Origin: Bacilli bacterium
GTDB lineage: Bacteria > Bacillota_I > Bacilli_A > RF39 > UBA660
Length of the DNA stretch: 37,608 nucleotides
Assembly (NCBI GenBank): GCA_017525035.1
Contig: JAFXTH010000009.1
Location: 1-37,608, forward strand
Direction: 5' to 3'
The notes under the pieces are model-generated. The model was not told where the DNA came from, did no database searches, and worked only from the letters and a program-made list of their open reading frames with translations. Made by a program: the position numbers and the translations under genes. Shown here piece after piece: positions 1-37,608 of the stretch (positions within the stretch are counted from its first letter, which is position 1; each line of letters opens with the position of its first letter).

Positions 1-2
1 AT

Positions 3-239
3 AGTCAAGATTTTACTATTTATTATTCTAATGAATGTCCTTATGTAGAATATGAAGTAAAAGAATTATCTGATTATGCCAAAGATAAAGGAATAAAATT
101 AGATTTTATAAAAATAGACTCATTAGAGAAAGCAAAGAATGCTCCATGTGTATTTAATAACTGGGCAAACTTTTATAAAGGAAAATTTGTTTCAAATACA
201 ATATTAAATGCAAATGCCTTTGAGAAGTTAATTAAGTAA
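3..239 (+). CDS. YoaP-like GNAT acetyltransferase, C-terminal part (5' truncated)
   Basis: An open frame runs in from the left edge and stops with TAA at 237-239, giving about 78 residues. It reads as the thioredoxin-like C-terminal domain found in YoaP-type acetyltransferases: a strand followed by an NECPY motif near the start (the position of a redox or metal-binding Cys), then a second Cys in an APCVF-like segment, and a terminal FYKGKFVSN strand. In that family an N-terminal GNAT domain precedes this part; here it would lie outside the window. The next gene starts two bases after the stop, so the two are probably cotranscribed. Both lie on the side of the tRNA fragment at 1266-1309 expected to belong to an integrated element. 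The family call rests on recalled motifs only. Confidence 0.7.
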   Translation, partial: SQDFTIYYSNECPYVEYEVKELSDYAKDKGIKLDFIKIDSLEKAKNAPCVFNNWANFYKGKFVSNTILNANAFEKLIK

Positions 240-240
240 T

Positions 241-1128
241 ATGGAATTTGTAAAAGCAAAAACTATACTATCAAAAGTTAAATATGGTTCTGATTGGTAT
301 GGTATAGATTATAACATGAACCTATATAGAGGTTGTTCTCATGGGTGTATATATTGTGATAGTAGAAGTAATTGCTATCATATAGATAATTTTGATATTC
401 CTAAAGGAAAAGAAAATGCACTTGCAATATTAGAAAGTGAATTATCTAAAAGGAAAGAAAAAGGTGTTGTAGGTATTGGATCAATGTCTGATACTTATAA
501 TCCACTTGAAAAACAATATGAGCAAACAAGAGGAGCATTAAAACTTATATCAAAATATAACTTTGGAGTTTCTATTGATACAAAGAGTGATTTGATTTTA
601 AGAGATTTAGATTTACTTAAAGAAATTAATTCAAAGAATAATGTAATAATTAAATTTACAATAACAACTCCTAATGATGAATTATCTAAAATAATTGAGC
701 CCCACGTATGTACATCTTCTAAAAGATTTGAAGCAATAAAGACATTATCCGATAATGGTATATTTGCAGGAATAATGATGAATCCAGTTTTACCATTTAT
801 TACTGATGATGAAGAAGATATTAAGAAATTAGTTAAAAAGGCTTATGAAAGTGGAGCAAAGTTTATTCATACATATATGGGAATGACTTTAAGAGAAAAT
901 CAAAGAGATTATTATTTTGAAAAAATAGATAAACATTTTAAAGGTTTAAAAGAAAAATATATCAAATATTATGGAGAAAGATATAATTGTGCTGTTCCTA
1001 ACTATAAATCATTATATAAAGTGTTTACTAATGAATGTGATAAGTATGGAATACTTTATAATATGAAAGATATTATTAAAGCATATAAAAGAGAAATAAA
1101 GGATAATGAACAAATATCATTGTTCTAG
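241..1128 (+). CDS. SPL-family radical SAM protein
   Basis: The 295-residue protein carries the radical SAM cluster motif CX3CX2C at C32, C36 and C39 within YRGCSHGCIYCD, the arrangement seen in spore photoproduct lyase-like (COG1533) proteins. These use a 4Fe-4S cluster and S-adenosylmethionine for radical chemistry, in some members DNA lesion repair. A GIGSMSDTYNP stretch near residue 80 and the TIR-type barrel strands that follow fit the family. The C-terminus is QISLF, which resembles the beta sliding-clamp binding pentapeptide and would suit a DNA-associated role. The substrate is unknown, and true spore photolyase is unlikely because no sporulation context is visible. It starts one base after the upstream stop, so translation is probably coupled. 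Confidence 0.85.
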   Translation: MEFVKAKTILSKVKYGSDWYGIDYNMNLYRGCSHGCIYCDSRSNCYHIDNFDIPKGKENALAILESELSKRKEKGVVGIGSMSDTYNPLEKQYEQTRGALKLISKYNFGVSIDTKSDLILRDLDLLKEINSKNNVIIKFTITTPNDELSKIIEPHVCTSSKRFEAIKTLSDNGIFAGIMMNPVLPFITDDEEDIKKLVKKAYESGAKFIHTYMGMTLRENQRDYYFEKIDKHFKGLKEKYIKYYGERYNCAVPNYKSLYKVFTNECDKYGILYNMKDIIKAYKREIKDNEQISLF

Positions 1129-1129
1129 A

Positions 1130-1223
1130 ATGATCGGAAGATTAAGATATTACGAACAAAAAAAATTATTTTTATGGCGACTTTTCTTTTGATGAAAAGT
1201 ATGATGCTCTAAAACACCTATAA
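1130..1223 (+). pseudogene. Short frameshifted coding remnant
   Basis: From ATG 1130 the frame gives MIGRLRYYEQKK and soon stops. Just past a run of eight A at about 1158-1165, another frame continues with YFYGDFSFDEKYDALKHL and stops at 1221-1223. Removing one A joins both pieces into a single reading frame of about 30 residues. The composition (charged and aromatic, ending in an amphipathic helix) looks like the tail of a real protein, and the first part faintly recalls MerR-type regulators (LRYYE). The parent gene cannot be named. It lies just inside the suspected element boundary, where gene debris is common. Confidence 0.35.
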
Positions 1224-1265
1224 AATAAGTCTAAAATGAATGTGGGAATAATAATCCCGAAAAAA

Positions 1266-1309
1266 TTCTAAGGCGTCGGTCAAGAGTTCGAATCCCTTCC
1301 GGGACACCA
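1266..1309 (+). pseudogene. 3' half of tRNA-Arg(UCU), probable attachment site
   Basis: The segment begins with TTCTAA, matching the anticodon loop of tRNA-Arg(UCU), and continues with the 3' strand of the anticodon stem (GGCGT), a variable loop, a T arm with the TTCGAAT loop, the acceptor 3' strand CCGGGAC, discriminator A and encoded CCA at 1307-1309. No D arm, anticodon 5' strand or GTCCCGG acceptor 5' strand exists upstream. One T-stem pair is A-C. A tRNA cut cleanly at the anticodon loop is the usual footprint of tyrosine-recombinase integration. Because the 3' end is followed by a normal terminator, the chromosome should be on the right and the element on the left. The isoacceptor is assigned from the loop triplet only. 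Confidence 0.75.
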
Positions 1310-1320
1310 TTATGAAAAGA

Positions 1321-1345
1321 AACTAGTCGATTGACTAGTTTTTTT
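1321..1345 (+). terminator. Intrinsic terminator after the tRNA fragment
   Basis: An 8-bp stem, AACTAGTC pairing with GACTAGTT around a GATT loop, is followed by five T. It sits 12 bases after the CCA and was presumably the native tRNA terminator. Confidence 0.85.
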
Positions 1346-1386
1346 GTTAGAAATAATGAAACAGTATTAGTTAGTAAGTCTTTTAA

Positions 1387-1415
1387 TTGCTAGATGATAT
1401 GTTTTCGTATATAAT
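1387..1415 (+). promoter_or_regulatory. Promoter for the rhodanese/Ig-like gene
   Basis: TTGCTA at 1387-1392 and TATAAT at 1410-1415 are separated by 17 bases, a good sigma-A layout. A second TATAAT lies at 1421-1426. Confidence 0.55.
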
Positions 1416-1452
1416 TAAATTATAATAATAAAAAAATAATATGAGGTGTTTT

Positions 1453-3009
1453 ATGAAAAAAAAGAAATATTTAATAATATCAGCAATTATAGTAGCAGTA
1501 GCATTATTAACTATAGGAATTATTTTATTAGTTTTTAATAATAAAACAACTACTGAGAATAAAAATCAATTAAAAGAATTGCCAAAACCTGAAATTACCG
1601 GTGGATCAAGAGGAGAACTTGGAATAGACAAAAATATAAACGAGAAAACAATTGATGAATATTTATATAGAGAAGATTCAGTTTATAGAGACATGAGAAT
1701 GTTAGAAGATCCAGGTAATTATGAAGCAATAGGTGGTGATCGTTTCTTATCTGGTTACGTTGATGGATTTGAGGTAATACCACTACCATATATAATTCCT
1801 GTTAAAGGATTACCAAAAGAGGTTGGTGATACTTATACTGGTACAACATTATTTTATGAGGAAAATGGAACTTACATAGCTAATTATGAAGAGTCTATGA
1901 GTATCATTGAAAAAATCTTTCCAAAAGATAAAGCGATATTTTTGATGTGCGGTGGCGGTGGCTATGCAGGCATGACTAAAAACTTTTTAGTATCTTTAGG
2001 ATGGGATGAAAATAAAATTTATAATACTGGTGGATACTGGTACTATGAAGGAAAGCATAACATAAACGTAAAAAAAGATAACAATGGAGTCGTATCTTAT
2101 GACTTTGATAAAGTACCATATCATAAGATAGACTTTGACAAGTTAACAAAAACTTCAAATTATAAAAATCCCGAAATAAAAGTTAGTGAATTAAAAATTA
2201 ACACTTCTAATTTAGTATTAGAAGAAGGTACATCTTTTCAATTAAACGTAATTGTATTACCAAATGCTGCAACTAATAAAAAAGTAAAATGGTCAAGTAG
2301 TAATGAAAAAATAGCTGTAGTAACAGATACTGGTTTGGTTAAAGCTATTGGAAATGGTAAAGCCACAATAAAAGTAGAATCTGTAGATGGTAATAAATCA
2401 GTTACATGTGATGTTGTTGTTAGTAAAAAAATAGTAAGTACTCGTATTGAATTGGATGATGTTTCTCATGAAAATAGAGAACTATTATCATATGATTTGT
2501 CTAAGCTTAGTAAAGAGTTTGAGGATAAGACTAATTTATTAACAGATGCTGATGGTAACTTTATACCAAATAAGTATTATGATCTTGCTCCTGATGGAGA
2601 AGGATATGTTGTAAATGATTTATGGAGAGAAGAATACAAAAAGTTTGGAGAACAATTTGAACAATATAAAAGTATGAGAGTAGAAATTTTTAATAAACTT
2701 ATAGAAGAAAAGAAATCTTTTATTATTTTAATTCATACTAAAGAATGCGAAGCAAGAGCTTATCCAGTAGTAGATGGTGCTGTGAAAATTCTAGAGCAAT
2801 ATAATTACTCATATATTGAACTAGGCAGTGCAGCATTAAATGGTGATACTACACTTGAAGATTCAAAATTAGATACAAGCAAGTTAGGGGATGGATCTGT
2901 TGCGATTGTTAAAGATGGGAAATTATATGCAACTATTAATTCAAATGTTGATTCAATAAAAAATGAGGGGGAATTAAGAGTTTGGCTTAGCAAGTATATT
3001 AATATATAA
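1453..3009 (+). CDS. Membrane-anchored rhodanese-like, Ig-like (Big_2) protein
   Basis: The start is placed at ATG 1453 because GAGGTG at 1444-1449 is well spaced for it; the ATG at 1441 has no site of its own. The 518-residue protein has a lysine start and one hydrophobic helix at about 6-27, so it should be anchored with the rest outside. Residues about 85-205 look like a rhodanese domain: the segment IFLMCGGGGYAGM (C166) sits where the active-site Cys loop is expected, although the usual Arg after Cys is absent. Residues about 242-323 form a bacterial Ig-like Big_2 domain (WSSSN, VKAIGNGKATIKV). Residues about 420-515 resemble a thioredoxin-like fold with a lone Cys in HTKEC. The function is unknown; sulfur or redox chemistry at the surface is only an inference. 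It stands alone between the tRNA terminator and a convergent terminator. Confidence 0.75.
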   Translation: MKKKKYLIISAIIVAVALLTIGIILLVFNNKTTTENKNQLKELPKPEITGGSRGELGIDKNINEKTIDEYLYREDSVYRDMRMLEDPGNYEAIGGDRFLSGYVDGFEVIPLPYIIPVKGLPKEVGDTYTGTTLFYEENGTYIANYEESMSIIEKIFPKDKAIFLMCGGGGYAGMTKNFLVSLGWDENKIYNTGGYWYYEGKHNINVKKDNNGVVSYDFDKVPYHKIDFDKLTKTSNYKNPEIKVSELKINTSNLVLEEGTSFQLNVIVLPNAATNKKVKWSSSNEKIAVVTDTGLVKAIGNGKATIKVESVDGNKSVTCDVVVSKKIVSTRIELDDVSHENRELLSYDLSKLSKEFEDKTNLLTDADGNFIPNKYYDLAPDGEGYVVNDLWREEYKKFGEQFEQYKSMRVEIFNKLIEEKKSFIILIHTKECEARAYPVVDGAVKILEQYNYSYIELGSAALNGDTTLEDSKLDTSKLGDGSVAIVKDGKLYATINSNVDSIKNEGELRVWLSKYINI

Positions 3010-3031
3010 TTTTGTTAATTAAAGGATAATA

Positions 3032-3061
3032 AAACGACTTAGTAATTAAACTAAGTCGTTT
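3032..3061. terminator. Bidirectional terminator between convergent genes
   Basis: An 11-bp stem (AAACGACTTAG with CTAAGTCGTTT) around an 8-base loop lies between the ends of the genes at 1453-3009 (+) and 3046-3657 (-). T-runs occur on both sides, so it can serve both strands. It overlaps the last codons of the regulator. Confidence 0.85.
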
Positions 3062-3657
3062 TTAAATAAATTTTTGATATTATCGATTACAAGATTAGTC
3101 ATAATATCATAATTCATATCACTATGTTTGTGATAGATAATTTCGTGACATAAATTATCAATTAATCCTAACATTATATGAACTTTTTCAAACAATTCAT
3201 TTTCACTGAAATTATTATTTAGTAGTATTTCTTTAAGAGAGTTAGTCATTTCTAATTCTCTTTTATAATAGTATTCTGCAATTCTCCTATCTGAATGAAC
3301 CATAGACATAATTTCTTCGTGGGCAATATTAGATACTTTGTGATTATTGATGTAATGATTAATCATTTGCCTTAATAATTTATCAAAATCTTTCTTATCA
3401 AATTTAATATTTGTGTTCTTAAGCATAGGGAAGAAGATATCGTCACCATACTTTTCTAATCCTTCAATTAAAACATCATATTTGTCTTTAAAGTATTGGT
3501 AGACTATACCAGTAGAAACACCAGCTTCTTTAGCAATTTCTGCAGTATTAGTATTATAATAACCATTTTTACATATCAAATTAAAACCAGCTTCAATTAT
3601 TTTTTCTTTTTTTTCTATAGCTCTTTGTTGTTTTGGTTCTCTGATGTTTTCTATCAT
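3046..3657 (-). CDS. TetR/AcrR-family transcriptional repressor
   Basis: This 203-residue protein has an N-terminal TetR helix-turn-helix at about residues 20-60 (EKIIEAGFNLICKNGYYNTN, then EIAKEAGVSTGIVYQYFKDK). The remaining helical part would be the ligand pocket and dimer interface. I start it at ATG 3657, with GAGGTG six bases upstream, rather than at the GTG inside that same site. It is divergent from an ABC exporter, and the shared intergenic region has two copies of an AATATGAAA-N4-TTTCATATT palindrome (3699-3720 and 3755-3776). One covers its own -35 region and the other lies just after the exporter's -10 box. It therefore most likely represses both itself and the exporter until an inducer binds. 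The inducer is unknown. Confidence 0.92.
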   Translation of the reverse strand: MIENIREPKQQRAIEKKEKIIEAGFNLICKNGYYNTNTAEIAKEAGVSTGIVYQYFKDKYDVLIEGLEKYGDDIFFPMLKNTNIKFDKKDFDKLLRQMINHYINNHKVSNIAHEEIMSMVHSDRRIAEYYYKRELEMTNSLKEILLNNNFSENELFEKVHIMLGLIDNLCHEIIYHKHSDMNYDIMTNLVIDNIKNLFKNDLV

Positions 3658-3677
3658 AAGAATCACCTCATGAAAGT

Positions 3678-3706
3678 ATTATATCATACTTTGTAAAAAA
3701 TATGAA
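3678..3706 (-). promoter_or_regulatory. Promoter of the TetR gene
   Basis: On the minus strand, TATAAT (3678-3683) lies 17 bases from a weak TTCATA -35 (3701-3706). The -35 falls inside the upstream operator copy. Confidence 0.5.
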
Positions 3707-3720
3707 ATATTATTCACATT
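3699..3720. promoter_or_regulatory. TetR operator O2 (imperfect)
   Basis: AATATGAAA, four bases, then ATTCACATT. The right arm matches the perfect operator at 7 of 9 positions, with identical arm spacing. It overlaps the regulator's -35 region. Confidence 0.6.
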
Positions 3721-3724
3721 TTTG

Positions 3725-3753
3725 TTGACTGTGATTGCTGCGGAGAATATAAT
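3725..3753 (+). promoter_or_regulatory. Promoter of the ABC exporter operon
   Basis: TTGACT at 3725-3730 and TATAAT at 3748-3753 with a 17-base spacer form a near-consensus sigma-A promoter. The operator begins two bases after the -10 box. Confidence 0.8.
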
Positions 3754-3754
3754 T

Positions 3755-3776
3755 AATATGAAATATGTTTCATATT
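3755..3776. promoter_or_regulatory. TetR operator O1 (perfect palindrome)
   Basis: AATATGAAA and TTTCATATT form a perfect 9-bp inverted repeat around TATG. It covers the expected transcription start of the exporter operon, where bound repressor would block RNA polymerase. Confidence 0.75.
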
Positions 3777-3795
3777 TAGAAAGAGAGATACAATA

Positions 3796-4494
3796 ATGAG
3801 TTTTATAGAATTAAAAAATGTTAAGAAAACATATATAGTTGGAGGAAAAGAATTTGATGCTTTAGATGGAATAAACATGAGCATTAATCAAGGTGAATTT
3901 GTTGTAATACTTGGGCCATCAGGTGCTGGTAAATCAACACTGTTAAATTTATTGGGGGGAATGGATAAAGTAACATCAGGCTCAATCGTTATTGGGGAAG
4001 ATGATATTGCTAAATTTAATGATAGTGAATTAACAAGATATAGAGCGCATAGTGTTGGTTTTATTTTTCAATTTTATAATATAATGCCAACTCTAACAGT
4101 AGAAGAAAATGTAAATTTAATAAAAGATGTTACAAATACTTCTAAGGATTCTAAAGAAATATTAAAAAGCGTTGGTTTATTAAAGCATGCTGATAAGTTT
4201 CCACAAGAGTTATCAGGTGGAGAACAGCAAAGAGTATCTATAGCAAGAGCAATAATGAAAAATCCAAAGGTACTATTATGTGATGAACCAACAGGAGCAC
4301 TAGATTCTAAAACTGGTATAGAAATATTAAAATTATTAAAAAAACAAAGTGATGAAGATACAACAGTTATAATTGTTACCCATAACTCTCTAATTGCAGA
4401 TATAGCAGATAGAGTTATAAAAATAAAAAATGGTAAAGTTGAATCTAATGAACTTAACAAACATCCAAAAAACATAGATGAGGTTAAGTGGTAA
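3796..4494 (+). CDS. ABC transporter ATP-binding protein (MacB/LolD type)
   Basis: This 232-residue ATPase has all the motifs of the MacB/LolD/FtsE class: Walker A GPSGAGKST at 40-48, Q-loop Q92, signature LSGGEQQ at 139-145, Walker B ending in CDEP with E164, and a switch His in VTHN. Such proteins power FtsX-type permeases that move peptides, lipids or antibiotics out of the membrane rather than importing solutes. The permease follows directly, with its ATG two bases after this stop. Transcription starts from a strong promoter with a TetR operator just after it, so expression should be inducible. The substrate cannot be told from sequence; export of an antimicrobial or envelope-active compound is the natural guess. 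Confidence 0.93.
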   Translation: MSFIELKNVKKTYIVGGKEFDALDGINMSINQGEFVVILGPSGAGKSTLLNLLGGMDKVTSGSIVIGEDDIAKFNDSELTRYRAHSVGFIFQFYNIMPTLTVEENVNLIKDVTNTSKDSKEILKSVGLLKHADKFPQELSGGEQQRVSIARAIMKNPKVLLCDEPTGALDSKTGIEILKLLKKQSDEDTTVIIVTHNSLIADIADRVIKIKNGKVESNELNKHPKNIDEVKW

Positions 4495-4495
4495 T

Positions 4496-6865
4496 ATGTT
4501 AAAAAGAAAAATGTTTAGAGATATTCGTAAGAATTTATCTCAGTTTATAACAATCTTTTTGATGATTATGATTGGAATAATGGCTTATTCAGGAATTAAA
4601 GCATATATGGATGGTATGCAAAAAACAGCTAATAGGTTTTATTCAGAAAATAACTTACAAGACTTAAATGTAATTGGATATTTAAATTATGATGATCTAA
4701 ATAAGATTAAAAAGTTAGATAATGTTAAAGATGCTGAACTTAAGCTTTCAGTAACAGCGACCACAGATAATGATAAAACATTATTATTAAACTTTATTGA
4801 ATCAAATAATATTTCAAAATTTTATATATATGAAGGAGAAGAGTTTGATGCAAATAAAAGTGGTATTTGGTTAGATAACTTCTACTGTGAAGAAAATGAT
4901 ATTAATGTTGGAGATATAGTTTTAGTCAAATATGATGGTATGGTACTTTATGAAAAAGTACTTGGTAAAATAAATGTTCCAGATCATTTATATGATACTA
5001 GAGATGAATCAGAATTATATCCAGATCGTAAAGAGTTTGGATTTGCTTACATGAGTGTTAATGAAATTACTGAAGATTATATTAAATCAATTGCTATGAA
5101 AGAAGCTAGTATAGCAGATGAAAAAGTATTTGATATAGTTATGCCAAACTTTAATTATAAAGATCATATACCATTTTCTAGTGTAATGGTTGATGTTGAA
5201 GATAAAAATAATAAAGATAATGTTAAAGAAAATATAGAGGATAATGTAAGTAATGCAAAGGCAATTATAAATATTGAGGATACATCTTCATATGTTTCTT
5301 ATCAAGGTGAAATAGATGAAGGTAAAACTTATGTAGGAGTCTTTTCAGGAATATTCTTATTCATTGCTATGCTTTCTGTTATTACAACTATGACTAGAGT
5401 TGTTAAAAATCAAAGAGTACAAATAGGAACACTTAAGGCGTTAGGATTTAGTAATAATAGAATATTGTTACATTATATCGGTTATGGATTTTGGATAAGC
5501 GTATTTGCTTCACTAGTTGGATTAGTATTAGGTTATTTCTTAATTGGTAATATATTTATTAATCTAGAAATGGAATTTTTTGAAATACCAAATGGTGCTC
5601 CTTCTATGAATATATCAAGCTATTGTGTATCAGTAGGAGTAATCTTAGTAGTAGCATTAATAACTTACATTACAGGTAGAAGTATATTAAAAGAAAATCC
5701 TGCTGAGACACTTAGAACAAAAATACCAAGTGTAAGTGGTAAAACTATTGGAATTACAAAAAGAGGATTCTTTAAAAAATTAAGCTTTTCTAGTAAATGG
5801 AATGTTAGGGATATCTTACGAAATAAAATGAGGACATTTATGGGGCTAGCTGGAGTCGTTGGTTGTTGTGCTTTAATAGTGTGTGCACTAGGAATGCTAG
5901 ATTCTATGAATTTCTTTGTTAAATTGCAATTTGAAGATTTATATAACTTTGATTATAAATTGAACCTTAAAGAAAATTTATCTAATAATGAATTACAAGA
6001 TTTATATGATAAGTATGGTAGTAATACATCGCAAAGTTTAGGAATAGAAATAAAAGATATTGATGGTAAAAGAGAAGCAAATAATATTTTAGTAACAGAT
6101 GCAGGAAATTATTTAAGATTTGTGGATAATAAAAATAAAATTAAAGAAAAACCAAGTGATGATGGTGTATATGTTACATATAAGTTAGCATCAAACAAAG
6201 GATATAAGCTTGGTGATGAAATCACATGGCATATCTATGGAGACAGTAAATATTATTCATCTAAGATAATAGGGTTTAATAAAGATCCACAAAATCAAAA
6301 TGTATCTATGACAAGAAAATATTTAGAGAATCTTGGAATAACATATCAACCAGATTCATTATATACAAATATAGATTTAAGTAATACAAAAGAAATTAAA
6401 AATGTTGAAACAATTCAAAATATAGATAATTTAAAAGATGGTATGACAGGAATGCTTTCGATGATGAAAACTATGTTGATTTTAATAATTGGAATAGCAG
6501 TGCTTCTTGGAGGCATAATAATATATAATTTAGGAATACTATCTTATACAGAAAAGGAATATCAATTTGCAACACTAAAAGTATTAGGATTTAAAGATAA
6601 TCAAATAAAGAATATATTTATAAAACAAAATAACTGGATAGCAGTAGTATCTATTATATTTGGTTTACCAATTGGGTATTATTTAACTGATTGGCTATTT
6701 AAAACTGCTATTGAAGAACATTATGATTTTGGAGCTTTTATTGAAACAAAAACATATATTATTTCAGCAATAGGTACATTCATTGTTTCATATTTAGTAT
6801 CTAGATTCTTGGCAAGAAAGATAAAGAAAATAGATATGGTAACAAGCTTAAAAGGTAATGAGTAA
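4496..6865 (+). CDS. FtsX-like ABC transporter permease
   Basis: About 789 residues from ATG 4496. An in-frame ATG at 4478, inside the ATPase gene, has no ribosome site; AGG and AAGTGG upstream of 4496 are modest. Topology is a duplicated FtsX arrangement: a helix at about 17-36, a large outside domain, three helices at about 280-400, a helix near 450-470, a second outside domain, then three helices at about 655-780. The segments RVQIGTLKALGFSNNRI and ATLKVLGFKDNQI are the cytoplasmic coupling loops typical of the MacB/FtsX permease fold, one per repeat. It should form the membrane part of the exporter with the preceding ATPase. Full length, with no sign of damage. Confidence 0.9.
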   Translation: MLKRKMFRDIRKNLSQFITIFLMIMIGIMAYSGIKAYMDGMQKTANRFYSENNLQDLNVIGYLNYDDLNKIKKLDNVKDAELKLSVTATTDNDKTLLLNFIESNNISKFYIYEGEEFDANKSGIWLDNFYCEENDINVGDIVLVKYDGMVLYEKVLGKINVPDHLYDTRDESELYPDRKEFGFAYMSVNEITEDYIKSIAMKEASIADEKVFDIVMPNFNYKDHIPFSSVMVDVEDKNNKDNVKENIEDNVSNAKAIINIEDTSSYVSYQGEIDEGKTYVGVFSGIFLFIAMLSVITTMTRVVKNQRVQIGTLKALGFSNNRILLHYIGYGFWISVFASLVGLVLGYFLIGNIFINLEMEFFEIPNGAPSMNISSYCVSVGVILVVALITYITGRSILKENPAETLRTKIPSVSGKTIGITKRGFFKKLSFSSKWNVRDILRNKMRTFMGLAGVVGCCALIVCALGMLDSMNFFVKLQFEDLYNFDYKLNLKENLSNNELQDLYDKYGSNTSQSLGIEIKDIDGKREANNILVTDAGNYLRFVDNKNKIKEKPSDDGVYVTYKLASNKGYKLGDEITWHIYGDSKYYSSKIIGFNKDPQNQNVSMTRKYLENLGITYQPDSLYTNIDLSNTKEIKNVETIQNIDNLKDGMTGMLSMMKTMLILIIGIAVLLGGIIIYNLGILSYTEKEYQFATLKVLGFKDNQIKNIFIKQNNWIAVVSIIFGLPIGYYLTDWLFKTAIEEHYDFGAFIETKTYIISAIGTFIVSYLVSRFLARKIKKIDMVTSLKGNE

Positions 6866-6922
6866 TATAATATACGATAATGGTTTTTAAAATTATATAC
6901 CTCCTAAAATGCCATTATAAAA

Positions 6923-6946
6923 AGCAGTCTAATGACTGTTTTTTTA
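6923..6946 (+). terminator. Terminator of the ABC exporter operon
   Basis: An 8-bp stem (AAGCAGTC with GACTGTTT, one G-U pair) and TAAT loop, followed by T. Confidence 0.8.
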
Positions 6947-6947
6947 T

Positions 6948-6956
6948 GTTATAATT
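6948..6956 (+). promoter_or_regulatory. Extended -10 motif directly after terminator
   Basis: TGTTATAAT begins one base after the terminator T-run. No good -35 is visible. It could be a first, weaker promoter for the gene at 7032. Confidence 0.4.
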
Positions 6957-6970
6957 TATTTATAAATAAA

Positions 6971-6999
6971 TTGACTTTATACTAGATTTTCATTATAAT
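6971..6999 (+). promoter_or_regulatory. Promoter of the orphan gene at 7032
   Basis: TTGACT (6971-6976), a 17-base spacer and TATAAT (6994-6999). A perfect 10-bp palindrome ATACGCGTAT follows at 7000-7009, over the likely start of transcription, and could be an operator. Confidence 0.75.
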
Positions 7000-7031
7000 A
7001 TACGCGTATTTAATGAGAAGGAAGTGTTTTT

Positions 7032-7859
7032 ATGTTTGCTGGTGAAAATGTTAAAATAACAAAAAATGAATTTAAAAGCAAGATAGAAGAGACTGTAGGG
7101 CTTGGAAGCAATGAACATGGATATTTTGATTTAGATACAAAAGAACAATTGAAATTTGATTTATGCTATCATACAAAGTCTAACGGGGATAAATTCGAGT
7201 TTTCTGGTGCTGATTATGGTTCAAAGAAACACTTCGCAGCTAGATTAAATAAACCAAATGGTGACTATGGTTATATTGAAGGTTACTGGGCTGATGGAGC
7301 AATTGATTGGATACAGGCTTTTGCAGCACATGATGGCTTAGCCGCTAATGTTTCAATGTGCAAAAGATATGTAACTTATTCAATAAATGGTAGATTAGGT
7401 GATAACACAATTAAAAGATATATTTCGGTATATGATGATAGTTTCTTAATGACAGAAGGTGCTGGCAAAGAAGGACTAGTTTCTAAAACGGTATCTTTTG
7501 ATGATGGCTCTATTAAAGTATTAAGAAGAAAAAATAGACCTGAATTTGCTTTTCCAGTTGCAGATTTAGAAGAAGCAAAAAAATATGCATATCAATTACT
7601 TACGCATGATAGAAATATAGACACAAGAGATAAAGCAATCGAACATATTTGTGCTATATTTCCTAGATTTAAAGCATTCATAGATGAATACTTTTATATG
7701 TGCATGGAAAACATAATTGAAGCAGATGGTAAGTTAATATCAAAAAGAGCATCAATGGATTGGTTTGATTCATTAATTGAAGATACTATTATGTCAGAAT
7801 GTAACTTTCCAAGTAAACCTAAGTTATTGGAGAAAAAAGATAAAACTAGTAAAAACTAG
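7032..7859 (+). CDS. Hypothetical protein, 275 aa
   Basis: I do not recognise this family. The product is soluble, with no signal peptide or membrane helix. The first half (to about residue 160) is rich in Gly, Tyr, Asp and Trp and looks like beta structure (for example YIEGYWADGAIDWIQAF). The second half is helical and charged, ending in a Lys-rich tail. Translation has a good site, GGAAGTG, seven bases before ATG 7032. It has its own strong promoter and its own terminator, which overlaps the stop codon, so it is a single-gene unit. Codon use matches its neighbours. It is probably a lineage-specific cytosolic protein. Confidence 0.8.
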   Translation: MFAGENVKITKNEFKSKIEETVGLGSNEHGYFDLDTKEQLKFDLCYHTKSNGDKFEFSGADYGSKKHFAARLNKPNGDYGYIEGYWADGAIDWIQAFAAHDGLAANVSMCKRYVTYSINGRLGDNTIKRYISVYDDSFLMTEGAGKEGLVSKTVSFDDGSIKVLRRKNRPEFAFPVADLEEAKKYAYQLLTHDRNIDTRDKAIEHICAIFPRFKAFIDEYFYMCMENIIEADGKLISKRASMDWFDSLIEDTIMSECNFPSKPKLLEKKDKTSKN

Positions 7860-7866
7860 TTTTTTT
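7842..7866 (+). terminator. Terminator overlapping the stop of the 275-aa gene
   Basis: A 9-bp stem, AAAACTAGT with ACTAGTTTT, around AAAA, then T. The stop codon TAG at 7857-7859 lies inside the second arm. Confidence 0.75.
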
Positions 7867-7898
7867 ATACAATATTTATAAGATAGTAGTATTGAAAT

Positions 7899-7922
7899 AA
7901 AAAGAGGTGAAAGCCTTTTTTT
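7899..7922 (+). terminator. Second, tandem terminator
   Basis: A stem of about 10 bp (two G-U pairs) with a GAAA tetraloop, AAAAAGAGGT with GCCTTTTTTT. There is no gene between it and the previous terminator, so it probably acts as a backup. Confidence 0.6.
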
Positions 7923-7925
7923 AAT

Positions 7926-7954
7926 TTGTAATTGTAAATACCATAATATATAAT
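7926..7954 (+). promoter_or_regulatory. Promoter of the orphan gene at 7975
   Basis: TTGTAA (7926-7931), 17 bases, TATAAT (7949-7954). The -35 begins four bases after the tandem terminator stem. Confidence 0.7.
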
Positions 7955-7974
7955 AATTATATACGGAGGGTTTT

Positions 7975-8580
7975 ATGATTTTTGATGAAGCATATGATAC
8001 TGCACTATGGTTTATAGTTAAAGCAGATAAAAGAAAAAGAAAAGAAATAGTAGAATTTTTAAAAGAAATACCAGAAGAGTTACTTGCTAATATAAGAATA
8101 GCAATTGAGAAATATAAAAAGAAAGAATTTGATATGAATAGTGAAGATGATGATTTCTACTTTGCACAAAGTAAAACTAATCCAGAAGAATATTTTCACT
8201 TTCAAATTGATGATGACAATGCTTTAAGTATTAGTAAAGAGCATGCAACTACTGGAATGAGTGAAGAACTATTTGAACTTATGCTATTTCCAGTAAGTAG
8301 AGAATATGCACAAAATATGGAAAAGTTTTATGATGAGTGGCTTGGAACATTAACTACTGATGTTGAAACTACACAGATTACTGAGCGTATGCAATCTGTT
8401 GCTTGTGATGAACGTGAATATAACTTATATAATACGCCAATTGGGCACTTTGTTATGTTTGGTAAAGAAATAGGTAAGGGTGATAGGACAATACCTGTTA
8501 TTAAACCTGTTAGCTTACGAAAAGTACCAAAAGATATTACTATTAATAGCCTATTATCAAGAAGAAGCAAGCAAGAATAA
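7975..8580 (+). CDS. Hypothetical acidic protein, 201 aa
   Basis: No family recognised. A strong site GGAGGG lies four bases before ATG 7975. The protein is soluble. Its N-terminal 60 residues are helical and charged (KADKRKRKEIVEFLKEIPEE), followed by an Asp-rich turn (NSEDDDFYFAQ), a short beta-like part around residues 65-80 (EEYFHFQIDDD), and further helices. The C-terminus is basic (KVPKDITINSLLSRRSKQE). The HFQIDDDNALSISKEH part loosely resembles small beta-sheet domains but is not diagnostic. It has its own promoter and terminator, so nothing about its role follows from operon context. Confidence 0.8.
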   Translation: MIFDEAYDTALWFIVKADKRKRKEIVEFLKEIPEELLANIRIAIEKYKKKEFDMNSEDDDFYFAQSKTNPEEYFHFQIDDDNALSISKEHATTGMSEELFELMLFPVSREYAQNMEKFYDEWLGTLTTDVETTQITERMQSVACDEREYNLYNTPIGHFVMFGKEIGKGDRTIPVIKPVSLRKVPKDITINSLLSRRSKQE

Positions 8581-8582
8581 TT

Positions 8583-8604
8583 AAACAGTCGCAAGACTGT
8601 TTTT
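8583..8604 (+). terminator. Terminator of the 201-aa gene
   Basis: An 8-bp stem, AAACAGTC with GACTGTTT, capped by a stable GCAA tetraloop, then T. Confidence 0.85.
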
Positions 8605-8605
8605 A

Positions 8606-8614
8606 TGTTATAAT
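8606..8614 (+). promoter_or_regulatory. Extended -10 promoter of the MscS gene
   Basis: TGTTATAAT starts one base after the terminator T-run and 20 bases before the start codon. The -35 position falls in the hairpin and has no match. Confidence 0.6.
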
Positions 8615-8634
8615 ACTTTTTGGGAGTTGATATT

Positions 8635-9438
8635 ATGGATCAAATAAAAGAGATATTAGATAATAATCCATGGATATTAAATATACTATATTCATTACTA
8701 GCAATTATCATATCAATAATTGTATATACATTCTTATCACATTCATTTTTTTCTAAATTAGAAAAGAAGAATTATAAGATACTAAAAAATAGTAAGTCAA
8801 ATACTTATATAAAGTTAATGAAGAGTATCGGTAGATACATATTCATGATTGTATTGTTATTTATTATTTTAAAGATTAATGGCATTAACATAACTGCAAT
8901 GATCGCAGGTGTTGGAGTTTTTGGAATAGTGTTTGGATTTGCTATTCAAGATGCTTTAAAAGATGTTATTAAGGGTATAGATATTATTACAGATTCTTAT
9001 TATCAAGTAGGAGATATTATTAGAGTTAACAAGTATACTGGTAAAGTATTATCTATTGGTATAAAAACTACTAAGATAGAAGATGTTTTTGAAAAGAATA
9101 TTGTATCTATTTCAAATAGGAATATTGAAGAAGTAGAAGTTATCTCACATATGATTAATATAGATATACCACTACCATATGAATTAAAACTAAAAGAAGC
9201 TGAGAAGGCAATTAATTATATAACAAAAGAAATAGAAAAAATTAAAACAGTTGAATCAGTTGAATATCGTGGTGTTAATAAACTTGATGAGTCAAGCATC
9301 TTATATCAGATAAAAGTATACTCTGCACCAGTTAATAAAATACAAACAAGAAGAGATGCGCTTACATGTATTGTTAGATGCTTAGAAGAAAAAGATATTC
9401 ATATACCATATAATCAAATTGATGTTCATCAAAAATAA
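8635..9438 (+). CDS. MscS-family mechanosensitive ion channel
   Basis: I start at ATG 8635, which has GGGAG eight bases upstream; a TTG at 8620 would place the site inside the gene. The 267-residue protein has three membrane helices: about 13-35, 58-82 and the pore-lining TM3 at about 84-112. TM3 carries the Gly/Ala packing of the family (GVGVFGIVFGFAIQDALKD). The beta-domain follows (YYQVGDIIRV, TGKVLSIGIKTTKI), then the cytoplasmic alpha/beta cage. The channel opens under membrane tension and releases solutes on osmotic downshock. It is shorter at the N-terminus than YkuT/YggB relatives with extra helices but has the complete core. Single-gene unit. Confidence 0.93.
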   Translation: MDQIKEILDNNPWILNILYSLLAIIISIIVYTFLSHSFFSKLEKKNYKILKNSKSNTYIKLMKSIGRYIFMIVLLFIILKINGINITAMIAGVGVFGIVFGFAIQDALKDVIKGIDIITDSYYQVGDIIRVNKYTGKVLSIGIKTTKIEDVFEKNIVSISNRNIEEVEVISHMINIDIPLPYELKLKEAEKAINYITKEIEKIKTVESVEYRGVNKLDESSILYQIKVYSAPVNKIQTRRDALTCIVRCLEEKDIHIPYNQIDVHQK

Positions 9439-9455
9439 CTAGTCATAGACTAGTT
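9437..9455 (+). terminator. Terminator of the MscS gene
   Basis: An 8-bp stem, AACTAGTC with GACTAGTT, and a three-base loop. The T-run is short and the stem overlaps the stop codon. Confidence 0.7.
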
Positions 9456-9460
9456 TTAAT

Positions 9461-9489
9461 TTGCAAAATTTCATCATTTGTGGTATAAT
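9461..9489 (+). promoter_or_regulatory. Promoter of the orphan gene at 9514
   Basis: TTGCAA (9461-9466), 17 bases, TATAAT (9484-9489), with TGG before the -10 making it extended. It matches the promoter at 17356-17384 at 25 of 34 positions. Confidence 0.75.
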
Positions 9490-9513
9490 AGGCAGCACTT
9501 AAAGGGGGATATT

Positions 9514-10416
9514 ATGGCAGTAGAAAATGAAAGAGACGCAAGCTTAAACAAAGAGAAAAGTATAATTAAAGATTTATTACTATCTAGAATTAATAACGAC
9601 GGGTATAAAGAAATATATGAGACATATTTAAGACAAACAATGGATGTTACCAATGCTTTAGCAAAAGAATATTTTGATTCAGAAGATGCCAAAGAATTTG
9701 ATTATATGCTTACACCTGAATCTAAAGCACCTGTAAAAGAAGCTATGAATAATTCATTCTTTGAAAAATGTTATGATTATATGCAATTATTTGAATTAAA
9801 TAAAGATCTAGGAGAAAACTATAGTGTAGATAAAGACATTGATTACAGAAGAAAAAAGATGACATTTGTGGTTGATTATAATATATCTAAAAGATTATTA
9901 GAAATGATTGATTGGTATTTTGGTGCTGTAGGAGATACTACACACAACAAAGAACAATTTGTAGATATGGTTGTTTTAGATACTGAAAGAATTTTTGTAC
10001 TTAGAAATGAATTAACAGGTAGATCTTTGGATTTTAGTTTCGATAAAGAAGAACTTAATATAAGAAATTTTAGAGCGTTTTTAATAGCAATGTTGAAAAT
10101 AAGATTATGCGGTAATTACACAATGGTTAATATTGAAATGGGAAAACAAACTGACGAAGCAAAAGGACAAAAAGACACTATGTCAGGAGCACTTTTATTT
10201 CAACTTTTAAATACAGCAACATTTATAAGCTTAGCAAAAGAATATGGATATACTACTGAAGACTTAAAGCTTGATTCATCAATAGATGCAGTTAGAAAAG
10301 CAGTTATGTATTTCCCTGATGCTCAAGGGTTTGTAGAATCAGTTAGCGAAGTTGATAATCTAGTAGAGAATGCTGATAGTTTAGCAAACAGATTCTTAAC
10401 TCAAAAATTAAAATAA
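9514..10416 (+). CDS. Hypothetical cytosolic protein, 300 aa
   Basis: No family recognised. ATG 9514 has a strong AAAGGGGG site; the earlier in-frame ATG at 9478 lies in the promoter. The product is soluble, acidic and mostly helical. It opens with a charged helix (KEKSIIKDLLLSRINN), has a possible beta segment around residues 155-175 and ends in a long helical part. It contains no catalytic signature I can name. The gene is a single unit with its own terminator. Its promoter and ribosome site closely resemble those of the other orphan gene at 17407, suggesting similar expression, although the two proteins do not look alike. Confidence 0.8.
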   Translation: MAVENERDASLNKEKSIIKDLLLSRINNDGYKEIYETYLRQTMDVTNALAKEYFDSEDAKEFDYMLTPESKAPVKEAMNNSFFEKCYDYMQLFELNKDLGENYSVDKDIDYRRKKMTFVVDYNISKRLLEMIDWYFGAVGDTTHNKEQFVDMVVLDTERIFVLRNELTGRSLDFSFDKEELNIRNFRAFLIAMLKIRLCGNYTMVNIEMGKQTDEAKGQKDTMSGALLFQLLNTATFISLAKEYGYTTEDLKLDSSIDAVRKAVMYFPDAQGFVESVSEVDNLVENADSLANRFLTQKLK

Positions 10417-10440
10417 ACATCTTTTTTAAGATGTTTTTTT
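10415..10440 (+). terminator. Terminator of the 300-aa gene
   Basis: A 9-bp stem, AAACATCTT with AAGATGTTT, around TTTT, then T. Confidence 0.85.
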
Positions 10441-10442
10441 AA

Positions 10443-10451
10443 TGTTATAAT
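10443..10451 (+). promoter_or_regulatory. Extended -10 promoter of a tiny unit
   Basis: TGTTATAAT lies three bases after the preceding T-run, followed by a GGTAGGATG site and an ATG at 10472. Confidence 0.5.
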
Positions 10452-10471
10452 TTAGGTAGGATGTGATAGTT

Positions 10472-10556
10472 ATGGCTGATATTGAATTTTTTAATTGTTT
10501 GTGAATATGAAGAAAACGGAAACAATCCTGAACTTATATTATATAAACGAAGATAA
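10472..10556 (+). pseudogene. Tiny ORF with a frameshift in a T6 run
   Basis: The frame from ATG 10472 reads MADIEFFNCL and stops at 10502-10504. Losing one T from the run at 10487-10492 would extend it to about 27 residues: MADIEFLIVCEYEENG, then NNPELILYKRR, stopping at 10554-10556. It has its own extended -10, ribosome site and terminator, so a complete transcription unit surrounds a very short or broken gene. It may be a decayed gene, a true small protein read with slippage, or a sequencing error in the homopolymer. The function is unknown. Confidence 0.45.
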
Positions 10557-10569
10557 ATATTCGTTTTTT
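10545..10569 (+). terminator. Terminator of the tiny unit
   Basis: A 7-bp stem, AAACGAA with TTCGTTT, around an 8-base loop, then T. Confidence 0.7.
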
Positions 10570-10583
10570 GTATATTTATAAAT

Positions 10584-10609
10584 AAAAAAGCAGAGAATTC
10601 TGCTTTTTT
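10584..10609. terminator. Terminator of the minus-strand lipoprotein gene
   Basis: An 11-bp perfect stem, AAAAAAGCAGA with TCTGCTTTTTT, around GAAT. The A-run in the left arm gives a T-run on the minus strand, so it serves the gene at 10615-11427 and can work in both directions. Confidence 0.85.
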
Positions 10610-10614
10610 AAATA

Positions 10615-11427
10615 CTATTTTTTTGTTAAGGTAATTACTTCACCAAGATTTTTATATTTTATTTTGTTATCCTCTATGTCACATTTTTCTGTGTATTTAT
10701 AAATATCAAATGTTTCATTTCTTTTGGTTTCTTTTTCTAGAAGTACTAAATATAGTTTATTACCACGTATATTGTATTTTGCATCATAATGAACGTCATA
10801 TTTGTATCCTTCACCAATATCAATAGCATCGAATGTACCAGTATGATTATTTTTTAATACAAGTTCTATTCTATATGGCTGGTTACTAAGATATTTTTTA
10901 TCAATTCCTGTCCATATTCCATTTAATTCATTATCATCATCTATAATACAGCTATATGTATCTTCGTATACAGTAGCATTTTCTAATTTTTCAATATATT
11001 TATCAAATGGAATGTTCACTGTATATTCATAATTAATTTTGTAATAAAATTCATCATACGAACTATTATCATCTCTTAAGCGATCTGGAATAATATGTTC
11101 ATCAACTAATTTGATGTTGAATGAATCAAGTTTACCTGTTTGTCTACTTAGTATTTCTTTTGTCTTATCTTCTACTGATTCTTGTGAATAATTTCCGACT
11201 CTATCAACTACAAAACAAGATACACTATCTTTTACTAGTGCTTTTCCAGTGGCATGGGACTCTTCATCATTTCCTTCAATTTTAACGACAGCATGTCCTA
11301 TTCCTTGTGTATAACATGTTGCACTTTTTGTATATGCAGGCTTTTTAGCTTTTTCATTATTTTGACAACCACTGAAAATAATAAATGTACATAAAAATAA
11401 AGTAAGAAAATATATTGTTTTTTTCAT
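10615..11427 (-). CDS. Putative lipoprotein, 270 aa
   Basis: The N-terminus is a lipoprotein signal: two lysines, a hydrophobic stretch and the lipobox FSGC with Cys21. The mature protein should be lipid-anchored on the outer face of the membrane, processed by the LspA encoded at 23806. Residues about 30-130 contain a domain with two further Cys (SVSCFV and SATCYT) and mixed alpha/beta character. The C-terminal third (NGIWTGIDKKY to the end) looks like a beta-rich lipocalin-like or DUF-type domain with an FDIYKYTEKC strand. The specific family is not recognised. It diverges from the dlt-like operon across a 99-base region with an extended -10 promoter for each side, so the two might share regulation. 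Confidence 0.75.
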   Translation of the reverse strand: MKKTIYFLTLFLCTFIIFSGCQNNEKAKKPAYTKSATCYTQGIGHAVVKIEGNDEESHATGKALVKDSVSCFVVDRVGNYSQESVEDKTKEILSRQTGKLDSFNIKLVDEHIIPDRLRDDNSSYDEFYYKINYEYTVNIPFDKYIEKLENATVYEDTYSCIIDDDNELNGIWTGIDKKYLSNQPYRIELVLKNNHTGTFDAIDIGEGYKYDVHYDAKYNIRGNKLYLVLLEKETKRNETFDIYKYTEKCDIEDNKIKYKNLGEVITLTKK

Positions 11428-11453
11428 TTTACAAGTTTTCCTTTCATAATTTT

Positions 11454-11462
11454 ATTATATCA
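11454..11462 (-). promoter_or_regulatory. Extended -10 promoter of the lipoprotein gene
   Basis: The minus strand reads TGATATAAT, 27 bases before the start codon. No convincing -35. Confidence 0.6.
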
Positions 11463-11493
11463 CGAATAATATTCCTTTTATTGTACGTTTTTA

Positions 11494-11502
11494 TGATATA
11501 AT
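11494..11502 (+). promoter_or_regulatory. Extended -10 promoter of the dlt-like operon
   Basis: TGATATAAT, identical to the divergent promoter 31 bases away. The -35 position is not well matched. Confidence 0.65.
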
Positions 11503-11526
11503 AATGCTTGGTAAAGAAGTGATATT

Positions 11527-13041
11527 ATGATTAATGTTTTAGAGTATTTAAATTTATCTTGTAATAGAAATCCAAATAAGATTGCAGTTATTGAAGAAGA
11601 TAAGAAGATAACTTATCAAGAATTAAATAATTGTTCTAAAATAGTTGGGTCTTTTTTGGCATCTAATAATATATTTAATGAACCAGTTGTAATATACATG
11701 GATAAGGGAATAGATGCTTTAATTTCTTTTTTTGGAGTAGTTTATTCATCATGTTATTATACTTTGATTAATCCAGAGTTTCCTTATGAAAGAGTTAATC
11801 AAATAATTGGAGTATTAAGTCCTAAATATGTTATTACTGATGATAAATATATAGAAAATGCTAAAGAGTATTTTAAAGATTCTAAGATATTTAATATTAA
11901 TGATTTGAAAAAAGAAAAGATTAATGAAGAAATGTTAAATCTTGCTAAGACTTATCATAATGATATTAATCCTTTGTATATAAACTTTACTTCAGGATCA
12001 ACTGGTGTTCCTAAAGGAGTAGTAATAGGGCATAAATCTGTTATTGATTTTATTGATAATTTTACTAAATTATTCAATTTCAATGAGGACGATATTATAG
12101 CTAACCAAGCACCATTTGATTTTGATGTTTCAGTAAAAGATATTTATAGTGCTATAAAAGTAGGAGCAACACTCGTAATTGTACCTAAAGCTTATTTCTC
12201 ATCTCCTGCAAAACTTTTGGATTACTTGTGTCTAAATAATGTTACAACGCTTACTTGGGCAGTATCAGCACTTTGTCTTATTACAACATTCCACGGACTT
12301 GATTACAAAGTACCAGATAAAGTAAATAAAATATTATTTAGTGGAGAAGTAATGCCTGTAAAGCATTTAAACATATGGAGAGATCATTTACCAAATACAA
12401 TGTTTGTTAATTTGTATGGACCTACTGAAATAACATGTAATTGTACTTATTACATAATAGATAACAAAAAAGAATACGACAAGATTCCAATAGGTAAAGC
12501 ATTCCCTAATGAAAAGGTATTCTTACTAGATAAAGATAATAAATTAGTTACAAAAAAGAATGAAGTTGGTGAAGTCTGTGTAGCAGGTACTTGTCTTGCT
12601 TTAGGATATTTTAACAACAAAGAACAAACAGATAAACATTTTGTACAAAATCCACTTGAGAAAAACTATAATGAGATGATTTATAAAACAGGTGACTTAG
12701 CATTCTACAACGATGATAATGACTTAGTATTTAACGGTAGAGTAGACTTTCAAATAAAATATCAAGGTCATAGAATTGAACTTGAGGAAATAGAAAAATC
12801 TATAATGGATTTTGATGAAGTAGAAAGAGCTTGCTGTATCTTTGAAGAAGAAAAATCAAAGTTATATGCCTTCTATGTAGGTAGTATTGATAAAAAAGAT
12901 TTGCATCTTAAATTAAAAGAAAAATTACCAGTATTTATGATTCCATCTAAACTAATTCAAATAGATGAATTCCCAATAAATAAAAATGGTAAAATAGATA
13001 GAAAAGTGTTATTATTAATGAAGGATGATAAACATGATTGA
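11527..13041 (+). CDS. dltA: DltA-like amino acid adenylating ligase
   Basis: This 504-residue ANL-superfamily enzyme should activate an amino acid with ATP and load it on the carrier protein encoded at 14206. Visible core motifs are the P-loop TSGSTGVPKG (155-164), YGPTE (297-301), KTGD (387-390), GRVDFQIKYQGHRIELEEIE and the catalytic lysine K489 in NGKIDRK. It has the length and operon setting of D-alanine carrier ligase DltA. Two pocket positions differ from what I recall of DltA. K204 sits in FDFDVSVKD where DltA has Met, and S272 sits in FSGE where DltA has the Cys linked to D-Ala selection. So the substrate may not be D-Ala. The stop overlaps the next start, showing translational coupling. 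Confidence 0.88.
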   Translation: MINVLEYLNLSCNRNPNKIAVIEEDKKITYQELNNCSKIVGSFLASNNIFNEPVVIYMDKGIDALISFFGVVYSSCYYTLINPEFPYERVNQIIGVLSPKYVITDDKYIENAKEYFKDSKIFNINDLKKEKINEEMLNLAKTYHNDINPLYINFTSGSTGVPKGVVIGHKSVIDFIDNFTKLFNFNEDDIIANQAPFDFDVSVKDIYSAIKVGATLVIVPKAYFSSPAKLLDYLCLNNVTTLTWAVSALCLITTFHGLDYKVPDKVNKILFSGEVMPVKHLNIWRDHLPNTMFVNLYGPTEITCNCTYYIIDNKKEYDKIPIGKAFPNEKVFLLDKDNKLVTKKNEVGEVCVAGTCLALGYFNNKEQTDKHFVQNPLEKNYNEMIYKTGDLAFYNDDNDLVFNGRVDFQIKYQGHRIELEEIEKSIMDFDEVERACCIFEEEKSKLYAFYVGSIDKKDLHLKLKEKLPVFMIPSKLIQIDEFPINKNGKIDRKVLLLMKDDKHD

Positions 13042-14203
13042 TTATAAGTATATTAAAGAAAAATATAATACACCATTGTTCGTTTATGATATTAACGTTT
13101 TACATGAAAGAATAAAATATCTAAAATCTAATTTCAATAAAAACTTTAACTTCGCTTATGCAGTTAAAGCAAATACTTTTATTATTAAAGAAACTGATTC
13201 TTTGGTAGAAAGATTTGAAATATGTTCACAAGGTGAATATGAGATTTGTGAAAAGTTAGGTATATCTAGAAATAAGATGGTTATATCTGGAGTTAATAAA
13301 GATAATGAATTCATTGAAGATTTAATATCTAAATATGATGATGTTTGCAAATACACTGTAGAATCTTATACTCAATATGAATTATTAAATGAATTAAGTG
13401 AAAAGTATAAAAGAAATATTAATGTATTAATTAGATTAACTAGTGGTAATCAGTTTGGTGTTAGCAAAGAATGTTTATTGAATATTATTAAAGAACATAA
13501 TAATAAATATTTAAATATTGATGGTATTGAGTTTTTTGCAGGAACTGAAAAACATTCACTAGCTATTATTGAAAAAGATATTAATTATATTAATGAACTA
13601 GTTAATGAAATTGAAAATGATTTAAAATTTGAAATAAAAGAAATTGAATATGGACCAGGACTTCCTGTGTTTTACTTTCAAAGTGATTCTTTTGATGAAG
13701 ATAGTTATTTGAATGATTTAAATAAATTAATTGAAAAGTTTGGTAATAAAAAGATTACATTAGAAGTAGGTAGAAGTATAGCAGCATCTTGTGGATCTTA
13801 TTTAACTAGTGTTGTTGATATAAAAGATAACAAGAATGGAAACTTCGTAATATTAGATGGTGGAATAAATCATCTTGTGTATTATGGTCAGATGATGGCT
13901 ATGAAGGTACCACACTTTGAAGTAATACCTGAAAAAGACAAAAATAAAGTAGTATATAACCTTTGTGGATCTTTATGTACTACAAATGATTTATTAATTA
14001 AAAATATAGAATTGAACGAATTAAGTATTGGTGATACATTTATATTTAAGAACACAGGTGCTTATTCTTCAACAGAAGGAATTGCACTATTCTTAAGTAG
14101 AGAATTACCTAAGGTAGTTCTAGTTAAAGATAATCATGATATATTAGTAAGAAATAATAATAAGACAAGTGTAATAAACTGTCCTAATTATGAGGAGGAG
14201 TAA
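13034..14203 (+). CDS. Fold-type III PLP decarboxylase-like enzyme in the dlt operon
   Basis: This 389-residue protein belongs to the fold-type III PLP family (diaminopimelate, ornithine and ACP-linked decarboxylases; alanine racemase is related). K45 in AYAVKAN is the cofactor lysine, GPGLPVFY at about 208-215 matches the phosphate-binding Gly loop, R247 sits in LEVGRSIAA, C315 in CGSLCTTND, and NTGAYSST is near residue 340. Unlike diaminopimelate decarboxylases, the GLHxHxGSQ segment is GIEFFAGTE and the CESGD motif is CTTND, so the usual substrate contacts have changed. It lies between ligase and carrier genes, as decarboxylases do in exosortase-associated and butirosin-type clusters. ATG 13034 is preferred (AAGG nine bases upstream). 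It may act on a carrier-bound or free amino acid; the substrate is unknown. Confidence 0.85.
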   Translation: MIDYKYIKEKYNTPLFVYDINVLHERIKYLKSNFNKNFNFAYAVKANTFIIKETDSLVERFEICSQGEYEICEKLGISRNKMVISGVNKDNEFIEDLISKYDDVCKYTVESYTQYELLNELSEKYKRNINVLIRLTSGNQFGVSKECLLNIIKEHNNKYLNIDGIEFFAGTEKHSLAIIEKDINYINELVNEIENDLKFEIKEIEYGPGLPVFYFQSDSFDEDSYLNDLNKLIEKFGNKKITLEVGRSIAASCGSYLTSVVDIKDNKNGNFVILDGGINHLVYYGQMMAMKVPHFEVIPEKDKNKVVYNLCGSLCTTNDLLIKNIELNELSIGDTFIFKNTGAYSSTEGIALFLSRELPKVVLVKDNHDILVRNNNKTSVINCPNYEEE

Positions 14204-14205
14204 AA

Positions 14206-14433
14206 ATGGATAAGTTAATCGAAATATTAGAGGAATTACAACCAGATGTAGATTATAATACTTGTGAAGATTTAGTGGATGGAAGACATTTAGATTCTTT
14301 AACAATATTATCTTTAATATCTGAAATTGAAAATGAATTTGATGTTGAAGTTCCTACAGTAGAAATAATTCCTGCAAATTTTAATTCTGCAAAAAGTATT
14401 TATGCATTAATTGAAAAATTAAAAGAGGAATAG
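14206..14433 (+). CDS. dltC: DltC-like acyl (aminoacyl) carrier protein
   Basis: The 75-residue acidic four-helix carrier has the attachment site HLDSL, with Ser31 expected to receive 4'-phosphopantetheine. It would hold the amino acid activated by the ligase at 11527 and hand it to the MBOAT acyltransferase encoded next. A strong GAGGAGG site precedes it, which fits the high expression carrier proteins need. The start is two bases after the decarboxylase stop. An AcpS-type transferase able to activate it is encoded at the end of the cluster. Size and position are typical of DltC, but sequence alone cannot say whether D-Ala is the cargo. Confidence 0.92.
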   Translation: MDKLIEILEELQPDVDYNTCEDLVDGRHLDSLTILSLISEIENEFDVEVPTVEIIPANFNSAKSIYALIEKLKEE

Positions 14434-14434
14434 A

Positions 14435-16012
14435 GTGTCATATTTTGATTTATGGTTTGCTTTTTTATTCGTACCAGTAGTTGTATTAATATTCCTACTT
14501 GTACCTAAGAAAGCAAAACCATATATTTTATTATTTGCTAGTTATGCAATATTTTTTATGGTAAGTAATTTCCTTATCATATTTTTATTGCTATCTACAA
14601 TATCTATATTTCTTGCAGGAAAGAAGTTTAAAAAACTCGATGGTGAAAAAGCCAAAGAGTTAGAAAAAGAAGATATAGATAAAAAACTTATTAAAGAAAA
14701 ATATAAGAAAAAGAAGAAACATATTTTAGTGTTAGTAATACTATTTAATATTTCTTTTCTATTTGTATTTAAGTATTTAAAGTTTTTTACTATTAATTTA
14801 AATGCAATACTTAAAGTATTTAAATTAGAAGAATTATCTATTATTAGTTTAATAGCTCCTTTAGGAATATCTTATTATACTTTAAAAGCTATATCTTATG
14901 TTGTTGATACTTATAATGGAAAGATTGAAGCAGATGACAATTTTGTTAGGCTTGCTTTGTATGTGTCATTTTTTCCACAAATTATGGAAGGACCAATATC
15001 AACTTATAGTGAAACAGCAGAACAAATATATAATGCTTCTAAAGTAACTTATCATAACTTTTGTTATGGATACCAAAGAATCTTATTTGGATTTTTTAAA
15101 AAATTAATTATTGTTGATAGATTAAATATTTTAGTTAAACAAGTATTTAATAATTATATGAGTTTTAATGGATTATCTATCTTAATTGGAATTATATCTT
15201 ATACGATGCTTCTTTATATGGAGTTTTCAGGTACTATGGATGTAGTACTAGGTATTGGAGATATATTTGATATTAAGATTCCAGAAAACTTTAGACAGCC
15301 ATTCTTTTCAAAAAATATAACTGACTTTTGGAGTAGGTGGCATATTAGTTTAGGTCATTTCTTAAAAGATTATGTATTCTATCCAGTATCTTTATCTAAA
15401 CCGTTAAAAAAATTATCAGTTAGTTTAAGAAAAAAGTTAAGTGCACATTATAGTTCATTAATAGCAGGTGGTATTGCACTTTTCTGTGTATGGTTTTTAA
15501 ATGGATTATGGCATGGAGCAGGATGGCCATTCTTATTCTTTGGAATGTATCATTTTGTTTTAATACTTATGGGTAATATATTTGAACCATTAATTATTAA
15601 GATATGTGCTAAATTAAAGATAAATAGAGAAAGTAAGAAGTACTATGGATTCCAAATTGTCAAAACATCACTTTTGGTATTTATTGGTGAAATGTTCTTT
15701 AGAGCTGATACTGTAAGAGATGGACTTAGAATGCTAAAGATTATGTTTACTAAGATGTTTGTACTTTCTAAGAATGAATTTTACTATTTTGGCTTAGATA
15801 TGTTTGATGTAGCATTAATCTTTATTGGATTAATAGTAGTATTAGTAATAAGTATTTTAAAAGAAAATAATGTTAATGTAAGAGATGAAGTAGAGAAGAA
15901 ACACATTATAGTTAGATGGGCAATTTATTATTTGTTAATTCTTTCTATTATTGTATTAGGAGCATATGGGCCAACTTACGCACCAGTTGATCCAATATAT
16001 GCTGATTTTTAG
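14435..16012 (+). CDS. dltB: DltB-like MBOAT acyltransferase
   Basis: This 525-residue polytopic membrane protein has about ten helices. It carries the MBOAT signature: FWSRWHISL (H303) and the catalytic histidine H360 in NGLWHGAGW. DltB takes the aminoacyl group from the loaded carrier at the cytoplasmic face and passes it across the membrane toward teichoic acid. A long Lys/Glu-rich insertion at about 63-96 lies between the second and third hydrophobic regions and is larger than I expect for DltB. The start is GTG 14435, one base after the dltC stop, with AGAGGAA eight bases upstream. Confidence 0.93.
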   Translation: MSYFDLWFAFLFVPVVVLIFLLVPKKAKPYILLFASYAIFFMVSNFLIIFLLLSTISIFLAGKKFKKLDGEKAKELEKEDIDKKLIKEKYKKKKKHILVLVILFNISFLFVFKYLKFFTINLNAILKVFKLEELSIISLIAPLGISYYTLKAISYVVDTYNGKIEADDNFVRLALYVSFFPQIMEGPISTYSETAEQIYNASKVTYHNFCYGYQRILFGFFKKLIIVDRLNILVKQVFNNYMSFNGLSILIGIISYTMLLYMEFSGTMDVVLGIGDIFDIKIPENFRQPFFSKNITDFWSRWHISLGHFLKDYVFYPVSLSKPLKKLSVSLRKKLSAHYSSLIAGGIALFCVWFLNGLWHGAGWPFLFFGMYHFVLILMGNIFEPLIIKICAKLKINRESKKYYGFQIVKTSLLVFIGEMFFRADTVRDGLRMLKIMFTKMFVLSKNEFYYFGLDMFDVALIFIGLIVVLVISILKENNVNVRDEVEKKHIIVRWAIYYLLILSIIVLGAYGPTYAPVDPIYADF

Positions 16013-16020
16013 GAGGGGTT

Positions 16021-16950
16021 ATGAAGAATTTATTTAAAAGTATTTGTTTTATCTTAATTTTTCTAGTTCTTCTATCAGTATCAGTATTTATTCTCTTACC
16101 AAAACAAAATTTATTTAAATATAGTTTCCTTAACTTCTTGGATTATGAAATCCTAGAAGAAGAGGATAATAAAGTAGACGTTTTATTTGTAGGTGATAGT
16201 CTAGTCTATAACTCTGTATCACCAATGGAAATATGGAATGAATTTGGTATAACATCATTTGACTGTTCAACACCAGCACAGCTTACGGAAACAAGTTATG
16301 AATATATTAAAATAGCAGTTGAAAGACAACACCCAAAAGTAATATTTTTGGAGGCTAACGTTTTATTCCGTGATCCAAAAAATAGAACTAGTGAAAGAAA
16401 ATTAAAAGATTTTTATGATAGATATTCCATATTAGATGATTATCATGATAATTGGAAAGACTTATTAGAATATGGAAAACCACTTAATGTTAATAAAGGT
16501 TATTATTATGTTAATAGAGTAAATAAAGCAGAAGTATTTAATTATATGCAGAATAGACATAAGTCTATTAAAATACCTAAAGTTAATGTTTTATATTTTG
16601 AAAAAATATTAGACATATGTAGAGAAAATAATATTAAACTTATCTTATTTGGAATTCCAAGTATGAAAAGTTGGAGTTATGAAAAAGATAGAATGGCTAC
16701 TGCTTTTGCAGAAGAATATAATCTAGAGTTTATTGATCTTAACTTAGTTGAAGAAATAAGAATCGATTGGAGAACTGAAACAAAGGATGAAGGAAGTCAC
16801 TTAAATTATGAAGGCGCAAAAAAAGTTTCCAGTTATTTAGGAAACTATATTAAACAAAATAATTTAGTTACTTCACATAAAGATGATCCAAACTATGATG
16901 ATTGGAATGAATCATATAGAAAGTATTCTAAACAATTACAATTCTATTAA
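16021..16950 (+). CDS. dltD: DltD-like SGNH-fold protein
   Basis: The 309-residue protein has an N-terminal membrane helix (about 5-27) and an outside SGNH-like domain. The nucleophile motif is VLFVGDSLVYNS with Ser60, and the C-terminal acid/His block is KDEGSHLNYEG around residues 255-264. DltD acts outside the membrane in the last step of transferring the amino acid to lipoteichoic acid. It is shorter than B. subtilis DltD (about 390 residues) and closer in size to compact DltD-like members. A strong AGGAGGGG site and an 8-base gap place it in the same operon. Its last 15 bases overlap the end of the convergent acpS gene, and no terminator is visible between them. Confidence 0.85.
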   Translation: MKNLFKSICFILIFLVLLSVSVFILLPKQNLFKYSFLNFLDYEILEEEDNKVDVLFVGDSLVYNSVSPMEIWNEFGITSFDCSTPAQLTETSYEYIKIAVERQHPKVIFLEANVLFRDPKNRTSERKLKDFYDRYSILDDYHDNWKDLLEYGKPLNVNKGYYYVNRVNKAEVFNYMQNRHKSIKIPKVNVLYFEKILDICRENNIKLILFGIPSMKSWSYEKDRMATAFAEEYNLEFIDLNLVEEIRIDWRTETKDEGSHLNYEGAKKVSSYLGNYIKQNNLVTSHKDDPNYDDWNESYRKYSKQLQFY

Positions 16951-17292
16951 TACAATAGAAGTGGTAAAATTATCATCATGGGAGATTGATACACTTATAT
17001 TGTTGTTTGCATATAAACTATTTAGTTCATTATGAAGAACTATGTATGGAGCGTTATTCTCATCATGTATTATTTCAATATCTTTTAAGGAATAATTATT
17101 TATTCCTTTTTTTATTGCTTTTAAGAAAGCCTCTTTAGAACAAAATATGCCTGCAATAGTGCCATTGTAGTTATCTTTACTTTTTATATATTCTATTTCT
17201 TGTTCTGTAAAAGTATTATTCATAAAAGTTTCATTTTCTTTAATTTTTTCAAATCTATTATTATTTAGTAAATCTATTCCTACTGAATACAT
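16936..17292 (-). CDS. acpS: Holo-acyl-carrier-protein synthase (AcpS)
   Basis: A 118-residue AcpS-type phosphopantetheinyl transferase. The two metal and CoA-binding motifs are present: GIDL with D7 and CSKEAFLKAIKKG with E54. Typical family strands follow (DIEIIHDENNAPYIV, SVSISHDDNF). It moves phosphopantetheine from CoA onto the serine of carrier proteins. It is encoded convergent to the dlt-like operon, overlapping dltD by 15 bases, which suggests it serves the DltC-like carrier. It could equally be the cell's only AcpS for fatty-acid synthesis. GGAAGTGAT precedes ATG 17292. Confidence 0.92.
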   Translation of the reverse strand: MYSVGIDLLNNNRFEKIKENETFMNNTFTEQEIEYIKSKDNYNGTIAGIFCSKEAFLKAIKKGINNYSLKDIEIIHDENNAPYIVLHNELNSLYANNNISVSISHDDNFTTSIVLIEL

Positions 17293-17311
17293 ATTATCAC
17301 TTCCAGTATTT

Positions 17312-17317
17312 ATTATA
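17312..17317 (-). promoter_or_regulatory. -10 box of acpS
   Basis: The minus strand reads TATAAT 19 bases before the acpS start, with no TG extension and no clear -35. Confidence 0.45.
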
Positions 17318-17355
17318 CTATAAAAGATTTAAAAAGCGATATACTACGTATTTTA

Positions 17356-17384
17356 TTGCAAATTCAAACGTTTTGTTGTATAAT
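17356..17384 (+). promoter_or_regulatory. Promoter of the orphan gene at 17407
   Basis: TTGCAA (17356-17361), 17 bases, TATAAT (17379-17384). It closely resembles the promoter at 9461-9489. Confidence 0.75.
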
Positions 17385-17406
17385 AGCCACACAAGAGGGG
17401 ACTATT

Positions 17407-18342
17407 ATGAGTAGATACGAAGAGGATGAGAGAAAAATAGACGAAATGTTTGAACTATCTAGTGCAATTATGCGTCAATATGACTTATTAACTGATACAG
17501 AACTTTTATGTGGAATAGGTAGTAAAGAATATGAAACAGTTGTTAGAAATATTACAATTGCTAGTGAGTTGGATGATGAGTTAAAAGCGGCTTTATACAA
17601 AGATACTAAATTGGCAATAAGATTTAGAGATGGTGTTTTTGCAAGAGGAGATACAAGAAACGTTGGAATAATGTCTAATGATTATGTTTTAACTGATCAA
17701 ATTTATTATTCTGCTAAAAGTAATGATTATGATTTATTAAATGATTATGGAAGAGTATTATGTGATAAAGAAACATTCCTTGAAAGAGAATATTATCCAT
17801 CTGTTAGAACATTAAGAATGAAGGGTGCGTTGACTACACTTCATCAAAAAACATATATTAGAATTCTTGATGATGAAATTGCAAGAACAGAAGATCCTGT
17901 TATGAAAAGAGCTCTAATAGATGAAAAAAATTCCACATTAATGTTAAATCCTCAATTAGAAAGTTGGTATTTCTTCTTATTTAAAAGAGATGAAGCTTTA
18001 TGTGTTGAAGATGACGAAACAATTGCAAAAGCAATCGGTGTTGATATAAAGGCATATAAAAGATTTAAAACAAAATTCTTTGAAGAACAAGTTGATGAGA
18101 TAGAGGATAGATTGGTAGAAAAAGATTCTGATGCAAAACGTCCTGAAAAATTACTTATAAATAAATTGAAACTAATAAGTGCTTTGGCACATTTAGATGC
18201 TGATGCAGTAAGTAAAAAATACAATGACTTTTATTCAAATATATTCTCAGGGGATGTTAATAATAAAGGTGTACAAGCTGCAACGGTTGATAATGGATAT
18301 TCCGAGTATCCTGAGTATCTTAAAAGATTAGCAATGAAATGA
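17407..18342 (+). CDS. Hypothetical cytosolic protein, 311 aa
   Basis: No family recognised. ATG 17407 follows an AGAGGGG site; earlier in-frame starts fall in the promoter. The product is soluble, strongly charged and predicted helical almost throughout, with no signal or membrane segment. It opens SRYEEDERKIDEMFELSS, and a block near residue 135-200 (RTLRMKGALTTLHQK, then ILDDEIARTEDP) is rich in Arg/Asp/Glu. It stops with TGA. Single-gene unit between acpS and rlmN. Promoter and ribosome site parallel those of the gene at 9514, hinting at shared expression control. Confidence 0.8.
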   Translation: MSRYEEDERKIDEMFELSSAIMRQYDLLTDTELLCGIGSKEYETVVRNITIASELDDELKAALYKDTKLAIRFRDGVFARGDTRNVGIMSNDYVLTDQIYYSAKSNDYDLLNDYGRVLCDKETFLEREYYPSVRTLRMKGALTTLHQKTYIRILDDEIARTEDPVMKRALIDEKNSTLMLNPQLESWYFFLFKRDEALCVEDDETIAKAIGVDIKAYKRFKTKFFEEQVDEIEDRLVEKDSDAKRPEKLLINKLKLISALAHLDADAVSKKYNDFYSNIFSGDVNNKGVQAATVDNGYSEYPEYLKRLAMK

Positions 18343-18375
18343 TAAATTAGAAAATATCTAATTTATCTTTTTTTT
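18341..18375 (+). terminator. Terminator of the 311-aa gene
   Basis: An 11-bp perfect stem, GATAAATTAGA with TCTAATTTATC, and a 5-base loop, then eight T. It overlaps the stop codon. Confidence 0.9.
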
Positions 18376-18385
18376 ATGTTAAATA

Positions 18386-18394
18386 TGTTATAAT
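18386..18394 (+). promoter_or_regulatory. Extended -10 promoter of the rlmN operon
   Basis: TGTTATAAT, 24 bases before the rlmN start and 11 bases after the terminator T-run. Confidence 0.65.
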
Positions 18395-18417
18395 AATGAT
18401 ATAAGTGGAAGTGTAAT

Positions 18418-19440
18418 ATGAAAAACATATATGATATGACAATTGAACAATTAGAAGATTACTTTCTAGGTATTGGGGAAAAGAAATTTAAAGCTTTGCA
18501 ATTATATAGTTGGTTATATGAGAAAAGAATAAATTCCTTTGATGAAATTACTGATATTAAAAAAGTAGTTGTGGATAAGCTTAAAGAAGATTTCACACTT
18601 GATAAACTTAAAGTTCTTAAAGTTGAAAGAGATGAACTTGTTAATAAGTATTTATTTGAACTTCATGATGGAGCTTTAGTAGAAAGCGTTCTAATGAGAC
18701 ATGATTATGGTACTAGTATATGTGTATCTAGTCAGGTTGGATGTAACATGGGATGTAAGTTTTGTGAAAGTGGAAGACTTAAGAAAGTAAGAGACTTACA
18801 AGCTTATGAGATTGTACTTCAACTTTTAGAAGTTGAAAAAGATATAAAAGAAAGAATTACTCATGTAGTTATAATGGGGATTGGAGAACCATTTGATAAT
18901 TATTTAAATGTTACAAATTTCATTAAAATAATTAATCATCCGAAAGGTTTATCGATTGGATCTAGACATATTACAGTGTCAACATCAGGTATTGTTCCGA
19001 AGATACTAGAGTTTGCTGATTTCCCTTATCAAGTTAATCTTGCTGTTAGCTTACATGCTCCAAATGATAAGTTAAGAGATGAGATAATGCCAATAAATAA
19101 AGCATACAAGATTAAAGATATTATGGATGCTTTAAAAATATATTATAAAAAGACAAATAGAAGAATAACGTTTGAGTATATAATGCTTGATGGAATTAAT
19201 GATAAAGAAGAAAATGCTCAAGAATTGTGTAGATTATTAAAGGGGTTAAACTGCTATGTTAACTTAATTCCTTATAATGAAACTAATAATATTCAATATA
19301 AAAGAAGTAAAAACGATAATATTTTGAAATTTTATGATATAATTAAAAAGAATAACATAGGTGTTACTATTAGACGTGAATTTGGTTCTAATATTAGTGC
19401 AGCGTGTGGACAGCTTAGAAGTAAGAGGGAGGAACTATGA
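18418..19440 (+). CDS. rlmN: 23S rRNA/tRNA adenine-C2 methyltransferase RlmN
   Basis: This 340-residue radical SAM enzyme has its cluster motif CNMGCKFC (C109, C113, C116) and the second catalytic cysteine C330 in AACGQL near the C-terminus, which forms the methyl-transfer intermediate. It methylates A2503 of 23S rRNA and A37 of some tRNAs at C2, tuning ribosome function. GGAAGTG precedes ATG 18418. The stop overlaps the start of prpC by four bases (ATGA), so the two are coupled. The order rlmN-prpC-prkC-rsgA-rpe is the standard one in many Firmicutes. Confidence 0.97.
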   Translation: MKNIYDMTIEQLEDYFLGIGEKKFKALQLYSWLYEKRINSFDEITDIKKVVVDKLKEDFTLDKLKVLKVERDELVNKYLFELHDGALVESVLMRHDYGTSICVSSQVGCNMGCKFCESGRLKKVRDLQAYEIVLQLLEVEKDIKERITHVVIMGIGEPFDNYLNVTNFIKIINHPKGLSIGSRHITVSTSGIVPKILEFADFPYQVNLAVSLHAPNDKLRDEIMPINKAYKIKDIMDALKIYYKKTNRRITFEYIMLDGINDKEENAQELCRLLKGLNCYVNLIPYNETNNIQYKRSKNDNILKFYDIIKKNNIGVTIRREFGSNISAACGQLRSKREEL

Positions 19441-20177
19441 AGACATTTTATTTAACAGATGCAGGTAAAGTAAGATCTCACAATGAAGATAGTGTAATAA
19501 TCACTAAGAATCAAAGTGGAGATTATTTGATGGCAGTTGCTGATGGAATGGGTGGCCATTCTGCTGGTGAGATTGCATCAAGTATAGTTGTTAGTCATAT
19601 TAGTAAGTGCTTTAATGAATCATTCTGCAATATGGAAAAATCAAAAGCAGTTAACTGGATGCGCGAAATGGCAACAGAAGTTAATGATTTGATATTTAGT
19701 TATGCTAAAGATCATCCTGAAAGCAAAGGAATGGGTACTACTTTAGTTATGGCTTTAGTAACTACTGATTATGTATTAATTGGTAACATAGGGGATTCTT
19801 CCGGTTTTGTAGTTAAAGATTTAGAAATGCACAAAGTTACTTATGACCACACACTAGTTAACTTACTTTTAAAAGCTGGTGAATTAACTCCAGAAGAAGC
19901 AAAAGATCATCCTAAAAAGAATGTTCTTATGAAAGCTCTTGGAGCTAATAATCCAATAGATATTGATATCTTTGATTGTGATATGGATATTAGTTCAATT
20001 CTTTTATGTAGTGATGGACTTACATCTATGTTGGAAGAAGAACAAATAGAAAAAGTATTATTAAGTGATTTAGAAATAGAAGATAAAGTTATTAAACTTA
20101 TTAGAAAGAGTAATAATCGTGGGGGGACAGATAATATTTCTATTGCATACTTAGAATTTTCAGAAAGTGGTGATTAG
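19437..20177 (+). CDS. prpC: PP2C-type serine/threonine phosphatase PrpC
   Basis: A 246-residue PPM/PP2C phosphatase with the metal-binding motifs in order: RSHNED (to D18), VADGMGGH (D36), GDSS, SDGL and the terminal GGTDNIS. It removes phosphate from substrates of the kinase PrkC encoded directly after it, and from the kinase itself. It is cytosolic with no membrane segment. It overlaps rlmN at the start, and the kinase begins three bases after its stop, so the opposing enzymes are made together. Confidence 0.96.
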   Translation: MKTFYLTDAGKVRSHNEDSVIITKNQSGDYLMAVADGMGGHSAGEIASSIVVSHISKCFNESFCNMEKSKAVNWMREMATEVNDLIFSYAKDHPESKGMGTTLVMALVTTDYVLIGNIGDSSGFVVKDLEMHKVTYDHTLVNLLLKAGELTPEEAKDHPKKNVLMKALGANNPIDIDIFDCDMDISSILLCSDGLTSMLEEEQIEKVLLSDLEIEDKVIKLIRKSNNRGGTDNISIAYLEFSESGD

Positions 20178-20179
20178 CG

Positions 20180-21928
20180 TTGTTTACAAAGGGGCAAATG
20201 ATTAATGATCGTTATGAAGTTATAAAAAGTATAGGTGAATGTGGAATGGCAAACGTTTATCTAGCAAATGATACGTTTCTAGATAGAAAAGTTGCTGTTA
20301 AGATATTAAGAGGAGATTTATCTACTGATGAGAAGTTTATTCGTAGATTTCAAAGAGAAGCTTATGCAGCTTCAGCTTTATCTCATCCTAATATAGTAGA
20401 GATGTATGATGTTGGTGAAGATAATGGAACATACTTCATCGTAATGGAATACATTGAAGGAAGAACATTAAAACAACTTCTAAAAAAACGTGGAAGTTTA
20501 ACTTCTCCAGAAGTTGTTGATATAATGCTTCAATTAACAGATGGTATTGCACATGCACATGATATGTATATAATACATAGAGATTTGAAACCTCAGAATA
20601 TTATGATTTCTGATGATGGAAAAATAAAGATTACAGATTTTGGTATTGCAATGGCGATGAATTCAACTCAAGTAACTCAAACAAATTCAGTTATGGGCTC
20701 AGTTCATTATTTACCACCAGAACAAGCTAGTGGTAAAGGTTCTACTATTAAATCTGATATATATTCAATGGGTATTATGTTATTTGAGTTATTAACAGGT
20801 AAACTTCCATTTAAGGGAGAAAATGCTGTTGAAATAGCCTTAAAACATATGAAAGATGATATTCCTAGTGTTAGAAAGCTTAATCCTAATGTTCCACAAA
20901 GTTTGGAAAACATAGTATTAAAAGCTACTGCTAAGAATCCTAAGAATAGATATGATGATGTTAGGGAAATGTATAATGATTTAAAGGTTTGCTTAAATGA
21001 TGAAAATCTAAATCAAGAACCTTATGTATATAAATATCCTGAACATGATCCAGATGAAAAGGAACCTGTATTAAAAGAAGTAAAAGATGAAAAAGAATCA
21101 AAGAAAGTTGCTAAGAAAGTTGAAGAACCAAAAAAGAAAACATCTTTCTCAACAATAATAATCGTATTCTTAGTAATTGTTTTATTAGCAGGTGTTGGAG
21201 CATTGTTATTTATACTATATCCAACATTCAAAGGTAGCGATAACGTTAAGATACCTGATGTATCAGGACTTTCTGTTGTAGAAGCTGAAAAAGTACTTAC
21301 TGGTGAAGGCTTTATAGTAGCAGATGAAACTGAAAAAGTTGTAAATGATAAATATGAAGCAGGCATAGTTGTTGATACAAATCCTAAGATTGGTAGAACA
21401 AGAGCAAAAGGAACAAAGATAACACTTGTTGAATCAATTGGTAAAAATGAAACATACAAGATAGAAAATTATGTAGGTCAAAATTATATTAAAGTTCAAA
21501 CAATGCTTGAGACAAAATACAAGATGAAAGTTAAAATAGAGAAAAAGGATGTTGAACTTAAAGAAAATCAAGACCTTGATAATATAATTGAACAAAGTAT
21601 TAAGCCTGATGAAGAAATAATTATTTCAGAGGATAATCCTAAAACGATTATTCTATATATTCCAAATGCTTATGATAAATATCCAGACTTTGTTGGAGAA
21701 GGATGGTCAGTTGAGGCAGTACAAGAATTTGCTGAAAACAACGAAATCAACTTATATATAAGTTATGTTGAATCAAGTGAATATCCAGTTGGAACAATTA
21801 TCAAACAAAGTAGAGAAAAAGATAGTAAGATTGTAAGTGGAGCATCATTTACAATTACAGTTACTAAAAAACCAACTCCAAAGGTTGAAGAACCAGAAGA
21901 AGAGGAACAAAATCAAGATAATCAATAA
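20180..21928 (+). CDS. prkC: PASTA-domain serine/threonine kinase PrkC
   Basis: A 582-residue membrane kinase. The start is TTG 20180: GTGGTGAT lies six bases upstream and the protein then begins MFTKGQMINDRYEV like its relatives. The kinase domain (about 10-270) has K41, HRDLKPQN with D135, and DFG at D153. The Gly-rich loop reads IGECGMA, with Cys21 where the second glycine normally is. A Lys/Glu-rich linker leads to one membrane helix (about 324-347) and roughly three outside PASTA repeats (about 356-422, 423-500, 503-568), which bind muropeptides. It coordinates wall synthesis and growth. IreB, a known substrate of this kinase class, is encoded at 26532. Confidence 0.96.
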   Translation: MFTKGQMINDRYEVIKSIGECGMANVYLANDTFLDRKVAVKILRGDLSTDEKFIRRFQREAYAASALSHPNIVEMYDVGEDNGTYFIVMEYIEGRTLKQLLKKRGSLTSPEVVDIMLQLTDGIAHAHDMYIIHRDLKPQNIMISDDGKIKITDFGIAMAMNSTQVTQTNSVMGSVHYLPPEQASGKGSTIKSDIYSMGIMLFELLTGKLPFKGENAVEIALKHMKDDIPSVRKLNPNVPQSLENIVLKATAKNPKNRYDDVREMYNDLKVCLNDENLNQEPYVYKYPEHDPDEKEPVLKEVKDEKESKKVAKKVEEPKKKTSFSTIIIVFLVIVLLAGVGALLFILYPTFKGSDNVKIPDVSGLSVVEAEKVLTGEGFIVADETEKVVNDKYEAGIVVDTNPKIGRTRAKGTKITLVESIGKNETYKIENYVGQNYIKVQTMLETKYKMKVKIEKKDVELKENQDLDNIIEQSIKPDEEIIISEDNPKTIILYIPNAYDKYPDFVGEGWSVEAVQEFAENNEINLYISYVESSEYPVGTIIKQSREKDSKIVSGASFTITVTKKPTPKVEEPEEEEQNQDNQ

Positions 21929-21936
21929 GGAGAAAT

Positions 21937-22776
21937 ATGAAAGGACAAATAGTAAAAATACTTAGTAATTTATATTTTGTTAATTGTGATAATACTATTT
22001 ACGAATGTCACAGTAGAGGTGTTTTTAGAAATATGAAGATAACTCCTGTAGTAGGTGACTATTGTATTATTGATAAAGATGACAAATATATATTAGAAAT
22101 ATTACCAAGAAAGAATTTCTTAATACGTCCTTTCGTAGCAAACGTAGATCAAGGACTTATAGTAACAAGTTTAAAAACTCCAGACTTTTCCACAAATCTT
22201 CTTGATAAATTAATACTTATTATGGAAATAAATAAAATAAAACCAATAATATGTATTACTAAAGAAGATCTTATTGAGGAAGAAGATAAACAAAAAATAA
22301 AAGAGATTTTAGATTATTATAAGAAAATTGGTTATGATGTATATTACAATTACGAAATAGATAAGATTAAATCTATATTTAAAGACAAGACTACAGTGTT
22401 TACAGGACAGACTGGCGCTGGTAAGTCTAGTCTTTTTAATAGATTAGATTCTAGTTTGAATTTTGATGTAGGTGAAGTATCTCTTGCCTTAGGAAGAGGA
22501 AAACACACAACAAGATTTGTTGAACTAATATCATTATTTGATGGTAAATTAGTAGATACTCCAGGATTTTCTAATATAGATTTATCTATTTATGATAAAG
22601 AAACAATTAAGAATGCATTCGTTGAGTTCAAAGATTATACATGCAAATATAGAGATTGTATGCATACTAATGAAGGTATTAATGAATGCATGGTTAAGAA
22701 AGCAGTTAATGATAATTTAATACTATTATCAAGATATGAAAATTATATTAAGTTTTTAAATCATGATAAAGATTAG
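21937..22776 (+). CDS. rsgA: Ribosome small-subunit GTPase RsgA
   Basis: A 279-residue circularly permuted GTPase. An N-terminal OB-fold (about 1-65) precedes TKED (G4, about 108-111), then GQTGAGKSS (G1, about 157-165) and DTPGF (G3, about 207-211). A C-terminal zinc site follows with C236, C241, H243 and C251. It assists late 30S maturation and is released by GTP hydrolysis. AAGGAG precedes ATG 21937, eight bases after the prkC stop. The order of motifs (G4 before G1) is diagnostic. Confidence 0.97.
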   Translation: MKGQIVKILSNLYFVNCDNTIYECHSRGVFRNMKITPVVGDYCIIDKDDKYILEILPRKNFLIRPFVANVDQGLIVTSLKTPDFSTNLLDKLILIMEINKIKPIICITKEDLIEEEDKQKIKEILDYYKKIGYDVYYNYEIDKIKSIFKDKTTVFTGQTGAGKSSLFNRLDSSLNFDVGEVSLALGRGKHTTRFVELISLFDGKLVDTPGFSNIDLSIYDKETIKNAFVEFKDYTCKYRDCMHTNEGINECMVKKAVNDNLILLSRYENYIKFLNHDKD

Positions 22777-22784
22777 GAGGGTTT

Positions 22785-23480
22785 ATGAAAAAAGTTTCCG
22801 TATCATTTTTAAGCAGTAAAGATGAACAAAAAGATATATTAAAAATTGATAGAACTAGTGCAGATTATATCCATGTAGATGTCATGGATGGTAAGTTTGT
22901 TAAGAAAAAATATAAACCTTATAAAATGCTTTATAAGATGGGAAATACAATTAATAAAAGATTAGATGTTCATTTAATGGAAAAGAATCCTTTAAAGAAT
23001 ATTAACTTTTTTGCTAGTTTAAATACTGAATACATTACAGTGCATGTAGAGCTTCCTAAAGTAGAGAAGTACTTAGATTTAATTAGAGAATATGGAATTA
23101 AATGTGGTCTTGCAATAAATCCTGATACTGATGTGTCAGTGCTTCTACCATATTTACCCAAAATAGACTTAATAATTATCATGGGAGTTTTCCCAGGTAA
23201 GGGTGGACAAGAATTTATTGATGATACTATTAAGAAAATATTAAGAATTAAAAAGATGATAGTGTCAAAAAAAGCTAGAGTTAAAATAAGCGTTGATGGT
23301 GGTGTTAATGCTGAAGTTGCTAAGCGATTAGACTTTGTAGATATCATAGTTACAGGTAATTATGTAACAAGTAGTGATGACTTTGAAACAGCAATTGAAA
23401 CAGTAAGAGCAAATGCTAGTATCAACGAAAATAAAGGAAAAGAAAAAGCTGCTAAGAGAAAAAAAGAAGAATCTGAATAA
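22785..23480 (+). CDS. rpe: Ribulose-phosphate 3-epimerase
   Basis: A TIM-barrel epimerase of 231 residues that interconverts ribulose 5-phosphate and xylulose 5-phosphate in the pentose phosphate pathway. Metal and catalytic residues are visible: H30 and D32 in HVDVMDG, H63 in HLM, and the Asp of SVDGGV near 175. The phosphate loop reads MGVFPGKGGQEF where many relatives have VNPGFGGQ, a mild divergence. The last 15 residues are a Lys/Glu-rich tail not needed for the fold. It is the last gene of the rlmN operon, followed by a strong terminator. Confidence 0.93.
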   Translation: MKKVSVSFLSSKDEQKDILKIDRTSADYIHVDVMDGKFVKKKYKPYKMLYKMGNTINKRLDVHLMEKNPLKNINFFASLNTEYITVHVELPKVEKYLDLIREYGIKCGLAINPDTDVSVLLPYLPKIDLIIIMGVFPGKGGQEFIDDTIKKILRIKKMIVSKKARVKISVDGGVNAEVAKRLDFVDIIVTGNYVTSSDDFETAIETVRANASINENKGKEKAAKRKKEESE

Positions 23481-23481
23481 T

Positions 23482-23508
23482 AAAACCTAATGAAACATTA
23501 GGTTTTTT
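23482..23508 (+). terminator. Terminator of the rlmN-rpe operon
   Basis: An 11-bp stem, AAAACCTAATG with CATTAGGTTTT, around AAA, with T-run. Confidence 0.92.
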
Positions 23509-23534
23509 ATTTCATATAATTTAATGGAGGTTAT

Positions 23535-23768
23535 ATGAGATTATCAGATTTACAAAATAAATATATAGTAAACATAAATGATGGAAGAAACATTGGTAAT
23601 ATAATCGATGTAAAAATAGATGAAAATAGTGGTGCTATAATATCTTTAGTTATTGAACCTAATAAAAGCTTCTTTTCTTTTGCAAGAGGGAAAGTAGATA
23701 CAGAGATAGGGTGGAATACAATTGAAAGAATTGGGGAAGATGTTATTTTAGTAAATATTACTTTATAA
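23535..23768 (+). CDS. YlmC/YmxH-family PRC-barrel protein
   Basis: A 77-residue beta-rich protein opening MRLSDLQNKYIVNINDGRNIGNI, the hallmark of the YlmC/YmxH family. Its PRC-barrel fold is also seen in RimM and photosynthetic reaction-centre subunits. In spore formers YmxH has been listed among sporulation proteins, but related YlmC forms are found in non-sporulating Bacilli, and no other sporulation gene is visible here. A strong GGAGGT site precedes ATG 23535. The molecular role is not established. A TATAAT at 23515-23520 could be its promoter but lies very close to the start. Confidence 0.8.
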   Translation: MRLSDLQNKYIVNINDGRNIGNIIDVKIDENSGAIISLVIEPNKSFFSFARGKVDTEIGWNTIERIGEDVILVNITL

Positions 23769-23781
23769 TATTTTTTTTATT

Positions 23782-23790
23782 TGATAAAAT
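23782..23790 (+). promoter_or_regulatory. Possible extended -10 of lspA
   Basis: TGATAAAAT, one mismatch in the -10 hexamer, 15 bases before the lspA start. Confidence 0.35.
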
Positions 23791-23805
23791 ATTTTTGGTG
23801 ATATT

Positions 23806-24279
23806 ATGAAGAAAAGGATTTTCATTATAGCTTTTATTTTACTTATAATTGATATGATTACTAAAATAATTGTTACTAGTAATATGACAGTTGGTTCTTC
23901 AATCAATGTCATATCAGGTTTCTTTAGTATCACTTATGTTGAGAATACTGGCGCTGCTTGGGGGATATTTTCAAATGGCACAGTTCTTTTAGGCTTATTA
24001 AGTGTTGTATTCTTAATTGTATTTACTAAGTATATATTGGATCAAAAATTAATAAGCTTATTTAATTCAATTAATTATGCATTAATAATTGCTGGAGTAT
24101 TTGGAAATATGATTGATAGATTTGCACGAGGTTTTGTAGTAGATTTCTTGAACTTTCAAATCTTTTCATATGACTTTCCAGTGTTTAATGTTGCAGATAT
24201 ATTTATAGTGGTAGGTATTATACTTGTTGCTATAGACTATTTATTGGTAGGTGGTAAAAATGATAGCAGACGCGGATAA
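23806..24279 (+). CDS. lspA: Lipoprotein signal peptidase (signal peptidase II)
   Basis: A 157-residue membrane protease with four helices that cuts signal peptides from prolipoproteins just before the lipid-modified Cys. Conserved motifs are IDMITK near residue 15, NTGAAWG (46-52), NMIDRFARGFVVDF with catalytic D111, and FNVADIF with catalytic D129. The lipoprotein encoded at 10615-11427 is one likely substrate. The short GGTGAT site is just upstream. The end overlaps rluD by 20 bases in another frame, so the pair is cotranscribed, as in many Firmicutes. Confidence 0.96.
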   Translation: MKKRIFIIAFILLIIDMITKIIVTSNMTVGSSINVISGFFSITYVENTGAAWGIFSNGTVLLGLLSVVFLIVFTKYILDQKLISLFNSINYALIIAGVFGNMIDRFARGFVVDFLNFQIFSYDFPVFNVADIFIVVGIILVAIDYLLVGGKNDSRRG

Positions 24280-25153
24280 AGTTAGAATTGATCAGTATTT
24301 AACTGAGCAACTAGATATTTCTCGTAGTAAAGTTCAAAAACTTATAAAAGAAGAGAAAGTTTTGGTTAATGGAAAAACAGTAAATGCTAACTATTTGACT
24401 AAAGTTGGGGATGATATTTTTGTTGATTCTGATTTAGATTATGAAATAGATATAGAACCAGAAGATATTCCAATTGATGTTTTATATGAAGATGATTATC
24501 TTTTAGTTGTTAACAAAGAAAGTGGAATGGTTGTACATCCTGCAGCAGGAAATTATTCACATACACTTGTTAATGCACTTTTATATAGATTTAATCTTAG
24601 CCATAAAGACGACAAGATTCGTCCTGGAATTGTGCATAGAATAGATAAAGATACATCTGGTGTTTTAGTAGTCGCAAAAGATGATAAGACACATGAGTTG
24701 TTATCTGAAATGATAAAAGAGAAGAAAGTAGAGCGTAAGTATATCGCTTTAGTAAATGGTATCATTATGCATGATGCTGGTGAAATTGATGCACCAATAG
24801 GAAGAGATACAGTAAACCGTCAAAAAATGATGGTAACTGCTGATAATTCAAAAGATGCTATAACACATTTTAAAGTATTAAAAAGATATAAAAATGAGAA
24901 CAAAACTTTAATAGAATGTAAGCTTGATACTGGAAGAACTCACCAAATTAGAGTACATATGGAATATATTGGTTATCCAATATATAATGATCCAGTATAT
25001 GGTAAGAATAAACACACAACACCATTTGGACAATTCCTACATTCAAAAAGCATTAAATTTACTCATCCTATTACTGGAAAAGAGATATTCATAGAGACAG
25101 AATTACCTAAAGAATTTCAAGATTATTTAGATACTTTAGATAATGAAATATAA
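24260..25153 (+). CDS. rluD: RluD-type 23S rRNA pseudouridine synthase
   Basis: The start is taken as ATG 24260, with AGGTGG six bases upstream inside lspA; a GTG at 24251 is less well placed. The 297-residue enzyme has an N-terminal S4 RNA-binding domain (about 8-55) and an RluA-family catalytic domain with HRIDKDTSG, where D129 is the catalytic aspartate. It is a member of the RluA/RluD family, most likely modifying helix 69 of 23S rRNA. The exact target among RluA, C and D types is not certain from sequence. Translational coupling with lspA is likely. Confidence 0.9.
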   Translation: MIADADKVRIDQYLTEQLDISRSKVQKLIKEEKVLVNGKTVNANYLTKVGDDIFVDSDLDYEIDIEPEDIPIDVLYEDDYLLVVNKESGMVVHPAAGNYSHTLVNALLYRFNLSHKDDKIRPGIVHRIDKDTSGVLVVAKDDKTHELLSEMIKEKKVERKYIALVNGIIMHDAGEIDAPIGRDTVNRQKMMVTADNSKDAITHFKVLKRYKNENKTLIECKLDTGRTHQIRVHMEYIGYPIYNDPVYGKNKHTTPFGQFLHSKSIKFTHPITGKEIFIETELPKEFQDYLDTLDNEI

Positions 25154-25160
25154 CAAAAAG

Positions 25161-25189
25161 AAGTGTTAAAAATAAATAACACTTTTTTT
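25161..25189 (+). terminator. Terminator of lspA-rluD
   Basis: An 8-bp stem, AAGTGTTA with TAACACTT, and an 8-base loop, then T. Confidence 0.85.
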
Positions 25190-25270
25190 ATTAAAATAAA
25201 TATTGAAATATTAAATATATTGTTTATAATAGATTAAGTTCTTAATGAAATATGGAAAAAATTACATATT

Positions 25271-25300
25271 TTGTCGTGGTTAAGAAAAGTATGTTATAAT
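25271..25300 (+). promoter_or_regulatory. Promoter of the rhomboid protease gene
   Basis: TTGTCG (25271-25276), 18 bases, then TATAAT (25295-25300) with an upstream TGT making it extended. Confidence 0.65.
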
Positions 25301-25331
25301 GTATAATGTTAGTATTGAAAGGAGTGATTTT

Positions 25332-26480
25332 ATGTTAGAGCAGTTAGATAGAAAAAATGTTTTAGCTATGAAACTTCTTCATTATTTTATTACTGAAAAG
25401 AATTACAATCCAATTATTCTTCAGGGTGCTGAAGATGAAATTTGGCTTGAGAATTTGAATAGTGACTATAAAGTTATAAGAATTGTATCAAATCACATTA
25501 TTAATGATGAACAATTTAATTTTGATTTATATAAAACAAAACATGTGTTAAGAAAGATTAAGAAAAAAACTTTTACTTTCTCAATAAATGTATTAAGCTT
25601 CTATACTGATTTAGAAGATGACGTTAATATTGAAAGTAAAAAGAATATGGATTGTATTTCATTATATGAAATAGAAGACTTATCTAAATATGATTTTGTT
25701 AAAGATGTATTCCCAGATATTACTAACAAGATGGACTTTACTGAAGAAGGATTCCAATTGTTTATGAGAATTACAGCTGATATCAATAAGAAAAATAAAG
25801 CAGATTCAGTTAAAGTTGATGAAATATTTAAACCAAAGATTCCTGTTATTACATATTTGTTTATTGCTATTAATACAGTTTTGTTTATACTTATGTATTT
25901 AGCAAATTATAGAGATTACTTTGTTGGGCAATATTCAACGTGGGGAGCAGGAGTAGTAGTATATCATGAATACTTTAGGCTTATTACTGGAGCATTCTTA
26001 CATGGTGGAGTACTACATTTCTTGTTTAATATGTATTCTTTATATATTATAGGAACACAAATGGAAAGTTATTTGGGTAAGGCTAAGTACTTTATTGTAT
26101 ATATGTTTAGTGCTGTTATGGGAAGTTTATTCTCAATTGTTCTAAATGGTAATACTGCTTCTTTAGGAGCAAGTGGTGCAATATTTGGTCTTCTTGGATC
26201 TATGCTTTATTTTGGATATCATTATAGAGTATATCTAGGTCAAGTTATTAAAAGCCAAATAATACCATTATTGTTACTTAACTTAATGATTGGATTTATG
26301 CAAGAAGGAATTGATAACTCTGCACATATAGGTGGACTTATTGGTGGAGCGCTAATGACAATGGCTTTAGGTGTTAAATATAAGAGCACTACAACTGAAA
26401 AGATTAATGGTTGGGTAATATCAACAATACTTGTGGGATTCTTATTATTTATTGCTTTCAACTATGTCAATTATAGTTGA
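25332..26480 (+). CDS. Rhomboid-family intramembrane serine protease (GluP-like)
   Basis: The start is ATG 25332, with AGGAGTG seven bases upstream; the ATG at 25299 overlaps the promoter. The 382-residue protein has a soluble N-terminal domain (about 1-165) resembling that of YqgP/GluP, then a rhomboid domain of six or seven helices. Catalytic S281 lies in GASGAIFGL and H332 in NSAHIGG; H229 and N233 in HFLFN match the oxyanion motif. Rhomboids cut within membrane helices; GluP of B. subtilis also works in membrane protein quality control. The C-terminal TPR part of GluP is absent here. Single-gene unit. Confidence 0.92.
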   Translation: MLEQLDRKNVLAMKLLHYFITEKNYNPIILQGAEDEIWLENLNSDYKVIRIVSNHIINDEQFNFDLYKTKHVLRKIKKKTFTFSINVLSFYTDLEDDVNIESKKNMDCISLYEIEDLSKYDFVKDVFPDITNKMDFTEEGFQLFMRITADINKKNKADSVKVDEIFKPKIPVITYLFIAINTVLFILMYLANYRDYFVGQYSTWGAGVVVYHEYFRLITGAFLHGGVLHFLFNMYSLYIIGTQMESYLGKAKYFIVYMFSAVMGSLFSIVLNGNTASLGASGAIFGLLGSMLYFGYHYRVYLGQVIKSQIIPLLLLNLMIGFMQEGIDNSAHIGGLIGGALMTMALGVKYKSTTTEKINGWVISTILVGFLLFIAFNYVNYS

Positions 26481-26496
26481 TTATAGGGCAAAAAAA

Positions 26497-26505
26497 TGAT
26501 ATATT
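26497..26505 (+). promoter_or_regulatory. Extended -10 motif before ireB
   Basis: TGATATATT, one mismatch in the -10 hexamer, 26 bases before the ireB start. No clear -35. Confidence 0.4.
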
Positions 26506-26531
26506 AGTTTTATGAATAAGGTGATTAAAAA

Positions 26532-26801
26532 ATGAATGAAGAAAAAGAAAATGAAATAGAAAAAACTTCTTTATATTCAATAGATGAATTTGAAGATTCT
26601 CTAGTTAGCTCTACTTTAAAGGAAGTATGTGCTGCTTTAAAAGAAAAGGGTTACAACGAGATAAATCAATTAGTTGGATATATTATGAGTGGAGATCCAG
26701 GATACATATCTTCACATAATGATGCTAGAAATAAAATAACTAGTATTGATAGAAGTACAATTATTGAAGTACTTTTAAGAAGTTATGTAAGTAAGTTATA
26801 A
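26532..26801 (+). CDS. ireB: IreB-family regulatory phosphoprotein
   Basis: An 89-residue member of the UPF0297/IreB family with the conserved core EVCAALKEKGYNEINQLVGY, SGDPGYI and NDARNKI. In Enterococcus, IreB is phosphorylated near its N-terminus by the PASTA kinase IreK and affects cephalosporin tolerance; a threonine (T12) lies at the matching end here. The kinase and phosphatase homologues are encoded at 20180 and 19437. It heads the usual ireB-ruvX-yrzB trio. AAGGTGAT precedes the ATG. Confidence 0.95.
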   Translation: MNEEKENEIEKTSLYSIDEFEDSLVSSTLKEVCAALKEKGYNEINQLVGYIMSGDPGYISSHNDARNKITSIDRSTIIEVLLRSYVSKL

Positions 26802-26804
26802 GAT

Positions 26805-27215
26805 ATGAGATATATAGGACTAGATTTAGGAAGCAGAACATTAGGGGTTAGTTTATCTGACCCAAGTGGGATTATAGCTTCTAGTCATACTATAATTAGA
26901 CATAACGAAGAGTATGAAAGATTAATAGATGACGTAAAAAAAATAGTTGATGAATATAAAGTTGAAAAGATAGTTTTAGGTCTTCCTAAAAATATGAATG
27001 GGACAATTGGTCCAAAAGGAGAACTTTCTTATAAGTTTAAAGAAATGCTTGAAGAAAAACTTGGATTAGAAGTTATACTTGTTGATGAAAGATTATCAAC
27101 AGTAGAGGCTACTAACTTGTTAATTAAAAATGATACAAGCAGAAAGAAAAGAAAGAAAGTTGTTGATAGTTTGGCTGCTACGATTATATTACAGTCGTAT
27201 TTAGATAAAAAGTAA
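26805..27215 (+). CDS. ruvX: Holliday junction resolvase RuvX (YqgF)
   Basis: A 136-residue RNase H-fold nuclease with the family motifs GLDLGSRTLGVS (D7), GLPKNMNGT and VDERLSTVEA, followed by DSLAATIIL at the end. It is thought to resolve recombination intermediates and, in some bacteria, to trim pre-16S rRNA 5' ends. It begins three bases after ireB and precedes yrzB, the standard arrangement. No strong ribosome site is seen; the start is probably reached by coupling from ireB. Confidence 0.95.
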   Translation: MRYIGLDLGSRTLGVSLSDPSGIIASSHTIIRHNEEYERLIDDVKKIVDEYKVEKIVLGLPKNMNGTIGPKGELSYKFKEMLEEKLGLEVILVDERLSTVEATNLLIKNDTSRKKRKKVVDSLAATIILQSYLDKK

Positions 27216-27233
27216 AAAGGAGAATTAAGAAAG

Positions 27234-27539
27234 ATGGAAAATATGGAGAATACTTTTAAGATTATTAATGATAAAGGAGAAGAAATCATGTGTGATGTCT
27301 TATTCACATTTGATTCTGAAGAAACTAAAAAAAGTTACATAGTATATACAGATAATTCAAGAGATGCTGAAGGAAATGTTCAAGTTTTCGCATCAATTTA
27401 TGATCCAAATCAAGAAGATCAAAAACTAGAACCAATAACTACTGAACAAGAATGGAAAGTTATTGAAACAATTCTTAATACTTTACAAGAAGAAATTAAG
27501 AAGAAAATTGATAGTGCTGCTGAAAATAACGAGCAATAA
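27234..27539 (+). CDS. yrzB: YrzB-like DUF1292 (UPF0473) protein
   Basis: A 101-residue acidic protein with the DUF1292 core: DVLFTFDSEETKKSYIVYTD, then QVFASIYDP and EWKVIETIL. The function is unknown, but it follows ireB and ruvX in very many Firmicutes. A good AAGGAG site precedes ATG 27234. The ATG is followed by a second at 27243, which could also serve. It is probably cytosolic. A hairpin overlaps its last codons. Confidence 0.93.
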   Translation: MENMENTFKIINDKGEEIMCDVLFTFDSEETKKSYIVYTDNSRDAEGNVQVFASIYDPNQEDQKLEPITTEQEWKVIETILNTLQEEIKKKIDSAAENNEQ

Positions 27540-27550
27540 TGCTCGTTATT
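27525..27550 (+). terminator. Strong hairpin between yrzB and mltG, weak terminator
   Basis: An 11-bp perfect stem, AATAACGAGCA with TGCTCGTTATT, around ATAA. Only a short mixed tail follows, not a T-run, so it may reduce rather than end transcription into mltG, or protect the mRNA end. Confidence 0.5.
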
Positions 27551-27560
27551 ATTTCCAAAT

Positions 27561-28631
27561 ATGAAAAGATTTAGAAATATAGCACTTATCGTATTAGTAA
27601 TAGTATTTGTTACAGTAGTAACACTTGGAATTGTTTATAAAATAAACATGAGTCCTGTAGATAGCAGTGATCATACTCCAATTGAGGTAGTAATTCCAGA
27701 AAAAACTAGTGTAAAAGAAATAGGAAAGATATTAAAAGAAAAGGATTTAATAAGAAGCAGTACATTTTTTGATATCTATGTAAAGCTATTCGGTGTAAAC
27801 GATATGAAAGCAACGACATATACTTTGTATAAAGATATGTCATTTAAAGAAATCATAGAGGCTTTAGAAAAGGGTAATGACTATAACCCAGATCAAATAA
27901 GTATTTCATTTAATGAAGGATTTAATATGAGGCAGATTGCTACTAAGATAGAAAAGGCGACTGTTAACAAATATGAAGATGTTATAAATTTATCTAATGA
28001 TGAAGCTTTCTTAGATGAAATAATTAAGAAATATTGGTTTATAGATGAATCAATTAAGAATGATAAAACTTATTATAAATTAGAGGGATACTTATTCCCA
28101 GATACTTATTATTTTGCTAATAAGAATGTTACAGTAAAAGAAATATTTATTAAAATGTTAGATAAAATGGATAAGGTTTTATCTAAGTATAAAGATGATA
28201 TTACAAATAAGAATTTAAAAGTAAGGGATGTTCTTATAATGGCATCTATTCTTGAAAAAGAAGGTAAGACAAGAGATTTTAAGGATATTGCAGCAGTATT
28301 TTATAATAGAATTAAAAAAGGAATGTTATTCCAAAGTTGTGCTACTGCAATATATGGAATTAAAAAAGAGTTTAATGAAATAGAAAATAGAGTAATTACT
28401 AATGAGATTATGCAAAATGATAATCCATATAATACTTATTTAGTTAGTGGACTACCAGCAGGAGCTATTGGAAATCCAGGTGAGACTTCAATAGAAGCTG
28501 CAATTAATCCATCTGCTAGTGAATATTTATACTTCTTATCAGATAATCAAGGTAAGACATATTTCTTTAAAACTTATCAAGAACATCAACAAAAACAAAA
28601 TGAGCTTATGAAAGCAGGAAAGTGGAATTAA
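27561..28631 (+). CDS. mltG: Endolytic transglycosylase MltG (YceG)
   Basis: A 356-residue membrane-anchored lytic transglycosylase with one N-terminal helix (about 6-28). A LysM-like part (about 38-105) is followed by the YceG catalytic domain. The catalytic glutamate is E232 in MASILEKEG, and the family blocks LEGYLFPDTY and YNTYLVSGLPAGAIGNPG are complete. MltG cuts nascent peptidoglycan strands near the membrane and so sets glycan chain length. The ribosome site upstream of ATG 27561 is weak and lies past the hairpin. It is followed by trmR three bases after its stop. Confidence 0.96.
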   Translation: MKRFRNIALIVLVIVFVTVVTLGIVYKINMSPVDSSDHTPIEVVIPEKTSVKEIGKILKEKDLIRSSTFFDIYVKLFGVNDMKATTYTLYKDMSFKEIIEALEKGNDYNPDQISISFNEGFNMRQIATKIEKATVNKYEDVINLSNDEAFLDEIIKKYWFIDESIKNDKTYYKLEGYLFPDTYYFANKNVTVKEIFIKMLDKMDKVLSKYKDDITNKNLKVRDVLIMASILEKEGKTRDFKDIAAVFYNRIKKGMLFQSCATAIYGIKKEFNEIENRVITNEIMQNDNPYNTYLVSGLPAGAIGNPGETSIEAAINPSASEYLYFLSDNQGKTYFFKTYQEHQQKQNELMKAGKWN

Positions 28632-28633
28632 TA

Positions 28634-29236
28634 ATGGCAACAACAGGGTCGATGATTAAAGAATTAAAAGAATATGCAAGGGTAAATGATGTGCCAATAA
28701 TGCAGGATGAAGGAATAGACTTCCTCACAACATTTATTGTAAAACATCAAATTACACATGTTCTAGAAATTGGAACAGCAATTGGTTATTCAGCAATAAT
28801 GATGGCACTTGCTAGTCCAAATGTTAAAATTGTATCTATTGAACGTGATGAAGAAAGATATCTAGAAGCAGTTAAGAACGTTAAGAAATTTGGTTTAGAA
28901 GATAGAATATCTTTGCTATTTAAAGATGCTTTAGAAGTTAAACTAAGTGAAAAATTTGATTTAATATTCTTAGATGGTGCTAAAGGACAAAATATCAATT
29001 TCTTTGAATATTTTGAAAGAAACCTAGATGATCATGGATTCTTTATTACAGATAATATAGAGTTTCATGGATATGTTAGTAAAGATGAAGAAGAGATTAA
29101 GAGTAGAAACTTAAGAGCATTAGTTAGAAAGATTAAAAATTATATTGAGTTTTTACAAACTAATCCAAACTACAATACTACTTTTGTATCAAAAGGTGAT
29201 GGTATTGCTGTTACAGAAAAAAAAGAAATTGGGTGA
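28634..29236 (+). CDS. trmR: O-methyltransferase TrmR (YrrM), tRNA U34 modification
   Basis: I start at ATG 28634, with GGAAAG upstream; a GTG at 28622 lies inside mltG. The 200-residue class I methyltransferase has the SAM loop VLEIGTAIGYS (about 43-53), the acidic SIERD end of strand 2, and the metal-binding FLDGAK and TDNIEFHG motifs of the catechol O-methyltransferase-like group. B. subtilis TrmR (YrrM) methylates 5-hydroxyuridine at tRNA position 34. The two U32 genes downstream match TrhP1/TrhP2, which make that hydroxyuridine, so the three form a tRNA-wobble modification module. Confidence 0.93.
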   Translation: MATTGSMIKELKEYARVNDVPIMQDEGIDFLTTFIVKHQITHVLEIGTAIGYSAIMMALASPNVKIVSIERDEERYLEAVKNVKKFGLEDRISLLFKDALEVKLSEKFDLIFLDGAKGQNINFFEYFERNLDDHGFFITDNIEFHGYVSKDEEEIKSRNLRALVRKIKNYIEFLQTNPNYNTTFVSKGDGIAVTEKKEIG

Positions 29237-29240
29237 TATT

Positions 29241-30092
29241 ATGAAAATTGCTACTGTATGTAGTAAAGATAATATACTTGAATATAAAAAAATAGGGGCT
29301 AATGCCTTTATTTTTGGTTTATTAAACTTTTCAAGTGGTTATCATAATGAGTTATCAATTGAAGAAATAAAAGAGTTAAGAACAATTTATGATGGCGAAT
29401 TATTTATTGCTGTTAATAAGAATATGTTTAATTCTGAACTGGAAGAGTTAGAAAAAGAATTAATTGAATTAGATAAACTTAATATCAATGGAATTTTATT
29501 CTATGATATTTCAGTACTATCACTTCATAATAGATTAAATCTTAAAACTCCTTTGGTATGGAACCAAACACATATGGTAACTAATTATAATACATGTAAT
29601 TACTATTATGAAAAAGGATGTACTTATGGAGTAATTGCTAGTGAAATAACTCTTGATGAGATTAATGAAATAAGTAAAAAGACTAAAATGAAACTATTTG
29701 TAAACGTTTTAGGATACCAAGTAATGGGTTATTCAAGAAGAAGTCTTCTTTCTAATTACTTTAAATCTATTGGAAAAGAAAAAGAAAAAAACAATTACAC
29801 AATAGTTAATAATGGCGAAGAATATATAGTAAAAGAAGAAGATAAAGGTAATGCTTTCTTATTTGGTAAGCCACTTAATGGAAGCAATATTATTAAAGAT
29901 TTAGATGTTGAATATATAATATTAAATGATTATAATTTTACAAATGATGTATTTAAAAGTGCATTAGAATTGTATGCAAAACTTGTTGAAACAAAAGATG
30001 ATAAATATGCTTTAGAGTTAGATAAATTAGTAGGGGATAATAGGGGATTCTTCTTTACGAAGACTATTTATAAGGTGAAGAAAAATGACTAA
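29241..30092 (+). CDS. yrrN: U32-family protein YrrN (TrhP1-like)
   Basis: The start is ATG 29241, four bases after the trmR stop, with GGGTGAT upstream. The 283-residue protein is the shorter member of a tandem U32 pair. It has TIM-barrel-like strands (GANAFIFGLLNFSSG, ELFIAVNKNMF, GILFYDISVL, WNQTHMVTNYNT) and lacks the Cys block found in its partner. In B. subtilis YrrN and YrrO act together as TrhP1/TrhP2 in prephenate-dependent tRNA U34 hydroxylation. U32 proteins were first named peptidases, but that activity is not expected here. Its end overlaps yrrO by 8 bases. Confidence 0.88.
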   Translation: MKIATVCSKDNILEYKKIGANAFIFGLLNFSSGYHNELSIEEIKELRTIYDGELFIAVNKNMFNSELEELEKELIELDKLNINGILFYDISVLSLHNRLNLKTPLVWNQTHMVTNYNTCNYYYEKGCTYGVIASEITLDEINEISKKTKMKLFVNVLGYQVMGYSRRSLLSNYFKSIGKEKEKNNYTIVNNGEEYIVKEEDKGNAFLFGKPLNGSNIIKDLDVEYIILNDYNFTNDVFKSALELYAKLVETKDDKYALELDKLVGDNRGFFFTKTIYKVKKND

Positions 30093-31266
30093 GAAAGTAG
30101 AACTTTTAGCACCTGCTGGAGATTTAGAAAGACTTAAGTTTTCTTTATTATATGGTGCTGATGCAGTATATATTGGTGGACAAGAATATAGTTTAAGAGC
30201 AAATGCTAATAACTTTAGTATTGATGAAATACGTGAAGCATGTACTTTTGCCCACAACCTAAATAAAAAAGTATATCTAACTTTAAATATAGTTTTCCAC
30301 AATGAAGATTTGGAAAATGTTAATTTATTTATAAAACAAGTAGTAGATGCAGGAATTGATGCATTTATAGTAAGTGATCCATTTATTATCAAATATATCA
30401 AAGAAAACTTTGATGTAGAGGTACATTTAAGTACTCAAGGATCTACTACTAATGTTGAAAGTGTTAAATACTGGAAAGACGAGGGCGTTGATAGAGTAGT
30501 TCTAGCTCGTGAAGTATCAATTAAAGAAATAGAAGAAATATATAAAGAAACAGGGCTTGATTTAGAAGTATTCATACATGGTGCTATGTGTACCTTCTAT
30601 AGTGGTAGATGTTGTTTATCTAACTATTTCACTAATCGTGATTCTAACCGTGGTGGATGTGCTCAAATTTGTAGATTTGCTTTTGATATAGCTAATAATG
30701 ATACAAAATTCACTTTAGCTACAAAAGACTTAAATATGGCTAGTATTTTAGATAAATTAATAAGTACTGGAGTTAAATCTTTAAAAGTAGAAGGAAGAAT
30801 GAGATCTCCTTATTACTTGGCTACTGTAATATCTTCATATAGAAAGTTAATTGATGCTTATTATGACGGAAGTTTAAATCAAGAGTTAATTGATTTTGAA
30901 GAAAAAATATTATCACGTGTTGCTAATCGTGAGACAAGTACACATTATTATTTAAAAGAAGCAGATTATAATGATCAGTATTATACTGGAAGACAAGAAT
31001 TATCTAATCAGGACTTTTTAGCACTTGTTCTTGATTATGATAAAGAAACAGGTATTGCTACAATAACTGAACGTAATTACTTTAAAGTGGGAGATGAAGT
31101 TGAAATATTTACACCAAATGGTGATATTGTTTCATTTACTGTTGAAAAACTATATGATGAGAACATGAATCCGATTGATGTTGCAAGACATCCTGAAGAA
31201 ATATTAAAACTATACGTACCTAAAGAAGTAGTTAAAGATTCAATGATGAGGGTAAAAATAAACTAA
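30085..31266 (+). CDS. yrrO: U32-family protein YrrO (TrhP2-like)
   Basis: A 393-residue U32 protein starting LLAPAGDLERLKFSLLYGADAVYIGG, with STQGSTTN and the Cys cluster C169, C176, C177, C192 and C196 in the block from IHGAMC to GGCAQIC. These are the likely iron-sulfur ligands. The C-terminal beta domain (about 310-390) has LYVPKEV near its end. With the preceding YrrN-like protein it should make 5-hydroxyuridine on tRNA, the substrate for TrmR. The start overlaps yrrN, and a strong terminator with wobble follows, ending the ireB operon. Confidence 0.92.
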   Translation: MTKKVELLAPAGDLERLKFSLLYGADAVYIGGQEYSLRANANNFSIDEIREACTFAHNLNKKVYLTLNIVFHNEDLENVNLFIKQVVDAGIDAFIVSDPFIIKYIKENFDVEVHLSTQGSTTNVESVKYWKDEGVDRVVLAREVSIKEIEEIYKETGLDLEVFIHGAMCTFYSGRCCLSNYFTNRDSNRGGCAQICRFAFDIANNDTKFTLATKDLNMASILDKLISTGVKSLKVEGRMRSPYYLATVISSYRKLIDAYYDGSLNQELIDFEEKILSRVANRETSTHYYLKEADYNDQYYTGRQELSNQDFLALVLDYDKETGIATITERNYFKVGDEVEIFTPNGDIVSFTVEKLYDENMNPIDVARHPEEILKLYVPKEVVKDSMMRVKIN

Positions 31267-31295
31267 ACTGGTATATTAAATATGCCAGTTTTTTT
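31266..31295 (+). terminator. Terminator of the ireB-yrrO operon
   Basis: A 10-bp stem (one G-U), AACTGGTATA with TATGCCAGTT, around TTAAA, then T. The last bases of the T-run are also the first bases of the next -35. Confidence 0.9.
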
Positions 31296-31322
31296 GACAA
31301 AATAAGAAAAATGTGATATAAT
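31294..31322 (+). promoter_or_regulatory. Consensus promoter overlapping the preceding terminator
   Basis: TTGACA (31294-31299), 17 bases, TGA then TATAAT (31317-31322). Both hexamers are perfect with an extended -10. This is the best promoter in the window. Confidence 0.85.
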
Positions 31323-31350
31323 GTACGCAACTTTGGGGGGTATGGTTATT

Positions 31351-31686
31351 GTGAAAGATTTAGATAATATTTATAAGGATAATTGGGCTAGATTTTATAT
31401 GCTAGTAGTTTGCGATGTTATCGTATTCTTTGCTTCGATTTTTATGTTAAACATTGGATTATTTATAATATCTCTTATTGTTTCTGTAGCATTAGTGTTT
31501 ATGTATAGAAATAATGTAAGAGTAGAAGAAAGAGATAAAGAATTAATTGAAAATCTTATTAAAACTTGTGATAGTAGTAAAAAAAGAGAAAAAGTAAAGA
31601 AGAGTGTTAAAAAGACAACAACTAAAAAGACATCTGAAGATATTGAACTTGAGTACATTAAGAAAAGAGTAAGGGGGCAATTATAA
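31351..31686 (+). CDS. Small membrane protein with Lys-rich tail
   Basis: The likely start is GTG 31351, ten bases after a GGGGGG site. An ATG at 31342 is too close to the site, and one at 31321 is part of the -10 box. The 111-residue product has a short N-terminus, two membrane helices (about 11-30 and 33-50) and a cytoplasmic tail very rich in Lys, Thr and Ser (KKREKVKKSVKKTTTKKT). No family recognised. It is driven by the strongest promoter in the window and coupled to the next gene through a TAATG overlap. The basic tail could bind nucleic acid or membrane lipids, but that is a guess. Confidence 0.7.
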   Translation: MKDLDNIYKDNWARFYMLVVCDVIVFFASIFMLNIGLFIISLIVSVALVFMYRNNVRVEERDKELIENLIKTCDSSKKREKVKKSVKKTTTKKTSEDIELEYIKKRVRGQL

Positions 31687-31985
31687 TGTTTACTTACTTA
31701 TTTGTTAAAGGTACAGCTAATAGAATTAAAAGAACAGCATATATGTATAAAGCTATAGGAAGAAAAATATCTAATATTGGTAATAAAAGATTATTGAATC
31801 AAATGATGGAAAATGATGAAGTATTAATAAAACGTTTAAGAGTATTAGATAAAGAATACAATAAAAAATCTAGTAAAATTAGTGAAGAAGAATATTTTGA
31901 CTTAAGAAAAGATATTATTGTAAAAAGATATACTGAATTATATGGTAATGATAAATTAGTATTTGCATTATCTCAAGATATTTAA
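31686..31985 (+). CDS. Hypothetical basic helical protein, 99 aa
   Basis: It overlaps the preceding membrane-protein gene by one base (TAATG), so translation is coupled. The product is small, basic and helical, with no signal or clear membrane helix; the first 10 residues are hydrophobic (MFTYLFVKGT). No family recognised. The coupling suggests it works with the membrane protein before it. A terminator follows. Confidence 0.7.
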   Translation: MFTYLFVKGTANRIKRTAYMYKAIGRKISNIGNKRLLNQMMENDEVLIKRLRVLDKEYNKKSSKISEEEYFDLRKDIIVKRYTELYGNDKLVFALSQDI

Positions 31986-31990
31986 TAATT

Positions 31991-32019
31991 AAAGAGTTAA
32001 CTATGATTAACTCTTTTTT
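31991..32019 (+). terminator. Terminator of the two-gene orphan unit
   Basis: A 10-bp stem, AAAGAGTTAA with TTAACTCTTT, around CTATGA, then T. Confidence 0.9.
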
Positions 32020-32021
32020 AG

Positions 32022-32030
32022 TGTTATAAT
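32022..32030 (+). promoter_or_regulatory. Extended -10 promoter of the dGTPase-like gene
   Basis: TGTTATAAT two bases after the terminator T-run, 22 bases before the start codon. Confidence 0.6.
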
Positions 32031-32052
32031 ATTTTTGAATTTGGAGGTTCTT

Positions 32053-33189
32053 ATGGAGAGTAATGTATTAAATCATATTAAAGATAATTTATTAGAAAAA
32101 GAAAATAGTTTATCAAAGTATGCTTGTAAAAGTGTGGATGCCATTAGATTAAAAGAGATAAAAGAAGACATACGTCCAGCATTCTTTCGTGATACTGATA
32201 AAGTAATACATGGAAGACCATATGCACGATATATGAATAAAACTCAGGTATATTCTTTTTATAAGAATGATCATATATCTACAAGAATGCTTCATGTTCA
32301 ACTTGTTAGCAAAATAGCAAGAACTATTGGTAGATGTTTAAACTTAAATGAAGATTTAATTGAAGCAACGGCACTTGGCCACGATATTGGTCATACTCCA
32401 TTAGGTCATACAGGAGAAAAGATTTTAAATGAAATATCATTAAAAGAATTAAATATTCCTTTTATGCATAATTTACAAAGTGTTAGAGAGTATATGTATT
32501 TATCTGAAGGTGGTAAGGGAAGTAATCTTACTATTCAAGTTCTTGATGGTATGATGTGTCATAATGGTGAAAAGCTTGAAAAAGTATATGAACCAGTTAA
32601 AAAGACAAAAGAAGACTTTTTAAAAGACTATAATGAATCAGTTAAATCGCATGATTATGCATCAAAGATTAAACCAATGACCCTTGAAGGCTGTGTTGTT
32701 AGAATATCTGATGTTATCGCATACATTGGAAGAGATATTGAAGATGCAATTACATTAGGAAAATTAAAGCGTGGCTCAATACCTAAAGAAATAGTTGAAG
32801 TTTTAGGTAATAAAAATAGTGAAATAATCAATAATATAGTATTAGATATAGTTAATAATAGTTATGGTAAGAATAAAATTGAACTAAGCAATAGAGTTTA
32901 CAATGCTATGAACGAATTAATAAAATTTAACTATAAAAATATCTATGGAAATGCAAATTCTTTAGAAGATTTGTCATATTATAAGGAAGGTATTAATAAA
33001 CTATATTATACTTTATTAGATGACTTAAATAAGAATAAAAAATCTAGTAAAATTTACAATTTGTTTTTAAAGGAAATGAGCACAGAATACGTTGAAAATA
33101 CAAGCAATAAGCAAATAGTAATAGACTTTATTGCAGGTATGACAGATGACTATTTTATGGCTCAATTAAATGACATTTCTGTTAACTAA
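32053..33189 (+). CDS. HD-domain dGTP triphosphohydrolase-like protein
   Basis: The start is ATG 32053, with GGAGGT five bases upstream; a TTG at 32035 would put that site in the gene. The 378-residue protein has an N-terminal PYARYMNKTQVYSF block typical of dGTPases, then the HD metal site: H81 (RMLHVQLV), H110-D111 and H114 in GHDIGHTPLGHTGE, and an Asp near 222 in RISDVIAYIGRD. Such enzymes hydrolyse dGTP or other dNTPs to nucleoside and triphosphate, and some help resist phages by lowering dNTP pools. Nothing here links it to defence. It is more compact than E. coli Dgt. Confidence 0.88.
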   Translation: MESNVLNHIKDNLLEKENSLSKYACKSVDAIRLKEIKEDIRPAFFRDTDKVIHGRPYARYMNKTQVYSFYKNDHISTRMLHVQLVSKIARTIGRCLNLNEDLIEATALGHDIGHTPLGHTGEKILNEISLKELNIPFMHNLQSVREYMYLSEGGKGSNLTIQVLDGMMCHNGEKLEKVYEPVKKTKEDFLKDYNESVKSHDYASKIKPMTLEGCVVRISDVIAYIGRDIEDAITLGKLKRGSIPKEIVEVLGNKNSEIINNIVLDIVNNSYGKNKIELSNRVYNAMNELIKFNYKNIYGNANSLEDLSYYKEGINKLYYTLLDDLNKNKKSSKIYNLFLKEMSTEYVENTSNKQIVIDFIAGMTDDYFMAQLNDISVN

Positions 33190-33195
33190 AAAATC

Positions 33196-33224
33196 TTGAC
33201 AGATTTGGCTTTTTGTGGTATCAT
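33196..33224 (+). promoter_or_regulatory. Promoter of greA
   Basis: TTGACA (33196-33201), 17 bases, TGG then TATCAT (33219-33224). Confidence 0.75.
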
Positions 33225-33253
33225 TAAATACATTGAAAAAGAGGTGTTGCCAA

Positions 33254-33721
33254 ATGAAAGGAAAAAAGACATTACTTACTGAAGAAGGTCTAAAAGAATT
33301 ACAAGATGAACTAGATGAATTAATCAATGTAAAAAGACCAGCTAACTTAAAAGCAATCAAAGAAGCAAGAGCATTAGGTGATTTATCAGAGAATGCTGAC
33401 TATGATGCTGCAAAAAATGATCAAGCTGAGTTAGAAGGAAGAATAAAGAAAATAGAAAAAATGTTGGAAAACTATGAAATCATTGAAAAGAAATCAAATG
33501 ATAAAGTAGGACTTGGTTCAACAGTTAATATAAAATATATAGATGATGATGAAGAAGACGAATACAAAATCGTTGGAAGTCAAGAAGCAGATCCATTTAT
33601 GAGCAAGATTTCTAATGAATCTCCTATAGCAATCGCACTTTTGAATAGAAAAGTTGGAGATATCGTAGAAGTTGAAAGTCCAAATGGAACTTACAAGATT
33701 GAGATAACTGAAATAAAATAG
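33254..33721 (+). CDS. greA: Transcription elongation factor GreA
   Basis: The start is ATG 33254 with GAGGTG upstream; earlier in-frame starts lie in the promoter. The 155-residue protein has the N-terminal coiled-coil hairpin (about 1-75) with the acidic tip LGDLSENADYDAAK, and a C-terminal FKBP-like domain (about 80-155). GreA enters the RNA polymerase secondary channel and stimulates cleavage of backtracked RNA. It follows the conserved ireB block at a distance; the usual udk neighbour is absent. Confidence 0.97.
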   Translation: MKGKKTLLTEEGLKELQDELDELINVKRPANLKAIKEARALGDLSENADYDAAKNDQAELEGRIKKIEKMLENYEIIEKKSNDKVGLGSTVNIKYIDDDEEDEYKIVGSQEADPFMSKISNESPIAIALLNRKVGDIVEVESPNGTYKIEITEIK

Positions 33722-33738
33722 TCAATGACTATTTTTTT
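33715..33738 (+). terminator. Terminator of greA
   Basis: A 9-bp stem, AAAATAGTC with GACTATTTT, around AAT, then T. It overlaps the stop codon. Confidence 0.85.
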
Positions 33739-33739
33739 C

Positions 33740-33768
33740 TTGTTTAAAATAGCGAAGTATATTATAAT
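33740..33768 (+). promoter_or_regulatory. Promoter of tig
   Basis: TTGTTT (33740-33745), 17 bases, TATAAT (33763-33768). It begins one base after the greA T-run region. Confidence 0.7.
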
Positions 33769-33791
33769 ATAGAAGAAATATGGAGGCAATT

Positions 33792-35057
33792 ATGGCAAAA
33801 AAAGAAAGTAATACTCATGAAATAGTTATTAAAGTAGAAGGAAAAGAATGGACTGATGCTTTAGATAGAGCATTCCAAGAAAGAGTTAAATCAGTTCAAG
33901 TGGATGGATTTAGAAAAGGTAAAGTTCCACGTGATATATATGAAAAGAAATTTGGAAAAGAAAGCTTATACTTTCCAGCAAGTGACTTTGTTGTAGAAAA
34001 TGCATACAGAAAAGCACTTGAAGAATCTAAACTATTACCAGTAGTACAACCAAGTGTTGATATTAAAAGTGTAGATCAAACTGGAATTGAATTTGTATTC
34101 AAAATTATTACTAAACCAGAAGTAAAAATAAAAAAATACAAAGGATTAAATGTTAAACCAGAAACAGTAAAAGTTTCTAAAGAAGAAATTGAACATGAAA
34201 TGGGACATTTATTAGAAAGATTTACTGAAACAAGAGCAAAAGAAAATGGTGTTGTTGAAAAAGGTAATATTGCTATTATAGATTTTGAAGGATTCAAAGA
34301 TGGTAAACCATTCGCTGGTGGAAAAGCTGAAAACTACGAATTAGAAATTGGAAGCAATACATTTATTCCTGGATTTGAAGACCAATTAATTGGAGCTAAA
34401 TTAAATGAAGAAAAGGATATTAATGTAACATTCCCTAAAGATTATCATGCTGAAGAATTAAAGGGTGCTAAAGTAGTATTCAAGATTAAAGTAAATGATA
34501 TTAAAGAAAAATTAGAAAGAAAATTTGATAAAGAGTTATTTGAAGACTTAAATATCGAAGGAGTAGATTCTAAAGAAAAACTTGAAAAACATATTAAGGA
34601 AGATATAGCAGCACAAAAAGAAATGGAAGTTGAAAACAAATATGTTGATGAACTACTTGCTGCTGTTGCTAAAAATGTTGAAGTTGATATTCCAGAAGAA
34701 ATGGTTGAAGAAGAAATTGATAGGTTAATCCACAAATTTGAAGAACAAATCAAAATGCAAGGAATTAATCTTGAAATGTATTATGAATTCACTAAGACTA
34801 CTGAAAAAGATTTAAGAGCACAAATGGAAAAAGATGCATATAACCATGTTTTATACAGATTAATGCTTGAAGAAATACTTGAAACTGAAAAAGTTAAAGT
34901 AGATGCTAAAGAAGTAGATAAAGAAGTAGCTGAAATGGCTAAGAGATATCAAATGAAAGAAGAAGACTTCTTAAAAGCATTTGGTGGAAAAGAAATGGTT
35001 CAATACGATTTAGAAATTAGAAAAGTAATTGAATTATTGAAGGAATATAATAAATAA
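33792..35057 (+). CDS. tig: Trigger factor, ribosome-associated chaperone
   Basis: The start is ATG 33792, with GGAGG five bases upstream; the ATG at 33780 lies before the site. The 421-residue protein has three parts: an N-terminal ribosome-binding domain (about 1-115) with the signature GFRKGKVPRDIYEKKFG, an FKBP-type prolyl isomerase domain (about 150-230; IDFEGFKDGKPFAGG, PGFEDQLIGA), and a helical C-terminal cradle. It binds nascent chains as they leave the ribosome. Length and domains are standard. It has its own promoter and terminator. Confidence 0.97.
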   Translation: MAKKESNTHEIVIKVEGKEWTDALDRAFQERVKSVQVDGFRKGKVPRDIYEKKFGKESLYFPASDFVVENAYRKALEESKLLPVVQPSVDIKSVDQTGIEFVFKIITKPEVKIKKYKGLNVKPETVKVSKEEIEHEMGHLLERFTETRAKENGVVEKGNIAIIDFEGFKDGKPFAGGKAENYELEIGSNTFIPGFEDQLIGAKLNEEKDINVTFPKDYHAEELKGAKVVFKIKVNDIKEKLERKFDKELFEDLNIEGVDSKEKLEKHIKEDIAAQKEMEVENKYVDELLAAVAKNVEVDIPEEMVEEEIDRLIHKFEEQIKMQGINLEMYYEFTKTTEKDLRAQMEKDAYNHVLYRLMLEEILETEKVKVDAKEVDKEVAEMAKRYQMKEEDFLKAFGGKEMVQYDLEIRKVIELLKEYNK

Positions 35058-35082
35058 AAGTTCTTTTAAGAACTTTTTTTTT
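35056..35082 (+). terminator. Terminator of tig
   Basis: AAAAGTTCTT pairs with AAGAACTTTT across a short T loop, followed by a long T-run. Confidence 0.85.
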
Positions 35083-35093
35083 GTTTTAATTTA

Positions 35094-35102
35094 TGTTATA
35101 GT
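35094..35102 (+). promoter_or_regulatory. Extended -10 promoter of the membrane protein gene at 35127
   Basis: TGTTATAGT, one mismatch in the -10 hexamer, 24 bases before the start. Confidence 0.5.
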
Positions 35103-35126
35103 ATTACTAGAATAGAGGGTGCTATC

Positions 35127-35801
35127 ATGGAAAAGAAGAATAAAAAAGAAAAGAAAGTAGTTGTACCATTTGATCAAATAGATATTAAAACAGCTACTGA
35201 AGATGAAATTATAAAAAGTGGTATTAAGCATAATGTAAAAAGTGATTTTATTTGTTTTGCTATTATGGGATTAATAGTAGTTTTAATGTTATTACCACCA
35301 ATTTTGAGAATGGTAAATCCAAAGCCAATTACTGAAGTTGAAAAAGAAATAGTTTATGTAAAACTTTCTTGTACATATCCAACTTCTATTGAAAATTATA
35401 GTTTCTATACAGAAGTTAATAACAAATATAGAGATGGTTCATTACAAAATCTTGAAATAAAATATTCATATAAAAAGAAAAATGATGTAGATGAAAATAC
35501 AGATGGTGAAGGAGAAATTAAAGAAAATCCTGTACCTGATGAAGAACCAACATTTGCACCAATAGAAAAGATGAAAGAAGTAGATGCACCTGGATTTAGT
35601 TATAAAAAAGTAGAAAATGGATATATATTTACTGGAGATTTTGAGAACTACAATTTATACTCAGTTGAGCAATTGAAAGACTATTCTTATGTTTCAGGGG
35701 CAGAATCAGATTATTTAATAAGTATGGGGTTCTATTGTAGTACTGAATCTGAAACTGTAAAGGAGAGAGTTTACGTTGATACTAACAAAAAAGTTGAATA
35801 A
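35127..35801 (+). CDS. Single-pass membrane protein of unknown function, 224 aa
   Basis: No family recognised. A Lys-rich cytoplasmic N-terminus (KKNKKEKKVVVPFDQIDIKT) precedes one hydrophobic helix at about 42-62, then an outside domain of about 160 residues. An acidic, Pro-rich linker (about 125-155: DENTDGEGEIKENPVPDEEP) lies in the middle. The outside part contains beta-like stretches and Cys at about 83 and 208 that could pair. A good AGAGGG site precedes ATG 35127. Its last 26 bases overlap the phosphohexomutase gene, so the two are cotranscribed and probably coupled. Confidence 0.8.
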   Translation: MEKKNKKEKKVVVPFDQIDIKTATEDEIIKSGIKHNVKSDFICFAIMGLIVVLMLLPPILRMVNPKPITEVEKEIVYVKLSCTYPTSIENYSFYTEVNNKYRDGSLQNLEIKYSYKKKNDVDENTDGEGEIKENPVPDEEPTFAPIEKMKEVDAPGFSYKKVENGYIFTGDFENYNLYSVEQLKDYSYVSGAESDYLISMGFYCSTESETVKERVYVDTNKKVE

Positions 35802-37149
35802 ATACATATTTAGAGGATATGACATTAGAGGTGTTTATCCTACTGATTTAAATGAAGATGTTGCGTATACTATTGGTAAAAGTTTTGGAACGTATGTAAG
35901 AAGAATGGGGCATTTCACTGCAATTGTAGGGCGCGATAATAGATATTCTTCAGATGAATTAGCTAATGCCTTAATTAAAGGTATTATGGATACTGGAGTA
36001 AATGTAATAGATCTTGGACTTGTTACCACACCAATGTATTATTATGCTTGTATTAAACTTAATAATCCAACTGGAATAATGGTTACTGCAAGTCATAATC
36101 CAAAGGATGATAATGGATTTAAATTTGCTTTTGACGAAAGAGGAAATGCAAGAGGAGAAATGATTGAAGAATTTAGAGATTTCACTTTTGCACAAGATTT
36201 TGATGATGGTCATGGACTATTAGCAAAATATAATATTAGAAGAGAATATATTGAATTATATAAGGGATCACTTGATTTTGGTGATAGAAGAGTAAAAGTA
36301 GTAATTGATTTAGGTAATGGTACTACTTCTTGTATTGCAGAAGAATTATACAAGATGTTTCCAATTGATGTAGAAGTGTTGTTTGGAGATAGTGATCCAA
36401 TGTTTCCAAATCATCATCCTGATCCATGCGTTGAAAAGAATCTTGATGCTTTAAAACAAAAAGTATTAGAAACACATGCTGACTTAGGTATTGGATTTGA
36501 TGGTGATGGTGATCGTCTTGGTGTTGTTGATGAAAATGGTAAATATGTGGCAACAGACAAGTATATGATAATTATCATAAGAGATATTATTAATAAAGTT
36601 ACTAAGAAAGATTTCTTATATGATGTTAAATGTTCTAAATCTTTATCTGATGAAATAGAAAAATTAGGTGGTAATGGTATCTGTTATAGAACGGGTAATT
36701 CTTATACGAAAGCTAAAGTCAAAGATGATAATATTCCTTTTGGAGGAGAGTTATCTGGACATGTTTACTTTAATGACAGATGGCCATGCTTTGATTCAGG
36801 ACTTTATGCAGGATTAAGACTAATTGAAATACTTTCTAAAACTGATAAGAAGACTAGTGAATTACTAGAAGGTATTAATGAGTATTATTCTACAGAGGAA
36901 TTAAAATTTCCTTCAAGCGATGATAAAAAGTTTGCAGTAGTTGATAAAGTAAAAGAATATGCCGTTGAAAAAGGTTATAATTTTATAGATATTGATGGTA
37001 TAAGAGTAAACTTTGATTATGGTTGGGCTCTTGTTAGATGTAGTAATACAGGACCTAATATAACAGCAAGATTTGAAGCAAATAGCGCAGAAAAATTACA
37101 AGAATTACAAGATGAATTTATTGGTCAAATCAATACATATAATATATAA
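35776..37149 (+). CDS. Phosphomannomutase/phosphoglucomutase
   Basis: A 457-residue alpha-D-phosphohexomutase. The start is TTG 35776, with AGGAGAG eight bases upstream, inside the preceding gene. Motifs are in order: FRGYDIRGVYPTDL at the start, the phosphoserine loop TASHNPKDDNG with S106, the Mg loop DGDGDR (D243, D245, D247), sugar-specificity loop GGELSGH (about 318-324), and the C-terminal phosphate-binding RCSNTGPNI. It interconverts hexose 1- and 6-phosphates, feeding sugar nucleotides for wall and surface polymers. The sequence resembles the AlgC/ManB group more than GlmM, but the preferred sugar is uncertain. Confidence 0.93.
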   Translation: MILTKKLNKYIFRGYDIRGVYPTDLNEDVAYTIGKSFGTYVRRMGHFTAIVGRDNRYSSDELANALIKGIMDTGVNVIDLGLVTTPMYYYACIKLNNPTGIMVTASHNPKDDNGFKFAFDERGNARGEMIEEFRDFTFAQDFDDGHGLLAKYNIRREYIELYKGSLDFGDRRVKVVIDLGNGTTSCIAEELYKMFPIDVEVLFGDSDPMFPNHHPDPCVEKNLDALKQKVLETHADLGIGFDGDGDRLGVVDENGKYVATDKYMIIIIRDIINKVTKKDFLYDVKCSKSLSDEIEKLGGNGICYRTGNSYTKAKVKDDNIPFGGELSGHVYFNDRWPCFDSGLYAGLRLIEILSKTDKKTSELLEGINEYYSTEELKFPSSDDKKFAVVDKVKEYAVEKGYNFIDIDGIRVNFDYGWALVRCSNTGPNITARFEANSAEKLQELQDEFIGQINTYNI

Positions 37150-37162
37150 GTAAAACAATAAG

Positions 37163-37189
37163 CAAATGGATTTAATCCATTTGTTTTTT
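37163..37189 (+). terminator. Terminator of the phosphohexomutase unit
   Basis: A 9-bp stem, CAAATGGAT with ATCCATTTG, around TTA, then six T. Confidence 0.92.
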
Positions 37190-37232
37190 ATTGTTTTTTT
37201 TTTAAACATTTAATAATTTCTATTTAAAAAAA

Positions 37233-37260
37233 TTGATAAATATAGTAAAATTAATATTAT
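37233..37260 (+). promoter_or_regulatory. Promoter of the last gene
   Basis: TTGATA (37233-37238), 16 bases, TATTAT (37255-37260). An AGAAGGTG ribosome site lies just before ATG 37281. Confidence 0.5.
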
Positions 37261-37280
37261 AAGAGATAGAAGGTGTTTTT

Positions 37281-37608
37281 ATGGCAATTGAGAAAGACGA
37301 AGAACTGTTTAAATTACAAAAACAAGTTGAATCAATCGAACCAGGATCTTTAACGACTTTTGGTAACAATATCAAAGATAATTTGACTGTTTTTGGAAAT
37401 AGAACAAGTGCAATTATGGATGGTTCTAGTGATGATGGATGGGATGATAAAGTAAAAACGCAAATTAAAACATCAATGCAGACAATTGTCGATGCAGCAA
37501 AGGAAAAAGAAAAAGCAGCAGATCACGTAATGGGTGGAGAAGGAATAATATCTACAATGAAGTATGCTGTAAACGAATATAAAGATACCTTTGAACAATA
37601 TGAAACAA
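37281..37608 (+). CDS. Hypothetical helical protein, 3' truncated by the window
   Basis: The first 109 residues are visible from ATG 37281, after an AGAAGGTG site; the gene runs off the right edge. The protein opens MAIEKDEELFKLQKQVESIE and is acidic and helical, with SSDDGWDDKVKTQI near residue 52 and no signal peptide. A Trp in a turn between two helices is reminiscent of WXG100/LXG-type secreted proteins, but the exact motif is missing and the identity is open. Its own promoter suggests it begins a new unit. Confidence 0.7.
   Translation, partial: MAIEKDEELFKLQKQVESIEPGSLTTFGNNIKDNLTVFGNRTSAIMDGSSDDGWDDKVKTQIKTSMQTIVDAAKEKEKAADHVMGGEGIISTMKYAVNEYKDTFEQYET

Follow-up and report, generated by a model that had tools for sequence, protein, structure and literature searches.

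Teichoic acid D-alanylation sets the surface charge and the resistance to cationic peptides, and we know of no variant of this system in which the acyl group is itself produced on the carrier. The exosortase A-associated trio of ligase, decarboxylase and carrier (TIGR03098/TIGR03099) is, to our knowledge, uncharacterised. In the BtrI/BtrJ/BtrK system of butirosin biosynthesis, BtrJ is an ATP-grasp ligase and the PLP decarboxylase BtrK acts on a carrier-bound acidic amino acid. For vicenistatin it has been described that VinN loads 3-methyl-Asp on VinL and that VinO decarboxylates it there, thioester formation having to precede the decarboxylation (PMC11284099). Among MBOAT acyltransferases, systems with a carrier as donor are published as having a distinct DltX, and shuttle-bearing MBOATs as using acyl-CoA; both the C-terminal acyl-shuttle motif FXYXXF and its mechanism have been described (PMC12148441).

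Here we analysed a dlt-like locus within a window of 37,608 nucleotides, the whole stretch of DNA under study. All six open reading frames between positions 11527 and 17292 are intact and lie where the sequence-only reading had placed them, as follows.

11527-13041, plus strand: stand-alone adenylating carrier-protein ligase of the ANL family, with an AMP-binding domain
13034-14203 (likely; the frame opens at 13025), plus strand: fold-type III PLP decarboxylase-like enzyme, with Orn_DAP_Arg_deC and Orn_Arg_deC_N domains
14206-14433, plus strand: carrier protein of 75 aa with a PP-binding domain, DltC-like but below the cut-off
14435-16012, plus strand: MBOAT of 525 aa with an MBOAT domain, predicted catalytic His360 (and His303)
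15992-16009, plus strand: acyl-shuttle-like hexapeptide PIYADF at the MBOAT C-terminus, with Tyr522, resembling the FXYXXF of PatA/DltX
16021-16950, plus strand: SGNH-fold acyltransferase-like protein with an N-terminal membrane helix and Ser60, Asp256 and His260
16936-17292, minus strand: convergent AcpS-type phosphopantetheinyl transferase, with an ACPS domain

Based on the starts of homologues and an AGGA upstream, the start of the PLP enzyme gene at 13034 is likelier than that at 13025, and it gives the start/stop overlap ATGATTGA with the ligase gene. A scan of the region detected promoter-like sites no more often than in shuffled sequences, and no terminators. The genes for the ligase and the PLP enzyme are adjacent in all 80 named loci of our conservation sample, which covers Bacilli, Clostridia and a single Eggerthellaceae. 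Where the contigs, some of them truncated, allow the full five-gene order to be followed, it is near-invariant across these groups. Median intergenic gaps, in operon order, are -4, 13, 1 and 9 bp, and the pairwise distances of the ligase, PLP, MBOAT and SGNH proteins are correlated (0.66-0.79). The gene arrangement is beyond chance; the earlier claims both held, namely that the operon is Dlt-like but non-standard and that the PLP enzyme belongs to it, as the overlap and the small gaps bear out. A few loci are rearranged, L109 having an additional MBOAT/SGNH pair and L113 a displaced SGNH gene. Apparent PLP-carrier fusions in L082, L093 and L115 were rejected, the carrier being present in an overlapping frame missed by the gene caller, and the 528-aa PLP frame of L115 is an overlong open reading frame and no fusion. 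About a dozen loci have a histidine kinase/OmpR pair beside the cassette.

The same five genes were detected in six relatives, and with a stringent E-value, 8 genomes of a phylum-wide sample of 295 had the PLP enzyme. The cassette is common to many gut Firmicutes and is no local oddity. We did not find the five-gene combination in the open-licence PMC literature.

The cassette shares with dltXABCD a stand-alone adenylating ligase, a small carrier, an MBOAT with DltB as its nearest solved relatives, an exported SGNH protein and, as predicted here, a surface aminoacyl ester as the likely product. It differs in the additional PLP enzyme, in a ligase without the D-Ala pocket, in an SGNH protein that falls outside PF04914 and in having no DltX, with a shuttle tyrosine on the MBOAT instead. 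Since canonical DltD (PF04914) and a DltA scoring over the cut-off were each found in none of 26 cassette genomes, the cassette appears to replace the canonical Dlt system and not to supplement it. A 350-bit DltA-like match in the window's own genome was considered as a second canonical dlt operon and rejected, as it belongs to a VanW/A-domain/carrier cluster that has neither an MBOAT nor a DltD. Most relatives have LtaS-type genes (PF00884), whether or not they bear the cassette, and these genes are therefore uninformative as a marker of the acceptor.

The nearest solved relatives of the MBOAT are the DltB structures 6bug and 8jem, although its score against the DltB profile is far under the cut-off (136 bits vs 375). 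His360 and Tyr522 are both kept in 77/77 proteins. In PIYADF, P replaces the first F of FXYXXF; the MBOAT thus resembles PatA in bearing an acyl-shuttle tyrosine of its own, which suggests an acyl-Tyr step and would make DltX unnecessary. The SGNH protein had no Pfam or NCBIfam match, hence it is no PF04914 DltD, but the fold is supported by the structure model and Ser60, Asp256 and His260 are conserved in all 78 proteins compared. DltD was absent among the 50 VIA matches listed for this model, with which kinship to DltD is still compatible. With the histidine and the C-terminal shuttle on one protein and the Ser/Asp/His set on the other, the two form a putative export pair of the acyltransferase type. 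They had been proposed as a DltB/DltD pair, which is a loose description: the MBOAT is DltB-like but has a shuttle tyrosine of the PatA type, and its partner lies outside PF04914. In PatA/PatB and the AlgI-type acetyltransferases, too, the MBOAT bears a shuttle tyrosine at its C-terminus and is paired with a membrane-anchored SGNH protein, but they use acyl-CoA and no carrier (PMC12148441), while the evident donor of the cassette is a carrier protein.

The phosphopantetheine serine of that carrier, Ser31 (codon 14296-14298), is kept in 78/78 sequences, and the AcpS gene of the locus is the only AcpS-type gene found in the assembly. Within the family, an AcpS-type gene was present in 6 of 7 cassette genomes compared with 2 of the 41 others (p=1.5e-5; 2e-4 by genus), and all but one of the six relatives with the same five genes have AcpS. 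In genome G002 the cassette was present and no phosphopantetheinyl transferase was detected. A ketoacyl synthase was found in one of 48 genomes of the family.

The ligase scored 322 bits against AA-adenyl-dom (cut-off 317) and 300 bits against DltA (cut-off 560). The residues L198/C269, by which DltA recognises D-Ala, are V/S in 80/80 ligases, so that, judged from its sequence, this enzyme is without the D-Ala pocket. Its pocket code reads D235 V236 K239 T278 L299 S301 L322 C330 N331 K517, with position 331 read as N from an ungapped alignment; in the numbering of the window's ligase, D200, V201, K204, S272, C304, N305 and K489 are among these residues. D235, V236, K239, S301, C330 and K517 are identical in all 80 ligases. 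Two features of beta-amino-acid adenylation enzymes, S299 of VinN and the A236V change of engineered TycA, find their match in V236 and S301. The beta13-beta14 loop of VinN is one residue shorter, whereas the cassette ligase aligns gap-free with an LgrA domain across this loop, and the K330/R331 of the VinN loop were not seen in it. A special kinship with LgrA, suggested by a 392-bit match, was rejected, as this score is the sum of two domain matches (175 + 215 bits).

In the PLP enzyme, K48 is the PLP lysine and C318 and D322 are predicted to be catalytic, all three being kept in 80/80 proteins. The structure model (pLDDT 90.5) had BtrK (7ru7) as the top-ranked PDB match with both Foldseek and VIA, but with a VIA Z of 40.0 it ties with the DAP decarboxylases (38-39.5), so the fold alone is insufficient to single out BtrK. 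The lid loop ahead of QFG is about 15 residues shorter, and the segments CTxxD and xFLSR have the length and pattern of those in BtrK and SbnH. In the tree, the PLP enzymes form one clade of their own (SH-aLRT 99, stem 1.27) outside LysA, BtrK and SbnH, where BtrK and SbnH were taken from HMMER alignments, SbnH is long-branched and VinO is absent. The best fit is an enzyme of the BtrK/VinO type, with fold type III, the Lys/Cys/Asp set and a gene beside those for a dedicated ligase and carrier, which would act on the carrier-bound substrate. The butirosin genes, named earlier as a precedent, remain apt for the decarboxylase, although they serve a soluble antibiotic pathway without MBOAT or SGNH protein; VinN/VinO/VinL is closer, as its trio uses an adenylation enzyme (PMC11284099), but it feeds a polyketide synthase where the cassette has a membrane acyltransferase. 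The other suggested precedent, the exosortase A-associated trio, has the same three enzyme classes but is only distantly similar, with scores far under the cut-offs: the ligase scored 204 bits against TIGR03098 (cut-off 592), and the PLP enzymes 151-178 bits against TIGR03099 (151 for that of the window; cut-off 478).

On balance we think it probable that the cassette is a Dlt-like surface aminoacylation operon, in which an acidic amino acid is loaded, decarboxylated on the carrier and exported as an omega-aminoacyl ester. AcpS would arm the carrier with phosphopantetheine, and the ligase would activate the acidic amino acid and transfer it to the carrier; the likeliest substrate is L-Asp via its beta-carboxyl or L-Glu via its gamma-carboxyl. 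The PLP enzyme, like BtrK and VinO, may then bind the free alpha-amino group as an aldimine and remove the alpha-carboxylate, leaving on the carrier an omega-amino acyl thioester, either beta-alanyl or gamma-aminobutyryl. At the inner membrane face the MBOAT would accept the acyl group from the carrier and shift it onto its own C-terminal tyrosine, and the membrane-anchored SGNH protein, via its serine, would pass it to a hydroxyl group on a surface polymer, with teichoic acid as the probable acceptor. The resulting ester would be cationic and would affect the charge as D-alanylation does, but through another acyl group. That the trio supplies the export pair with a modified amino acyl group had been suggested earlier, and decarboxylation on the carrier is the form of this model that fits best.

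The order of loading and decarboxylation could be the reverse, with the PLP enzyme decarboxylating the free amino acid and the ligase loading the finished omega-amino acid for the same export. V236 and S301 suit an omega- or beta-amino substrate, and IdnL3 is reported to decarboxylate free beta-Glu before loading (PMC11284099). However, BtrK and VinO, which come closest in structure as well as in setting, act on the carrier-bound form, and lysine 239, inside the pocket of 80/80 ligases, would be odd with a substrate that has no second acidic group. We regard this order as unlikely.

The serine adenylation code is DVWHLSLIDK, and the pocket code of the ligase resembles it as well, so that the ligase may simply activate the alpha-carboxyl, which would require of the PLP enzyme a role other than alpha-decarboxylation. 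It could be a racemase or epimerase that inverts a loaded L-amino acid, such as L-Ala or L-Ser, on the carrier, so that D-aminoacyl esters would result, much as they do from the classical Dlt pathway. Fold type III includes alanine racemase, the enzyme has a weak Ala_racemase_N match, and Alr was not found in the window's own genome, which is 88% complete. Against this, the decarboxylase-type C-terminal domain and the catalytic Cys and Asp are invariant, all 50 VIA matches listed for the model are decarboxylases or close homologues, and 23 of the 26 cassette genomes have an Alr of their own, which disposes, for the family as a whole, of the earlier concern that the enzyme is simply the sole alanine racemase. 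Racemisation on the carrier seems to us quite unlikely.

By sequence, the nearest group to the PLP enzyme is the DAP decarboxylase superfamily (182 bits). Activation of meso-DAP at one carboxyl and decarboxylation on the carrier at the other centre would give lysyl esters, which would be strongly cationic. However, the family has other residues at the positions that contact the distal end of DAP: the CESxD motif is CTTND in the window's enzyme and CT[TI]ND in the family, with loss of the Glu, and NHLVYYGQ stands where LysA has NDLIRP, with loss of the Arg. A meso-DAP substrate is very unlikely.

That the enzyme is an ordinary, degenerate LysA placed in a dlt operon by chance is scarcely credible: it is indeed the sole PF02784 protein of the window's genome, a warning sign by the terms of the sequence-only reading, but its operon position is invariant, it scores 182 bits against a lysA cut-off of 298, and LysA identity is ruled out by the clade of its own, which places it outside ordinary DAP decarboxylases, by the changed active-site residues and by a separate lysA (267-460 bits) in most clostridial cassette carriers.

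We return to the preferred reading, decarboxylation on the carrier followed by export. The cassette looks like a variant of the D-alanine machinery and, as the decarboxylase sits between ligase and carrier, the surface probably bears a different, decarboxylated amino acid. For the MBOAT-SGNH mechanism, it combines a carrier with a shuttle-bearing MBOAT, unlike the published pairing (PMC12148441). It may represent a third, widespread branch of surface acylation in many gut Firmicutes, in which a carrier-fed, shuttle-bearing MBOAT and an in-line carrier decarboxylase replace D-alanylation with omega-amino acyl esters (beta-alanyl or GABA) on teichoic acids or some other polymer of the surface, a proposal to which we give slightly less than even weight. 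If true, an unrecognised cationic ester would be present on many gut and rumen Firmicutes, including the cultured Catenibacillus scindens and Faecalicoccus pleomorphus, and by chemical reasoning this omega-amino ester should outlast the D-alanyl ester in stability.

The five genes of the cassette (window 11527-16950) and the convergent AcpS gene (16936-17292, minus strand) have intact reading frames, as proposed in the sequence-only reading. In Pfam and NCBIfam searches the first product matched AMP-binding ligases, the second PLP enzymes of the ornithine/DAP/arginine decarboxylase group, the third carrier proteins, the fourth MBOATs and the convergent gene AcpS; the fifth cassette gene, encoding the SGNH protein, had no family match in these searches. 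The start of the PLP enzyme gene overlaps the ligase stop (ATGATTGA at 13034), and the ribosome-binding site of each later gene lies inside or adjoins the stop of the preceding gene. A scan with one genome per GTDB species gave 206 relatives, and in the best 80 of these, which were fetched, ligase and PLP genes were adjacent in every locus (80/80). This adjacency and the overlap support the view that the PLP enzyme is part of the operon. The search that had been suggested for the five-gene order showed that ligase, PLP enzyme, carrier, MBOAT and SGNH protein follow each other nearly universally in these 80 loci where contigs permit. In one exception (L109, 2922-8434) an additional MBOAT/SGNH pair is present, so that two pairs flank the carrier, as if to serve two acceptors or two steps; in another (L113) the SGNH gene precedes the carrier. 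Four tandem SGNH genes (314-346 aa) were seen downstream of the MBOAT in locus L084. The pairwise distances of the four large cassette proteins correlate at 0.66-0.79, indicating that they travel together.

The assembly that holds the window (as its contig C20) is 1.25 Mb long and 88% complete, and among named genomes uncultured Clostridium, Erysipelotrichaceae and Bacilli MAGs are the window's closest neighbours. Outside the cassette, positions 1441-3009 encode a protein of 522 aa that contains a bacterial Ig-like (Big_2) domain and is similar to a repeat-rich gene in locus L035. A PF02784 search of 79 relatives revealed true LysA, in a few genomes, and a short divergent enzyme in seven genomes, all from the family of the window; the five-gene order surrounds the latter in 7/7, with AcpS convergent in 6/7. 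Cassette hosts include Erysipelotrichaceae and other Bacilli, Lachnospiraceae, Oscillospiraceae, Acetobacterium and one Eggerthellaceae, and when 295 genomes were sampled evenly across the phylum, 8 had the PLP enzyme at a stringent cut-off. One Lachnospiraceae genome (G086) has two homologues of this enzyme, on C79 and C28; the tree places the one on C79 (L070) within Bacilli sequences, a position suggestive of horizontal transfer.

In the maximum-likelihood tree 26 cassette PLP enzymes form one clade (SH-aLRT 99, stem 1.27 changes per site) that falls outside LysA plus BtrK plus SbnH, and not inside ordinary DAP decarboxylases. The enzyme scored 182 bits against the lysA profile (cut-off 298) and 151 bits against that of the exosortase-associated decarboxylase (cut-off 478). 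A lysA gene of its own is present besides the cassette in most clostridial cassette genomes. On these grounds, together with the active-site residues, identity of the enzyme as LysA was rejected. Very divergent fold-type III decarboxylase homologues on very long branches (L012, L020 and L138, from G019, G070 and G090) are neither LysA nor cassette enzymes. For the AlphaFold model (pLDDT 90.5) both Foldseek and VIA-align gave BtrK as the top match (Z 40.0, rmsd 2.8, 382 aligned), with DAP decarboxylases effectively level, one to two Z units away. The PLP lysine is invariant, as are the catalytic Cys and Asp. The CESxD signature of LysA is replaced by CTTND or CTIND, like the CTPxD of BtrK and SbnH, and the stretch after GAY has the same length as in these two. 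The loop before QFG, kept by LysA, BtrK and SbnH, has a deletion of about 15 residues; this loop may be an active-site lid, whose loss could admit a carrier arm.

In the VinN/VinO/VinL system, 3-methyl-aspartate is attached by VinN to the carrier VinL before the PLP enzyme VinO decarboxylates it, and thioester formation must precede decarboxylation (PMC11284099). By analogy, the cassette would place an omega-amino acyl group on its carrier. One rival is decarboxylation before loading and another is racemisation on the carrier. Conversion of DAP to a lysyl group is the third; the DAP-binding arginine segment is lost from the cassette enzymes.

The substrate of this putative on-carrier decarboxylation was approached through the ligase. 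Its specificity positions, mapped via a GrsA sequence with conserved motifs as a check, include D235, V236, K239, S301, C330 and K517, identical in all 80 enzymes (best 80 of 206 relatives), with conservative variation at the rest, so all of them probably share one substrate. Lysine 239 would suit an acidic substrate; a glutamate code, DAKDLGVVDK, also has K239. As the cassette code resembles the serine code as well, the acidic substrate is a reasoned guess. V236 is the substitution common to all TycA variants evolved for a beta-amino acid. DltA receives D-Ala with L198 and C269, and VinN uses F231, S299, K330 and R331 for 3-methyl-aspartate (PMC11253843). The cassette ligase is not a DltA and has V/S in place of the L198/C269 pair; its S301 corresponds to VinN S299, but it does not show VinN's shortened loop.

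A ketoacyl synthase was found in only 1 of the 48 genomes of the window's family (G000-G047), so that no client for AcpS in fatty-acid synthesis is obvious. An AcpS-type gene is present in 6/7 cassette genomes versus 2/41 others (Fisher p 1.5e-5, or 2e-4 when each genus counts once), which ties AcpS to the cassette carrier. Most of the 48 lack any AcpS-type or Sfp-type PPTase, which, with ketoacyl synthase absent from 47, suggests that the family as a whole has lost type II fatty acid synthesis. In one cassette genome (G002:C15, L025) the site lacks AcpS, and a search of the 96% complete genome for PF01648 found no protein, so its carrier has no evident activating enzyme. A histidine kinase (14/80) or OmpR-type regulator (12/80) lies near the cassette in some of the best 80 loci, as is familiar from systems that control envelope charge. 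Two further loci (L122:1401-4463 in G000:C9; L123:8394-10853 in G011:C19) encode a VanW-family protein and, after it, an adenylation enzyme resembling DltA (350-399 bits) and a carrier resembling DltC, while MBOAT and DltD genes are missing from the surroundings. A divergent Sfp-type PPTase gene adjoins this possible second aminoacylation system in G000.

Of the DltB/DltD export pair that had been proposed, the first member is DltB-like, DltB being the sole match of the MBOAT profile among solved structures. The SGNH protein begins with a helix and adopts an SGNH fold in the predicted structure (pLDDT 92.5), with invariant Ser60, Asp256 and His260, but was rejected as PF04914 DltD, which gave no match above cut-off in 26 cassette genomes or 79 relatives. 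DltB proteins depend on a separate microprotein, DltX, whose FXYXXF tyrosine carries the acyl group, whereas acetylation-system MBOATs have FXYXXF at their own C-terminus and use an acyl-CoA donor and no carrier (PMC12148441). The cassette MBOAT itself ends in PIYADF (tyrosine in 77/77, Pro in the first motif position), and the operon thus joins a carrier-protein donor, unlike the acetylation systems, with a shuttle-bearing MBOAT, unlike DltB. Every part of the cassette has a known relative; the combination was not found in the open-licence literature and may be described elsewhere. With its tyrosine as the candidate acyl carrier, the MBOAT, together with the SGNH protein, would pass the omega-amino acyl group from the carrier to an acceptor at the cell surface.
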